From the NCBI GenBank assembly GCA_027604705.1, contig JADHYV010000002.1, forward strand, positions 682,001 to 746,000: a DNA stretch of 64,000 nt. The letters run 5' to 3'. The translations under genes and the position numbers were made by a program. The notes beneath the pieces are model-generated. The model was not told where the DNA came from, ran no database searches, and saw nothing but the letters and a program-made list of their open reading frames with translations. The DNA comes from Allomyces arbusculus (lineage: Eukaryota; Blastocladiomycota; Blastocladiomycetes; Blastocladiales; Blastocladiaceae). Below are positions 1 through 64,000 of this stretch, in pieces (positions within the stretch are counted from its first letter, which is position 1; the number at the start of each line of letters is the position of its first letter).

Positions 1-1841
1 TCCGTGGAACGACGCCGCGCCCTCTACGTTGCCTCGGCAGGCCAGGACAACCCGAACCACATTGTCGACGCCCTGCTCGGCCAGGCCACGACCATCACAT
101 TCTGGACGTTGTTCTTTGGGCTCTTGTTTGTCCATTCGGTATCGATTGCGCAATATTTCACCCGGAAGTCGTTTGTCGCTGACGCTCCTCGATGCGCGCA
201 CATAGGGTCGCACCGTCATCTTGTGGTCGTTTGGCCTCATTCTCGCAGTGCTCTTGATCCTTCGCCAACACCGACTTTGGCACCGTGTCTGGCACCAGTT
301 CCGCGGTCGCTCCGTATCGGCATCTGCGCGGCCACTCCCTGACCAGCGGTACGACGGCACCGACCCGCGCGTCGTGTGGATTGTTTTCACTGTCCGCTTC
401 CTCGTCATTGGGTTTGGACTCGCAATGGTCGGCCTCGTCGACCTGACCAACGTCGCGAATGGGACTGCAAGGACAACCACGTCGATTGCTGAACTGCTCG
501 CGACGGTTGGCGCGCCGCGGTGGGGGCCACTCGCAGGCGCCTACATCGGGTTCTTTGCGCTGTTTGTGTTGCAGGACTTGGCGCTCGCGCTGACGCTCCC
601 ACCCGTTGTTGCAGCTGCTGGCGTGGTCGTTGCGATCGTTGGCAAGCTGGCCGTGGCGGGCTATGTGTGCAGCCAAATCGCCGTCGGGCTCGGACCATCA
701 ACCATGGTCGCGCTTGCGTGCCTCGGGATTGACCTGCGTGACGGACGCGCATGGTGGACGCATCGGCCGCGCGCACCCGTTGGCGAATTCACCCTGCAGC
801 GACACGGTCTTGTCCGACGACACGCACGCCGCAGCGCAATCATCACGGTCGTGCTCGTTAGTTTGGCCGTGGTCGGGTCCGTGGCAATCGGTTTCGCAGT
901 CGGAACGCAGAGCGCAAGCACTGTGACTACGACGACATTCCGCAACACGACCCTCGGGACGGGCCGGTTCCCGCTATGCACGGCCACGTACGGTGTCGAC
1001 CGCATGGGCACCGCGCGACTCAACCTGGCCGATCTCACCGCATTATCTGCGGTCGCGTACAGTTCCACGAGCGACGACGCGACGACCTACCTGCACGGCA
1101 ACCCGCGGCTTGCCGACGTGCAAGTCGCGCACGCTAACCTCAACGACACGACGGGCGTACGGTTCTGGGAGTTCCGGTTCCCGTCCACCGCGCCGGGGCT
1201 CAGCGTTGTGGCGATCCGCGGCACATCGACGCTCGAGGACGTGCTCGAGGACGCACGGCTCTGGTCGACACCTCTGCTCCTACAAGGATCGAGCTATTTC
1301 GGCACGTTCTTTGTGCTGTGGCCGCGCACGGCTATGGCTGCGGTCGTGCGCGTTGTTGCGCAGTACCTGGCGTTTTCAAGGTTCCTGTACTCGGTCGAGG
1401 TCGAGGCGTATACGCGCACGCTCGTGCAGAGCGGGCAGAAAGTGCTGGTCACGGGGCACTCGCTGGGCGGTGGGCTCGCGCAGGTCGTGGGGTCGCGCGT
1501 GCAGGTGCCGGCGGTTGCGATCTCTGGTCCGGGGCTCGGCATGTCGTATTTGGCCTACGACACAACGGTCGAGGCGATTGCCAAGTGGACCGTGAACGTT
1601 GTACCGTTTTCAGATCCCGGTGCGTTGGGGGAGTATCATCCGCGGCACGCGAGTTAGTGCCTTCTAACGTGCATTCAACTTCGTCCTGATGTCGTTCGGG
1701 CTAGTCCCTATGGCCGACGATCAAGTGGCCGCACAGATCCACATCCCTTGCCACCAAGCTATCCCGTCCAACTGCCACTCGATCAAGAACACGCTCCAGA
1801 CGATCGAGGATATGTGCGCTGGGATCGGTGTCGATGCGTGA
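1..1841 (+). CDS. Multi-membrane class 3 lipase (DAG lipase-like), 5' end outside window
   Basis: Likely hydrolyses acylglycerols at a membrane. Three exons are visible: 1-138, 206-1619 and 1705-1841, ending at TGA 1839-1841. The introns are 67 nt (GTATCG..CATAG) and 85 nt (GTGCGT..GCTAG); both joins keep frame. The first part holds about five hydrophobic segments (for example FWTLFFGLLF, VILWSFGLILAVLLIL and VVLVSLAVVGSVAIGFAVG). The lipase_3 domain follows: an oxyanion-region RGTSTLEDVL, the nucleophile elbow GHSLGGG near 1458, a candidate Asp in VVPFSDPVP, and a candidate His in NCHSIKNT on the last exon. Stopping at the in-frame TAG at 1657 would lose the His, which supports the last intron. 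N-terminal membrane helices followed by lipase_3 resemble diacylglycerol lipases, but the true N-terminus lies outside the window, so the subfamily is an inference. Confidence 0.8.
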
Positions 1842-1991
1842 AAGGCATGGAATTCATTCGCGAACTTTTGAAGACTTCACTGGGACGGAACAAGAACAGT
1901 AGATTCTGACCAAAGACGTATTCGATAAAATGCGCCTGCTGTCCACCCAGTGCGACCCGCTCCAACCGTCCCAGTCTCAAAACACCAACGC

Positions 1992-4837
1992 CTATGCTTG
2001 CAGTCCCGCCTTGCGCTCCTCGGCCGTGATCATGCCATTGACGGCAACAGCATCCACAATTGTCTGCTCGAGCTGCAGGAACCGCTTGTGCGTTTCCGGG
2101 AGCCCGACCCGCGCCAGGTACTCTTTGCGCTTGACGAGCACCATCGGCAGCAAATCCTTGAACCGTTGGACGATATCCAGGGCGCTATTTGTGCAGAAAA
2201 TCAGGGTCGCGTCCTCCAACAGCAAGACGTAAAGAGCTGAACGCACCGATCCCACTGGTGCGCGAGCACCCACATGCGCACGGCCCAAAACGCTAAACCC
2301 GCCGCGAGCAGCACGGCCTCGGCCTCCTTGAACTGGCGCTTGAACACGAGCACCTCGGCTTGCCGCAATTCGGCAGCCTTAAACGCGCGAATGTGGCAAA
2401 TGTACTGCACTTTGGTCGCGTCGTCCATGGCCGCGTACGCGACCTCGGCCGTGTTCAGCTCGTTGCCGTGCGTGAGCGCCAAGCCGGCGAGCACGGCCCA
2501 CAAGTCGCGCTGCTTGGCCATGCGGCAGATCTTGAGACACGCATCCCACTTTTTCCGTGCGGCCAGCTCGTGCAACGTTCGCGTGTACGGGCACGTCCAT
2601 CCAACAACCATGGTACTGCCGTCGGTCTTGCGCAAACTGCACTGCGATCCGGCGTACCACAGAATCCTCGCCGACTTGACCCCCTCCTTGGTCCGGACCG
2701 CGACTTTGGCGAGATCAGCATCGACAAAGACGACCGCCGGAAACATCCAGAACGTGAGCCGCCCGTCCATGGTACTAGCGAGTAGCGGCGTCTCCTCGTC
2801 GAACCGAATTGACTCGGTCATCCCACCAAGCTTGACGAAATTCCAGCGCGCGGGTTGCGCGAGCCACAGGTCATTGTTCTTGTCGACAATCGCCACATGC
2901 TTCGCGAGCCCAACGTGGTCGACGTCCACCTTGCGAATTTCGTGCGCGTGCTGGATCTCGTCGAGCGGGCGGCCCGTTGACAGGTCAAATTGCAGCAACT
3001 TGTCCTCGTGCACCGGGTCGCGCACGACGAGCACATCGTCATTGAGCGCCAAAAGCGCCTCGGTCACGGTTTCCGGCCGCGCGATCTTGATGTGGCACAG
3101 GACGCGGCCCGAGTAGGCCATGACGACGATCCCGTTCTGGTGGTCGACAACGGCAAAGCACGACTTCGCCTGCTTGACGGCGCCGAGCCGGCCGGAGAGT
3201 TGCGCGGGCACGTCAAACGCATTCACGGCCAGCTGACCGAGCGTGGTCGTGACGACGTGGCACTGCGTGCTGGTGATGAGCACGACCGTGTGGAACGCGA
3301 CACTTGCGTGCACGAGCCGGTCCTTGAAATCGAGTTGGTCCTCATGGCCTGTTTTTGTGTCGCGCACCTGCACGACCTTGTCGTCGAGAATCTCAACTTC
3401 AAGATGACGCCATTCGAGCCGCCGGTGGACCAAGTGTGCGAACCCGACGTGACCGCGCGCCGTCGCGAAAGCGAACATTGTACCGTCGGCGGTCCACGAG
3501 GTCGCATAGATGCTGCCGGAATCGACCGTGGAGGTGGCAAGCGTCCACTAGAAGATAAGGCCAACCGTCAGTTCCGCCCCTAGAGGAAATACCGGAGGTA
3601 GAGAACCAAGGCGCAGCGTACCCCAAGTCGGTCGCACACGCGGAGCGAATTGTACGAGCCCACGGTAAAGCAGTCGCCGTTCGGGGACCAGGCCAGCGAC
3701 GTGACGACGTGGTCGAGAATGGGCGACGCGTACATCAGCCGGCCATACGCGTCCCACACCTTGAACTTCTTGTCCTCGCCGCCCGACACAATGAGGGATG
3801 AGGCCTCGTTCCATGCGACCTTCAAGACACAGCCATCATGGGCTTTCCACTAGAGGGGAGGTGATGGTCAATGGGCATCCTCATTTCGCCCCAGTCCAAA
3901 AAGAAAGAACCGCACTGTGTTCTGTTTCGATCCGGCTTGCAGCGGCTTGATGCACAACGATTTGTTGGCTGTGAGCAGGACTTGGGTCCCATCAGGCGAC
4001 CATGACGACGAGAAAATGGGGGTTCCTACGCGGCCATGCCCAGATCAAGTGAGTTCACGGCGGTTAAAGGGGCGAAATGAGCAACCAAGCGTAGACCTTG
4101 GGTCAATAGAAGCGACCGGAGCATGCCCGTCTTGGACCAGATCTTGACTTGACCGTCCTCGCCACCTGCGGCAATTCCACAGAGGGGTCGTTTGATTTCA
4201 GAATCCCGGCAATCTCGCGCATGTGGAACAGCGTACCCGACAAGAGCGCCGACCCGTCCCCGCTCCAATGCAGTGACAGCACCGCGCCGCGGTGCGCGTC
4301 CATGATCTTGTCGACGCGTGCGCCTTTACTGCACAGCATGATCTTCCCGTCGCTCGTTCCTGCAGCAAACATCTCGATGCGCCCGGGCAGCCACGAGAGC
4401 GCCGTGACGTAGACGCGCGGCGGTCCATCGGGTGCGGCGGTTCCGTCAGCTGCAGCGGCAGCGGCAGCCGCTGCTCGTGGCGGGTACCCGCCGGCAGGGC
4501 TGAAGAGAGTAGTGGCGACGGGGCCGAGACAGTCGCCTTCGCGCGTCCATCGAAAAAGACGCTGGTCCTCGCTAGGGAGAGAAGAACCGTCGTTTTCGTC
4601 ATCTTGCGGTGCTCGTGGCGCGGCAAGCTCAGAAAACACGGGGGGCATACCAACCCAATGGAAAAGAGCTCGTTTGTTGAAGACCAGCCGAGACAGGCAA
4701 CGACATCTGAGTCTGGTATCGCGACGAATGTTCACGGTGGTGACGGTCCGTCAGGTCCTGGAGCATTGGTGCGTGGGCAACATCGCATGCAAGGCGAGCA
4801 TACGGCTAGACGAGTTGCAGTTGACTTTGAGCTTCAT
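1992..4837 (-). CDS. IFT80: Intraflagellar transport protein 80 (IFT-B complex)
   Basis: WD-repeat subunit of the IFT-B train that carries axoneme cargo along flagellar microtubules. I resolve eight exons: 4837-4804, 4712-4655, 4571-4237, 4165-4097, 4025-3916, 3849-3622, 3547-2247 and 2184-1992. The seven introns are 62-91 nt. The spliced product is 775 aa, close to the human protein's usual length of about 777. Matches to the family run the whole length: start MKLKV, then VVACLGWSSTNELFS, GEDGQVKIWSKTGMLRS, IKPLQ, the WKAHDG..VAWNEASS block, SGGEDKKFKVWDAYGR and FWAVRMWVLAHQWDRALDI. The first exon is only 34 nt, and its ATG (4837-4835) is chosen from the conserved MKLKV. The gene converges on the upstream lipase and diverges from the LOR pair. 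It implies a flagellated life stage. Confidence 0.95.
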
Positions 4838-5422
4838 TATGCACCAAGTCGAAATCGGTCAGAGCGTTGCAAGTGGTGGTTGTTGGTCAAAAGAATTATC
4901 ACGAGCGCCGTGATCGACGAAGTTGAGAAAAGCAACACGGAGAGGCGTCTCTACGCGATCACGTCGCATGCCAAGGGCAAGATCACCCAGAGTCTTCCCG
5001 TTTACCGTCGATCAGGCGAGCCACGTCCACTCACCTTCCCCGCATTCTCGGTACCAGACAACAGCGAAATACGCGTGTTATCTAGCACGCGCTCGTTTGT
5101 GTCTCTGGGCGCCGAGAATCCCATTCACATGTTCCGAGATCTTTATCCTGCCGCACCACATTCGCTCCATCGAGCTGCGTCCCACCACCAGCCGATGTAT
5201 TTGCCTGGGTTCGCGGGCCGGACAACGGAGAATAACACAATGTCAAGTGGGCGTGCCAAGACCTAGTCCCCTTTTTATGACCGTTCTCGTCCCTCGCCAG
5301 TACTTGATCCATTACTAGTGTGTCGTTTTGTGCTCCCCTCCTCCCGACCCGACACCCATCGACCCCGCTCTCGCCGCGCGTTCCCAAAACATTCATTTTT
5401 CACTCGCATCGCCGCATATATC
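4838..5422. promoter_or_regulatory. Divergent intergenic region, IFT80 / LOR gene A
   Basis: 585 nt separate the two divergent start codons, so both promoters must lie here. No clear TATA box or known motif was picked out. Overlapping ORFs in this stretch lack family resemblance and are treated as chance. Confidence 0.5.
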
Positions 5423-6085
5423 ATGGGCCAGTCGTTGACCAAGTATGCCAATTCGAGCATCATATCGGACGATGCATTGCGCAACACCAACTATAAGCGC
5501 GTGCTCGTCGTTGGCGAGGACCACGTCGTTCCCTACGATCAACACCGCCGCACGCTCCAGATCCGCCAAGTTCTATCGTTCTCGGGCGGCGACCACAACG
5601 TCATCGACGCCAACACGCAGCATATCCTGTATCGATCGTCTGGTAAAGTGCTCTCGTCCAAGGAGCTCGAACTACTCGACGCGCGCACGGGCATGCCCAT
5701 TGTCGCCATGCGCTCCAAGGATCCGTTTGGAGATTACGCCAGCTTTGACATTTGCCGTCCCACCAATGAGGGCGGCGAGCTGCTCATGCGCATCAAGGTG
5801 CGCCGACACGCTGAGCACTCCACGCTCGAGGGCACATTTGTCTGCGAGTCGGCTCGCCATTTGCCGCCGCTTGTTGTCAAGGCCGGATTTGTCGACATGT
5901 TTTTCTTTTTGGGCCATCCGGCTGAGCACGGGATTCTGATTGGGCGCATGGACGCGGAGCGCCATTTGAGCGGCAGCGACACCATGTCGCTCACCGTCGT
6001 TCCGGGCGTCGATGCGTCGCTGCTCGTGTCGATCTGTGTTTTGGCTGATTTCGTGCAGCGCACCGACGATCTCACTGGGTGGTGA
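5423..6085 (+). CDS. LURP-one-related (LOR/tubby-C2-like) protein A
   Basis: 220 aa, intronless. The fold family (LURP-one-related, tubby C-terminal/phospholipid scramblase-like barrel) is suggested by the strand pattern ILYRSSGKVLSSKELELLD, the segment DMFFFLG and the closing helix VVPGVDASLLVSICVLAD, typical of LOR proteins (APGVD..L..A.CV..D). The ATG at 5423 is chosen over in-frame upstream codons because the start MGQSLTKYAN is shared with the paralogue 1.1 kb downstream. That start fits an N-myristoylation signal (Gly2, Thr6, Lys7), suggesting membrane attachment. LOR proteins have no single agreed function; scramblase-like or lipid-binding roles are inferences. The family assignment rests on pattern only. 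Confidence 0.75.
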   Translation: MGQSLTKYANSSIISDDALRNTNYKRVLVVGEDHVVPYDQHRRTLQIRQVLSFSGGDHNVIDANTQHILYRSSGKVLSSKELELLDARTGMPIVAMRSKDPFGDYASFDICRPTNEGGELLMRIKVRRHAEHSTLEGTFVCESARHLPPLVVKAGFVDMFFFLGHPAEHGILIGRMDAERHLSGSDTMSLTVVPGVDASLLVSICVLADFVQRTDDLTGW

Positions 6086-6571
6086 TGCCGGTTGTTGAGC
6101 AGAACCACCAGAGGAGAGGGCGGAATAGATCTGTGATTTGTGGGGATGAGTTGGCTTACTTCGTTCAGCCTTGATCTTAATTTGGTTCCAAGTCGCAGCG
6201 GGGTCGCGGCGCTCGTCTCGCGATGGATGGTAGCAGCGCAAGGCCGGAAATGTGACGGAGTCTGGAGAAGGTGGTGTGGCGACGACCTGCCGATGATATG
6301 GCCGAGTCGATTCATAATCCCGCCACCTTGCCGTGACCATCACCACCAAACTCACCAAACCACACCACATTTTAACTGCTTGCGGCTCACAACACTTTCT
6401 GCACGCGCTCTCTTTCGTTGGACCCTTGGAACCGTTGGTCGTGCGCTCCATTGTGCAAGCTGCAGCTGTTTCCGCGCGATTCGCACCATATCTCTCGCGC
6501 GCGACTCTTGCCGTCGCCCCACGACATACATCGTCCATCACGCTACAAGCATTGCTGAAGCCCAGACCACC
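6086..6571. other. Intergenic spacer between LOR genes A and B
   Basis: 486 nt with the presumed promoter of LOR gene B. The frame of gene B is open far upstream, but that translation has no counterpart in gene A and is not counted as coding. Confidence 0.5.
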
Positions 6572-7228
6572 ATGGGCCAGTCGCTGACCAAGTATGCGAA
6601 CACCAACTTTATCGCTGACGACGCGCTTCGCAACACCAACTACAAGCGCGTGCTCGTTGTTGGCGAGGACCACGTTGTGCCGTACGACCAGCACCGCCGC
6701 ACGCTGCTCATCCGACAACAAGCGTCCTGGTCTGGTGGGGACCACGAAGTCGTCGACGCCAACACGCAGCAAGTTGTCTATCGCACGTCGGGCCGCGTCT
6801 TTTCGTCCAAGGAGGTGGAGCTGGTCGACGCAAACACAGGCTTGCCGATTGTCGCCGTGCGGTCCAAGGACCTGCTCATCTACTCCAACTTTGATATTTG
6901 CCGTCCGTCGAGCGAGGGAGGCGACGTGCTCGTCAAGGTCAACGTGCGCCGCCACCTCACGCACTACACGCTCGAGGGGACGTTTGTCTGCGACACGGCT
7001 CGCAATTTGCCACCGCTGATCGTCAAGGCCGGGTTTGTCGACATGTTTTTCTTTTTGGGCCGGCCCTCGGAAAACGGCGTTTTGATTGGGCGCATGGACG
7101 CGGAGCGAAACTTTACCTCGAAGGATACCATGTCGCTTGCAGTTGTACCAGGCGTCGACGCGGCCTTGCTGGTCGCCATTTGTGTCTTGGCCGATGTGGT
7201 GCGGCGAACCGACGAAGCTCGGAATTAG
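6572..7228 (+). CDS. LURP-one-related (LOR/tubby-C2-like) protein B
   Basis: 218 aa, intronless tandem paralogue of gene A. The two share the start MGQSLTKYAN, the block LRNTNYKRVLVVGEDHVVPY, FVDMFFFLG, LIGRMDAER and the closing VVPGVDA.LLV.ICVLADVV. Divergence concentrates in the loops (ASWSGGDHEV versus LSFSGGDHNV) and the last residues. The N-myristoylation-type start is conserved, so membrane targeting is probably functional in both copies. The conserved DNA extends little beyond the coding region, which points to a duplication that is not very recent. Confidence 0.75.
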   Translation: MGQSLTKYANTNFIADDALRNTNYKRVLVVGEDHVVPYDQHRRTLLIRQQASWSGGDHEVVDANTQQVVYRTSGRVFSSKEVELVDANTGLPIVAVRSKDLLIYSNFDICRPSSEGGDVLVKVNVRRHLTHYTLEGTFVCDTARNLPPLIVKAGFVDMFFFLGRPSENGVLIGRMDAERNFTSKDTMSLAVVPGVDAALLVAICVLADVVRRTDEARN

Positions 7229-7354
7229 GGCCCTGTCGCCGTGTCCTGCCGGCTGCTGGCACGCCTGCTGAAATAAACGCCACAACATTGTTTGTATTCA
7301 TGGTCCCGGATTCCACGCGTTGAACGGCTTCCGCATCTGTATTTGCCACCTGCT

Positions 7355-7903
7355 TCACAGTTTCGATTGCTTCCCCTGCTTTGTGACTCCCTGGTCGCAC
7401 TCACCTTCCGAGCCGTCCTCGTTCTCTTCGTCCTGGGCCTCCTCCTCCTCGCCGGAAGCCTGACCGCTATCTTGCTTCTTGGTCGTCGCTCCCATCGTCT
7501 TGCCGGTCGGGGCAGAAGCCGCGGCTGCAACTGAGACCGATCCGACTTTCATGGTCACATCAGCGGCAGCGGCCACGGCAGACGCGGCCGACGAAGCGGC
7601 ATTCGCGACAGCCGATGCGGGACCGGCCAGAGCGGCACCAATTGCAGCGCCCGCAGCAGCGGTCGCCGCGGCGGCGGTCCCGGACATGGCGAGTGTGCCC
7701 GTTGCGCCAATCGCTTGCATGGTCGCGACCGCCCCACCGGCCACCGTCGTGCCACCGCCCAGGCTCATGAGCCATGCCGCCGTGGAGCCCGCAGCAATGC
7801 CGCCAGCACCGAAACCAAAGGCAGCCACGGCGGCGGGCACTGCGATCGCTGCAACCACGGGCGCGCTAATCGCCCCATAGACTGCGCCGCGGTACGAGGA
7901 CAT
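7355..7903 (-). CDS. ISG12/IFI6-like Gly/Ala-rich membrane protein 1
   Basis: 182 aa, intronless, ATG at 7903-7901. The core reads GFGAGGIAAGSTAAWLMS, then GGAVATMQAIGATG, which matches the signature of the interferon-induced 6-16/ISG12 family (GF...GIAAGS.AA..MS / GSLVATLQS.GA.G). Animal members are small hydrophobic proteins of mitochondrial or other internal membranes that influence cell death. The core is followed by an Ala-rich hydrophobic stretch (about 80-125) and a strongly acidic C-terminal tail with an EEEEAQDEENEDG run. It is the first of a same-strand array (7.3-14.3 kb). Function in fungi is unknown; only the family is inferred. Confidence 0.75.
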   Translation of the reverse strand: MSSYRGAVYGAISAPVVAAIAVPAAVAAFGFGAGGIAAGSTAAWLMSLGGGTTVAGGAVATMQAIGATGTLAMSGTAAAATAAAGAAIGAALAGPASAVANAASSAASAVAAAADVTMKVGSVSVAAAASAPTGKTMGATTKKQDSGQASGEEEEAQDEENEDGSEGECDQGVTKQGKQSKL

Positions 7904-8588
7904 TGTTCAATGGAGTGGATTATGTCGTCTTGCGCCCGGTTCGTCGTTCGTTCGTTGGGCAGCCCTGGTCGCTTGGAGCAAAACCAAATACGAACAAATC
8001 AGTTGCAGTCAGCCGTGAATCCACAGTCGATGATTCTCACCTGTTGGTATCGTCAGTGAGGATGTTCCCGAGAGCGTGCGCTTTGCTTTGGGCAGACGTG
8101 CGACTTGTTCAGTCCACAATGAGGCGGAGTCTGTCCAAATGCTGTCCGCCGAGTCGCCACTTGCTTCAACGACGCAGGGTTTGCCTCATCAAGTATTCGC
8201 GAGCATCGGCGTTCGCAAGCATTGGTGGTTGCCCTGGCAGCCTGTTGTCTGTCACGTTGCTCACGATTGCCAGTAGGTGTCTCTGTATGCGGGACGGCTG
8301 GCCCTCTCTCCATATTCTTCTCGCCGGCTATTCATTTCTAGTCGTGGAAAGAGCCATGGACACTTCCTAGTCCACCCCGCTGCGTCGTCCATACGGCCCC
8401 CGTTGACCCCACGGATTTGATTCTAGCCGCCTTTTTTGTGACTCCTCCGCTCCTTGAGGCTAACAGAGCCTGCTTCTTTCAGAGCAAGACTTCAAGAGTG
8501 CATTTGTCAAAAATATTTATCAGTGTTTAGAAAAGGAGACTTTGATGCTGCCACCGTGGTGTGACGAAGCAACTGCCGCAAATTTCAT
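7904..8588. other. Intergenic, no supported gene
   Basis: 685 nt between ISG12-like genes 1 and 2. A plus-strand ORF from 7903 has no ATG-anchored homology and overlaps the divergent promoter side of gene 1, so nothing coding is supported. Confidence 0.45.
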
Positions 8589-9140
8589 TCATGGCTCGCA
8601 GAGCATGACATAGTCGTCAATTACCTTGTCCCCGCCCTGAGCGTTGGACTCGGGACCGTCTTCGTCGTCATCCATACTCTGCTCATCGTGACGCTTTTTC
8701 AGCAGCATCACGGCCGTTGCGCCTGAGGCAACACCGCCAGCCGCCGCCAGTGCGACGGCGCTTGCGCAAAAGATTGATGCCGCCCCGCCAACCGGCGTGG
8801 CAGTTGCAACACCTGCAATTCCGGCTCCAACACTCACGCTCCCGACGGCAGTTGCAATGCTTGTAATTGAGGCTCCGACGGTTGCGCTCAATGCGGCGGT
8901 CGCAGCCGTCGCAGCAGTCGCGGCACTTGACATGGTGGCACCCGTCGTGGCAATCGACTGCAAGACTCCACCGATCCCACCACCACCGATACTCGACATG
9001 AAACCCACGGCCGCCGAACCCGCGACGATCCCGCCGGTGCCAAAAACAAGAGCTGCAGCCACGCTTGGGTTGGCCACCACAGCGAGAACAGGTGTGCTGA
9101 CCGCGCCAGCGAGTGCCTGACCAATAAGCATGGCCTGCAT
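8589..9140 (-). CDS. ISG12/IFI6-like Gly/Ala-rich membrane protein 2
   Basis: 183 aa, intronless. The ATG at 9140-9138 (MQAMLIGQALAGAVSTP) is chosen because ISG12-like protein 3 begins in the same way (MALFIGALAGAVSTP); the frame is open further upstream without similarity. The core reads VFGTGGIVAGSAAVGFMSS, then GGVLQSIATTGA, a diverged ISG12 signature. A second hydrophobic Ala/Gly stretch follows, then a charged tail (KKRHDEQSMDDDEDG). The array pattern of hydrophobic core plus acidic tail is kept. Function unknown. Confidence 0.7.
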   Translation of the reverse strand: MQAMLIGQALAGAVSTPVLAVVANPSVAAALVFGTGGIVAGSAAVGFMSSIGGGGIGGVLQSIATTGATMSSAATAATAATAALSATVGASITSIATAVGSVSVGAGIAGVATATPVGGAASIFCASAVALAAAGGVASGATAVMLLKKRHDEQSMDDDEDGPESNAQGGDKVIDDYVMLCEP

Positions 9141-10214
9141 AATGACGATTGCTGGAGCGTTCGTGTCGTGGCGCAGTCGTAGACTTGTGCGTGCTGATTG
9201 CCGTCGGCCTTGGCGTAAAGTCGAATGAGAGAAGAGGTGAATTGCTTCTAAGTAGATCGCGTAAACAGTGCAGTATTGACAGTTAGCTTGAAGCGTGAAT
9301 GAAATGGCCGTGTCGCTTGCGTGTTTGGCCATTGTCGACCATGTGGGAATGCAAAACACGTGCCCCGCCCAGCAAAAGTCTCGGACGTTTGACCACTGAT
9401 TATAGGAAGTTCCTCTATTTTGCACGCACCCGCTTGCCTAAGCCGCCACAGGGCAACTGAATGATTCAAAGCGTATCAAGGGACTATGTTCATAGGTACC
9501 TGTCAAGTCCAGCACATGCATTTTATGTCGAGAGCACCACCGGCGAGTTGCACTTCACGCAGTGTGCTATGAGATGGCAAAGTCCTCAGCTGATATTTGC
9601 GGAGCAAGACGAGCTTCTGTCGGAGCGGGCCGCTCGAAACATATCGGCCGACGTGCCGTTGCCGCCAGTATAACGAACATGCGTGTTTGGTCGTTTTAAT
9701 TTCGGCGCTGGTGGTGGGTGGAGTCGGATGGAACAATGAATCTGAGTTGAAACTCCACCCGCTTGTACGTTCGCCAGGTGCAGATAGTGGTGGGACTGAG
9801 GAGCATTCAGCATTCGATGTGAAGCAAGAGGAGATGCAGTTCATGATATTTAGTGTTCATTTACTCTGAAAGCATGGTAAAAATGCTGGCGCAAGCTTCC
9901 GCGGACTCGGGAGCATTGGTCAGAAATGTTGCATTCACCCTCGCAACCGCACACAATGCACACACTAGTGGGAGCAAAGACATTGTGTATGAAGCATTTC
10001 CATGATCCCTATATCGCCAAACCCCAAAGCTTTACCTTCCGCACCAGACAACGTTGCGTTCAATGCCTATTCTCTGCAAAACAACGGAGGTGCTGAAGGT
10101 TCCAAGAGCAGAATTCCAAAACAAATATCCATTTCTCTGGCGAAACAACCACACCACTGCGTGTCCTTGACGGCATTCTTTCGCTCCCATTTCCACACCA
10201 CCCGCGTTGCACAA
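9141..10214. other. Long intergenic stretch
   Basis: About 1.07 kb between ISG12-like genes 2 and 3, with lower GC than its neighbours around 9.8-10.1 kb. It must hold the promoter of gene 2 and the 3' region of gene 3. I see no gene, RNA or repeat that I can support. Confidence 0.4.
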
Positions 10215-10748
10215 TCACGATTCGCCAGTGGGATCCTGGTCATCTGCGTCGTCCTTGACCTTGTTCTCGCCTTCCTCGCCCTCTTTTTCGACATCCTCGT
10301 CCTTGTTCTCCCCATCCTCCTCCTCGCCATTCCCCTTCTTTAGCACCGTCGCGATCGTCGCACCCGCAGCCGCACTGGCCGCAGCAATCCCCGCCGCCGT
10401 GCTCGTAGTAATGGTCGTAACCGTTGCGGCCGTCGCAGCGACGGCCGTACCAGCCGTCGCGACGCCCGTGATCGCGGCTCCAATCGCAGCACCCGCAGTC
10501 ACCGTCGCGGCCGCGGCGGCCCCGGACATGGACAATGCGCCCGTCGCGCCAATCGCTTGCATCGTTGCAACAATTCCGCCGGCCGCGGTCGCGCCGCCTC
10601 CCAGGCTCGACATGAGACCAGCAGCCGTTGAACCCGCAACAATTCCGCCTGCGCCGAAGCCGATGGCGGCAACAGCAGCGGGGATAGCGAACGTCGCGAG
10701 AATCGGCGTGCTAACCGCGCCAGCGAGTGCGCCGATAAAAAGGGCCAT
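10215..10748 (-). CDS. ISG12/IFI6-like Gly/Ala-rich membrane protein 3
   Basis: 177 aa, intronless, ATG 10748-10746. N-terminal hydrophobic segment (MALFIGALAGAVSTPILA), then the best ISG12 signature of the array: GFGAGGIVAGSTAAGLMSS and GGIVATMQAIGATGALSMSG. An Ala/Thr-rich hydrophobic stretch follows, and the last 45 residues are highly acidic with Lys (GNGEEEDGENKDEDVEKEG). Closest in layout to proteins 1 and 2. Likely an internal-membrane protein with a soluble charged tail; the role is unknown. Confidence 0.75.
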   Translation of the reverse strand: MALFIGALAGAVSTPILATFAIPAAVAAIGFGAGGIVAGSTAAGLMSSLGGGATAAGGIVATMQAIGATGALSMSGAAAAATVTAGAAIGAAITGVATAGTAVAATAATVTTITTSTAAGIAAASAAAGATIATVLKKGNGEEEDGENKDEDVEKEGEEGENKVKDDADDQDPTGES

Positions 10749-11139
10749 GGTGATGGTGCAATGGGGATCGCGTCAGGTCTTGTAGTCGTTCGTCGCGCGC
10801 TTGAGTGTGTTGGTTGCAGTGAACTTGACAGGGGGTGCAGTGGGTGGGGGGTCGAGGCTGGGAGAGAGAGATTAGGTGCCGCCTAGAGGAAGGACGCGCC
10901 GCAGGTTTTTATCGAGGAACAATCCCAAAGACGGTTGACGGGCTAATCTTGGACAAATGTTGGACGTCGGCAACGTTCGCTCCCATTCACCTCGAATTCA
11001 ATCTGGTGAGCCCTTTTGTTGTATTTTCCGCGATTCTGGCGGATCTCTGATTACTGCCCAACTTTGACTGCTCCATGCGAAAATTGGGTGGATCCCAGCG
11101 TTCTCGTCAAAAACAATTTATGGACATCCGCCTTCAGCA
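10749..11139. other. Intergenic, promoter side of ISG12-like gene 3
   Basis: 391 nt upstream of gene 3 and downstream of the decayed copy at 11.14 kb. No gene or repeat was identified. Confidence 0.4.
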
Positions 11140-11260
11140 CTCCACCCGGTCACGCCCTGCCTCGACTGCTGCATCAAGCGCCAGCACTCCCTTTCGCCGC
11201 CGCACTCGCGACCGAAGCGCCCACCACAGCCCACGCAGCCGCGATGACGAAACGTTGGCA
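11140..11260 (-). pseudogene. Decayed C-terminal fragment of an ISG12-like gene
   Basis: The minus strand encodes IAAAWAVVGASVASAAAKGS, which nearly matches the C-terminal part of ISG12-like protein 5 (IAAAGAVVGASVASAAAKAS). DNA similarity continues past the fragment's early TGA into the paralogue's stop region (CTCYACCCGGYCACGCCCTGCC). Only the gene's last 120 nt or so remain, just downstream of the gene at 11263. It is a host gene relic: a truncated tandem copy, with the start, core signature and N-terminal repeats missing. Confidence 0.75.
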
Positions 11261-11262
11261 GC

Positions 11263-11856
11263 CTACTCTTCCTCGTCCTCGTCATCCATAATGAGCACCA
11301 CGCCCTTCTGCGCCATTGCGAGAGTAAACTCATCCACCGAAATCATCACTGCTATGGGAGCCAACTCTGGCACGCCCTTGGCCGGAGACTTGGACACCGA
11401 GTCCTGCAGGTGCAAAATGCGCGCCGAGTCGTGCGCCGGCGTGTTCTCGATGCAGCCGCCCATAGAGCTGTGCATTGACATGAGCACAGCGTCGTTGGCT
11501 GGAGGCTGGACCAACGATTCCTTGGGCATGGGCATGGACGCCTGTTCGGCTTGCACCGGCGTGGCGACCCTGTCGTCGTCGGTAGTGCTGTCGTCCATTG
11601 ACTCGCGCCTCGTGCTCTGGTTGTTGATTGCAGCGGCCAGGATAGCCCCAATCCCAAGAGCTCCTGCGGATGCTGCTCCCACTGCTCCCACGACCGCAAC
11701 CGCAGCTTCCAAAGCGACAACAGCCGCGGCGCTGGTAGTGCCAACAGCCGCAGTACTTCCGAGCATCGCGGTAACTGCCGACCCGACAATCGCCCATGGC
11801 GCAGCAGCTGACGCCCCGAAAAGAGGCACGGCGAGAGGCGCGAGAAGAAAAGCCAT
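11263..11856 (-). CDS. Ala-rich hydrophobic protein with acidic tail, ISG12-array member by context
   Basis: 197 aa, intronless, ATG 11856-11854. The first 85 residues are Ala/Val/Gly-rich and membrane-like (TSAAAVVALEAAVAVVG; ALGIGAILAAAIN), but the ISG12 signature (GIAAGS / VATMQ.IGATG) is absent. The remaining part is soluble, with runs such as MDDSTTDDD and a C-terminal MDDEDEEE. Position, strand, lack of introns and the acidic tail tie it to the array, and its stop lies 3 nt from a decayed ISG12-like C-terminus. It may be a strongly diverged member or an unrelated Ala-rich protein. Its 5' flank carries a 44-bp tandem duplication. Confidence 0.55.
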   Translation of the reverse strand: MAFLLAPLAVPLFGASAAAPWAIVGSAVTAMLGSTAAVGTTSAAAVVALEAAVAVVGAVGAASAGALGIGAILAAAINNQSTRRESMDDSTTDDDRVATPVQAEQASMPMPKESLVQPPANDAVLMSMHSSMGGCIENTPAHDSARILHLQDSVSKSPAKGVPELAPIAVMISVDEFTLAMAQKGVVLIMDDEDEEE

Positions 11857-11890
11857 GTCGAGGTGGTTTGACTTGGCAATCGCGAAGGGA

Positions 11891-11980
11891 GTGGTGGATT
11901 GAGTGGTTGCAGGTGTTGGTTGAGCTTGGTGACGGCGTGGTGGATTGAGTCGTTGCAGATGATTGTTGAGCTTGGTGACG
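11891..11980. repeat. 44-bp tandem duplication (two copies)
   Basis: Two imperfect copies (11891-11934 and 11937-11980) starting GTGGTGGATTGAG and ending GAGCTTGGTGACG, separated by 2 nt. They lie 35-125 nt upstream of the start codon at 11856, in the promoter or 5' UTR of the Ala-rich gene. Confidence 0.85.
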
Positions 11981-12255
11981 AAGAAAACTAGACGCGGTTA
12001 CGGCGGCATTTCTCCACGCCCAAGAGTCGGCCAGGTCGGCCTCCTTGTCGCGAGCGTCGCGCCGGGCGAAGGAGAGGGTGAGAGGTAGTGCACGTGGGCC
12101 TACGGTTGCTTCCAGCAGGCATGTCGGCCATTTCTTGGACAGCAATCGGTTCAACTTTAGATTTTGCTTGCTGTATGAGAAAGACGAGCGTTCCCTCCAC
12201 GCATGCGACATCGCTCAAATCATTATAATCATGATCAATTCGTGGCCCTCGTCCC
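11981..12255. other. Intergenic within the ISG12-like array
   Basis: Upstream flank of the 11856 gene and 3' flank of ISG12-like gene 5. No supported feature. Confidence 0.4.
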
Positions 12256-13083
12256 TCAACTCTCTACCCGGCCACGCCCTGCCGCGGCCGCTGCGTTAAT
12301 CGCCAGAACGCTAGCTTTCGCCGCCGCGCTCGCGACCGACGCACCCACCACAGCCCCCGCCGCCGCGATCGCGGGCGACAAAGCCACGGCACCCGTCGCG
12401 CCAATTGCCTGCATCGTCGCAACGAGCGACCCGGCCTGTGTTAAGGCGCCGCCCATGGTGCTCATCATCCCGGCCGCGATCGAGTGCGCGGCAATCCCCT
12501 TGGCAGTAAACCCGAGCGCGCCAGCGACCGCTGGCGCGACCGCGCTAATCACCAAGGGCACAACGACGGCACCGACGACAGCCGCAGTGGCGATCGCGCA
12601 GATCCCGGACGTCGATTTACGCGAGATCGCAGGCGTTTGCGCCGCAATGTCGCCATAGTAGTGGTGATGGTGATGGTGCACGGCCGGGTCGTACATGTAC
12701 TCCCTGTAGTCGCGCATGTCGCGCGCTTCGTGCGTGTGACACTTGGTCGCAGGGTCGGCAGTGGATTCCTTGCCCTTGCGCGTGGCCGCAGTGACATGCG
12801 AAATGGCCGAATTGACGACATGCGTCGCGTCGTCAGCGACTTCAGCAATCCATGCGCTCTCGGCCACATACGTCGACTCGGAATCTTGCGCGACGTGCTG
12901 CTTGGTATCAGTGGCGGCCACCTTGGGGACCCAATCGTCCAGCGCGGCCGTGCACTGGTCGGCTTCCTGCACGTCATGCGCGAATGGCTCGCGCGCCGAG
13001 TGGAGGAAGTCTGTCTTGGCGACAAACGCAGCGCGTGCGAGCGGTTCGCCGGTCGGGGCCTGGAACAGGTTCAATTCGTTCAT
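12256..13083 (-). CDS. ISG12/IFI6-like protein 5 with long N-terminal region
   Basis: 275 aa, intronless. The ATG at 13083-13081 (MNELNLFQAP) is preferred over one 12 codons earlier because the sequence just upstream of it (TTTTGC[A/G]GCAGGT, read on the plus strand) is shared with gene 6 at the equivalent place. Residues 1-165 form a soluble region with degenerate helical repeats (VADDATHVVNSAISH, YMYDPAVHHHHHHYYG). The ISG12 core follows: ALGFTAKGIAAHSIAAGMMS and GSLVATMQAIGATGAVALS, then an Ala-rich helix ending GRGRVES. There is no acidic tail, unlike proteins 1-3. The native six-His run HHHHHH is notable. Confidence 0.75.
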   Translation of the reverse strand: MNELNLFQAPTGEPLARAAFVAKTDFLHSAREPFAHDVQEADQCTAALDDWVPKVAATDTKQHVAQDSESTYVAESAWIAEVADDATHVVNSAISHVTAATRKGKESTADPATKCHTHEARDMRDYREYMYDPAVHHHHHHYYGDIAAQTPAISRKSTSGICAIATAAVVGAVVVPLVISAVAPAVAGALGFTAKGIAAHSIAAGMMSTMGGALTQAGSLVATMQAIGATGAVALSPAIAAAGAVVGASVASAAAKASVLAINAAAAAGRGRVES

Positions 13084-13396
13084 TTTGCGGCAGGTCAAGG
13101 AGTTGGGAGCGTCAGGCAAGATGAGTGAGGGTCAAAATCGCTGGCACCGGAGAGGCAAGAGAACGGTCAAGGTCCTTGCAGGGGAAGCAGGCTGTGTTGA
13201 TTGGCTGGCGTGTCCGTGACGGACACCATGCGGACGTCGCACGGACACCGTGGACCGAGTGGATACGACCGCGATTTTCTCGAAATGTCACCGTTTGCTA
13301 CCAGAAACACAAAGACGATTTGATTACTGTGCGCAAGTCAACCGAACATGCGCTATGTTGCCCACCTCATCACGACACACAGCTGTCACTTCATCT
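13084..13396. other. Intergenic between ISG12-like genes 5 and 6
   Basis: 313 nt holding the promoter of gene 5 and the 3' flank of gene 6. No further feature was seen. Confidence 0.4.
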
Positions 13397-14272
13397 TCAA
13401 CTCTCCACCCGATCTTTCTCTGTCGTGGCCGCCGCCGCGTCACTTGACATCATGCTCCTCTTCGCCGCGACACTTCCAACCGTTGCGCCCACGACAGCCG
13501 CCGCAGCCGCGATCGCTGGTGGCAGCACCACAGACCCCGTTGCGCCAATCGACTGCATCGTCGCGACGAGCGACCCAGCCTTGGTCGCCGCGCCGCCCAT
13601 GGAACTCATCATCCCAGCCGCGGCCGAGCCCGCGGCGATTCCCTCGGCCTGAAACCCGAGCGCGCCAGCGACAGTCGGAGCAACCGCGCCGACGATGAGG
13701 GGCGCCACGACGGCTCCCGCGACAGCCGCACCGGCAATCGCATATGGCCGAGTGGCCGGGTCTTGGAAGACAACGGCTGTCTGCGCGGCGGCGTTGCCGA
13801 GATGGTGCGCGGCCGGGTCGTAGATGTAGCCCTTGGGGTCCTGCGCGACGCGCGCGAGGTGCTCGGCCGCAGGATCAACGACATAGACCTTGGCGTCGTT
13901 GGCGGCCTTGCTGAGGTGCGGCATGGCCGGGTCAATGACGTGCGCCTTGGTATGTTCAGCGACCTTGGCGACCCACGCGCTCGCGGCCGCATACGTCTTG
14001 GGATCCTGTACGACGCGGGCAAAGTGCTCGCCCGCCGGGTCGAGCACGTTCTGCTTGGTATCGGCAGCCACCTTGGTGACCCACTCGCCCGCGGTCGCAT
14101 ACGTGCTGGGATCCTGCACGGCGCGCGCAAACTGCTCACTTGCTGGGTCGAGAACGTGCTGCTTGGTGTCGCTCGCCACCTTGGTGATCCATTCGCCTGC
14201 GGCTGCGGGATCTTGCACGGCGCGCGCGATATGCTCGCCGGCCGAGGCCCAAAATGAACTCCATCCGCTCAT
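13397..14272 (-). CDS. ISG12/IFI6-like protein 6 with N-terminal tandem repeats
   Basis: 291 aa, intronless, ATG 14272-14270. Residues 8-165 hold about six amphipathic repeats of 22-36 residues built on (E)HxARxVQDPxxY, with units such as ADTKQNVLDPAGEHFARVV, AHVIDPAMPHLSKAA and GYIYDPAAHHLGNAA. The ISG12 core follows (ALGFQAEGIAAGSAAAGMMS, GSLVATMQSIGATGSVVL) and the C-terminus ends KDRVES. The repeats resemble the apolipoprotein/perilipin style of amphipathic helix and could bind a membrane surface or lipid; that is inference. Protein 5 is the nearest paralogue, with its repeats largely decayed. Together they form a second subfamily in the array. Confidence 0.75.
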   Translation of the reverse strand: MSGWSSFWASAGEHIARAVQDPAAAGEWITKVASDTKQHVLDPASEQFARAVQDPSTYATAGEWVTKVAADTKQNVLDPAGEHFARVVQDPKTYAAASAWVAKVAEHTKAHVIDPAMPHLSKAANDAKVYVVDPAAEHLARVAQDPKGYIYDPAAHHLGNAAAQTAVVFQDPATRPYAIAGAAVAGAVVAPLIVGAVAPTVAGALGFQAEGIAAGSAAAGMMSSMGGAATKAGSLVATMQSIGATGSVVLPPAIAAAAAVVGATVGSVAAKRSMMSSDAAAATTEKDRVES

Positions 14273-14748
14273 TTTGCAGCAGGTTTGAGGGCTCAGGCGG
14301 CAGACGGTGTGAGAGAGGGTCGGTCGGTGACAGCGGCAATGCAGACGAGGGCGGATGACGATGACAGTGGTGGAGCGCGTTGGTTGCGGCCAGCTCCGAC
14401 ATTGTTCGGACAGCCTGGCTCACTGACGTGGACGCCGTGTGGGATTGGCGTGGGCTCTGGCCAGGTGGTTTCGTCATACTTCCTGGCTTCCATGTGGCGC
14501 AACGTCCGGCTCTGACGTGCAACATCGGTCTCTGCCCTCCGAACGATTGCCGCCCACAATGAGCTTCAAATACTCGGCCACCGCACCAACAATTTGTTCT
14601 TTGTATCCTCCCGACCAGATCTCGACGTGCAGCTCCTCGTCAGCCCGCACCCTGCCAAGCTTGCCGCATCGGGCTGCCGACCCGTCCAGTGTAGCGCATC
14701 CTCGTTCTCCCGCCCGAACAATCGCCTCGCCTCGTCATCGCCTGCATC
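14273..14748. promoter_or_regulatory. Divergent intergenic region, ISG12-like 6 / Cys-rich tail protein
   Basis: 476 nt between divergent start codons. It includes the upstream element shared with ISG12-like gene 5 immediately next to the ATG. No other motif was recognised. Confidence 0.45.
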
Positions 14749-15093
14749 ATGTCTGCCGATCACTCTACGATGACGACGCGGACGACGACCCCACCGCCGC
14801 CCGTGATCAGCGAAAAGGCCATTTCGTACCCAAACGTCGCATCGCAAACGGTCATCGACATGCCACCGCCCAACTACGGCACGGTGGGCCCCGCACCGGC
14901 TGCCGACAATGTTTCTGATTCGAGCAGCGACCGCAGCAGCCGTCGCCGCGACGGGTGCTGTATGTGCTGCTGCAAGTGCTTAATTGCCATCACGCTCTGC
15001 GACCTGTTTTGTAATTTCTGGGGGTGCCTTGCCGCGGCGCTCGTGTGTTGCTGTGCCGAGTCGGACGATGACGATAACGCGGCAACCGAGTGA
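14749..15093 (+). CDS. Small protein with Cys-rich C-terminal membrane segment (CYSTM-like)
   Basis: 114 aa, ATG at 14749. The N-terminal 70 residues are polar and Pro/Ser/Thr-rich (TTRTTTPPPPVISEK, DSSSDRSSRRRDG). Then comes a dense cysteine cluster, CCMCCCKC, a hydrophobic helix (LIAITLCDLFCNFWGCLAAALV) and CCC before an acidic end. Layout resembles CYSTM-type tail-anchored stress proteins, which are short with a Cys-rich membrane segment at the C-terminus and often palmitoylated. The exact CYSTM consensus is not matched, so this is a resemblance only. Confidence 0.6.
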   Translation: MSADHSTMTTRTTTPPPPVISEKAISYPNVASQTVIDMPPPNYGTVGPAPAADNVSDSSSDRSSRRRDGCCMCCCKCLIAITLCDLFCNFWGCLAAALVCCCAESDDDDNAATE

Positions 15094-15439
15094 GCGGTGG
15101 ATGACGGGAGTCGAACAAGTGGTCAGTGAGTTTGTTTACGGGCGACATGCCGTGTCATGGTCAGACCAGCGCCGTGTCGCCGAAACGCGGTTCAGTCGCA
15201 TCGACCCACGATTCGTGCGCTCCAGTTTGCCGGTCATATTGCTGTTTGGCGTCCGTTGCCCAGAGCGAATGGGTGAATTGGATTAAACACATAGAACGAT
15301 TTCATTTTCTCACTCCATTCTCATCTCAGCGCGCATTGCTCTGTCGGCGAGGGCTCTGCGAGCACCTCGATCCCCGATGTCATCCCAACCAACGTCCTGC
15401 ACACGCCCTCGCCGCCCTGCCCTTCCCACGCGACAGCAG
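15094..15439. other. Intergenic, convergent gene ends
   Basis: 346 nt between the stop of the Cys-rich tail gene and the stop of the minus-strand F-box/LRR gene. Nothing is supported beyond 3' flanks. Confidence 0.4.
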
Positions 15440-17155
15440 CTACACTGGCTCCACAAGCACCTCGAGCCCCGGCTTCATTTTCACCAGCGTCTCGCGCACT
15501 GCCTCGTCCATCCTCGTCCACCGCACATCCAGCCTTTTGAGCCTCGTCCGGTTGAGCACGGGCTCGAGCGCGTCGACGGCACCCGCATCCAACATCGCGT
15601 GCCCCGCCAAATCCAGTGTGCGCAAGTCCGGTACCGCCGTTGCGAGTGCATCGAGTACGGCGCGGCACGCATCGTAGGCGTGCAGGACCGAGCACCGCAT
15701 CGCAACACTTTCCAGTTCCCGTAAACCGCACAGCAGTGGCACCGTGTCGCGCGCAAATGCTTGCACTTCGGCGTCGGCGTGGTGCGGCGCGTACCCGAAT
15801 GCGAGTTCAAGCGTGTGTAAATAGGGGCATTTGTGCACGAGCGCAGCGACGAGCGCGTGGATCGACGCGAACGAGCCGGGGCACGGAGTCATGTGCAGGC
15901 GGAACACACGCAGGGATGGCGAGAGGGACGCGATGATGGCGGGCACGGTCAGGCGCAGGTCCATGGTTGCGAGGAAAAGTGACGCGAGCGCAGTGGCGTG
16001 TTGCGGGAGGGTGGGGAGGATGGGGGACAGGAGCGTCGCGGCCACGCACCCAAGGTCGAGCTCAAAGTGATGCAGAGTCGCGGGCCATGCGGCTGGGGTC
16101 ACGCGTGTAAGCTCGGCGAAGCCGTTGTGCGGGACGGGATTGTGTGGAGCTTGGTGCGGCGCGGGGTGCGAGACCGGGTTGGGCGCAAGGGATGGGACCG
16201 GGTGCGCATGGGCCGGCACAGGGCGCGGCAGCGAGTCCATATCGAGCCCGCGGAGCGTGAGCGACGACAGAGTGCCGTGTCTGGGCAGACCGCGTGTTAA
16301 AAAGAGATGCGTTGTTTGGAGCAAAGTGGGAACTGATTCTTCGCCCTGGACCGGATCCATGGGGTCCGTGAGGCAGTTGAGCGCGTCGTCGTCAAAATCA
16401 AAGTGCAGGTGCCGCACCCACGAAGCAGAGAGAAGCCGCGCCAATCGTCCCGTGAACGCCATAGCCTCGACGCGATCGACGCGGAGTAAAGCTTTGACGC
16501 ATTCGAGATGGACGGTCAAATCAGCGACAATGGGCGGGAATCCGCCAATGGATTCAATCGCATCGAGCATGGTGTGTGCGGAGTGCGCGTCGGTCAGGGT
16601 CAAAAAGACATGTCGCGCATGAGCGAGAACGGATTCGGCCAGCCCAATCGTATTGTTGTCGAGATGTAGTGACGACAGTTGATGGTGCGGAAGGGGTCCC
16701 AGGAGCCGCACGCGATCAGCGACAAATCCTGCATGTGCCTCGCCACGAGTTGAGCAGCACGACCCAATTGGGGTGGAGAGAGCCGCATGGACAATGAGAT
16801 ACACCCTCGGCAGGCCGTGATGCGTTTCTAAAGGGCGATACGCGAGGCGGCCAATGGTCTGCGGCGCGTCGTTGCAAAGCAGGTCGAGCCAGTCGGGCAC
16901 GCATTTGGTGGGACAGTGTTGGGCCGGCAAGACGAGCGCCGCCGCGCCGGAGCAAGGGAGCGGGACCCACGGCGCGCCCGCGGTGCGTATTGTCGTGATC
17001 ATGGCTGGAGCATAAAGGATGGGCGACGCGCGCGCGAGCACAATGAGCGATGGTCGATGCATGCGCACGAGACAGTGCAGGACCAGGTCGCGCGGCACTG
17101 CAGGCAGGGCCTCGAGGCGCGAATGGCCCACGACCAAGCGCGCTGAGCAGCGCAT
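15440..17155 (-). CDS. F-box/leucine-rich repeat-like protein
   Basis: 571 aa, intronless. The ATG at 17155-17153 (MRCSARLVVGHSRLEALP) is chosen because the N-terminal block LEALPAVPRDLVLHCLVRM looks like an F-box helix pair; the frame stays open upstream into the divergent promoter without sense. The rest is a run of leucine-rich, ribonuclease-inhibitor-like units (LSSLHLDNNTIGLAESVLA, LHTLELAFGYA, LRTLDLAGHAML, LKRLDVRWTRMD). It probably serves as a substrate receptor of an SCF-type ubiquitin ligase, inferred from architecture. A decayed paralogue lies at 58.1-58.9 kb. The 236-nt gap to the AAA+ gene start makes a divergent pair. Confidence 0.65.
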   Translation of the reverse strand: MRCSARLVVGHSRLEALPAVPRDLVLHCLVRMHRPSLIVLARASPILYAPAMITTIRTAGAPWVPLPCSGAAALVLPAQHCPTKCVPDWLDLLCNDAPQTIGRLAYRPLETHHGLPRVYLIVHAALSTPIGSCCSTRGEAHAGFVADRVRLLGPLPHHQLSSLHLDNNTIGLAESVLAHARHVFLTLTDAHSAHTMLDAIESIGGFPPIVADLTVHLECVKALLRVDRVEAMAFTGRLARLLSASWVRHLHFDFDDDALNCLTDPMDPVQGEESVPTLLQTTHLFLTRGLPRHGTLSSLTLRGLDMDSLPRPVPAHAHPVPSLAPNPVSHPAPHQAPHNPVPHNGFAELTRVTPAAWPATLHHFELDLGCVAATLLSPILPTLPQHATALASLFLATMDLRLTVPAIIASLSPSLRVFRLHMTPCPGSFASIHALVAALVHKCPYLHTLELAFGYAPHHADAEVQAFARDTVPLLCGLRELESVAMRCSVLHAYDACRAVLDALATAVPDLRTLDLAGHAMLDAGAVDALEPVLNRTRLKRLDVRWTRMDEAVRETLVKMKPGLEVLVEPV

Positions 17156-17391
17156 GGTCGAGTGGTCGGTATTTAGGTACGCTGGTGTATTTGCGGCGAG
17201 TGCAACATTGCACAACGCAGCACATGGACGCGAATTGCATTGGGCCTTTGTGAGGTGGTCGCCAAGTGTTTCTGACGTGGATGGCTCGACGACTTGAAGA
17301 ACGCGCCCACACACGTTACTTCGCCCGCAGCGGAGCCCTCGTCCTCACCACCAAGCACAATCGACCATCGCTGCCCAAACTCCACATCACC

Positions 17392-19522
17392 ATGATTGGC
17401 GACCCCGTTTATAATCCGATCGCGTCGGCCGTGCACGCCAAGGCCACGAAGATCCTGAAAGAGCTCAACAAGGACCTTGTCGACCGCGACGAGTGTCTGC
17501 GCGTGCTCATGTTGGGCCTGCTCACGGGCCAAAACGTGCTGATTCTCGGCCCACCGGGCACCGCCAAGTCCAAGGCCGTCAACGACCTGTTTGAACGTGT
17601 TCACGCGACCAGCTACAAGAATTTGCTGCATGCGTCCATGTCCACCGAGACGCTTGTCGGGCCCGTCGACCTGAGCGTGCTGAAGAAGGAATCGCAGATC
17701 ATGGTCAACACCAAGGGCATGTTACCGACCGCTGAACTCGTCTTTCTCGACGAAATCTTCAAGGCCAACCGCAACGTGCTCTCGATTCTGCTCGGTCTGC
17801 TCAATGAGCGCGTCTTTGCCAATGGACCCAACAATGACCCGGTCCCGCTGCATTTTACGGCTGCCGCGTCGAATGAAACATTTCTCGACCCGGGCCAGTC
17901 GCCATTGCTCGACCGGTTCCCGCTGCGCGTCCATGTCGGCGGGCTCCCATGCGGCAAGCTTCGCGATGCGCTCACCGAGCAGGAACGCAAGTCGCGGCCG
18001 CATAAACGGTACCGCGCGGCTGTCGCCGAGGCCAAGGCCTCCGCTGCGGCTGCTGGTGGGGACCAGTCGACGCGTGCGTCAGACAAGAGCGACCAGACGC
18101 GGCTCGATCTCGACACCGACATTTACGCGCTGTTCGACGCGCTGGACGAAATGCGGATCACGTCGCTCCCGAATGACGTGCGCACGACGTTCATGACGCT
18201 CGTCGACTATGCCAATTCGCTCAATTCGGCCGGCGAGGCAAAACCGCAGCCCGACACAATTCAGACGCGGTCGCAGGAAGTGTACTGCGGCGACGTGGTC
18301 ACGAACCGCGGGATCGTCATGTTCTCGGACATGTTGCGGGTCACGGCCTTTCTGCACGGTCGTGGCACCAAGCCGTGCGTGCTTGATCTCTGGCCGCTGT
18401 GCTACATGTCATGGCGCACCAAGAAGCAGCGCGACGCCGTTACCAAGCATGTGCTCGCCGAAATATGCCACGCGTTGCCGCCACTCATCAAGACCCTCAA
18501 AGAGGCTAGGTGGATGGTCAATGTGATTCGCGACCACCTGTTTCTTCCTGACGCGATCAAGTGCGCCCTCTACTCGGCGATTCTCGCCGATCTTGTCCGC
18601 GCCGGCGCTGTGGACGAGGTCGTCGACCTGCTCAAGGACGCGCGCGTGGATCCGTCATGCAACGACGGGAAGGTGCTGCAGGCCGCCATGGACGGCAAAC
18701 ACCGCACGCTCCTGACCATACTTCGGCACGACGACCGCATCGACACGAGCGAGCTCGAACGCAAAGAGGAGGAGGAGGAGCGACAGCGCGCGGAAGCTGA
18801 GGAGGTCAAGACGCGTGGGTTGTCGGGGTCATCATCATCGAATCGGCCGGGATCTGCTGCTGAACGAGGTACGTTGAGAGTCCCTGAACGTTCTCGTTAT
18901 GGTGAAGGCTTCGATTTTGACAGACTGTCATTGACATCGACGCTCTTTACCTATTAGCTGTCGTCGAGCTCTCGGCGGCGAAAGCGTTCCGCGGCGACCA
19001 CGTTGGCGAACCAACCTGGATCCGGGCCTTGAACGACAGCACGAGTTCCAAGGGCCAAGTCCTGCGCGTCCGGGTGTATTGGCTCAACGTGCGTTTGTTC
19101 TTTTCCCCTCTTTCCCCATCTCCATCGTTGCAAGTATGCAAATCGACTGGACTTGTTATTTCCCCGTCCCTTAGATCTCCACCACCGACTTTCAGCTCGC
19201 CAACGGCCAGTGGGACTTCTTCTTGCGGCTCAAGGTCGGTGACTGCGCGCTCCCCAAGATCAATTTCGAGGTCAATATCCGAATGGCGGCGATTGGCGCC
19301 GACAGCCAGCTCGTGTGGACATCGCGCACGCTTGCGCGCGCCGAAAATGTGCAGCTGGTCCCAACGGGCGGTCTCTTCGTCAAGTGGAAGTTCCCGCAGG
19401 GACCCGTCGACGTTCAGTCGAGCAAGGGCCTGAGCAAAGTGTCGCTGCGCATGTTCACCACGTCGAGCAGCGACCTCATCGACAAGCTGTTCTTGGATAC
19501 GGTCGAGGCGCACCCAGTATGA
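17392..19522 (+). CDS. RavA/MoxR-like AAA+ ATPase with a unique C-terminal domain
   Basis: 651 aa from three exons: 17392-18868, 18958-19088 and 19175-19522 (introns of 89 and 86 nt, GTACGT..ATTAG and GTGCGT..CTTAG). AAA+ features: Walker A GPPGTAKSK (about residue 52), Walker B LVFLDEIFK, the loop LLGLLNERVFANG, sensor-1 region AAASNE and arginine-finger region SPLLDRFPLR. This pattern is MoxR/RavA-class, chaperone-like ATPases common in bacteria. After the lid region come a helical segment (LVRAGAVDEVVDLLKDARVD, ankyrin-like in feel), a charged coil (ERKEEEEERQRAEAEE), and a beta-rich C-terminal domain of about 150 residues (LRVRVYWLNISTTDFQLANG; LRLKVGDCALPKINFEV). The last domain vaguely recalls phloem-protein-2-like lectin folds. 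Substrate unknown. Confidence 0.8.
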
Positions 19523-21090
19523 ACGAGGGAAATACTTTAGTCCATTTTCTCATTATGGCTGACAGTCACGACTTTTGGTCACCGCTTTCAGGTTCCTCGC
19601 CCTTGGTTGCACCATCAGATCGTGCTGCGGAGTTTCCTGTCCTTTGCTTTTGTGCGCAACCAAGCAGAGGCTCTTCACGATTGTCGACAAACCTCGCCTC
19701 TTCTGACACCACTCCTCTTCTCAAGGCCGTTCTCAAAAAAGTTTGGTTAAAGTTCAGCAGACACCACAGACCAGGTTTTCATCCTGAACTCACGGTCACA
19801 AATCATGTCTCATAGCAGAGTATCGACTCCGCTGACACGGTTGGCGCTGTCGTCGATGACGTCGTCTTTCCACACGACCGCGCTGCTCCTGCTGGTGTAA
19901 AAGTGATGGCGATCCCGCTACCAAGGCGCCGACAAGATAGCCATTGAAATTAGCAGACGAGCTGCCAGCAACGAAATCACACTTTAGTGCAGCGTTTCGT
20001 TAGCGGCTTGAAGAAAGCGTGTTCGGACCAAATCTGGACTCTGTATTGATTATCATTCCACTCTGCCAATGCCCTCGGCAACGAACACAACGTTGTTAAT
20101 CCAAATCGTTCACGGACACATCAGGGCTGCCACTCGCGTGCCCGTTGACAGCACCCGAAGTCGCCTTGTACCGGCCGCGACGACGCCACTCCACAGGCGC
20201 GCGCTGTCGCTTTCGCACTCACATGCACCTCCTCTTCACCACATCGTCTGACCATCACCATACGCATCATTCCCGTCCCCACCCTTGCAAGCGCTCATGC
20301 CACTGCGGCACTTGCGCCAGACGGACCCGGCCCACACCTGCGGCGGCCACTTGGTCGCCGCAGCGCCGCCCACGTCCCCACCAGCACTGCTGATCGCGAG
20401 CGTCGGGCCGAGTGCAAACGCGACGTGGCCCGTAGCAACCGCGTCCTGGAGCACGGCAACCACCGAGCGGCTTCGTGCGCGAGAGCCGAGACGCGGTCCA
20501 TGGTTGATTGTTGAGCGGTTGGTCGTGAATTGGGAGTCGCTTGCAGCTGGCTGGCTGACCAGGTGAGAGTGGTCAGAAACACGTCTGTTAGCTGCCAGAG
20601 GGGTGCAGGTGCCGTAGCGTTCGCTGCAGGCGTGGAAAATTGATCGTCAAGAGGGGAGACGTATGAGCGGGGCCAGAGTATCGACAAAAGGTCATGATGG
20701 ATAGAGAGAAGATGCGATCCACAAGTAGTCAAATCGCGGTCGGTTTGCATCTCGTGGCCGTCAAGGGGCCATGGCGGACCTCGCCTTGCTGTTGGATTGC
20801 TGGTTCCGTGCGCTTCGCGTTGTCCACGGCCTGTCCGCCCGGTTTGGGCTTACGGCATCGTGGGCCGCTCACGTTGACGACGAGTTGCAAGATATGGAGT
20901 TGCTATTGCTCAACGGATGCCAGTGGATGCTCATGCTTGTTACTTTGTGGTTCCAACGTTGCCCATCATGAGGATTGAAATTTTTGCCAAGCATCACCAT
21001 CCATCACCAGCGGTCCACAACTTGCTGCAAACCAAGCTTCACGCCAACTTAATCCTGCTCTCGTCCCCCGTTTGCCGTCCGAGACTTGCC
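19523..21090. other. Gene-poor interval with relic sequence
   Basis: About 1.57 kb between the AAA+ gene and the acidic protein gene. It contains one ISG12-like relic (listed separately) and a short coding-like plus-strand stretch near 19.82-19.93 kb (SIDSADTVGAVVDDVVFPHD) without start or continuation. A 66-codon plus-strand ORF at 20771-20971 has no recognisable relatives. Confidence 0.4.
20240..20470 (-). pseudogene. Probable diverged ISG12-like fragment
   Basis: The minus strand reads VVAVLQDAVATGHVAFALGP followed by TLAISSAGGDVGGAAATK. It lines up with the second half of the array's ISG12 core (LVATMQAIGATGAVALSPAI then AAAGAVVGASVASAAAK). The first half (GIAAGS..MS) and any start codon in frame are missing, so it is probably a decayed dispersed copy, 6 kb from the array. 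The similarity is Ala/Gly-rich and could be overread. Confidence 0.45.
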
Positions 21091-21996
21091 ATGGCTACCT
21101 TCCCTGCAAGCATACGTCTCGCAGTGCCAGCGCCGGTACCAGTGTCCACGCCGTCATGGCCCGACGGCAATACCATGGACGAGGACAAGACAACGAGGAC
21201 CATAGTAAATGATCAGGCAGATGTTTCCGGGGACCAAGGGCATCAGCGGGCTCGCCAGTTTGCTGAGGACCAGCAGCGTGATTCCGTAGCCGACTCAGAG
21301 CCCATGGACGAGGACCGTGCCCCACCAACACCAAGCGCTGTGTCGTACCCGGCAGCGTCACCGAGGCCCGGCAACGATATCCCCATGTCCGAGCCATTTG
21401 TCCCCGCACATTTTGATAGCACGGCCCTGGACGATGCCGTGGACCTTGACGACGACGTTACTGCGCTCGCCCTCGCCGTATCCGCAGCGCTCCCACCCAT
21501 GGGCACCGAGTATGACGACCACGGCGACGCAACCGGCGCTGCCAACGATCACTTTGAAGCCCCTCCCTCCGCAGCCGCTGCGCGCCCCGGCCCGGACCGT
21601 GACGCTCTTGCTGCTGCTCTCGCAACCGACGCGCCGCGTCCCGTGCAAATCGCGACTGCCGCGCGACCGCGGCTAGAGTCGGCAATTGACGCCGCCGTGG
21701 CCGCTGCGGGTGCACCCGATGCCGACCTTGACAGCGTCCGACGTGCGGTCCTGCGCGATGTGGACGACATTCTCGGTTTGCTGCTACGGTCCGGGTCGTC
21801 GGCAAGTGAGTCGGTGCTGCTGTCGCGCGTACTCGCGCAGCTGGACCTGCCGCGGTTCCGCGACCGCCACGTGCGCGCGCTGGCTGCGGCCGTGCCGCTT
21901 GCGAGTGCCGTCGACCAAGCGGTCGACGATGAGGTGGATGCGGTCGTGCGCTTGATGCGCGAGGTAGTCGAGGAAAGTGATAGGCAGCGTGTTTGA
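21091..21996 (+). CDS. Hypothetical acidic protein with C-terminal helical region
   Basis: 301 aa, intronless. The ATG at 21091 (MATFPASIRLAVPAP) was chosen because upstream in-frame sequence, which includes another ATG at 20968, reads like non-coding flank. Residues 1-190 are disordered and acidic with repeated PMDED/TMDED-type motifs (NTMDEDKTTR, PMDEDRAPPT). Residues 190-300 are predicted helical (LDSVRRAVLRDVDDILGLLL, SESVLLSRVLAQLDL, VDQAVDDEVDAVVRLMREVV). Not recognised; no catalytic motif. Third-position GC supports coding. Confidence 0.6.
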   Translation: MATFPASIRLAVPAPVPVSTPSWPDGNTMDEDKTTRTIVNDQADVSGDQGHQRARQFAEDQQRDSVADSEPMDEDRAPPTPSAVSYPAASPRPGNDIPMSEPFVPAHFDSTALDDAVDLDDDVTALALAVSAALPPMGTEYDDHGDATGAANDHFEAPPSAAAARPGPDRDALAAALATDAPRPVQIATAARPRLESAIDAAVAAAGAPDADLDSVRRAVLRDVDDILGLLLRSGSSASESVLLSRVLAQLDLPRFRDRHVRALAAAVPLASAVDQAVDDEVDAVVRLMREVVEESDRQRV

Positions 21997-22989
21997 TCAG
22001 AATCCGAATGGATGCCACTTTCCGTTCTCATTGGCGACAAGTGCACAGAGTCAGGGCCTCAGAGGCCATATTCGACAGAAAGACACATAATTTTCTTGGG
22101 GCGTGACACGCGCTCATCGCCGCCCCGGGCAGCCGTTGTGCAAGGCACTCCTGTCGAGCACCTCCATCTGGACATGCAATAATGCATCAGATCTACACAA
22201 CGGATGGACAGTGAGACCGGATGGGTGGCTCACCGGACCCACCCAACAAAGAACGGCTCCGGAGTTTTGGCGAGTTTTGGCCAGATCAGCATCATCCTGG
22301 CCGCGCGGCGGCCAATTTGTTCCAGCACACACCTCTCGCTCTCCCATGCTTTACATCGGCATTTACCTGTCGCCCGTTTGAATGGATTCCCTGCACTGTC
22401 AAAGAGCCTGAAACCCCGCATGCGTCCTGCACATTGTGGCGTCCCATGGCCCAACAAACTCGACAAATCAAGGGATCAACATGAAATTTGCTGGCCGCAG
22501 CCAGGCATTATTTCCGTATACATGTCCAAGCATGGTCCATGTTCGGCGCTCGAAATTCGTTCATTTCAAAGCGCGCAGCCATGGTGCTTGGTGGAGAAAT
22601 TCCATGTCAGTCCTGGCCTCTCCACATCAGTTGGACCTGCGACACGGAGCAACACAAAGCAACACCCGAGAGACCAGAGGCATCAAAAGATCGATCAAAG
22701 CCCACGATCCCGCAGCGCCAGCGGTGCACGCTGCTGTGAAAGCTGCGATGCCGCGAGTCCCGCCCGCAATTCAAATCGCTCGTTCCAAGAAGGAGCTGCA
22801 AGAACTCCAACTGGACCAAACAATCCCTGCGCAGCTGAGCCATTAAAGGCGGACCAGAGGAGCATCAAATGTCATCAGCTGGCGGCTCTGAGCTCACCAA
22901 GACGGTGTCTGTCTCCTGGCGTGCAGCGCAAGCATGTCCCATCGACCCGTTCCGAGGCAGCCACAGACATTGCTGACCTGGCCGCCTTC
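21997..22989. other. Intergenic, no supported gene
   Basis: About 1 kb of lower coding potential between the acidic protein and the C2 relic. Several overlapping open frames exist, none with consistent composition or a recognisable family. Confidence 0.4.
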
Positions 22990-23205
22990 CCTCAAGCACA
23001 TCACCTTCACGGTCATTGTTGCCGACGGACTCTACAAGCGCGATGCCGTCCGTACGCTGTACGCGGGTGACTTTCCTGATCTGCTTCCGCGCCGCGACCA
23101 GGCTTCCCGCACCCGTTTGCGACGTGACCGTGGATGGCGCGCAAAAGCAGTCGACGGTCATCATCAGACGGTTGCTCAACGCATACTGGAAAGAGTCGTT
23201 TGAGG
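22990..23205 (+). pseudogene. Relic of an RSP5/NEDD4-type C2 domain
   Basis: The plus strand encodes [17 protein letters not shown], then an intron-like gap with a GTACGC donor and an ACCAG acceptor (about 23054-23102), then RFPHPFA, then in another frame VTVDGAQKQSTVIIRRLLNA and YWKESFE. Yeast Rsp5's C2 domain contains [20 protein letters not shown], then VDGEQ.. and LNPYWNE.F, so the order is exact. A one-base frameshift between the FA and VTVDG blocks breaks the frame, and WW and HECT domains are absent. The retained intron shows a DNA-level duplication rather than a processed copy. The parent gene is not in this window. Confidence 0.75.
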
Positions 23206-23276
23206 GGCATGAAGACGAGGAAAAGGCCCATCACCACGAAGACACAACCCAGAGTCCATAATTTAGACCGCTAATA

Positions 23277-24713
23277 TTACAAAATCTTTTCGCGATCGTT
23301 GGGCGCCATTACATAGATTTTGCCCGAGCGGTCGCGGCGCACAGTGCACACGGCCAAGGGGCGCGTCGGATGCCAGCGCACACGCTCCAGCGACGAGGTG
23401 CTGGAAGACGAAAGCACAGGCATGGTGAAGGCCGGCAGGCCTTGGTTGACGGACCACTAATGTGAAGTTGGGTGGAGAGGGATCAGTCGAACGGTCTGAA
23501 TCAAAGCTCTGAGACAGGAGGATGTACAGACGGACCGTGGGAACTGAGCCCGCGTCGGCAGCGGCCGAGAGAAACTCTCCATCGTGGGAAAAAGAGAGGC
23601 AACGAATCGATTGACTATGGGTGCGGCCAGTTAGTTCCTCATCTCGTGCACAATCGGCGGCAAGAAAAAAGAGAAATACGGACTCTTCGTCGTATTTGAG
23701 CACTCGTGCAGGCAACATCGTGTCGCGCTCGTAGAGCGTGACGAGAGAGTCGTGGCCGCCCGATGCCACATATCGTCCCATTGGGTCGAGCGCGAGCGCC
23801 GTGCATGGCCCGAGGTGAGCGACCACGGTCTGCGAGACCGTGCCGAGATCGCGCAAGTCATTGACCTGGATGGTGCCGTCCTCGAGCCCAAGGAGCACAC
23901 GTGGGCGATCTGGCAGGACCGTGTCGACGGCCGTGGCGTTGACTCGGGTTGAACTCGTGTAAGATGAGAGCGGGCGCGAGGTCATGCGCGGGTCGATGAT
24001 TTGCACGACATTGTTGGCAAGCGAGACGAGAATTGGCCTCGCCGCGGTCGAGGTATTCGAGGGTTGCGGGATGTAGGAGAGGGAGACGGGCGTGTGGCCA
24101 AGGGAAACCGAGGTCGAGGCTATGGAATCCGTAATTGGGTGAGCTGCTGGACAAGGCCGTGAGCTCACGACGTCAAGAGCGACGTACGCTTGGCCTGACG
24201 CAAGTCCCACAAGTCGAGACGGCCAAGGTTCGAGCCAGTTGCAAACCCGTCAGGCATGCCCGCAGTATTTGCAGCTGCCGCCGCTGCTGCCGCGGCAGCG
24301 GATCCTGCCCTGCCCCCCTTGGCGGGAGTTGCCGGTACGCTCGCTGTCGACTTCCCGCGCGATCCCGGCCCCACCGCTGGACTTGCGGCGGTATAGCGCG
24401 CAGCGGCAGGCCCAACCGACGCGAGCGTTCCTGCAGGCGGTTGCGGCCAGGCGAGCGCCATAATGCACGCGCCCTGGCCCACGTCAAACGACATGCTAGC
24501 CGACGACGAACGCCCGCCCGTGATCAGGCGGTCGGTCGACCACAACTTGATGTGCCGGTCCTCGCCAGCCGTGGCCAGGTAGCGACCGTCGGCCGACCAC
24601 TCAGCGACCGAGCACCCACCGCGCGATTGCGCCTGGAACTCGCGCGCATGGCCGCTCTTGAAGGCGCCGACGTGGCGAATCGTGTAGGTGCTTGGGGTCG
24701 CGACCGAAAGCAT
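23277..24713 (-). CDS. THOC3: THO complex subunit 3 (TEX1), WD-repeat mRNA export factor
   Basis: 406 aa from four exons: 24713-24188, 24119-23684, 23614-23536 and 23456-23277, with introns of 68, 69 and 79 nt. THOC3/Tex1 belongs to THO/TREX, which couples transcription to mRNP export in the nucleus. Evidence: the first repeat CSVAEWSADGRYLATAGEDR, IKLWS, then LALDPMGRYVASGGHDSLVT and IRCLSFSHDGEFLSAAAD, which match the THOC3 blocks FDPMGKYFATGSADALV and VRTLSFSHDGK, and a final VRWHPTRPLAV (human TVAWHPKRPLL). A Gly/Ala-rich insert (AKGGRAGSAAAAAAAAAA) lies between repeats. The ATG at 24713 is preferred because the frame's upstream extension is promoter-like. The donor of the last intron (GTCCGT) is the least certain join. 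Divergent from CTF18. Confidence 0.8.
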
Positions 24714-25127
24714 GGTGGCGACGCGAAGAGGGTCGAGAGGGCGCCGAGCGCGGGTAGCGTGCTGGAGTGCGCAATCGCAAGAGCGTGCTGGCAGTTGGCG
24801 CGTGGTGCAGAGCAGTCGTGCAGTATCACCGACGACGTTGTGGTCGGCATCAGTCAAGATGCGCGGTGGGGCGTGCGGTAGACTTGGCAGCGGGTCGAGG
24901 ACAGGGCTGGCGGCCGTCTGACGCGCCCTCACGCGACCCCGTCAAGTCGGCCCACCGCACCGCACCGTCCTGCTGTCGCTGTCAAGTCGTCGTCGGCAAC
25001 GAATTTCTCCACATCCCGTCAAGAAGTTCACCCCCAACACTTGCTGCAGAGACAGCGCGCGCGTCGGAAATTCCTACCAGCCCGAGCGTCTTGCACGACC
25101 GACGCGAGTACACTCTGCTCTATTGCC
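24714..25127. promoter_or_regulatory. Divergent intergenic region, THOC3 / CTF18
   Basis: 414 nt between the two start codons; both promoters must lie here. No known motif was picked out. Confidence 0.5.
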
Positions 25128-28100
25128 ATGAGCGACCCATCCCTTCCCAGCACGCCCATCGCGCGCAAGCGCCCAGCATTTTTCCTATCCGACGACGAGG
25201 ACAGTCCAAGGAGTACACCAAAGCGGTTACTCGGCGTTGCGCCTGGCTCTGCGATCCGTGCGCGCGACTTGCCCACCGGGGTCGGGTCGGCGCTCAAACG
25301 ACCACGAATGAACAGCGATGTCGCGGCCGAGGAGGACCAAGCCCCAGCAAGCCCATCATCTGCGCCGTCTCCATGGACGTCCTTTGGTGGGCGCGACCGG
25401 GTCCGACCCGCCAACGACACGGCACGCCGCCTGTTCGGCGACCTGCTCGGCAGCGACGACATCTTGCTGCCTCCTGTGGCCGCGCCTGCCGCTGCGCCAG
25501 CTGCACCGCCACCAATTCCACTGGCAGCGCGCGACGCATTCGATACGCCTGTCGACGACACGCAGGCGCTCGGCATGCTGCACCCGTTTGACGGCGAGGA
25601 CACGTTCTTTGACTTTGACGATGGCGACGGGCTCGACCTCGACCTCGAAGCGCAATTGGCCATGGAGGCCGAAATGGCGCTTGAGCAGGAGACGCAGGCG
25701 CAGAACACGGTCGCGATCCCAGATGATTCGGTCCTACACGAATGGGACCAGGACGACACGTTCACAATCCCACCTGCGGGTCAAGGCAGCGTGCCGCGCA
25801 ACGAATCCGATCCCAACGGCCTCCAGCTGCACCTTGCACCCGACACGCTCACTGCCCAACCTCCCGGCTGGCTCCTTGCCTCTTCCCCACCTCGCGCACC
25901 GCTCGCGCGCGCTCCAGGCGTGTTCGACATTGGCGATTATGACCTCGACCTGACGCCGGCCTCGAGCCAGCTCGACCCAGCGGGTCGCATCCCGTCCTGG
26001 GCACGCGTCGCCAACTACCGCTCTCCTCCGACCGACGGCGGGTTCGTGCAGGCCACGCTCGACAACGGCACATACCTATTCTTCCCGAACCGCACTCCGA
26101 ACCCAAACGACATCAATCCGCGCCGCGTCAATATGCAGCTGCTCTCGCGCGACGTCTACGAAATGCTCAATGAAATCACTGAGCAGGAGGCGCGCGACTT
26201 GACGCGTGTCGAGCCGATGATGGTCGATGGTGTGGTGCCGCGCAGGAAGTCGAAGCGCGTCGAGACGTCGCTGTGGGTCGACCGCTACCGGCCGAGCCGG
26301 TACAAGGACTTGGTCGGGGACGAAACGGTCGCGCGCGACGTGCTCGCGTGGGTGCGCGCTTGGGACCATTGCGTGTTTGGGAAGAAGCTGCCGCCCAAGA
26401 AACCTGATCCACAGCCGCAGCAGCAATTCGGGTCTGGTTCTGCCTCAAGTCCCGCCTCGGCCGCCAAGAGCGGCAAAGCTCCATTCACCAAGTTTGCCAA
26501 CGACGAGTACAATTCAGGGTCGGCGATTGACGAGCGCGACCCGCTACACCGCCCGTTCAAGAAACTGCTCCTGCTCACGGGCCCACCAGGGCTCGGGAAA
26601 ACAACACTCGCGTCGGTCGTGGCGCGACAGGCCGGGTACGACTTGGTTGAGATCAACGCGTCCGACGACCGCACGCAGCGCAGCGTTCAGGACCGGCTCA
26701 CCAATGCGCTCGATGCCAAGTCGCTCACCAAAGGGACCGTAAGCAGCCAGCCGAAAATGGTCGTGATTGACGAGATTGACGGCGCCGCCGCGCAGTCGGA
26801 CGCGAGTTTCATCAAGACTCTCGTGCAAATGGTCGAAGCGGCGAATCGGTATGGCGCCAAGTCCAACTCGTCGTCGGCGGAGATTGACGGGGCTGCGGGT
26901 AAGTCGAAACGCGGCGGTGGAGGCAAGAGCGCAGCAGGCATGAATCTCGGCGCGCTCCTGCGGCGACCGATTATTTGCATTTGCAACGACCTGTACGCGC
27001 CCGTTCTACGCCCGCTGCGGCAGGTGGCCAAGGTCGTGCACATGCGCAAGCCCGCGTCCACGATCCCGCTTGTTCGGCGGCTCGCTGCCATTTGCGATCT
27101 CGAAAACGTCAAAGTCGACCAGAAGACGCTGCACTGGATTGCGGAGCACACGGATGGCGATTTGCGCGCGTGCCTCAACACGCTGCAGTTTGCCAAAGCG
27201 CGCTCCGCGACCAATACCGGCGGCAGTGGGAGCAGCAACAATACGCGCGCGCCCGTGATTGTATCCAAGGACGCGCTCGTCGCGACGCACGTCGGGACCA
27301 AGGACCAGTCTCAGTCCCTATTCGGGATCTGGGACGCCATGTTTTCCGCGCGCGCGGCCGACGCGCTCGCGCGACACGCCGGCACCCCGACGACCCCGCT
27401 CTCCGCCCTCGTGCGCGCCATCGAGACCAACGGTGAGTACGACCGCGTGGCCACCGGGTGCCACGAGTACTACCTCCGCGTGCGCACGCACGAGCTCGAC
27501 CGGTACGCGAACGCGTCGTCGACGCTCGTGGAATTTGATACGGTCTTGCACCGCGGGATGCGAATGCAAGCGCCGCTCGTCTCGGGCGCGGCGCAAGAGT
27601 ACGCTCCGTACGTGCTCGCCGCGATCCACACACATTTCCGCGGTGGGATGCTGGCCGCGACGTCGGCGGGGACTTTGGGTGGTGGGAAGGGCGGCCGTGC
27701 CGAGTACCCGCGCGCTGATTATGAGGCGTTTTTGCGGCAGCGTGCGGCACGTGGGGTGGCCGCGGCGGTCGCGCATGCGGCAAGTCCGGCACTGGTTGAG
27801 GCATGGGCTGGGTCGGTGCGACGGACGGTGCTGGATGTTGTGAGTCCATTGGCGAGGATCGTGACGCCGCCTAACTTGAGGCATGCGAATCCGGTCCTCA
27901 TGCCGCCGGCCGAGCGCGCACGACTTGATGGGGTTGTTGCGGTGCTGGCGGCACTGAATGTGCGGCTGGTTCCAGAGACGGTTGATGGGATTCGCACATT
28001 CCGGTTGGAGCCGTAAGCCCTTTTTTGATCCGAGAAATGCTGTGTTTCGCGGTGATTGGGACTAACGGTGGACATCACAGGCCGATCGACTTGCTTTGCG

Positions 28101-28495
28101 ACATGGCTATCACGCGTGGCAAGCTCAAGGCGTTGCTGCCCGCCAGCTTTCCGGTTCGGCAGCTCATTGCACACGAGGCCCGTTACATCATCACTCCAAT
28201 CCATGGCGCGCGGATCAGACCTAACCGATCCATCTCGCACATGTAGATGGACGCCAAGGCCATTCGCCGTGCCGTGGACGGTGGTGATATTCAGCAGCGC
28301 ATCCAAACGCAGCAAAACAAGGTGGACGTGGATTTCTTTGGCCGCCCGATCGAGCCCAAGATCAGCAGTACGCCCGGCGGGACCAAGGTCGAAGCCAGAA
28401 ACAGGCCGCGCGTGTTGCCCAAGATCCGATTCCAGTTTAATGAAGGGTACTCGAACGCGGTGCGGAAGCCGGTCGTGTTCAAAGACCTGATGTAG
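25128..28495 (+). CDS. CTF18: Chromosome transmission fidelity protein 18 (alternative clamp loader subunit)
   Basis: Large subunit of the CTF18-RFC complex that loads PCNA for cohesion and replication checkpoint work. Exons: 25128-28012, 28081-28177 and 28247-28495, giving 1076 aa. N-terminal 370 residues are acidic and disordered. Then WVDRYRPSRYKDLVGDETV, Walker A GPPGLGKTT (about residue 485), EINASDDRT, Walker B VVIDEIDGA, sensor 1 ICNDLYAPVLRPLR and GDLRACLNTLQFAK. The first exon alone would end at TFRLEP, where other CTF18 proteins continue; splicing restores RLEPPIDLL, FPVRQLIAHE and the family's closing block FQFNEGYSNAVRKP. Intron 1 is 68 nt (GTAAGC..CACAG). Intron 2 (69 nt) joins in frame only with a GC donor (GCCCGT..TGTAG), so its exact edge is tentative. 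Confidence 0.9.
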
Positions 28496-29558
28496 GGAGA
28501 GGAAAATACAAATCCTTGGCATCGCGATGCATTGTTGCACTCCAGTTTCACCTTCAGTCATCAAGGAAAATGGCCGCCCACATCACGACGGATCTCGTCG
28601 CGGTGGAAGTGACCGTCAAGCATCCCCCTGGCGGGTAAAGTCTGGAGAACCAGGTGGAGTCTTGGGGCGAGCATCTCAGTTCGACAGCCGTGATTTCAAA
28701 ATTGCTGACGTGGGCATGGTCAGCCATTTTGTTCAACTCCATCAGCGGCTCCAAGCGGTCAGAAATTGGCCCTCGCCTTTGGACAGAAAAACAATTAAGG
28801 GGTTTACATCAACAGACAAAAATGGACAAGTTAACGAGGAAACATCTGCCAGCCATCGGGCGACGGATCGTCCTTGGCCAATGAAACTGCCCATGGCGTT
28901 TGGGCTCCTACGAATCCTGCGGTCGGTCTAATATCCGTGGTACTTGTTCGGTTGCTGTTAGGTGAGGTTGCTGTTAGGTGACGTCCACATATGGCCCAAG
29001 CCATAACAAAACGCCCACAAATGGTGTCTGTGAAGGGCGCCCGAACCCAGTTGGCCGTGAAGCAAAGAGGCTCGAAGAAATCCTGCGTCGCCGCCAGCTC
29101 CTGTTCAGGGTGCAGCGTGTTCAAGTCCTCGACTGGTACTTCGAGTGTGACGGGGGGGGGGGGGGGGGAGGCATTGTGGCAGCACAAGGGCTGGGGCTGT
29201 AGGTGAGGAAGAATTGGAGCAGGGTGTTGATGATGGACCAGGGCTGCCCATAGGTTTGTGTTGGCGGCATCACTGGAGGCATGAAAATCTGGCACGCTCT
29301 CGGCGTCCACCCGTGCGCAGGCGCCTCGGAAGGGTTTTGATGGGAGCGCCGGACCAAAGCGCTGGCATTCGACACTCTCTCAACGTGAATGCCGTCTGGT
29401 TGAGCGCCATCAGTCATTTCAATGCGAGACGCTCTGTGCGAGACGTCGTGACTCTCGCATGACGCTGATCACTTCGCGTCGGGCGTCGTCGCGGTGCTTT
29501 ATCTCATCGCTGCGCTTCACCACCACCCACGGCCAACCCACACACCCTTGCCGCCAGT
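28496..29558. other. Intergenic region with small repeats and a 17-G run
   Basis: About 1.06 kb between CTF18 and IFT122. It holds two tandem copies of a 16-mer GGTTGCTGTTAGGTGA (28950-28981) and an unbroken run of 17 G (29152-29168). The minus strand around 28.96-29.13 kb reads coding-like (EVPVEDLNTLHPEQE; FEPLCFTANWVRAPF) but lacks a recognisable family or a clean start and may be a gene relic. Confidence 0.5.
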
Positions 29559-32500
29559 ATGCGCACGACCGAGGTCTGGGCCGACCGCCTGCTCGACCGC
29601 GATGGCGCCGAGCAGCCCGTGCACGCCGTTGCCTGGACACCCGACGGCACTCGACTCCTCGCCGCGGTGGGGCCACACCTGCTCGTCTATGCCGCAAACG
29701 ATGGCCGCTTACTTGACACGCTACGCACGCACCGCGACGTCATCTATGCCGTGGCCGTCTCCGCTGCCGGTGCTGGCCTTCGAGCTGCTTCGGGTGGTGC
29801 CGACAAGACCGTGATCGTGTGGAAAGTCGCAGCCGAGTCAGCATCCGACGCTGCAGCAACCGTGAAAAAGGGATCCAAGGTCGACAATGCCGACGGCGGC
29901 ACAACTGCGTCGCTGTTCACGGCGTTTGTAAAGTACACGCACGCGGCCTCGGTCCAGGCGCTCGCTTTCAGCCCCGTCTCGGGCGCCGTGTGTTCGGCGA
30001 CCGCCGTCGATTTCGGGCTGTGGAACCCAGAGACCAAGGCCGTGACCAAGTTCAAAGTGCCCGCCAAGATCGTGTGCTGCGCGTGGTCGCGCGACGGTCA
30101 GTACCTGGCGCTCGGGTCGGTTGCGGGCACAGTCTCGATCCGCAACAAGGTCGGCGAGGAGCGCGCTGTGATTGAGCGCGGGTCGGACGTGCCGATTTGG
30201 GCGCTGCAATGGAACCCGGGCGTCCTCAAACCGCCATTAAGTTCCGACGACGCAAGCAAGAAAAAAGATGGAGGTGTTGGCGGCGTGACCATGGCAGACG
30301 CGCTGCTCGTCACCGACTGGAACCAGACGCTGGCCTACTACCACGCGTCTGGCAAAATGCTGGGCCGCGAGCGCACGACCACGGCCGAGGGCGACGTTCT
30401 GAGCGTCTCGCATTTTCACCACGGCGAGTTTGTCGTGGTCGCGGGCACGTCTGGCACCATTTCGCTGTGGACCTCTGACGGCACCCGCATTGGCACGCTC
30501 CTCGACTGCCCGCACTCGTGGCTCTGGGCGTGCAGCATGAGCCCGACCAACAACATGCTGGCTGTCGCGACCAACGATGGCTTGCTCGCCATGCACCAGG
30601 TCGTCTTCCAGACGGTGCACGCGCTGCACCACGACCGCTACGTCTACCGTGCGGGCGTCACCGACGTGATTGTCCAGCACTTTGGACTCGCGCAGTCGTG
30701 CCGCATCCCGTTCCGCGACCACGTCAAGAAAGTCGCCATCTATCTCGACAAGGTCGCTGTGCAGCTGCCGTCGCGCATCATCATTTACGAAATGGTCCAG
30801 GACCCGGCCGTGGTCACGGCCGCACTGGCGGCAGCCGGTGTGGGGGGGGCCGCGGCCACGATACTTGCGCGCGACGCGAGCCCAATGAAATCGCAGCACC
30901 CGCTCGAGTACCGCATCCGCGACCGCATTCCCATGGCCATTGATTGCAACCTCATGGTCATGACGGGCCGCCACGTGCTGTTTTGCCAGGACGTGTGTCT
31001 CGAAATGTACGATTTTGCGGGCAAGCACGAGCGGCAGTGGAAACTCGATGCGCCGATTCGGTACATCAAGGTCGTGGGTGGTCCTGTTGGGCGCGAACTC
31101 GTGTTGGTCGGATTGCGTGACGGGTGGACGTACCAAGTGTTTCTCGACAACCCATTTCCGGTCCCGCTCATCAAGCAGAGCAGTCCCGTGCGGTGCATTG
31201 ACATCAACCGGTCGCGCACCAAGCTCGCGGTCGTCGACGATACCGAGACGTGCTTTGTCTACCAGCTCCGACACGCCGGTACCGTGGGCGACCTGCTTTA
31301 CCAGGAGCCGAACGCGACGAGCGTGGCCTGGAACAGTGACCACGACGACATGCTGTGCTTTTCGGGTAAGAACCAGATCACGGTCAAGGCCAGCACGTTC
31401 CCGACGCTGCAGCAGCCGCACCAAGGGTTTGTCGTAGGGTTCAAGGGCACCAAGCTGTTCAGCTTGCACACCTACACGATGACGGTCGTTGACGTACCGC
31501 TGGCCACGTGCCTCTACCAGTACCTCGAGCGGCGCGACTGGACGCGCGCGCTCCAAGTCGCGCATCTCGGCGCTATCACCGATCGCGACTGGGAAGCGCT
31601 TGGGCAAGAGGCGCTCGTGGCGCTGCGGTTTGACGTGGCGCAAATGTGTTTTGCGCACCTCAAGGACTACCGCATGTTGACGTACATTGACATGCTCCAG
31701 TCGTCGTCGGCGTCGGGATCGGCCAACGGCAATGCCCTTGCGCGCGCCGCAGAGCCAATGTCGCCGTCGCCGTCGGCGAACGTGCCCGATCCGGCATCAA
31801 GTCTGCTGCAGGCCGACGTGCTCGCGATCCGCGGCAATTTCGCGGCCGCCGCCGACCTGTACGTGGCCAAGGACCAAGGGTCGCGCGCCGTGACCATGTA
31901 CACGGATCTGATGATGTACGAATACGCGCTCAAGCTCGCCAAGCAACTCAACTTGCCGACCGACGCGATTCTCAAGCACAAGGCCGAGCTACTGCGTGAC
32001 AAGAACGATTACGAGGCCGCGGCCGACACGTACCTGCAAGTTGGCGACGTGACGCAGGCGGCGCGACTGCTAATGCAGCACGGCGCAATTGAGCGCGTAA
32101 TGCTGCTCGTGCAGTCATACGGCGACAAGATGGACCCACCACTGCTGAGCCAGTGTGGCCAGTTTTTCCGCACGCACAAGAAGTGGGACCAAGTTGCTGC
32201 CGTGCTCAAGCTCGCGGGCGATTACCCCGGTCTCGTGGCCATGCTCGTCCAGCAGGACCGGTTCGACGACGCGTTTGCCGTGGCGCGCGAACGGCACCTC
32301 GAGCACCTCGTCTACCTGCCGTACGCGCAGCACTTGCTCGTCGCTGACGATTTTGCGGGCGCGCAAAAATACTTTGGGCTCGCGGGTCGCATGGACCTGT
32401 CCATTCGGTTGTTGAGGCAGTTGCTTGATAATTCGGTCGCACAGGAGCGGTACGGCGATGCGGCACGGCACGCGTTCCGGCTCGCGCACGTGCACTTGCA

Positions 32501-33515
32501 GGCAATTCCAACAGATGTGCCGCGCGCGCAGTTTACGGACGTGCATGTCGCGCACGACGAGTCGTTCAAGTACTACAATGCGCACGCCGACGTGCTGTAC
32601 GCCTATGACCATGTCGTGCGGTACGTCGAGGAGCCGTTCACGTCGCTCGCGCACTTGACCCTTTTCAATATGGCGCGATTTCTCGCGACGCGGATGCAGG
32701 CTGGGTCTGGCGGTAGCGGCGGTGGTACCGACGCAGACGTGGATGCGTGGTCGCCGAGTTTGTCACGCGCATGCGTGCTATTTGCGCTCGTCAAGCTCGC
32801 ACACGCTGTTGGCGCGCCCAAACTGGCACTGCAGGTGAGCGAGCAGCTCGCGCAGTACCGTGTGCCCGTCGCGTGGCAGGGCACGCTCGATGTGCTGACG
32901 TTGCAAGCGCGCGGCAAGCAGCTGCGCGCGGCCAAGGCCACGGCTGACGGCAAGAATGGCGGCATGGTCGGCTCTGCCCCCGCGAGCGACGCCGAGGACG
33001 ACCTGCACCCTGTCTGCTCGGCGTGCTCGGCGACTAACCCACTAGTCGCACGGGACGCGCGGTGTATCTCATGCCGCGAGCCCTTCGTCTCGGCTTTCCA
33101 CTCATTCGATGCCCTGCCGCTGATCGCGTTCCGCGTCGCCGGCGACCCGCCCGTCGCCGAAATCGACGCGTTGCTCGGGACCGCCAAGGCGTTTGCCGCC
33201 GACGACGACCTGATGCTGCAGCTCGTGGCCGTGCAGGGCGGCGCCAACGCGGTCCGGCCCGTGGTCGTCGATCGCGGCACGGTCTCGCGGCTGCCCAAGG
33301 CGCAGGTCGTGGCAGTACCGCCGCCGCACACATGTGTGCCGCCGCTCTACTACTACAGTGTCTTGCCGGACGTGATGGTCACGGCGTGCCGTGGATGCCG
33401 CCGCGTGTTTTACGCCGAGGACTTTGAGTACTTGACGGTCCTGCACAAGGGATGCCCGTTGTGCGGGACGGTGCCCGAGGGGGCCGGGGAGGAGGGGAAG
33501 ACGACTGCATCGTGA
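29559..33515 (+). CDS. IFT122: Intraflagellar transport protein 122 (IFT-A complex)
   Basis: 1318 aa, intronless, ATG at 29559 (MRTTEVWADRL). Core IFT-A subunit that drives retrograde transport and membrane-protein entry into the flagellum. N-terminal WD repeats include SGGADKTVIVWK, FGLWNPETKAV, SWSRDGQ-type strands (IVCCAWSRDGQYLALGS) and VGEERAVIERGSD, matching the IFT122 order (FGLWSPEQKSV, SIRNKNGEEKVKIER). A second WD set and long TPR-like helical repeats follow (LYVAKDQGSRAVTMYTDLM, EYALKLAKQLNLPTDAILK). The C-terminus has zinc-binding pairs CSACSATNP..CISC (about 1150) and CRGC..CPLC. A poly-Gly loop SGGSGGGTD interrupts the helical part. The full length and lack of introns contrast with seven-intron IFT80. 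Confidence 0.95.
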   Translation: MRTTEVWADRLLDRDGAEQPVHAVAWTPDGTRLLAAVGPHLLVYAANDGRLLDTLRTHRDVIYAVAVSAAGAGLRAASGGADKTVIVWKVAAESASDAAATVKKGSKVDNADGGTTASLFTAFVKYTHAASVQALAFSPVSGAVCSATAVDFGLWNPETKAVTKFKVPAKIVCCAWSRDGQYLALGSVAGTVSIRNKVGEERAVIERGSDVPIWALQWNPGVLKPPLSSDDASKKKDGGVGGVTMADALLVTDWNQTLAYYHASGKMLGRERTTTAEGDVLSVSHFHHGEFVVVAGTSGTISLWTSDGTRIGTLLDCPHSWLWACSMSPTNNMLAVATNDGLLAMHQVVFQTVHALHHDRYVYRAGVTDVIVQHFGLAQSCRIPFRDHVKKVAIYLDKVAVQLPSRIIIYEMVQDPAVVTAALAAAGVGGAAATILARDASPMKSQHPLEYRIRDRIPMAIDCNLMVMTGRHVLFCQDVCLEMYDFAGKHERQWKLDAPIRYIKVVGGPVGRELVLVGLRDGWTYQVFLDNPFPVPLIKQSSPVRCIDINRSRTKLAVVDDTETCFVYQLRHAGTVGDLLYQEPNATSVAWNSDHDDMLCFSGKNQITVKASTFPTLQQPHQGFVVGFKGTKLFSLHTYTMTVVDVPLATCLYQYLERRDWTRALQVAHLGAITDRDWEALGQEALVALRFDVAQMCFAHLKDYRMLTYIDMLQSSSASGSANGNALARAAEPMSPSPSANVPDPASSLLQADVLAIRGNFAAAADLYVAKDQGSRAVTMYTDLMMYEYALKLAKQLNLPTDAILKHKAELLRDKNDYEAAADTYLQVGDVTQAARLLMQHGAIERVMLLVQSYGDKMDPPLLSQCGQFFRTHKKWDQVAAVLKLAGDYPGLVAMLVQQDRFDDAFAVARERHLEHLVYLPYAQHLLVADDFAGAQKYFGLAGRMDLSIRLLRQLLDNSVAQERYGDAARHAFRLAHVHLQAIPTDVPRAQFTDVHVAHDESFKYYNAHADVLYAYDHVVRYVEEPFTSLAHLTLFNMARFLATRMQAGSGGSGGGTDADVDAWSPSLSRACVLFALVKLAHAVGAPKLALQVSEQLAQYRVPVAWQGTLDVLTLQARGKQLRAAKATADGKNGGMVGSAPASDAEDDLHPVCSACSATNPLVARDARCISCREPFVSAFHSFDALPLIAFRVAGDPPVAEIDALLGTAKAFAADDDLMLQLVAVQGGANAVRPVVVDRGTVSRLPKAQVVAVPPPHTCVPPLYYYSVLPDVMVTACRGCRRVFYAEDFEYLTVLHKGCPLCGTVPEGAGEEGKTTAS

Positions 33516-35107
33516 ACGATTTATATTGATTGATGTCTCTTTGGGATTGTCTTTTTCTGCCTGCGCGCGGCTCGGCGCGAGAACTGATCCTAACATACTC
33601 ATCACACAGCGCCCATCGCATTCGGTCGGGTTGCGGGAACTGGCCGACACCTCTGGCACGGTCTACGAGAGCTCTTTTTTGTGGAGCGAGGGGCACGCAT
33701 GGAGCTATTCGTCGGCCAACGCGAAGCATACGAAATGGGTATTGCCTCGACTGAACCCGATCCCACATTGTGACTGACGGACCGGCATCACGCTGAACCA
33801 GGCCCCAGCCGACGGCCGCTCGAAGAAGACCATCTGCAGCCCGTTGACGATCAGGAAATCCGTGCTGACATGATCTCGTGCTGCATCGGCGGGGGCCGGT
33901 GGAAACAGAGCCTCGTTCTCTCGAGCGGCAGCGGCTCAGTCGGCGTCGCTGGATTGCGCACACTGATGGGCCGACGCGGACGCAACGCAGTCGTTGCGCG
34001 CGACGTGCGTGTTCATGGACGTCATGCAGCGCTCTGGAGCCGGGGCAAAGCGCGCGCCGCAACGGTGGGCATGCGTCGATCTCGTGGCACAAGCTCAGTA
34101 CTGTGCAGGCGCGACATTATGGAAAAAGACGTCCCCGACCCCGCACCGGAGACAAACGTACTTGGTGCGGTCGCTGTTGAGTTTGACGCGACCGTAGAGC
34201 GTGGATCGCGGGTCGGAATGCTGAGTGCTTGGTGCCGGCCAGCGCGCTGTCGTCGTTCTTCATCTCCTCATTGGTGCGTTTCTTGCCGCGCGAGTCCTCG
34301 GCGGTCATTGCGGTCGTAGCCGTCGTGGGGTGACCTTGTGCGTGAGGGTCGTCGTCGGTTTGTATGGGGTCCTCCGCTCCGGGACTTGGAAGAGCACTTG
34401 GTGCTCATCGGCGGAGGTTGCCATGGTCGCGTGGTCCATGGTGGTGCTGGGCAAGTGAGAAGACGCGCGGTCTCGAGTGCGGGAGAGGAAAGGAAAGGAC
34501 ACTGAGCGGGAACGAAAGAACGGCGACATGAGGCAAATGCAGTGTGATGTCGCTGCTGATGGTACGCTCTTTGGCGCGAACCAGGGCGACGCGGAGCCTG
34601 GCCAATTAAGCCATGACCCTGACGCGGCGACTCCTCCGTGAACATCATGGAAATTGATATCTCTTTTGAAATCGTCCCTTTCACCGCGCATCTCCGCGCA
34701 AGCACGCGGACCGGCTCTCGCGCAAGGGCGGTCAAGGCCTTCCCCGCCGGCTGCTCGAAAGTATCGGGCGGCAGACCAAGGGCCGTAATGAGATTGTCCT
34801 GGGCATTGGCCTGTGGAGCAAGCACTGGGCCTTGGCCTCGTCGTCACCGGCCGCATGCGCCAGGGGATGGTCGAAGAGGTATGGGAAGGCGTCGCTCTGA
34901 TGCCCTGGGTACTGTGGACGACGGGCAGGTCCTGGATCAAAGCATCCATTGAATCTGTCGCGACGAGCCGCGCCGTTGTCTCAGATTGAAACCGCGCACG
35001 ATGCGTGGGCAGGGCAGCGACACTCGAACGTGCCGGCAACTCCTGGGCCAAAAAAAGTGTCTTCATTTTACAGTGCCACTCCAGTCCGTCCACTCCGGTG
35101 TCGCAAG
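33516..35107 (-). other. Unresolved coding-like stretch, possible decayed gene
   Basis: About 1.6 kb between the IFT122 and AXDND1-like stop codons. The minus strand has coding-like pieces in different frames. From 34439: MATSADEHQVLFQVPERRTP. Near 34.2 kb: STLYGRVKLNSDRTKYVCLR followed by CGVGDVFFHNVAPAQY, a zinc-ribbon-like CxxC block. Near 33.8 kb: DFLIVNGLQMVFFERPSAGA. Near 34.7-34.8 kb: NLITALGLPPDTFEQPAGKA. Between the second and third pieces one frame carries two TGA codons. I found no intron set that joins them convincingly. It may be a decayed host gene or an unfamiliar multi-exon gene; the product is not recognised. Confidence 0.35.
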
Positions 35108-38100
35108 TCACATCATCGACGATTTGCGCGACGCGAGCCGCGACGACGTCGATGCTGGCGAGAGCGTGGGGTTCCCCGTCCCCGCCCCCGCCGCGGCACC
35201 AGTCGTGCTGCCGCCACCCCCACTGCCGTTGACCGACGCAAACATCGGGCTCTCCTCGCTCCTCGGTACAGACGGCACGTTCATCAAATCCGGATAACTC
35301 CCGTTCCCTTCGCGCCCTGCGTCGAGGTAAAACGAGTCGAACTCGAGAATTTCGTCACTACCAGCATCGCGCGCATCGTCCATCTCCGCCAACCGTCTCG
35401 GCGCGGTCATTCCGCGCGCGGGCGACGGTGTCGCCGCCAACGACGGCCGACTCGCGCCTCTTCCCGCCGACGCCGGGCCCGTGAGAACGTCGAGTTCGCG
35501 CGACGTCATCATGTCCTGCAGGGCCGGCGAGTTGGCAATTACAGATAAGCTGAGTGGGACGGTCGAGTGCGCGTGGAAGGACGCGCGGCGTGACGCGCGC
35601 AGGTCTTCCTTGGCGTCGGCGTCCAGGTCGCGGTCGTCAGGGACCTCGTCGTCGCGGATCGGCGCGAGCTCGGACATGGTCGTGCCGGGGCGCATCGGCG
35701 CGGTGCCCGGGGTCGCGGGGTTGGACCCGAGCCCGCCGAGTTGTGACTGCCGCCGCTGGATCTGGATCATACCGGCTTGTTTTTCCGTCTCGAGGAGCCG
35801 CTTGGCCGTATACATCCTGGATGAAACAGTAGAGTTCAGTTAATCGAATGGGAAGGAATTGCAGTGAAGGGGTAAGGGCACGAACCATGCGTCGCAATAG
35901 GATCGTGTCACGAGCCGCAGGTCCTTGCGGTCGTCGCTGAGCAGCTCGGCGTCGCCGCAATCCTGGATCAGCCGCCCGTAGACGGCATTCACTTCAATTT
36001 CAATCTCGTCGAGCTCGCGGTCCCACGACTCGTCGGGCACTTGCCGGCCCGTCTTAATGAGCAAGTGCACCATCCAGCGGACCATGGTGTTGTGCAGCTT
36101 GACGTTTTCTAAAGTACGAGTGGTGGTGAGTGCGCGTGAAAAAATTTGATGCAACGATATGCGTGAAGTACGAACGGTCACTGCGCAGCTCCGAGTCGGT
36201 CGCCAGCTGGTCAACGAGTTTGCCGAGCCACGACTCGACGACCATGGGCAAGCGCTTTTCCTCGCCGTTAGCGTTCGATGCAAGAATCGCTATGTAAGCC
36301 ACGATCAGTTAGCTAGCTGCGCTTAGCGGCACGGAAACGCCAAAAGAAAACGTAAACGCACCCGTCAGCAGCGACAGCTGGTCATTCCAGGCGACGAGAG
36401 CCTCGGACAGCATGACGCGCTCGTTCCCATTCAGTGGTTTGGTGTTGTCGCGCGACGAAAACACCGAGTACTTGTCCTCAAGCTGGTTTTGCAGCGAGAT
36501 CACTTGACCGGCCACGCCGTCGTCGCCCGAGGCCTTGCCCTTGAGCCGCATGATCCACGACTCCATGTCGGACTTGATCTCGGCAAGCTTTTCCTGCAAC
36601 TGCACGTAGAGGTCACCCGACGTCGACTTTTCGTTCTTGCGCAATATCGTGCTCGCCGCACTGATCCACCCGTCGAGCGATTTTTGCAGCGTTGATAGGT
36701 CGTTCATGATGTGCTCGTCGCGGTCCGACGTGAACCGGACGCTCACCGTGTTAACGTGGTCGAGCCATTTCTTCAGCGAGTCCTTGATCGACTTGGCCTC
36801 GTAGAGACTCAGCAGCCGCGCCTTTTCGACCGTCCTGACCTCACCCGGATCGGCCGGTTGCAAAATCGGGTCGTCCCATTGCACGGATGTGGATCCATGA
36901 GACCCGTTTGCTGCCACCGCAGCCGCCGCTACCGCACCGCCCTTGCCGCGTACGTGCGGTACGGCCGACGGTCGTCGCCCCATCCCCGCCCCAGTGCCGC
37001 CGCTGAAATGCTCGTCGTTGGCGCCCACGTCAGCGTCGAGGTCGAGGGAGCTATGCAGCATGCGCACTTCGCGCATCGTCTTGGCGAGCACGTTCAGGCA
37101 CTTGGCGTCTTCGCGCTCCACGTCGCGCGCGCGCGCAACCAGCTTGGCCATCCAGTCCTCGATCATGGCCTCCATGGCGGCCACGTCGGCGCGGAACTGG
37201 TCTGCCATGATGGAAATAATGTGGTTGCCGGCCCGTACGCGTCCGTACTCGTACTTTTGCAAAATGGCCACGTCCGGTAAACCGTGCTCAGACCCGATGC
37301 GCAATGCCAAGTGCGTTGCCGCATCGACCCAGACCTTTTTCTCGGCCTCGACGTGCCGCAGCGACTGCTCGAGCCGCTGCCGCTGCAACCGGTAGAGGTT
37401 GTGGTACTCGGCGAGCGTCTCGTCAACATGCTCCGTGTTCGCGAGAATTTCCAGTAGAGACCGTTCCGCGTCGGGCCCTTGCTCGGCAATCATTGCGTCC
37501 GACCGCTTGATCGCGGTCAAGTGGTCGGCAAGCACATGCATGGCGTCGCGCGTCCGTAAAATCTCGGCGGCAAGCCGCTTATTGATGGCACGCTGCGCAA
37601 CCAGGTCGGAATACACGTTCTTCACGGTCTTCGGGATCTGCGCAAACATGTTGGCGTACCGCGCGCGCAAGTCGCCAAGAATCTCGCCGCGCTCGATCAT
37701 GTGCAGCGTCACTTGCCGCACCATTTCCTTGAAGACCGTGTCGTAAATAACGTGCTCGTCCTCGGCAAGTCGCAATAGCGCGCGAATCTCAGTCGGGTAC
37801 TCGTGGTGCACGTCCGAGGCGCCGAGCTTGGCGAGCATCGCGTGCATGCTGTCGCGCAACGCCACGACTTCCTTGCGCGACGCCTGCACTTGCGCGGCGG
37901 CGGGCATCAGGCTCGACGCGGCCGCGGGTAAGTGCAGGTGGCTCCCGTGCATCGACCCGCCCGTGCCTGGTGGACTCGGCGAGACCCGGCCTGCAAAATT
38001 GACGCCAGCGGCCGTCAGGGTGCCCGACGGGTCGGACAGGTCGAATGATGACCGGCCGGCAGCGTCGGGCACATGGTGCGCGGCAACAAGGCCGCCCGTG

Positions 38101-38429
38101 CCGGGCGCATTGGCGTCGGCATAGCCAGAGGAAGCGTCCGGGTCGAGTGCCTCGAGGATCGGCGCAAGCTGGTGTAATGGCGGCTTGCCGCGCGACTTGT
38201 CCTTGCTGTTGTTGGGCCGGCGGCGGCGCGACGAGGCAGTGGCCAGGTCCAGGTCGTCGAGCTTGGGCAGGTCGTCGAGCAGGGCTTGCGGTAGGTGCGA
38301 CATCGGCGCGGGCAGTGCGGCCAGTTCGCATGCATCGGTACTCAGCAGGGAGATGGAGCGGTGTGGGCCGACGGCGTCGTCGTCGAAATGACGGGAAGGT
38401 ATGCACCGCACGCGATAGTCTTGCGACAT
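35108..38429 (-). CDS. AXDND1: Axonemal dynein light-chain domain protein (AXDND1-like)
   Basis: 1037 aa from four exons: 38429-36362, 36289-36176, 36108-35886 and 35816-35108. The introns are 72, 67 and 69 nt (GTGCGT, GTTCGT and GTTCGT donors). The region around residues 190-330 matches the axonemal dynein light-chain domain: VIYDTVFKEMVRQVTLHMIE, then RGEILGDLRARY and long coiled-coil helices (VYSDLVAQRAINKRLAAEIL, RLQRQRLEQSLRHVEAEKK). The protein is far longer than p28 light chains and fits AXDND1, an axoneme/manchette-associated protein in animals. N-terminal 170 residues and the Ser-rich tail (after MYTAKRLLETEKQ) are disordered. A later ATG at 38303 (MSHLPQALLDDLP) could also serve as the start. 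It supports a motile flagellum. Confidence 0.75.
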
Positions 38430-38560
38430 GACAGATCGGACAGGTCAGCACGTCGATGGCGGCGTGCATCTGACGCACTAATCCACGAAGTGGTCGCCCG
38501 TGGGTTTTCTCGTTCTTGCTCGATTGTGCTCCCCTTGATTCGTCACGCTCAAGAAACGTC
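38430..38560. promoter_or_regulatory. Short divergent promoter, AXDND1-like / AlkB-like
   Basis: Only 131 nt separate the two divergent ATGs, so the genes probably share a bidirectional promoter. If AXDND1 starts at 38303 instead, the gap is 257 nt. Confidence 0.5.
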
Positions 38561-39406
38561 ATGGACCGCGACGAGTACCACGAGTTATTTGGCGACGACG
38601 ACGACAGCGACAATGACCAGATTCTTTACAATGCCGGCAGCAGAGACACAGTTCCCACCGCACCAGCCCAGCCGTCACTCGTCCTGCGCGACCCATCCGT
38701 CCCTGGCTTCGTGCTCCTCCCCCATTTTCTCTCCCCCACCGACCAAGCGCGCGTCTTGCACGGCCTGAACGAGCACGTTGGCGGCTCGCTGACCGTGGGC
38801 ACCCGGAACCAGTCGATGCACTTTGGTCTCCCGTTACCGCCATGGATTGCCGATATTGCCGCAACGATGCACGCGTATTTCCAGTCCCTCGACCCGCCAC
38901 GCGATCCCGCGCACCTGTTTGACCAGCTCATCATGAACGGGTACAATCCCGGCGACGGGATCGTGCCACACGTCGATCTGGTACGGTTCGCCGACGGCGT
39001 CGCCGTCCTGAGTCTCGACGCGCCGTTGGTCATGGACGTCACTCGCGTGCCGCCGGGATATGAGCAGGTGGAGAAGGCGTACGCCGGCGAGCGGTTGGGG
39101 CCGGCCGAGTCGCTCGAGTTGTTTGGGGTTAAGATCAACGATCTGCCGCCAGTCACGACGGACGACGACCTTGCCGAGCTGGTCGCGAGTGGGCCGTGGA
39201 TTCATTGGGTTTCTCATGACTGGGTGCGCGTTCTGCTCGCGCCCGGATCGCTGCTCGTGCTTGAGGGGGACGCGCGGTGGCGGTGGGCGCACGGGATCCG
39301 CTTCGCGACCGAGGACTGGTGGCCAACGCGGTTGGGTGAATGGCGCCGTGTGCCGCGTCGGCCGCGGTCCTCGATCACTTTCCGCAAGCTCATTCCCGAC
39401 GATTGA
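38561..39406 (+). CDS. AlkB-family 2-oxoglutarate/Fe(II) dioxygenase (ALKBH8/ALKBH6-like)
   Basis: 281 aa, ATG at 38561 (MDRDEYHELFGDDDD). Fe(II) ligands: H137 and D139 in GIVPHVDL and H244 in RWAHGIRF; the 2OG-binding arginines lie in RRPRSSITFRK. The block DQLIMNGYNPGDGIVPHVD matches the AlkB pattern INQYEPGQGIPAHID, and SLDAPLVMDVTR plus GSLLVLEGDARWRWAHGI match the following strands of ALKBH8/ALKBH4-type enzymes. It oxidatively demethylates or hydroxylates nucleic acid or protein; the substrate cannot be told from sequence. ALKBH8's methyltransferase and RRM domains are absent. An insert with GERLGPAESLELFGVKIND separates the jelly-roll strands. Confidence 0.85.
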   Translation: MDRDEYHELFGDDDDSDNDQILYNAGSRDTVPTAPAQPSLVLRDPSVPGFVLLPHFLSPTDQARVLHGLNEHVGGSLTVGTRNQSMHFGLPLPPWIADIAATMHAYFQSLDPPRDPAHLFDQLIMNGYNPGDGIVPHVDLVRFADGVAVLSLDAPLVMDVTRVPPGYEQVEKAYAGERLGPAESLELFGVKINDLPPVTTDDDLAELVASGPWIHWVSHDWVRVLLAPGSLLVLEGDARWRWAHGIRFATEDWWPTRLGEWRRVPRRPRSSITFRKLIPDD

Positions 39407-39502
39407 ATGTGGCGAAGGCAAAGGGCAACGGAGGATATATCTGCAAATTGAATTCAAGCTGGAGGCGGTCTGATAGAAATGCAAATGAAGCCAGTGGGTA
39501 AA

Positions 39503-42500
39503 TCAAGAATCAGTCAACCCGCGTGCGCGATCCTCCCTCGCCGCCTTGAGCGCCGTTAGCAGCACCGACGACAGCTGGCCAGTCTCCAGCGCGGACTTGG
39601 CACCTTGTCCACCCAATAGACTCGTGCCAGCTTTCTTCGTCCCTCCGTCCGGCACAGCTAACGTCTCGTCGAGCGGCTCCTCGAGCGCGACCCGCTCGAG
39701 CGACGCCGCACGTGCGGCCTCGCGCACCGCGCCAAGAGGTGCCGTAATGTGCACAATTGGCGCTGGCGCTGGTTTCGGCGGAACCGGCGCTATTGCGCGC
39801 GGCGCGTCCTCGGCGAGCCATTGGATCGCGCCGAGCACAGACTCGGCACCCACCACAACCACGGTCACGGGAAACACGACCACGCCGACAACCACGCCGC
39901 GCACAATCCCGACCACTCGCCATGGCCACGCCAGTTCGGCCCATACGTGGGGGGGCGGGACCACGACGTCGATAATGCGTTTCCTCGCTTGGCGGCACGC
40001 CGCGGCCCACCGGGCGACCACAAGCCTCGGCTTCGCCGCAAGCCGAATCCGCGGCCTCGGTGTCACCGCGCACAATGCCAGCCACCACTTGCTCGGGTCG
40101 GCCAGGAACGCGGCCACGGCCAAGGGCGTGCGCAGCACTTCGTCGCGCCGCGGCAACGCAGACCCGCCGCGTCGCTGTTTCCGCTTCTTCCACGGCCCGC
40201 GAATGCAGTCGCTCCACACGAGGTCGGCGCAAAAGTAGACGAGTCCCATGGCTGTGGGCGCGCACGCGAACAGGAGGCCCCACTGCGCAATTTCTTGTTC
40301 GCGCATCAATTGCGTGCGAAGCTTGAGCAACCCGGCGCGCAGGCCGCGATCGGGCGAGACTTTCGGGTCCATGGTATTGAGCCACGCGAGCGTCACGTTC
40401 TTGAATATGGTCGCCGATGAGGCGGCCGGGTCGCCCGCAACGGCATTGGTCAGGACCTCGGCGCCCGGCAACTTGATGGTGATCAGCGGTTCGAGCGCCG
40501 CGTAGATTTCTCGGAACGATTCAGTCCGCGCCGTCACCACACAGTTCACTAACTGGTGCATCGTCAGCTGCATGGCGGGCACCGACGTAAGCAACGTGTC
40601 CACCATGTCCGTGAGCGACACGTCAATCTGCGAGAGCGTTTCATTGATCGCGCCGAGCGCCGACTTGATGGGGGACATGACGCGCTGGTTGAATGTGGTC
40701 GACGCGTGATTGGAAAACGAATCAATCATTGCAAACTCGTCGTTGAGAATCAAGTGAATGCTCGAGACCAGATCGTCGGCCGCAAATAACATGATCTTCT
40801 CGGTCGTAAAAAACAGTTGCTCCTGGAAGGGGACCGTGCCCGTCACTAGGTACGTGTCAATGTACCAGACTTGCACGCGCAGAGTCACCAACGTCGCGAA
40901 CGCGCCAATTGCCAGGATGGCCGCCGGCGGGTAGAGCACAAACGACAGGGCGCGCGCGAGTCGCGCGATCCCAACGGGTGTGAGCGCGTGCGCGCGGCGC
41001 ATCTCGCGTGCCGACAACTGGTCGGGCCCAGCGACCGCGATCCGGGCGCGGCGAAATGCTTGAACCGCCGATGAAATCGCCTGGACCGCTGAGTACTGCG
41101 CCGGGTCGAGTGCGCGCCAGGTCAGGTTATCGACAGTGACTTGGCGTTCGGTCAGTTCGCGCGTCTGCAGTTTCCGGTACCAGTGTGCGAAAAGTTCCGA
41201 TACGACCGACGTGAGCCACGCCACGACCATGCCGCCAATCGAGAAGTTGATCCACCACTGGAAATGCTCGTCAATGACAGCGGTGTACTGCGCCATGGTC
41301 GGTGCAAATGCTGACCCGTTGATGCACGCGTCGAGCCACGGTGAAGACCAGTTGGACCCGGCTTCCGGCGTCGCGGTCGCGGCGAATGTTGCTCCTGCTG
41401 CTACTGTCGTGGTGGTGGTCGCGGTGGCCGCCGACGCGGCGTTGGCAGCAATGACTGCGGGGTCGAGCCCCATGGCTGTCGCCAACTCGCGGAACTCGGC
41501 TAGAAAGTACTCGCCGGCCATCTCAAACGGCGCCTTGAGCAGGTCATTGAGCTCCGTTAGGAGTTGCTCAGGCGATGGTATCGACCGAATCGCGGCCGTG
41601 ATCGCGTCGACGGTCGCAGGTGGAATAATGAGTGGCGACAGTCCCGCGACCTGCGTGACGTTCTGCGTTCCGACCTGCGACAGAATTGACGTGCCAAAAA
41701 TCCGCGTAAAATCCGCCGACCCCAGGACCTGCACGAGCTGCGAGTTGATCCCGTTAATCATGTTCTGGTACCCGGCATCGAGACTCCCGACGACCTCGTT
41801 CCATGCCTGCATCATATCCTGCGCATACCCCACAAGCGCATTCGACGTGGCCCCGAGCGTAATGCTCGTCGTGCACATTAACAGCGCCGATTGGTGGCGA
41901 ATAATCATCGTGACAACATAGCGCAACATCGTCATTGCCGTCTGCATGTTGTTGTTGATGGCGAGCACCGCCGACTCGGCCCGCGACCGAAGCGTGTGGT
42001 GGGTCGTCTTGACCGTCTTGGCCGGCGGCCCGTGCATTAGGCGACCGACGGTGATCATGTTGGCGCACCCGGCACTTGCCATATCAATTGACCCTTGTGC
42101 GGCATCGATCATCAATTGCCGCGCCCACAATAAGCGCACGAGCACCATCAGCGCCCCAAAGATCGAGTAGGCGAAGAACGACCGCAACATCCGGTCTTTA
42201 AGCCGCATGAAGTAGGGCGGCGGCGTGGGTGCCTCGCCGCACTCGGGTGGGGGTCGCGTCGGGACGGACTGCACGTGGACCGAGTAGGGGTTCGACATGG
42301 ACGAGGGTGTGTGCGGTGACGTGGACGTGGTCGGGACCGGGAATGGCGACGTGGGTGCCGAGCGGAACTGGCCGAGCCGCGCCTGCAGCGCCACGAGCTC
42401 GGTGGAAGCGTCGCCGCTCGTGGTCGAGCTCATGGTTTGCACGGTTGAGGCCGACGCGCACCGCACTCGTGCACGACCGAGCCATGCCGCATCAAGGCTG

Positions 42501-43201
42501 TCATTGCTCAACACGGCGCTCTTGTTGAATAGCTTGGCCATGTTTGAGGACGGCGACGGCACGCCGTGGTCCCCGGCCGGCAGGTTGACGCGAGTCTGGC
42601 TCAGGGCGACTCCCGACTGGCTGGGCTGGCCAAGGTGCGGGATCTTTGGCAACGGGCTGTCGCCCTCGTCTTGGTCGCTGCTCACGCTGCTGCTGTCGCT
42701 CTCCTGCTGGAGCTCGGCAAACCGTTTCAGGAAACCCTCTTCTGCGTCCTTGGCGCGATCGACCGTGCTCGAGGTCTGGTGCAGTTGCGAGAGGAGCCGA
42801 ACGCGGGGCGTGACCGCATCCGACCCGTCGTACTCGTGGCCATCGTGTCCACCCGTCTCGACATCTGTCAGATTCTCGCGTGCTCCTGAGCGGTCCGCGG
42901 CCGTGTCTGCGCCAGTCGCAGGACGGAGCCGGAAATCGTCGGAAACGGCATTGTTAGTAGGCTCGCTTTCGTTGCTGTTCACGTCATCGTCGTCGTTCCG
43001 GGCAAGCTGAAGGGCAAATAGATGGTGCAAGCGGCCAGACGCCGCCGCCGGCTGCGCTCGGCTCGCCCCGTCGAGTTCGTGGTCGTCGTCGTCGTCGTCG
43101 ACGCTCGGATTGTTGCCGTGATGGCTCATTGGTGCGGTCCGCGCACGGCTCGACTGTGCCATCCGTTGCAAATAGCTGGACTCGACGTCGTTGTCGTCCA
43201 T
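39503..43201 (-). CDS. PRM1: PRM1-like plasma-membrane fusion protein
   Basis: 1232 aa, intronless, ATG 43201-43199. PRM1 acts in membrane merger of mating cells in ascomycetes. Residues 1-330 are acidic and disordered. The membrane part follows PRM1's order: YFMRLKDRM before TM1 (IFGALMVLVRLLW); a Cys in the ASAGCANM stretch (family SACTSVE); TM2 with SALLMCTTSITLGATSNALV (family YVCLITFAVGGSLKVALGVI); the ectodomain block LLTELNDLLKAPFEMAGEYF (family VIRTPFEEVKKLL); then TMs INFSIGGMVVAWLTSVV, YPPAAILAIGAFATLVTL, LLFACAPTAMGLVYFCADLV and a last hydrophobic IVRGVVVGVVVFPVTVVVV. The N-terminus is longer than usual and there are one or two extra hydrophobic segments. Identification rests on pattern alignment by eye. 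Confidence 0.7.
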   Translation of the reverse strand: MDDNDVESSYLQRMAQSSRARTAPMSHHGNNPSVDDDDDDHELDGASRAQPAAASGRLHHLFALQLARNDDDDVNSNESEPTNNAVSDDFRLRPATGADTAADRSGARENLTDVETGGHDGHEYDGSDAVTPRVRLLSQLHQTSSTVDRAKDAEEGFLKRFAELQQESDSSSVSSDQDEGDSPLPKIPHLGQPSQSGVALSQTRVNLPAGDHGVPSPSSNMAKLFNKSAVLSNDSLDAAWLGRARVRCASASTVQTMSSTTSGDASTELVALQARLGQFRSAPTSPFPVPTTSTSPHTPSSMSNPYSVHVQSVPTRPPPECGEAPTPPPYFMRLKDRMLRSFFAYSIFGALMVLVRLLWARQLMIDAAQGSIDMASAGCANMITVGRLMHGPPAKTVKTTHHTLRSRAESAVLAINNNMQTAMTMLRYVVTMIIRHQSALLMCTTSITLGATSNALVGYAQDMMQAWNEVVGSLDAGYQNMINGINSQLVQVLGSADFTRIFGTSILSQVGTQNVTQVAGLSPLIIPPATVDAITAAIRSIPSPEQLLTELNDLLKAPFEMAGEYFLAEFRELATAMGLDPAVIAANAASAATATTTTTVAAGATFAATATPEAGSNWSSPWLDACINGSAFAPTMAQYTAVIDEHFQWWINFSIGGMVVAWLTSVVSELFAHWYRKLQTRELTERQVTVDNLTWRALDPAQYSAVQAISSAVQAFRRARIAVAGPDQLSAREMRRAHALTPVGIARLARALSFVLYPPAAILAIGAFATLVTLRVQVWYIDTYLVTGTVPFQEQLFFTTEKIMLFAADDLVSSIHLILNDEFAMIDSFSNHASTTFNQRVMSPIKSALGAINETLSQIDVSLTDMVDTLLTSVPAMQLTMHQLVNCVVTARTESFREIYAALEPLITIKLPGAEVLTNAVAGDPAASSATIFKNVTLAWLNTMDPKVSPDRGLRAGLLKLRTQLMREQEIAQWGLLFACAPTAMGLVYFCADLVWSDCIRGPWKKRKQRRGGSALPRRDEVLRTPLAVAAFLADPSKWWLALCAVTPRPRIRLAAKPRLVVARWAAACRQARKRIIDVVVPPPHVWAELAWPWRVVGIVRGVVVGVVVFPVTVVVVGAESVLGAIQWLAEDAPRAIAPVPPKPAPAPIVHITAPLGAVREAARAASLERVALEEPLDETLAVPDGGTKKAGTSLLGGQGAKSALETGQLSSVLLTALKAAREDRARGLTDS

Positions 43202-43872
43202 GGTCAGGGATCGAGCTCGTGTAACCGGCAGGACGAGCGCGCGCCGTCGTTACGACCTTTATGGACGCCCGTGGTGCGGTCTGCCAGTTCCCAGCTGGTC
43301 ACTGGCTGGAATCATGGATCGGCCGCGCGTCGTGATTGACTTGACCACGTCTTGGCGCACGGGGGCCGTCGCCTTTGATGGTGACCAGGATCAAAGACGG
43401 GCAGGCAGCTCGTGCTAGTTCAAAGCGGTGCGGACACGTTGGGCCGGCGGGACCGGCCGTCCGGACGGTTGAGCTCGTGCGCGCGCATTGCAGCAAGTCG
43501 TCGTCGAGGTCATCATGTGGAGGTCATCGATATACTCGTGGACGTCGTCTACAAAGGGATGCAGCTCGACGACGACGAAGGAGCGGGCGCCCTGGCGACC
43601 GGTCACGCCACGCAACGGCGAGCTGCGAGACGTGTTGACGGTCGTCTGCGAGACGGCATGGCAGGGCCCCGTAGCGACGGGTCCAACATAAATGACAATG
43701 GTGAAATCCAATTGCATTCTTGCGTTCAAATGTGCCAATGGAGGACCAGAATAAACGAAAACCAAACACTTGGCAACCAAACCACTCCCACTTGCCTTCT
43801 CGTTCTCGTTCGCGCGCCTCCCCTCTGTTTCTTTCGTTCCCCGGCGCGCTCTCCACCCTCTTTCTCTACCGT
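43202..43872. other. Intergenic, PRM1-like promoter side and SWEET 3' side
   Basis: 671 nt upstream of the PRM1-like start. A plus-strand ORF (43412-44137) runs antisense to the SWEET gene and has no family resemblance. Nothing else is supported. Confidence 0.4.
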
Positions 43873-45175
43873 TCACGCCTTCCCGGCGCTCTTGGCCCCG
43901 TCGTGTGCGGCGGCATCCGCCACGGCCGCGAGCGCCGCGTCGCCGAGCAGCGGCACCACGACCGCCGCGGCCGCATGCCGCGGCTCAATCGACGCCGCGT
44001 CCGCGCCGGCCCCTGCCGTCGGCGGCCCATGCAACGGCGCCGGCGACGTGGCCAGCACCGGCATATGCTCGTGGTCGGCCGTCTTGGTAAACGTGCGACT
44101 GCGCAGCCGCCCCGCCGACGTGGACCCGCCCGAGTAGGTGCTCGACGCGTCGAGCAAACCCTTTTCCGGATCGGCGTGCGGCGCCGGGGACATGCCCGGG
44201 CCCCGCGTCACGAGCCCTTCCTCGTTAGGCTCCTCGACCACGCGCGCGCCAAAGACGACGCGGCACACGATTTGCATGACGGCGACAATCGCGCCGAGCA
44301 AGTTTGGGCCCCAAATGAACCAGTCGGCGAGCACCATGCCGTAGACGGTCCAGAGCGCGCCGTTCACGAGGCACGCGGCTGCGAGTGGGAGCGAGAAGAT
44401 GGCCGCGTTCTTGGTGCGCAGAACGTGCGCAAACGCCGTCAGCGGGGACGAGTAGAAGAGGGCGAGGATGATGATCGAGACGATGCCGAGCAGTTGCCGG
44501 CCCGCCGCGTAGTCAAGGCCCAGGACCGCGATCGAGGTCGAGACCATCACGACAAACAACAGGCCGAGCGAAATCACGTCCAGGTGCCACCGCTGCGCCG
44601 GCGTCGCGTAGAGGTAGGCCGAGTGCGTGAACCAGGCGCCACACACGCACCCGAGGAGGTTGGGCGTCACGACAAACTAGCGAGTCCGACACGTGCCGTA
44701 AGGAGCCGGCACGGGGACGAGCGAGCGCGCTGGTGGGTAGGCCCGCAAACGAGACGCACCGGATCCTTGACAAACTGGCCATACCCGATCCAAATGAGCG
44801 CATTGCCGAAAATAAACGCGTAGGGCGTCCTGAGCGAGCAACAGGCCACCGTCGCAGCAGCACCGTCAGAATAATTGCAGGACGCTGGCACCGTGCAGCA
44901 AGAGATCGACGTACGGGTTCAAGGTGCCGAGTGCCTGCCGCTTGCGGAACCGCAACACCTCCTTGACGGGCGCAACCGTCACGAGAACTAGTCATTGCAC
45001 GAGTGTACACACGATCAGTATGACCATCACACCGACAACACGGGCGCATCAACGCCCGCCACGCAGCAGTACACAGCAACCGCAACGTACTTGCCGTCAA
45101 AACACCGAGCAGCGGGATCACCGTGCTCAACACCACCTTGCACGCATGGTTGTCGCCGCAGTCGAGGCCGGCCAT
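43873..45175 (-). CDS. SWEET (MtN3/saliva) sugar transporter
   Basis: 343 aa from four exons: 45175-45091, 44987-44915, 44829-44760 and 44676-43873. The introns are 103, 85 and 83 nt (GTACGT, GTACGT and GTGCGT donors). The first MtN3 repeat reads VIPLLGVLTAILVTVAPVKE, LGTLNPTPYAFIFGNALIWI, GYGQFVKDPFVVTPNLLG, close to the family pattern PLLGVL..N.L...P...V.R, LNPLPFV...N...W..YG...KDPYVF.PN..G. The second repeat includes YSSPLTAFAHVLRTKNAAIF and LVNGALWTVYGMVLADWFIW. Seven helices are expected, so facilitated sugar flux across plasma or vacuolar membrane. A C-terminal tail of about 120 residues, Ala-rich with possible phospho-sites (SSTYSGGSTSAGRLRSRTFT), is longer than in most relatives. Confidence 0.9.
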
Positions 45176-46047
45176 GGTGACGGACGGTCGGGTGAGAAGC
45201 CGGTTCAATCGTCGTACGCGCGCTCGCAGAAGAGACCGTTGTCGAGGCCCTTGGTCGGGTCGGGAGCGTGCCGTCGGTGTACGTTGAGTTGACACCTGCA
45301 GTCGGGGGAGCGACGAGCGCCAGCGAGGGCTCGCACAATCAGATCAATGGACAATGGTCGGGAGGAAAAGAAAAGCAGAAGGACGCCGATGCGCGGAATC
45401 CCTCGCGCACGCCAGAGATACCGAGACGCAGATACTCTAGGCGTCGTTTCGGATCAACTGTTCCTGAAGAGACGAAGGTACAAACAATCGCCGGCGCTAT
45501 GCGCGCGGGGCAGGGCGAGCGGGCTGGTTGCGGCGGGCGTGGATGGCGGCGGCGTTGCAGCAGGTTGGGCCCAAAGTCGCGCAACAGCTTGATGAAATGA
45601 AATGAAACGCGGGCGGGCGCGCGTGGCTCCTCGGCTGGCCCCGGCACGACGCGGGCAAGGGGAAATGAAATGGTGGGCGCGAGGACGGATGGAGGAGGGG
45701 ACGTTTGCCAAATGGGAGACGTGATCAGCCCAAAAGGCCGCCGCCGTTCTCACGCATGTTCGTCTCGCACGCCGTGAACAACGCGCGCGCGGCTTTTGCT
45801 GCGGCTCGACGTGCGTGCCTGCATGAAGAACCGACGGGACAAGCCAACAACACCGATAAAACCTCACCTTCGGCCGCTGCCTGGTCGCGCACGTCGGCGA
45901 CGCTGTCAAGCACTGTCAAGATGCAAGGTTGCGAGAGTCTGCTCAATCGCGCGAACCACGACGCGCGCGACAATCAACTCGACGAAAAGCACCCCAAAAA
46001 TCCCAACATACATGTTGCCACCACCAACCCATTCCTCCGCTCCCTGA
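45176..46047. other. Intergenic, no supported gene
   Basis: 872 nt between the SWEET start and the stop of the Zn2Cys6 gene. Open frames exist on both strands, but none has a consistent start, composition or family. Confidence 0.4.
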
Positions 46048-49000
46048 TCACAACTGGAACGCAAACGGATCATTGATCGCGCCCGCCTGCAGCGCGACCT
46101 GCAACTGATCCACCGTGAGCGCCGGCCCTGCCGGACTCGCCGCCGGCACCGCCGCGGTACTCGTCACGGGCACCTGCGAAGCGGCCGCGGCCATCAATGC
46201 CGCCGGAAACGACGCGGCCATGGCCGCCGCCGCAGCATTCGCGCCCGCGGGCGTCCCATTCGCCGCTGCTGCCGCTAACCACGCAGCCACCAAATTCGCA
46301 TCCACATGAATCGTGATCCCTGGGGGCGGCTGCGGCGCCGGTGTCGCCTGTGGGGTCGCGTGCGGGATTGCGAGCCCGTGCAGGAGTACGTCCGGCCGTG
46401 GCGTGGCCGGTGGTTGCGGAACCGGCGGTGGCGGTGGCGCGGGGGTCGCGCGCGGCGTGCTTGCGGCCGAGACGCCCTGCATCGGGTACCCACCGTTGGC
46501 GTGCACGTGCGTGCCCGTCGCGGCCGCGGCCGCGTACGCAAACTGCTGCGACCATGGGACGGCGGCTGTCGCCGCGGGGGAACCCGGCATTGGCGGCGGC
46601 GCGACCGACGAGACGGGCGTGCGCGGCGACCCTTGTCCGATCGCGTCCAGTGCCGCTGACCGCGTCGCCGATGACGACGCGCCGAGCGGCGCGAGCGCGG
46701 CCGCGGCCGCGGCAACCGCTGCAGCGCGATCCGCCGAGGCGACTGGCACGACTTTCCGTCGCTTGAGTTGCGCGACGATATCGTCGATTCGGGCGAGATC
46801 CGCATCGACGCACCAGAGGTCCCGCGGTGCGCGCGCACGAGCATTCTCAAGCATCCGCACAACTTCGGCATGGGACGGGTACTCTTGCCACTCGGGCCCG
46901 TGCCCGAGCGCGGCCTCGTCGTCCGGGTCGGCCATCTCCCCCTGGCACGTATGCCGGCCCAAGTCCGCGCTCGGCACGCGAGTTGCGGGCGCACACGTGC
47001 AGACGGCTGCAGGCCCGGCTTCAGCAACATGCCCCGCGGCCACCAGGACGAGCGCGAACTCGGCGGCAACACGCAACACACACGAAACGGGCGGCGCGGT
47101 CCTTGCGGGCGCGGCACCGACCAGGATCCGAATAATCCGCCACCGCTCCCTTGGGCAGGGCTCGAGGTAGAGGCACGCGTTATGGAAAATCCAGTTCGCC
47201 ATGAGCCAATGGAAAATCACGGCCTGCGCAGCAGCCTCGGCCGCCTGCACCGCCATGGCCTCGTCCGCCGGTTCCGCACCGGCCACCGCCGCGGCCCGCG
47301 CCGTCTCGCGCGCAACCTGCTCAGCACGCGCGGCAATTCGCGCCACCTTATCCGGATCGGGCGTATCGATCATTTGTGCGCCCGGCAATCCGGCGCGGAA
47401 CGCGCGAAGCTCGGCGTGCAACCCGGCGAGCGTGTCGCCGCCGATATCCACACGCATCCCGACGAGGCACGTGCTGGCGGACGGGACCGGTGGTGGCGGG
47501 GACGCACCGACCGACGCGCGCCGTGGCGCGCCCGCAGCGGCGGCTCGTTGCTGGCGGCGCATTTCGTCGCGCATCCAGCACTCAGCGCGGCACAGGAGGG
47601 CGACGGCACGGACGTAGGCCGCAAAGACGGTATTCGGGCACAATGCGCCGAGCACGGGCCCACGGAACGTCGGCAGCGGCGGAACACGATCAAATGCGTC
47701 GACAGCGAGAAGCGGTGACTTGCAGACGGGTGCACCGGCATTGAGGACGGCGCCGAGTCGATCGGTCACAAACCCGCCCCAAAACAGTCGCGCGAGGGTT
47801 TCCTGGTGCGAGACGCCCGACAACACGACAAGGTCCATGTCGTCGTCGCTTTCGCCATTCGCGCCGTCCTCGTCTTCATCCTGCGCCACATCGTCCACTG
47901 CGTGCCGCTGCCGGTGCTGTCGAATGGCCCCAGCCTCGACGAGCGCAGCGAGCGCCGCGACCGACATCGACTTGCACATGTACCCCGCGGCCATGTGCGC
48001 GCGGAGGTAATAGTAGAGCGAGAGCAGTTCGAGCGTGATGCACTCCGCGACACCCGCGGGCGCAGCGGCGGCGAGTCGCGGCACGATCATCGCATGCGCG
48101 CGCTCGGCAAGACTATCCCCCACCCCGCCACGACCGGACCGCTGGTGGTGCAGGACTTCAGCGTGCAAGTCCGTCGGCGGCGCACGCTTGTTCCCACGCC
48201 CGACCGACCTTGCCACGCCGACTGCGCTGGCCTCCGTTTCTGGTGGCGGTTCCGGCGCGGCAATTAGCGGCAACGACGTGACCGCGCACAGCGCGGCCAT
48301 CAGGTACGCCGGCACCCGTCTCAACCTTAGGGCACGGCGGAATGCGTGTTCATCCGCCAAGGCCGGCACGAGCGGTGCAAAATGCCGGAAAAACGCGCCC
48401 ACATGCACGTCAATCGCGGGCGACACGTTGCCCGCGCGCGTAGCCCAATCGGATATCTCGTCGACGACCGACGACGCCAAGTCGGACAGTTCCTGTGCGG
48501 CCTGGAGTGCGTCAGGGTCGACTGACTCGCCGTCGCGCGGAGTCGCCCAGCTGCCCTGCCGCCGGTGGTGCGTTCGCGGCGGTTGCCGTAAGCGCGCGAC
48601 GCGTTCGAGCGAACGCATGTCTTGCCCGGGGAAGCGCGCGGGACGTCGAGCGGCGGTGACGGCGGGAGGTGGTGGTGGGGTCGGTGGGTTCAGCGACGAC
48701 GGGAGCGGGCGAGGGGACATGAGGCCCGACGGCGCGCGGGTGCGGGAGGCCATGGGTGGTGGTGGGGGTGGTGGGAGTGTGGCAGGCGGAGCGGGTAAAG
48801 CGGCAGCGAGTGGTGGAGGTGGGGGCGGCGGTGGGGTCGCGCGCGACGGGCCCGGAGACGGCGACGATGCGTGGTAGAACGGCACGACACCGCCTGCAAC
48901 GGGCGCCAAGTGCAGCTGCATCGGGGTCGTCGTGGCCAGTCCAAGCACTGCAGCGTCCTGCGCGGCACCACCCGAGTACGGCGCAACACGATCCACATCC

Positions 49001-50201
49001 ATGGGCGTCGGTCCCGTTTGGTCCCTCGCAGCGGTACCGCTCCCGACGTGGGGCACGGCAAACGCGGGTTTTGGCGTGGTCGGCGCCATCGTCGACGATG
49101 CCATGATCGATGCGAGCAGATCGGCAGGTGTCGACGCGTTCGCTCCCGGCGGCACGGCACCACTAGCGCCATCAGGCCCGATAAACTCGGATAACGCATC
49201 CAATGCCGCAGCAAAATCGCCCAGTCCCAAATCGGGCGTCGGAGCCGGCTGCGACGTGCCCAGGTTATTGCGCGCGCGTTTGCGGTCGGGAGCACGCAGC
49301 GCCTGCACGATCGCCGCAGCTTCGGCCGACCCGGGTTCCGGGACAGCGGGGAAGTCGGGCCACGCGTCGAGCACAGCGCCGGCCACCTGGTAGGCCTCGT
49401 CGCCGCCGTGCGTGAGCGGTGCGTGCGGCATTGACGGTGGGGGCGGAGGCGGCGCGGAAAAGGAAGACGCGAGCGCTTGGTACGGGTCGACGTGCTGTTG
49501 CTGCTGCTGCGCCGACATGGGCACGGGCGTGACGAGTGACCGCGGCACGGGCATGGGGCTCGGCTGGATGCCGGGCAGGTAGGGCAGGTCGACAAACGAC
49601 CCGGCGGCGGAACTCGTGTAGGCGGACGCCGACGAAGGCGTTAGCAACGACGCGAGATCGCCCGACGACGAGGACGTGGTCGACACCGGTGGCGGCGTGC
49701 TGGTCGACGACGATCGCGGGCTCGCGAGGGCCGCGTCTGGTGGCGTTGGAAGAGCGGCGGGAGCGGCGGAAGCGGCGGGCATCGAATCGCGGCCGACTCC
49801 ATTGGGGTTTGGGGCTGATGCGGTGGACGAGGAGGTCGGCGTGTCGCAGGGCACGGCGGCCGCGACGGCGGCAGCGGCCGTCATGTCGTCCTTTTTCTTG
49901 GGGCCGCGCTTCTTTTCGGCCACGTAGACGCAAGTATCGCCGAGCTTGGTGCAGCTACATGTCCAGTTGGTCCGCCCGTCAGCAAATGGCCACGACCACG
50001 CCGCCGCAGCACCGAACCACAGGCCGATGGGGTGGAGACGCACCGGTCGCACGGGACGAGGCCATTGCCGTCGCACCGCTTCTTACGGCGCTTGCAGTTC
50101 TGGCACGCCTTGGCGACTTTGATGGTGCCAGCGGCCGTGAGTGCCGGCACAGCATCGGGAGGCAGCGCTGTGAGCGGCGACGATCCAGACGGCGAGGCCA
50201 T
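46048..50201 (-). CDS. Large Zn2Cys6 fungal-type transcription factor
   Basis: 1354 aa from two exons, 50201-50044 and 49954-46048. The 89-nt intron (GTGCGT..TGTAG) lies inside the zinc cluster. Splicing completes the binuclear cluster: ACQNCKRRKKRCDGNGLVPC then DRCTKLGDTCVY, spacing C-x2-C-x6-C-x7-C-x2-C-x6-C; without the join the last two-Cys part is broken. A basic linker AEKKRGPKKK follows. Long Pro/Ala-rich disordered stretches (TPPPPPPPPLAAALPAPP) precede a middle homology region (IDVHVGAFFRHFAPLVPALA, LRLRRVPAYLMAALCAVTSL), characteristic of the fungal-specific TF domain. The C-terminus is Ala/Pro-rich. The target pathway cannot be inferred; Zn2Cys6 proteins are essentially fungal, which supports the taxonomic reading. 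Confidence 0.9.
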
Positions 50202-50714
50202 GGTGGCGGGGCAAGGGCGCGCGCGCCGTGTCGTGAGGCGGTCACCCACCGGGAGCGCCTTGGTCGCGGTGTTGGTCGCGGGACGACGACAACAGGGCAG
50301 GGACGTGGTCGCGGGCTGGGCCGGGCCGGGGATTGAGTTTGCGCGTGGGCGCGGCGGCAGCAGCGGCGGCAGCAGCGGGGGTAGATCCGGTGGTCGAATG
50401 CACCAAGTCGCAAGTGGGCGGCGTGGGCGGGACGAGCGCTACGACGTCGTGAAGTTGGTCGAGGAGCGGTGGTGGTTTGCGCCGTCGTCGCGGCGGCTGC
50501 AGGAGAGAAGCGGAGTCGATGCAGTGGAGCGGGGTTGTGCTGAACTGCTGAACCCCCAACCCACTGTGCGCTGAACACAGGCGTCGATCCCAAATCCCGT
50601 CGTTCGAACCCTGGGTTTGCGAAGGCACGCAAGGCGTGCTTCCAAATCCAAAAGATTCCAACCAACCGGATTGAGACGCTGAACAGCACGAGGCACGAGG
50701 CATGATGAAGACGA

Positions 50715-50745
<31 letters not shown>

Positions 50746-50830
50746 TCAGGACAGCAAAAGATGTAAACAAGGCACATTGAATTCACGCCCACTCCACTCC
50801 ATCCAGCTTGCAACACGCAGGCCGCGCCGC
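50202..50830. other. Promoter side of the Zn2Cys6 gene and 3' flank of the LGLGA gene
   Basis: 629 nt. It contains a CGA microsatellite (listed separately). No gene is supported; a tRNA-like GGTTCGAAC match near 50.6 kb was rejected. Confidence 0.4.
50715..50744. repeat. (ACG)n microsatellite
   Basis: About ten consecutive ACG/CGA trinucleotides in the intergenic region downstream of the LGLGA-motif gene. Likely length-variable. The same triplet encodes poly-Asp runs in nearby coding regions, but here it is not in a gene. Confidence 0.85.
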
Positions 50831-51897
50831 CTACTCGGCACCTTCTGTAGCCCCTTCGGCCTGTGCCTGCGCCTGCTTCTTTTTCTTTTTCTTGTTCTTG
50901 CGCTTGGCCGGCCCCGCCGTGTCGGCGCTCGTGTTCTCCGCAGTCTCCACGGCACCCTCCCCGGCAGCTTGGCTGCTCCCCTCTTCGGCACCACCCGACG
51001 GCGATAATGCCGCTGTCGCAGCCTTAACAGACTGCTCGCCGTTCTCCACCTTGTCCTGCGCCGGTTGCGCCTGCTTCATCATGGCCAAAATTGCCGGGTG
51101 CACGGTCTCAGCGTCTCCCGCAGAGGTCGTCGCGTCACCGCCCGGGCTCTTCTTCTTCTTTTTCTTCTTATTCTTCTTGCCGTCGCGGTTCAGGTAGGCG
51201 TTGAGCACGTTGGTCGTGGCCAGGGTCGCGGTCGACGCGGAAGGTGCACCACCGTCGTCGGCGGCGGGGGCCGGGCTCGGCGTCGTGGTGGCGATGCGAA
51301 CACGGCTGTCCTCGTCGTCCTCGTCAGCATCGGATGCGGCCTCGTCGTCCTCGAGGTCGACCGGGCTGGACCCCACGCGTGGCCGCTTGGTCTTGTCTAT
51401 CAGGTGGAGAAGGCGCGGCTCGATGAGCTATCCTTTCTCGACAAACGACATGAGAGAAGAAACAACGCCCATACTCTTGGCGGCCTCGCGCTCCTTGCGC
51501 TTCATCTCGAGCGCCATATCGGCCTCGTAGTCAAACTCGCCGCGGCGCTTGCGCGCATGCGTGCCCAAGATCCGCGCGCGCAATTGCTTTTCGGCCGCCG
51601 TCACGAGCTCGCGCTGCTGCGTGGGCGTCGCGCCGAGACCCAGTCTATTCCAACGGGATCAAGCTCAATCAGCCGGGTACTCCAACGTCGCGTTGGCTGG
51701 GCCCAAAATCCAAACCGTGACGGCCGCGGCTTGTCGGAAACCGGGTCATGGCGACGCTCCTGCGCGGGCGCATTCACAGTGGGGTTCGGGTCGTTGTAGG
51801 CCGGAATCCAGTCTTCGACGAGAGACCGAATCGACGCAAACGAGGTTTCGAGGTTGGCGTGCAGCTGCTCGAGCGCGGCCGGGTTGGTCGTCGCCAT
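50831..51897 (-). CDS. LGLGA-motif protein (DUF3245-like), Lys-rich
   Basis: 305 aa from three exons: 51897-51716, 51644-51475 and 51396-50831 (introns of 71 and 78 nt, both ending ATAG). The start MATTNPAALEQLHANLE is followed by SLVEDWIPAY. Splicing then gives KPRPSRLGLGATPTQQRELV and EKQLRARILGTHARKRRGEF. The core W-P...RP.RLGLGA resembles the small eukaryotic DUF3245 family, whose function is unclear. The rest is low complexity: acidic (DDEAASDADEDDEDS) and two basic runs, KKNKKKKKKK and KRKNKKKKKK, that look like nuclear or nucleolar localisation signals. Family name tentative. Confidence 0.6.
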
Positions 51898-52187
51898 GGT
51901 AATGCTTGCAGTGGGCGCGGGAGGCAAGTGCTGCCAGTTGCTGGTCCAAGACGGTTGCTGGATTTGGAGAAAGATTGGTAAATCAGTGGTGAGAAGCGAC
52001 CAGTAGGACTGTTCAGGCCTGATCTGATCTCACGTTTGGTTGCACCTTGCGAATCAGAACGGGTACGGCAAAAACGAGAGAGAGCTGAGAGAGCTGCTTC
52101 CTGCTCTTCCTGATTCAGATTCCAAGCGAAGGAAGGAGCACGCCCTGAACGGTATGTATTTACAATCTACGTCTCGTCGAGCCATAG

Positions 52188-53216
52188 TTACTCGTCGTCG
52201 CCAGACGCAGCGGGCTCGTCCCCCACCGCGGCCCCATCCGCATCGATCGCCTTCTTTTTCCGCCGCACGCCGCCACGCTTACGCCGCTTCTTGGCCGCGG
52301 GTCCGGCCGCCGTAGCCGTCGCCTCGGCTGCCGGCTCACCAACCAAATCGCGCTTCCGCTTCGCGGGAGCCGTGGTCTCGTTTGGTGCGGGAGAGGAGAC
52401 TGCGGTTGGGGTCGGGGCATCATTTGGTGCCGAAGATTCGGGCGCCGCGGCTTTCGTGCCCTGAAGGGTGGAGGACGCAGCGGGCTTGTTCTCCTTTGGC
52501 CTCATGTCCTGCTTTGGCTGCTTAGCCTTGGCCTTTTCCTTGGTCGAGGGTGCAGCGGCCGCCGGCACCTTTGTCTTCTTCTTGACCGCGAGCGGGTTGG
52601 GCCCCTTGACCTTTTTCCGCTTGGGCATGGCGCCGATCGGCCTCGCCGAATCCGCGGGCGTCACAACGCCATCGGCCTCGGCCTTCTTTTGCAACTTGTC
52701 GAGTTCCTTGGCCGACGCGTGCACTTTGGCGCGTTCCTGGTCCTTGACGCGCTCGAGCGTTTCGGGCGAGTGCGGTTCGAGGACGAGCACCGACGACGAC
52801 AAGTACATGAGCGGGACCCCCGGGACGGTACGCAAATGCGCGCGCAGAGCCGCGTCCTGCGTGCCAATCATGAGATGGTGCGGGTTATCGGTGCCGACCA
52901 AGTCCTTCAGGCATTGCGCGGCCGAGGTGCCCTTGGCGTGCCCGCACCGGCGCGCTTCGAATCGGTTGCTCGCGAGGACGGCGCCGAGGTAGTCTTCGCC
53001 GAGAGACCGCAGTTCGGCAATGATGCAGGGCGTGGTGAAGAGTTTGGTCTCGGCGGCGAGCGTCGATGGCACGACGGAGCGCAGATCGATGCGGAACTGC
53101 AGGGCGACGTGGACCATGGTGCCGTCGACGACGAGCTGGTAGGGCTCGCGGAAGTTGAAGGAGGCGCAGTAGAGCTGCATCAGCTTGCGGTGCGTCTTTT
53201 GGCGTTTGACTTTCAT
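52188..53216 (-). CDS. UTP23: rRNA-processing protein UTP23 (PIN-like, SSU processome)
   Basis: 342 aa, intronless, ATG 53216-53214. UTP23 binds the ES6 region of pre-18S rRNA and helps release snR30/U17 in the nucleolus. Evidence: start MKVKRQKTHRKLMQLYCASF, then NFREPYQLVVDGTMV (PIN strand 1 with D31), LFTTPCIIAELRSLGEDYL and the zinc-binding CGHAKGTSAAQC (C91, H93, C102), then the PIN strand HHLMIGTQDAALRAHLRTVPG. The basic C-terminal 150 residues (KRKKVKGPNPLAVKKKTK; KKRRKRGGVRRKKK) are typical of the family. It shares a 541-nt divergent intergenic region with the Ser/Pro-rich gene. Confidence 0.92.
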   Translation of the reverse strand: MKVKRQKTHRKLMQLYCASFNFREPYQLVVDGTMVHVALQFRIDLRSVVPSTLAAETKLFTTPCIIAELRSLGEDYLGAVLASNRFEARRCGHAKGTSAAQCLKDLVGTDNPHHLMIGTQDAALRAHLRTVPGVPLMYLSSSVLVLEPHSPETLERVKDQERAKVHASAKELDKLQKKAEADGVVTPADSARPIGAMPKRKKVKGPNPLAVKKKTKVPAAAAPSTKEKAKAKQPKQDMRPKENKPAASSTLQGTKAAAPESSAPNDAPTPTAVSSPAPNETTAPAKRKRDLVGEPAAEATATAAGPAAKKRRKRGGVRRKKKAIDADGAAVGDEPAASGDDE

Positions 53217-53757
53217 GGTGGCGGTGGTGCGGGTGCGGGTGCGCGGTGCGGGGTCGGGATCGGGATCGGGGTCGCGGGCGGGTGGAGAGTGCTGGGCGCA
53301 CGGTTGCAGATCGCGAGGTGCGCGCCTGCTGTCGCGGTTGCCGACGGTTGCTGCCCGTGTCGGTCGCGTCGGTGGAGGCAGAGCGATCGAACAGCGCGGA
53401 TCGCGTGGAGGCGTCTAGGTCGCGTGCCGTCACGCGGGGCGTCGCCGTCGACGACCATGTAAGCGCTGCGGTGAGCGACGGCCTGCCACACCGATCAGAC
53501 GCCGAAATGGTTCTGCCGCGACTCACGCACCGCTTCTCCGCTCCCCGACTCTTTGCGGCGGCACGACGCCCGACGACGCCCAGCACGACGCGACGACCGC
53601 GCTCGCGACCGCAAACACGAGCACGACGGCCGCCAAGCACGGCCGTATGCGCACCGGGACTCGCCATCCGCACCTGCCGCCCGCCAGCTCGTAAAGCACG
53701 CCCGACCCACAACTCGCCCGTCGCCATCGTCCCATCGTCGAGCCAATCGCCCGTGCA
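53217..53757. promoter_or_regulatory. Divergent intergenic region, UTP23 / Ser-Pro-rich protein
   Basis: 541 nt between divergent start codons. The plus-strand frame 53246-53757 is open but very Arg-rich and appears to be non-coding GC-rich flank. No motif was identified. Confidence 0.4.
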
Positions 53758-55501
53758 ATGGACTACATCTCGTCGCGGCGCTCGTCGCGCGTCTCGACCA
53801 CCGACATGCCTGCACGGTCCTCGCCGCGCACGCCTGCCAGTGCCGGCACTGGTGGCGTCCTGCGCTCGGCCGGCCGCACCGTCGACCGCTCCTCGCCCGC
53901 GTCGTCGGCCGGCGCGAACCGTCGCGAGAGTCTGTCCTTTTTTGACCGCATGGTTGACTCGGGTACGCTCGCCGGGCCACCTGTTGATGGTGCCAGTGAT
54001 GGACATGCCGCTGACGCTTGTGGGAGCTCCATTTTTAGCCGGCGACTCGCTCGACGCTGTGAGTTTCGACCTTGCCACCGACGCTGACCTGCTCAATGAC
54101 GACGACCTCGCAGCTCACCATCAACTTCACGGGTACCCGCCGCTCGCGCCTGCCGAGGATGAGCCGAGTACTGGGAATGGCAGCAGTAATCCGGCCACCG
54201 ACGACGACAACGACTTTGACGCTGACGAGACCATCAACCCCTTTTTCTTTGCCGCGTGGGCCGGCGACGACGACGAGGACGAGGAGGAGGACAGCGACGA
54301 CCCATCGGGTGAGTCTGCGGCCGACCCTGACCGCACCATCATGCCGGGCGACCGCCGGTTGCAAAAGTTTGCGCAGGCGACGCCATCACGCGACATGAAT
54401 GGGTCGTCCCCACGCGCGTCGCCGCGGCCAGCGTCGCCCAGTACGCACCGCGCCACGCATTCGCCGGCACCCACACCGCAACCGCACCCGTCGTCGTCGC
54501 GCGCAAGCCAACGCGATGCCCCGAGCTCGCGTCCGTCACTGTCATCGTCGACGTCAATGACATCCGGTGGCACTGTCCAGTCCACGTCGTCGGCCGGCCG
54601 CCGCACGGCACCGCCGTCGCTCGAGGAAATCCGGCAACGGCTCGCGCGAATCCGGTCAACGCCACCCCCACTTGCAGGCATGACTGTCTCCGCCAACGCC
54701 ACCGACGACCTGCCGTCCTCCCGCTCGGGTGTCCCACCCGTCCTCGACTTTGACCGCACCTCCTCCCCGCGGTCGTCCCCCGCACCCCAATCCTCGCGCC
54801 ACCGGCGGCTGCCAACCCCACCGCTCGCCGCGTCCAGCGATACCGAGCCGCTCCCGCGGTCGCCACAACCCGTGGCCGCGCCACTCGCATCAGTCTCACG
54901 CCCAAGCTCACGCCCGACGTCGCGCATGTCGAGTTCCGGGTCGCTCAGCGGCGCACCGATGCGCCCGCTGTCGTCGTCGCGCAGGCCGGGAAGCAGTAGC
55001 AATGGCGGGATGCGCCCGCCGTCGACCGGCCCGGACGACTCTGCCGTGCCCGCGAGCGCGTCGCGTCGGACCAACTCGGGCAGTAACGCGCGCCTGCCGC
55101 GGCCGTCGTCCATGTCATTCGCGCCGGCGCCCGCGTCGAGCTCGACGGCCGCGCCACCGGCCAATTCGGCCCTGCGACGGCCGGCATCCATGGCTGGGCC
55201 ACCACCCGCGTCGGCAATCGCGCGACCCGTCACGTTCGCGCCGCGTCCATCGACGATTCGGCCGCCGTCGGGTGTGCCGGCGCCGTCACGCGTACCGGTT
55301 CCGTCGGCGAATGCGGCGGGTGGGTCGCGACTGCGTGCGCCCGCGGCGGGACCCGGGATGGGATTACGGCCGCCAGCGGTTGCGCTGCCGTCAGGATTGC
55401 GGCGGCCGGGAACTGGCGCGCCCGGGTCCGGGTTACCGCGGCCGATGATGGGAGGTCAGGGAAGTGGGCAGGGAGCGGCGGGTGGGCCGCGGTATCAGTA
55501 G
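53758..55501 (+). CDS. Ser/Pro/Arg-rich low-complexity protein
   Basis: 555 aa from two exons, 53758-53962 and 54039-55501 (76-nt intron, GTACGC..TTTAG). The ATG at 53758 (MDYISSRRSSRVST) opens the only frame that reads through the join to SFFDRMVDSAGDSLDAVSFD. Residues 70-165 are acidic (DDDNDFDADETINPFFFAAW; AGDDDEDEEEDSDD). Beyond this nearly everything is Ser/Pro/Arg/Ala-rich with recurring RRPG, RLPRPSS and RPPS motifs. One short helical motif stands out: SLEEIRQRLARIRSTPPP. Such composition suits a cytoskeletal (microtubule-binding) or phospho-regulated scaffold, but no domain is recognised. Confidence 0.65.
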
Positions 55502-57358
55502 GAAGGGGGAAGGAAGGGAATGGAGATGTTAAAACATGGCAGTGTGGAGGGGTTTTGATGTGAAGCCTCGTTGGAACGTCAGTCTTTGTGTCGTGGACTC
55601 GATCATCCATTCGATGAGGAGAAGGGAAAATTGTCGAGCACCTCGAGTCTCCTTGCATCCTTGTCACACTGGGCGCATTGCGTCTGACGGTAAGACACAC
55701 TCCACCCATGCACACACGGCATCCACGGAATGCTCTTGCGTCGATTCCACTGCTCCGTCAATTTATAACGCGTAAGACAGGAGCGGAGCATGAAGGCGCT
55801 CCAACAGAACAGAACGGTCGCGAACACAATACCGCGCGCGTAGGTCCGGTTGGTTATCAAACGCCTCCTTGATGAGAGACAGCGATCATGTTTGGGTCGA
55901 GGAGCTGATCCTTACAAGTTGTACATAACAGAAGTGTCACTGAACGGCGGCGTCGACTTGAACTGTACGGCATCAACTACCAGCACGATAAGTATCAGCA
56001 ACAACCTGGATATAGGGTCTGCCCGTATTCGTTGCGTTAATACCTTCGTTCTCCACCTGTAGTTGTGGTCGCGTTCGCACTGTCAACAATTGCAAACCAT
56101 CGCGCGCACCGCAAATGATGCCGACCAACACCGACATGGGGACGAGAACCAGGCTCGACCAGTCGCATACGGCGCTGAAACATCAGAGCAGGTCGTGTCA
56201 ACCTGCATCGATCTGCATTAATTTCCTGACCCCAGTTCAGTGATTGGTACTTTCGACCCTGCTCTTCTTTGACTCGTGTCATGAATCAATTCACATTGGT
56301 CCGACGCAGTTATTCCAATTGCATCATATCCAGCAATCGTACTGACCAGCATGCGGGCAATCGTACGGACCGACACGCGGGCTTTGGTCCTCACCAATAC
56401 CTGCGCCACAAAAGACTTCATTTCCGCCTGCGTGGACAACAATCACTTCCATTGAGCCTTTAAACACCCAAACCACGAATCGAGAATGGATTGCACTGAA
56501 CTTTCCACGACTTGGCGCTCGTTGACCACCCAAAGTCCTCCTCGTTTGGGTGAGGCGCCAGAGCTGAGCGCGGCAGTTGCCGATCAACTCTGCTGGCCAG
56601 AGGCCGCGGTTGAGGTCCGCGATAACTCGTGGGTAGTCGATAGAGGGGCACTTGGCATCGGGCCGTGGCGTGCATTGGTAATGGCGCGGGACAAAGCTTA
56701 TTGTCGACTTCTTAGAGGCTCGGAGGCTCGATTCCGAGCGGTTCAACGAAGCGGACGAGCGGACCAGGCTTTCGAGAGCCTGATGCAGCACATCCAGGGT
56801 GACTTTGGGAGCTACAGGCTCAGCATCCGTTATCGCCGATTCCCGCCAGGTCGGTTCCGCTCCGCATCTCCCGGATGGTAGAATTAACTTAGTTTATGTC
56901 ACCGAGAATGCGCGATTGGGTGGGCGTCTGCCATGGCATGGCGAGAGTGGGTGTCGTCGGGTTGGCAATGAGAGAAAGCGGAGGACTCTCAACAGTCTCA
57001 TCAGTCTCCCCATCAAGACATGCGTGGGTGTGCTTAACTGACGCGACACTGACGTGGGAATTGCTGTCAGCGCTCGAGACACATCGGTGAATCTCAAGAA
57101 ATGATGTTCACCGAACGCATCTTAACTCATTCCCAAATGGTTGGAGCACAGCACACTGCCATTTTTTAGATTGGTGTAGCATCGAAAAGATCAAGAGAGA
57201 TGGGAACAACGATCAATCAATCATGAATCAGAAAGCATGAGGAAGAAAGAAAGCTCAAGCTTTGTGGTTTGGACACAAATCTAATTGTGCGCATCATCAG
57301 GGGAACTAAGACAGCCAACACGATCAACACGTATGGTCACTGGAGCAAGATCTGCCAT
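55502..57358. other. Gene-poor interval, lower GC
   Basis: About 1.86 kb with clearly lower GC than the genes. A 155-codon minus-strand frame (56324-56791) and an overlapping plus-strand frame are open, but neither resembles a family and the reading frame most protein-like changes along the stretch. It may contain old relic sequence; nothing can be named. Confidence 0.4.
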
Positions 57359-58123
57359 TCATGCACCAGGAGTAGAATTTGCCACAATCGTGGCCAACTC
57401 CCTCAATGCGGTTATGACGCTCCTTGCGCTCGCAACGGGATTGGTACATTTCCCATCACATTGACGACGAGCAGCGTCCTTGTGGTAGATGCATCGATGG
57501 TTGTTTCTGTGGTCACCACTCTTGAGCTGGCACATTTCGTTGCAAGCCTTGCACTTGGCGCTACAGCAACGGTTGCAATCATGATCGATCACTCCATCAA
57601 TTCCCGCATGCGCATCATCAAGCATGCACTGATTGTTGGTGCATTTGTTGCACAGATTGTGGCACACGCCCCGCACGTCCTTGTACTGCTCACACTGGTG
57701 CTTGTCGCCATGTTCGCCACGCTTGAGCGTGCACATTTGGTTGCACCCTTGGCGCTTGGTAGAACAGCAGCACTGGCAATCGTGGGCCGTGAATTCCAGA
57801 ATTTCGTGCTCGTCTACGAGTGCGCACGTGCCATTGTTGCACCGCCCGCATCTCCCCGTGCACGCGCCACGCTCACTCTCCATGTGACGCGCGCGCCGAT
57901 GGTCTTTTCCATGCTCTTCACGTCCACGCGCACACTTTGCTGAGCACGCGCGACATGCCGACGGCCCGCAACATTGCTGGCAATCGTGGTCGCCGATCCC
58001 ATCCAAGGCCCAGTGGGCTTCATAGAGGGCACATTTAGCCGTGTTGCACTTGCTGCACGGGTCAGGGCAATGGCTGCGAGCTTCTTGTTCCGTCCCTCGA
58101 ATCAAACGGGAGCTGATCGACAA
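57359..58123 (-). CDS. Cys/His-repeat protein (three zinc-binding-like modules), 5' end unclear
   Basis: An intact frame of about 250 codons without an upstream ATG (an in-frame TGA precedes it; first codon usable as a start is TTG at 58123). It holds three modules of about 66 residues with the spacing C-x3-C-x2-C-x4-C-x5-H-x7/8-H-x-C-x2-CC-x6/7-C-x3-C-x6-H-x3-H, for example CTGRCGRCNNGTCALVDEH, then HDCQCCC and CNQMCTLKRGEHGDKH. A fourth module starts (CDGKCTN) and is cut short. Each module could bind two or three zinc ions. Similar Cys/His strings occur beside VWA or large GTPase domains in some protist and fungal proteins (from memory, not verified). Either a 5' exon lies elsewhere or the gene is truncated at the F-box/LRR relic that abuts it. 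Confidence 0.5.
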   Translation of the reverse strand: MSISSRLIRGTEQEARSHCPDPCSKCNTAKCALYEAHWALDGIGDHDCQQCCGPSACRACSAKCARGREEHGKDHRRARHMESERGACTGRCGRCNNGTCALVDEHEILEFTAHDCQCCCSTKRQGCNQMCTLKRGEHGDKHQCEQYKDVRGVCHNLCNKCTNNQCMLDDAHAGIDGVIDHDCNRCCSAKCKACNEMCQLKSGDHRNNHRCIYHKDAARRQCDGKCTNPVASARSVITALRELATIVANSTPGA

Positions 58124-58124
58124 C

Positions 58125-58960
58125 CCCTCTGTGTTGGCTTGTCACGTTTCGAATCTCGCCCAAAAAGGCGTGGAGCTGCTGGAGGCTGAACGCGACTTGT
58201 GCTGGGTATCCCTAGCGTGGCCGTCATCGCTCCAATCATTGACGCTCGACGTCAACATGTGGGAGGCGGGCGCGTTCCTTCACGTCATGGCTAAGCTCCC
58301 AGCGCTGAGGATCTCTTCACCGTACAGCACCGAGCCGATTCAACCGACACTTCTCAAGACGTTGACGACGGTCACGGCCCTGTCGCTCCGTGCCATGAAG
58401 TGGAGGCCCATGGACCAGGTCCTGCAGCAAATGGCGGGCCATGCCGTGAGCAAGCGCGTGCGTGAGCTGCAAATCGCATTTGCCACCAACACGCAGCTCT
58501 ATTCCCAACTGCGCCCATCCACGCGACGCTGGTGCACTGTGGGCTCGACACCATGGATAAGTGTCAAGTGGCGCTGAAAGGGCTCCAGACCAAGGAGCCG
58601 AATTTGCAAGCGCTCACGCTGGCAGGCCACGATAAAATGCCGCCAGCTGCGGCCAAGCACTTTGAACCAATAATCGTGAACAACTGCGGTGGCCCGACGT
58701 GCGGCGGACGGGTATTGAGTATGGCGCGCAGAGACGGCTCATGGCGTTGCGGCGTGGCGTGACGGTGCTGGCCAATCTGGTGCCGATTGTCGGGATTGCG
58801 TAGAGTGACGACGAGGAGAGCGAGGTGAGGACGATGTGGACGAGGATTTCGGCAACGAGAATTCGGACGACGAGGGCGAAGAGATCGACGATGGGATGGA
58901 GGTGGACGGTGGGGTTTATGTCGCGTCGGACGTGGAGATGCACGAGTAGGTCGGGGCCCG
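58125..58960 (+). pseudogene. Decayed F-box/LRR paralogue
   Basis: Leucine-rich segments on the plus strand (LAWPSSLQSLTLDVNMWEAG, VSKRVRELQIAFATNTQLYS, then in another frame LVHCGLDTMDKCQVALKGLQ and NLQALTLAGHDKMPPAAAKH). Near the end a third frame gives DVRRTGIEYGAQRRLMALRR, and a last frame gives an acidic tail (GEDDVDEDFGNENSDDEGEE). The C-terminal order matches the intact gene at 15.4-17.2 kb: LRTLDLAGH..LEPVLN..LDVRWT against LQALTLAGH..FEPIIVN..DVRRTG. At least three frame changes and one in-frame TAG mark it as a host pseudogene. Introns could explain one change but not all. Confidence 0.65.
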
Positions 58961-59082
58961 AGGTCGACGTGAGCGATGGAACACAGAGCGGCAAAGACTG
59001 GGATCGTTTTGTCGTGCATCGCCAAAACATCGTGCTTCATGGATCAATACGACTCTTGTTTTTCGCTAATACCGCTTCCTTA

Positions 59083-60951
59083 TCACCACATGAACCGCTG
59101 CGGCACGCCCGGCTCGCTGGGCCACTCGAACGGCCTCGTCAAAAACACGTAGAGCATGGCCGCGTTTGCGGCCACGTGCAAAATCGACTCGAGCGCGAGT
59201 TTCCACGGCTTGGTCTCGACGAGGTGCAGCCGGTAGATGAGCGCAGGCAGAATAAAGTATCGCACCTCGACAAGGGGCGACGGCACGAGCGTGAGCGCCA
59301 CGGCGGCCGCATAGATGGTAATGAACAGGGTGCCTTGTTGCTCGGCTATGGAAGTGGAGAAAGTGAGCAAAAGGAAAAGGAATGCAAGTGGTGGCGCCGG
59401 TGAAACGAGATAAGAACCAAGCTTGCGGTACAGGAACCAGAAACACACAAAGTAGCCCGGAACGAGCAGGTATCGGTTGAGGGCGTTGGCACGGATCACG
59501 TCCTTGAACAGGTAAAACACAAGGTGGCGGTTGTCGGCCAACACAAACGGATGCTCGTAACTATTGAGGGTGGACAAGGTGAGGGGCCAGAGCGAGTAGG
59601 TGTCGCGCGCAACAATCCGAGCGTACGTCAAAAAATGCACGGCAGCGAGCATGCCGGAAAACACGGCGGTCATAAACAAAAATCCTTTGAGCGACCGCAG
59701 CTTACGCAGCGAGAACACGACGTAGGCTGACACGTCACTGACCGTAACGATCAGCGGCAGCGTGAGCGCGGCAATCGCGACGGCGCAGTACATGATCTGC
59801 GGCAAGTGCAGCGCGAGCGTATGGTTGGCATGGTCGCCTGCGACGAGCCCGCCATTGGCACGTGCAGCCGCAATCCCGCCGGCAATCGCGAGGACGGCCG
59901 GCGTCAGGACGCGCACCGTCTTGGCGCGGTAACGATTCAGAATGGCCGACGTAAACTGAAGATGATCGCTGAGCCAGCCGCCTAGATGATTAAAAAACGG
60001 TGAGCTCGACCCGATATGGGAGTGGAAAGAAGTAGAGGCGACAGCAAACGCACCAAACGTAAAATCGGGACAGATACCGAGCACCCACGGCGGGAGCGCC
60101 ACATCGTCGGCAGGCGACTCCGCCTTGCGGAGATACCGGCGCGCCTCGGCGAACCGCACACGCTGCGCAAGAGCGCTGCCGGCAGCAAAGCACACCCAAA
60201 TGACATTGGTCTGGCGCACCATCATGGCGGCAAACCCGACAAACCCGCCCAGGTAGTACCACCGCGCGCGCATCAGCAAAATGGTCGCGAGCACCAGCAT
60301 CGCGCTCGGCGGTTCCGTGTAGTAGAGCGTGTGGTAGAGCACGGCAATCGGCTGCATCCAGGCGTTGAGCGCGTTCCAGGCAAGAATCGTCGACGAAACT
60401 TGCGCGATCGCCGTTGCTTGCCGCAGCTCCGCATCGGGAACGGAGCGCAACGACGCGGGCGAGTGGACAACGTCGCTGCCCTCCGGTACTGGTTGCGCCG
60501 CACGCGCGAGCGCCGCATCCACGGCGTGATCGCGTGCAACGTCGCGAACGAGCGCACGACTCAGTCCGAGGACAAAAGTAGCGACCAGGACATTGGTCAA
60601 GCGCAACGCCGTCAGCGAGCACAAGAATTCTGGGACTGGGTCTGTGCTGTGCCATGACACCGGCAAACCGACCGCATCCCGGATGGCCACTGGCACCCAC
60701 GGCAGGAGAGCAGCGACAGAGCGCAGAATGGCGAGCGAAACGGCGTAAAGTCCTGGCGGTGTCGTGATCTTACTGTCCCAGACGTGCCAGTCGCCGCGGC
60801 AGTAGGCTTGCGCCTGCACGGCGTGGAAGGGTTCGTCCATGTATGGGAGCGGCACGAACGTGCACACGGCCTGGCACACGAGCACGAGGGCCACGACCGG
60901 GAGCATGTTGAGCACTACGCGCGACGCGAGCGACTGTGGCGCGGCCGTCAT
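59083..60951 (-). CDS. ALG10: Dol-P-Glc alpha-1,2-glucosyltransferase (ALG10/DIE2)
   Basis: ER membrane enzyme that adds the terminal third glucose to the lipid-linked oligosaccharide for N-glycosylation. The ATG at 60951 (MTAAPQSLASRVVLNMLP) is chosen because the first helix follows at once. Key block: TFVPLPYMDEPFHAVQAQAY, then W.SKITTPPGLYAVSLAIL, matching the family's PYMDEIFHIPQAQ.YC and D..ITTPPGLY. Later HPFVLADNRHLVFYLFKDVI and VEVRYFILPALIYRL are family landmarks. About twelve hydrophobic segments are present. A probable 72-nt intron (59346-59417, GTTCTT..CATAG) is a multiple of three and contains no stop; spliced length is 598 aa and unspliced 622 aa. Confidence 0.92.
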   Translation of the reverse strand: MTAAPQSLASRVVLNMLPVVALVLVCQAVCTFVPLPYMDEPFHAVQAQAYCRGDWHVWDSKITTPPGLYAVSLAILRSVAALLPWVPVAIRDAVGLPVSWHSTDPVPEFLCSLTALRLTNVLVATFVLGLSRALVRDVARDHAVDAALARAAQPVPEGSDVVHSPASLRSVPDAELRQATAIAQVSSTILAWNALNAWMQPIAVLYHTLYYTEPPSAMLVLATILLMRARWYYLGGFVGFAAMMVRQTNVIWVCFAAGSALAQRVRFAEARRYLRKAESPADDVALPPWVLGICPDFTFGAFAVASTSFHSHIGSSSPFFNHLGGWLSDHLQFTSAILNRYRAKTVRVLTPAVLAIAGGIAAARANGGLVAGDHANHTLALHLPQIMYCAVAIAALTLPLIVTVSDVSAYVVFSLRKLRSLKGFLFMTAVFSGMLAAVHFLTYARIVARDTYSLWPLTLSTLNSYEHPFVLADNRHLVFYLFKDVIRANALNRYLLVPGYFVCFWFLYRKLGSYLVSPAPPLAFLFLLLTFSTSIAEQQGTLFITIYAAAVALTLVPSPLVEVRYFILPALIYRLHLVETKPWKLALESILHVAANAAMLYVFLTRPFEWPSEPGVPQRFMW

Positions 60952-61822
60952 GGTCGTCTTCGTTGTTGGCGACACGATCTGCTTGGTGATCTTGTGGTGG
61001 TGCGTGATCCTTGCGGCACACGCAAAAGGACGCGCGGTCGTGTCGCGGGTACGCGGCCAGTTGCTGTGCGGGAACTCGTCTGTCAGTGGTTGTTGCAGTC
61101 GTCGTTGTCGACTCGCCGCGGCGCACAGCTTTGATGGAGTGTTGGTGGTTCGTTGCGGTCCTCTCCGCACCAGACAAGATCACAGCCGTGAACAAACTGT
61201 CCTGCCTGCAACAGCCCAAGAAGAGGCGCCTTTTCAGCTTGACATGATTTTCGCCCCCTGCAAGATGATGATGACATGCCACGGACACCGACTTGACGGT
61301 GGCCGGCAAACGACATGTCGTGACCGCGACGGGCCGCCAGTCGCCTCCGCTGGAGACACTCTCAAAAGCTCCGCGCCGTACATACTCTTTCCGAAAGCAG
61401 GCCAGAAATTCATCGCCGCAAATCGTCGCGCGTCACACAGCGTCCTTTGCCAGAGCACGCAGCACGGCCAGACCAGCGGGCACGCTGCGTGCATGGGGCG
61501 GCGCTGGCCTCAGACGATGGCCCCAGCCGGGGCCAACAGCCGCAACTCGGCAGTTCGGGACGACGTGCCATTGCTGCCTCCTTTCCACGCGATTTTGGTC
61601 CTTCCCCTTACGCGTATCGCCAGCGGTTGACGTGGGGCAGTAGAGAACGGTGAAGGATGTGCGTTCAATTGTGGGCAGCGACGCGATGTCGCATTCTCTC
61701 TCCCGTGTCGACAAAACAGCAGCAAAAAGACAAGTCAAAACAAGATAGCAGCAACAGCAAAAGCAGCAGCAGTTGTGGAACAAGAAGCAAAAACAAACGT
61801 GGAAACCAATCGTTTACGGAAT
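60952..61822. promoter_or_regulatory. Divergent intergenic region, ALG10 / small membrane protein
   Basis: 871 nt between divergent ATGs. The end nearest the plus-strand gene is AG/CA-rich (repeated AGCAGCAACAGC-type sequence at 61.72-61.78 kb), as expected for a 5' UTR. No gene is supported. Confidence 0.45.
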
Positions 61823-62412
61823 ATGTCTGAGGTTCATTGGCTCGTTTCGTCAGTGGCCAAGAGCGCGGCCGAGTCGCTGCTCGCGGCATTGGGCCCGATC
61901 CCGCGGTTCCTCAACCAGTATTTTGACCTCGACCGCGCCTTCAACGTGCGCGGCTGGCTCATTTTCATTGTCCAGTTTGCGTGGACCGACGAGAGTATGG
62001 TTTGTCGGCGTGATGTTGCGCTGTCGAACTATTCTGGTCTGATGCTGACTGATGCGCCAATTCCATAGAAACGGGCGCGAAGGGCTGGGCGTCATATATT
62101 CGCATGCTCGTCGAGGTGCCGCTACTCGTCATGACGGCCTACATTGCGCTCATCCTCGTGCGTCCTGTCCTCGATGCGATTGCCGAAACGATCTTGGCCA
62201 TTGTCGCGCCAAACTGGACCGCCGAGGCCGCCCTCGCTGCACGACCACCATCAGTCGCCGTGGTCACGGACGTATCCGTGCAAACGGACCCAGAACCCGC
62301 ACCGGTCGCTGTGACCGCACTGCCGCTGTCTGCAAGCGTACAAGCTCGTGACACGTCGTCGCGCATGACGGGCCCAGCACCGACAAAGGAAGAGCCGGCG
62401 GTGGACGCATAA
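61823..62412 (+). CDS. Small membrane protein, unknown family
   Basis: 171 aa from two exons, 61823-61994 and 62069-62412 (74-nt intron, GTATGG..CATAG). The splice yields IVQFAWTDEKTGAKGWASYI, joining two hydrophobic halves. Residues 1-60 include FNVRGWLIFIVQFAW; residues 75-115 hold LVEVPLLVMTAYIALILVRP and LDAIAETILAIVAPNW. The remaining C-terminus is Ala/Val/Pro/Thr-rich and soluble. Two membrane-embedded helices flanking a short basic loop suggest a hairpin topology. Not recognised. Confidence 0.6.
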
Positions 62413-63409
62413 GGCGGTGTGCGCGACGTGTTCAGCGTGGACGTGTTGCGATCACCACCAGCAAGTGTTACGACACGGCTGGTCGCGTCGTCAACCCTGC
62501 GGGTCTCGTATTCGCTCGTCCTCGGCGTCGTGCACGCGCTGTCGCAGCTGGTCAGCGTGAAGTCGAGGGCAATCCGGCCCAACTTGCCAGTCGCATGGCA
62601 CGGGCTTTACAATTGGAACGGGAATACGGGTCCGTGCGGTTGGTGCGCGCCGAGGCAGAATATATATCATCGCGGCCGGCACAGTTGCCAACGCGAGCAA
62701 GAACACGTCAGTGTGATTCCTCGCTGCTGAAGCTTTTGCCAAACCCATCATGGTTGCAACGACCCAGTTCAGAGGCAGCCACGCCCAGCGGCGGAATCCG
62801 ACAGCGCTGAAGGAAAGTGGATCCAACGCGTGTCGCAGTCAAGATCGGCACGGCGGGGCCGCAGTCGCATACCATCTACCACGACGCAGTCCTTTCTCGA
62901 CTTGGTACGGCAGGGACGCACTCGCCATCGAGTCCGAAATGGCTCCCGCTCTGTCAGCCCCAGACTGGCACCGCCCCCGCCGTTGAAAACCAGGGCCAGC
63001 CGCACCGCGCGCGCGGGTGCTGTTGTAGTGAGCGAGATGATGACGGGCCCCGACCGAATCGCCGAGGCTGTCGAAGCCCAAGGCGCGGCGTCAACTTTGA
63101 CCACGCCAAGTCCAAGTCGAACGCTGTCTACAGCTGCACTTCTGGCGCTGCTCCCGCCACATCTTCTTTCGACTTTGCCGACACTGGCCGCATTGCGAAT
63201 GCGGCAGCTCTTTCAAGCGGATTCGATATTGGCACGCGCGGCTCGACTTGCTGGCCCCATCGCGGCCGCCGTCGACGCGCCCGGCGCGTTGCGCCCAGAC
63301 CGCGACGCGCCGGCGCCCGTGTGCGCCGCTGCAACTGCTGCAAATGGTCTGAAATGCGTTTTCTTTAACGTTGCAGCAAGTCGGCACGATAGGTGGTTGA
63401 CGACGAGTG
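62413..63409. other. Low-support interval with one possible ORF
   Basis: The plus-strand frame 62830-63444 is open with an internal ATG near 63038 (MMTGPDRIAEAVEAQGAAST, later LLALLPPHLLSTLPTLAALR). Amino-acid content is Ala/Leu/Arg-rich, as random GC-rich DNA would give, so I do not call a gene. Its end overlaps the last partial ORF in another frame. Confidence 0.3.
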
Positions 63410-64000
63410 ATGGGCGGGTTGGTCACAGCTGCAGCTGCTCATGATGCATCGCTGTGCATCACCCAATTTGTGATGAGCATCCATTTTGATGGACCTAACA
63501 AGAAATGGTTTTCTCCGAAAGACAATGCGCTTTCAAGTACGACGCAACTTGGTCTTGATTCGGCGACGGCATCGCGGCCGGTGATGGACGCTGGCGGCAA
63601 GTTCCCCGAACTCGCCAAGAGTACGCTTCCACTGGCTCCGCCAAGCCGCGCGCTCGCCATTCCCTACGGCGAGACCGTGTCGACATTGTCCACCGTGTCG
63701 ACTGCGGCTGTACGCGACATTTCGACCGGTCTGCTCGCCACGGCCTTTGCGGCCTGCGCAAGCACCCAGCCACTCGGCCTATCGACCGGTTTTTGGGGTA
63801 TTCTCTTCGGCACTTACATCACGTCGACGACGCCCGCCGAGGCCGTCAACTTATACGACTACAGCGCGCTCACGACGGTGCGCGAGGCACTCGTCGTTGC
63901 GACCGCATCGGGGTGGTGGGGTCCACACTACGGTACCACGTTATTTGCATTGGGCTTGAATGATTCCTCTTCGGCACTCACTTCGATTGCCGTGAACAGG
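63410..64000 (+). CDS. Partial hypothetical protein running off the window end
   Basis: A frame opens after TGA 63398-63400 and stays open to position 64000. Two ATGs are candidates: 63410 (MGGLVTAAAAHDASLCI) and 63473 (MSIHFDGPNKKWFSPKD). The second looks more protein-like. Later sequence includes SRALAIPYGETVSTLSTVST, GFWGILFGTYITSTTPAEAV and TASGWWGPHYGTTLFALGLN, with Trp/Gly/Tyr content unlike random GC-rich frames. Not recognised; the 3' part is missing. Confidence 0.5.
   Translation, partial: MGGLVTAAAAHDASLCITQFVMSIHFDGPNKKWFSPKDNALSSTTQLGLDSATASRPVMDAGGKFPELAKSTLPLAPPSRALAIPYGETVSTLSTVSTAAVRDISTGLLATAFAACASTQPLGLSTGFWGILFGTYITSTTPAEAVNLYDYSALTTVREALVVATASGWWGPHYGTTLFALGLNDSSSALTSIAVNR

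What the first reader, a model, noticed from the sequence alone, without database searches (positions are those of the whole stretch)
7355..14272. Array of ISG12/IFI6-like genes in a flagellated fungus
Six same-strand intronless genes in 7 kb encode Ala/Gly-rich hydrophobic proteins. Five carry the ISG12 signature (GIAAGS..MS and VATMQ.IGATG). They form two architectures: core plus acidic tail (genes 1-3), and N-terminal amphipathic repeats plus core (genes 5 and 6). In animals this family is interferon-induced and tied to mitochondrial membranes and cell death. A local expansion with new domain combinations in a fungus suggests a lineage-specific innate, stress or membrane-remodelling system; that role is inference.
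Basis: partly seen in the sequence, partly recalled or inferred. Interest (0 to 1): 0.85.

Follow-up and report, generated by a model that had tools for sequence, protein, structure and literature searches.

The report
ISG12/IFI6-family gene cluster in Allomyces
A water fungus carries a small cluster of genes for membrane proteins of the same family as the human interferon-induced IFI6 and IFI27 proteins; the family is already known to be widespread, so the cluster is real but mostly ordinary, apart from an unusual repeated front part on two of the genes.

Summary
The cluster is real. Six minus-strand ORFs lie at 7355-14272. Genes 1, 3, 5 and 6 pass the Pfam Ifi-6-16 cut-off. Gene 2 falls below it but is clearly homologous by a 2000-shuffle control. 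Gene 4 is not shown to belong. The genome is almost certainly Allomyces arbusculus. Nine such cores were found in it: five here, two on contig C50, two on C189.

The family is not new to fungi. A profile search found 435 proteins; those listed come from sponges, vertebrates, insects, nematodes, an ichthyosporean, Mortierella relatives, Glomeromycotina and others. The array is two subfamilies (genes 1-3; genes 5-6). Gene 5 groups with A. javanicus and A. macrogynus proteins, so this is not a fresh burst.

The novel part is the N-terminus of gene 6, with a 108-bp (36-residue) repeat of amphipathic helices, matched only by Allomyces proteins among 123 homologues. A related N-terminus is fused to a P-loop NTPase-like domain on contig C6.

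Most likely these are internal-membrane proteins whose hydrophobic core inserts in the bilayer, with the gene 6 helices on its surface. An immune role is unsupported inference.

The parts
7355..7903 (-). Gene 1: ISG12 core plus acidic C-terminal tail (182 aa)
   Evidence: Pfam PF06140 44.5 bits; 69.1 bits, best of 2000 shuffles -10.2
8589..9140 (-). Gene 2: diverged ISG12 core plus acidic tail; start could be this ATG or a later one
   Evidence: Pfam 21.4 bits, below cut-off; 30.2 bits, best of 2000 shuffles -7.6; closest to gene 3 in the genome, E 1e-18. Codon usage does not support it
10215..10748 (-). Gene 3: ISG12 core plus acidic tail (177 aa)
   Evidence: Pfam 45.2 bits; 64.0 bits, best of 2000 shuffles -7.2
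11263..11856 (-). ORF 4: hydrophobic Ala-rich ORF, membership not shown
   Evidence: No Pfam match; 2.2 bits, 14 of 2000 shuffles as high; negative codon score
12256..13083 (-). Gene 5: decayed N-terminal repeats plus ISG12 core (275 aa)
   Evidence: Pfam 49.1 bits; groups with A. javanicus and A. macrogynus proteins, 98/80
13397..14272 (-). Gene 6: N-terminal amphipathic repeats plus ISG12 core (291 aa)
   Evidence: Pfam 42.9 bits; 77.2 bits, best of 2000 shuffles -1.1
13926..14203 (-). 108-bp (36-residue) tandem repeat coding about residues 24-116 of gene 6
   Evidence: Tandem Repeats Finder, 2.6 copies, 80% matches; residues
11114..11245 (-). Relic similar to the 3' end of gene 5, just beyond ORF 4
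   Evidence: 79.9% identical over 134 columns to 12236-12369
5423..6085 (+). LURP-one-related (LOR) gene, neighbour of the array
   Evidence: PF04525 30.4 bits, cut-off 24.5
6572..7228 (+). LURP-one-related (LOR) gene, tail to tail with gene 1
   Evidence: PF04525 32.4 bits

Best explanation
Genes 1, 2, 3, 5 and 6 are members of the ISG12/IFI6 (Ifi-6-16, FAM14) family of small hydrophobic proteins. They form a cluster of two older subfamilies that grew by duplication and decay (shown by sequence). The Ala/Gly-rich core, predicted as hydrophobic helices around the conserved GF..GI.AGS.AA.MMS and QSIGA.G stretches, most likely inserts in an internal membrane such as the mitochondrion or ER. In gene 6 the proline-punctuated amphipathic helices would lie on the face of that membrane. 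In genes 1-3 an acidic tail takes their place and stays soluble. The proteins would change membrane permeability or shape according to their dose, as a stress or developmental response. Shown: family membership, the two architectures, fewer amino-acid-changing than silent differences between cores. Inferred: membrane insertion, location, and any role in stress, death or defence.
For: Pfam and shuffle controls. dN below dS between cores: genes 1/3 0.194 and 0.80, genes 5/6 0.207 and 0.73, genes 2/3 0.318 and 1.51. Self-similarity and a gene 5-like relic. Two-subfamily tree. Hydrophobic stretches in the cores and amphipathic stretches in the gene 6 N-terminus, moments up to 0.54 with no control run. 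Gene 6 alone matches human IFI27L1 (2loq) at E 0.0018. Passages in PMC10175689 put human IFI27 at the mitochondrial membrane with a part in permeability.
Against: Models are low confidence (mean pLDDT 65.1 and 62.0) and gave no structural match. No localisation or expression data. Codon usage is negative for gene 2, nearly neutral for gene 1 and matched by an antisense frame in gene 3. Human members have conflicting reported activities (passages of PMC5850085).
Confidence: 0.5

Rival explanations
1. A fungal innate-defence or regulated-cell-death system: the core is a membrane-permeabilising effector induced or released on infection.
For: Roles of animal relatives in antiviral response and cell death (passages). 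The only two LURP-one-related genes found in the genome lie directly beside the array; plant LOR genes are linked to defence (abstracts in the listing).
Against: No induction data, no sensor or adaptor recognised beside the array (annotated some of the neighbours), no shared upstream word in five or more genes. Neighbourhood alone is weak evidence in a eukaryote.
Confidence: 0.2
2. A lipid-surface coat or organelle-shaping set without any immune role: the amphipathic repeats of gene 6 bind lipid droplets or organelle surfaces and the core anchors them.
For: Proline-punctuated amphipathic helices, a plan like that of apolipoproteins (recalled). Faster change in the gene 5/6 N-termini, dN 0.38 against 0.207 in the cores.
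Against: Explains genes 5 and 6 but not genes 1-3; no family match for the repeat above cut-off.
Confidence: 0.25
3. Compositional artefact: low-complexity Ala/Gly-rich frames in GC-rich DNA that merely look like the family.
For: Long antisense ORFs run opposite several genes. ORF 4 behaves this way.
Against: 0 of 2000 shuffles approach any of the other five genes. dN below dS between paralogues. Relatives of gene 5 in two other Allomyces species.
Confidence: 0.03

Closest known systems
Ifi-6-16 / FAM14 family (PF06140): human IFI6, IFI27 (ISG12a), IFI27L1, IFI27L2
   Same: The whole 84-position domain is matched in genes 1, 3, 5, 6. Gene 6 alone matches IFI27L1 structure 2loq at E 0.0018.
   Different: Added acidic tails (genes 1-3) or N-terminal repeats (genes 5, 6). 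Induction by interferon cannot apply as such to a fungus.
A. javanicus GGF32_007330 and A. macrogynus AMAG_01507
   Same: Probable orthologues of gene 5, core and N-terminus.
   Different: The A. macrogynus protein is shorter at the N-terminus (192 aa). Synteny could not be checked.
Other fungal Ifi-6-16 proteins (Mortierella relatives, Gigaspora, Acaulospora, Racocetra)
   Same: Same core family; several have their own long N-terminal parts.
   Different: None of the 123 fetched homologues outside Allomyces matches the gene 6 N-terminus at E <= 1.
P-loop NTPase-like gene on contig C6 of the same genome
   Same: Shares the gene 6 type of N-terminus: score 137, shuffle maximum 72 in 2000.
   Different: No Ifi-6-16 core; carries a P-loop domain instead.

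Membership tests
Ifi-6-16 (PF06140) | Pfam domain above curated cut-off | tested here: met
   4 of 6 ORFs (genes 1, 3, 5, 6); gene 2 below cut-off at 21.4 bits; ORF 4 no match
Ifi-6-16 (PF06140) | Score above composition background | tested here: met
   5 of 6 ORFs exceed all 2000 of their shuffles; ORF 4 does not, 14 of 2000 as high
Ifi-6-16 (PF06140) | Conserved GF...GI.AGS.AA.MMS and Q[SA][IV]GA.G stretches | tested here: met
   Alignments; gene 2 has lost part of the second
Ifi-6-16 (PF06140) | Fold like the solved human IFI27L1 (2loq) | tested here: inconclusive
   Sequence match E 0.0018; models too weak for fold comparison
Ifi-6-16 (PF06140) | Mitochondrial or ER membrane location | not testable with these tools
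   Needs tagged proteins
Ifi-6-16 (PF06140) | Induction by interferon or infection | not testable with these tools
   No expression data; not a sequence-defining feature of the family
GTPase (MMR_HSR1, AIG1/GIMAP type) for the C6 gene that shares the N-terminus | Pfam GTPase domain above cut-off | tested here: not met
   Best is MMR_HSR1 16.6 bits, cut-off 21.9; no AIG1 match at E <= 1. In the 60 of 211 PDB profile matches shown, the best stretch mostly covers the P-loop alone

The most novel reading that the evidence does not exclude
The gene 6 N-terminal repeat is a lineage-specific membrane-surface module that Allomyces attaches to different effectors: an ISG12 core in genes 5 and 6, and a P-loop NTPase-like domain on contig C6 that belongs to an expanded family there. 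Together these would be a modular membrane-acting response system in a zoosporic fungus, with the ISG12 core as one of its effectors, built independently of interferon.
Probability: 0.12. Interest if true: 0.65.

Novelty: new member of a known kind. Interest (0 to 1): 0.33.

Why it matters
It adds a well-supported multi-copy case of the ISG12/IFI6 family in an early-diverging flagellated fungus, in line with the family being older than interferon. A water mould with a clustered set of these genes could help ask what the core does to membranes outside interferon responses. The shared N-terminal repeat is a testable lead to partner proteins.

Tried and rejected
Artefact of composition: rejected for five genes by shuffles (also six shuffles of genes 1-3 against Pfam, no Ifi-6-16 match). 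Gene 4 as a sixth member: not supported, though its pairwise scores against the other genes are mildly raised (against gene 3, 1 of 500 shuffles as high; against gene 6, 7 of 500), and its open frame scores 11.7 bits in a six-frame scan, near an unrelated frame at 12.7.

Viral or prokaryotic source: none of 133 and 69 pattern matches in viral and prokaryote contigs was confirmed (pattern pre-screens, so not exhaustive). A shared upstream motif: none convincing. Structural match: none. The match of profile A4 to 2loq at E 5.8e-20 is partly circular because A4 holds animal IFI27 rows; the single-sequence match of gene 6 is not. ISG12 signal in the C6 protein: none (-4.3 bits). NCBIfam: no match for any of the six.

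Papers: seven searches on the family listed, in titles and abstract starts, no paper on its role in fungi; I saw only capped lists. One table row in PMC10051545 names an Ifi-6-16 domain in a fungal protein (passage). Two more searches were on LOR genes and on Allomyces arbusculus. Parker and Porter 2004, cited as naming the gene family (reference line), is not held and was not read. What I say of human IFI6/IFI27 rests on passages; of PMC9144789 and PMC10161657 I saw passages only.
Full report
What is there. The window is bases 682001-746000 of contig C2 in a 25.9 Mb, 197-contig genome. Two database proteins of Allomyces arbusculus (GGF31_002766, GGF31_002770) lie on a contig of 12,261 bases, the length of contig C189 here, and both are found letter for letter on C189. 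IFT122 lies in the window. The genome is therefore almost certainly Allomyces arbusculus, a flagellated fungus.

The six ORFs. All are on the minus strand at 7355-14272. Pfam Ifi-6-16 (cut-off 29.1 bits) scores genes 1, 3, 5, 6 at 44.5, 45.2, 49.1, 42.9 bits, gene 2 at 21.4, and ORF 4 not at all. With a profile from the 119 fetched homologues not named as Allomyces, genes 1, 2, 3, 5, 6 score 69.1, 30.2, 64.0, 69.1, 77.2 bits, against best-of-2000 shuffles of -10.2, -7.6, -7.2, 0.5, -1.1. ORF 4 scores 2.2, with 14 of 2000 shuffles as high. Six shuffles of genes 1-3 gave no Ifi-6-16 match in Pfam. In a six-frame scan of the window and five other loci, ORF 4's open frame scored 11.7 bits, about as high as an unrelated frame at 20239-20646 (12.7 bits).

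Are they genes? Between paralogue cores dN is well below dS: genes 1/3 0.194 and 0.80, genes 5/6 0.207 and 0.73, genes 2/3 0.318 and 1.51. The gene 5/6 N-termini change faster, 0.38 and 0.74 (Nei-Gojobori, nearing saturation for the older pairs). Codon usage, trained on four long ORFs of the window, gives modest support to genes 5 and 6 (27.4 and 21.5 bits), little to genes 1 and 3 (2.9 and 8.2, with an antisense frame as good for gene 3), and is negative for gene 2 and ORF 4 (-15.0 and -8.9). So coding rests on homology and selection more than on codon bias.

History. Self-comparison shows genes 1/3 at 73% and genes 5/6 at 74% DNA identity over about 310-345 bases, and a relic at 11114-11245 that is 80% identical to the 3' end of gene 5. 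A tree of 40 cores (ORF 4 left out) puts genes 1-3 together (92/92), and genes 5, 6, both C189 genes and the A. javanicus and A. macrogynus proteins together (98/95), with gene 5 next to the latter two (98/80). How these groups join each other is unresolved. Only 103 columns were used, so deep branches are unsure. Nine such cores were found in the genome: five here, two on C50, two on C189. These searches score only the best candidates, so nine is a lower bound.

How common is this? An alignment search found 435 proteins at E <= 0.001, of which the best 120 are listed. The named ones include sponges, a coral, molluscs, insects, nematodes, vertebrates, a sea urchin, an ichthyosporean, Mortierella relatives and Glomeromycotina. 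Only 7990 candidates were scored, so this too is a lower bound. Contig lengths recur in that list (274,641 four times; 472,127 and 1,136,121 three times each), which suggests several copies per contig elsewhere (inference from lengths). No relative was confirmed in viral or prokaryote contigs. Acidic tails occur in 8 of 110 homologues checked; 13 of the 123 fetched were dropped because the core motif was not found by the script.

The repeat. Residues 24-116 of gene 6 are coded by a 108-bp tandem repeat of short amphipathic helices broken at DP, with moments up to 0.54 and no control run. Among 123 fetched homologues three, all from Allomyces, match the gene 6 N-terminus at E <= 1. A genome search with that N-terminus gave five matches at E <= 1: gene 6 itself, gene 5 (1.9e-12), an ORF on contig C6 (7.7e-10), a C189 gene (0.17) and a chance-level one on C10 (0.53). 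The C6 ORF has a P-loop NTPase-like C-terminal part (GPAQAGKS) and no Ifi-6-16 core. The gene 6 and C6 N-termini align at score 137 against a shuffle maximum of 72 in 2000; gene 5 against C6 is much weaker, 2 of 2000 shuffles as high. The P-loop part has nine relatives at E <= 1e-5, seven of them on C6. None of those nine came up in the search with the N-terminus. It has no Pfam match over cut-off.

Structure. AlphaFold models of genes 6 and 3 are low confidence (mean pLDDT 65.1 and 62.0) and gave no useful structural match. The gene 6 model has three long helices and a short one in the core. Gene 6 alone matches human IFI27L1 (2loq) at E 0.0018.

Mechanism. Best reading: dose-acting internal-membrane proteins with a hydrophobic core, plus a surface-lying helical repeat or an acidic tail. 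I put membership at about 0.95 for genes 1, 3, 5, 6 and 0.9 for gene 2, membrane insertion at about 0.8, and any stress or defence role at about 0.3. Only membership is shown.

Verdict. A sound observation with one gene too many, in a family already present in many fungi and animals. The name 'interferon-induced' should not be carried over as function. The shared N-terminal repeat is the one lead worth following.

Noticed in passing
G000 contig C6: 379753-380853 (L019, L036): ORF with a gene 6-like repeat N-terminus fused to a P-loop NTPase-like domain; nine relatives of the P-loop part at E <= 1e-5, seven of them on the same contig.
   Followed up: partly
Window 5423-6085 and 6572-7228, + strand: The only two LURP-one-related (PF04525) genes found in the genome sit side by side, next to the array. 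Related by fold to phospholipid scramblases (recalled).
   Followed up: partly
G000 contig C189 (L010, L052, L011): A 12,261-base contig with an ISG12-core gene towards each end and, between them, ORFs matching GDP-mannose dehydratase, EsV-1-7 cysteine-rich repeats, a nuclease of the SNase type and an Mrr-type endonuclease. The mix recalls a giant-virus-derived insertion (recalled, not tested).
   Followed up: partly
G000 contig C50: about 16604-17780 (L005, L009): Two further ISG12-core genes side by side, one with an Ala/Thr-rich N-terminus.
   Followed up: partly
P0072 and P0101: Homologues that join an Ifi-6-16 core to a SUMO-like domain (PF11976): the core recurs with different partners (one search confirms it for P0072).
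   Followed up: no
Window 14749-15093, + strand: Small Cys-rich ORF beside gene 6 with a weak CYSTM match (14.0 bits, cut-off 25.2).
   Followed up: no
Window 17266-18957, + strand: MoxR-type AAA ATPase ORF (PF20030, E 1.8e-43), a family of MoxR-vWA systems, in a fungal genome.
   Followed up: no
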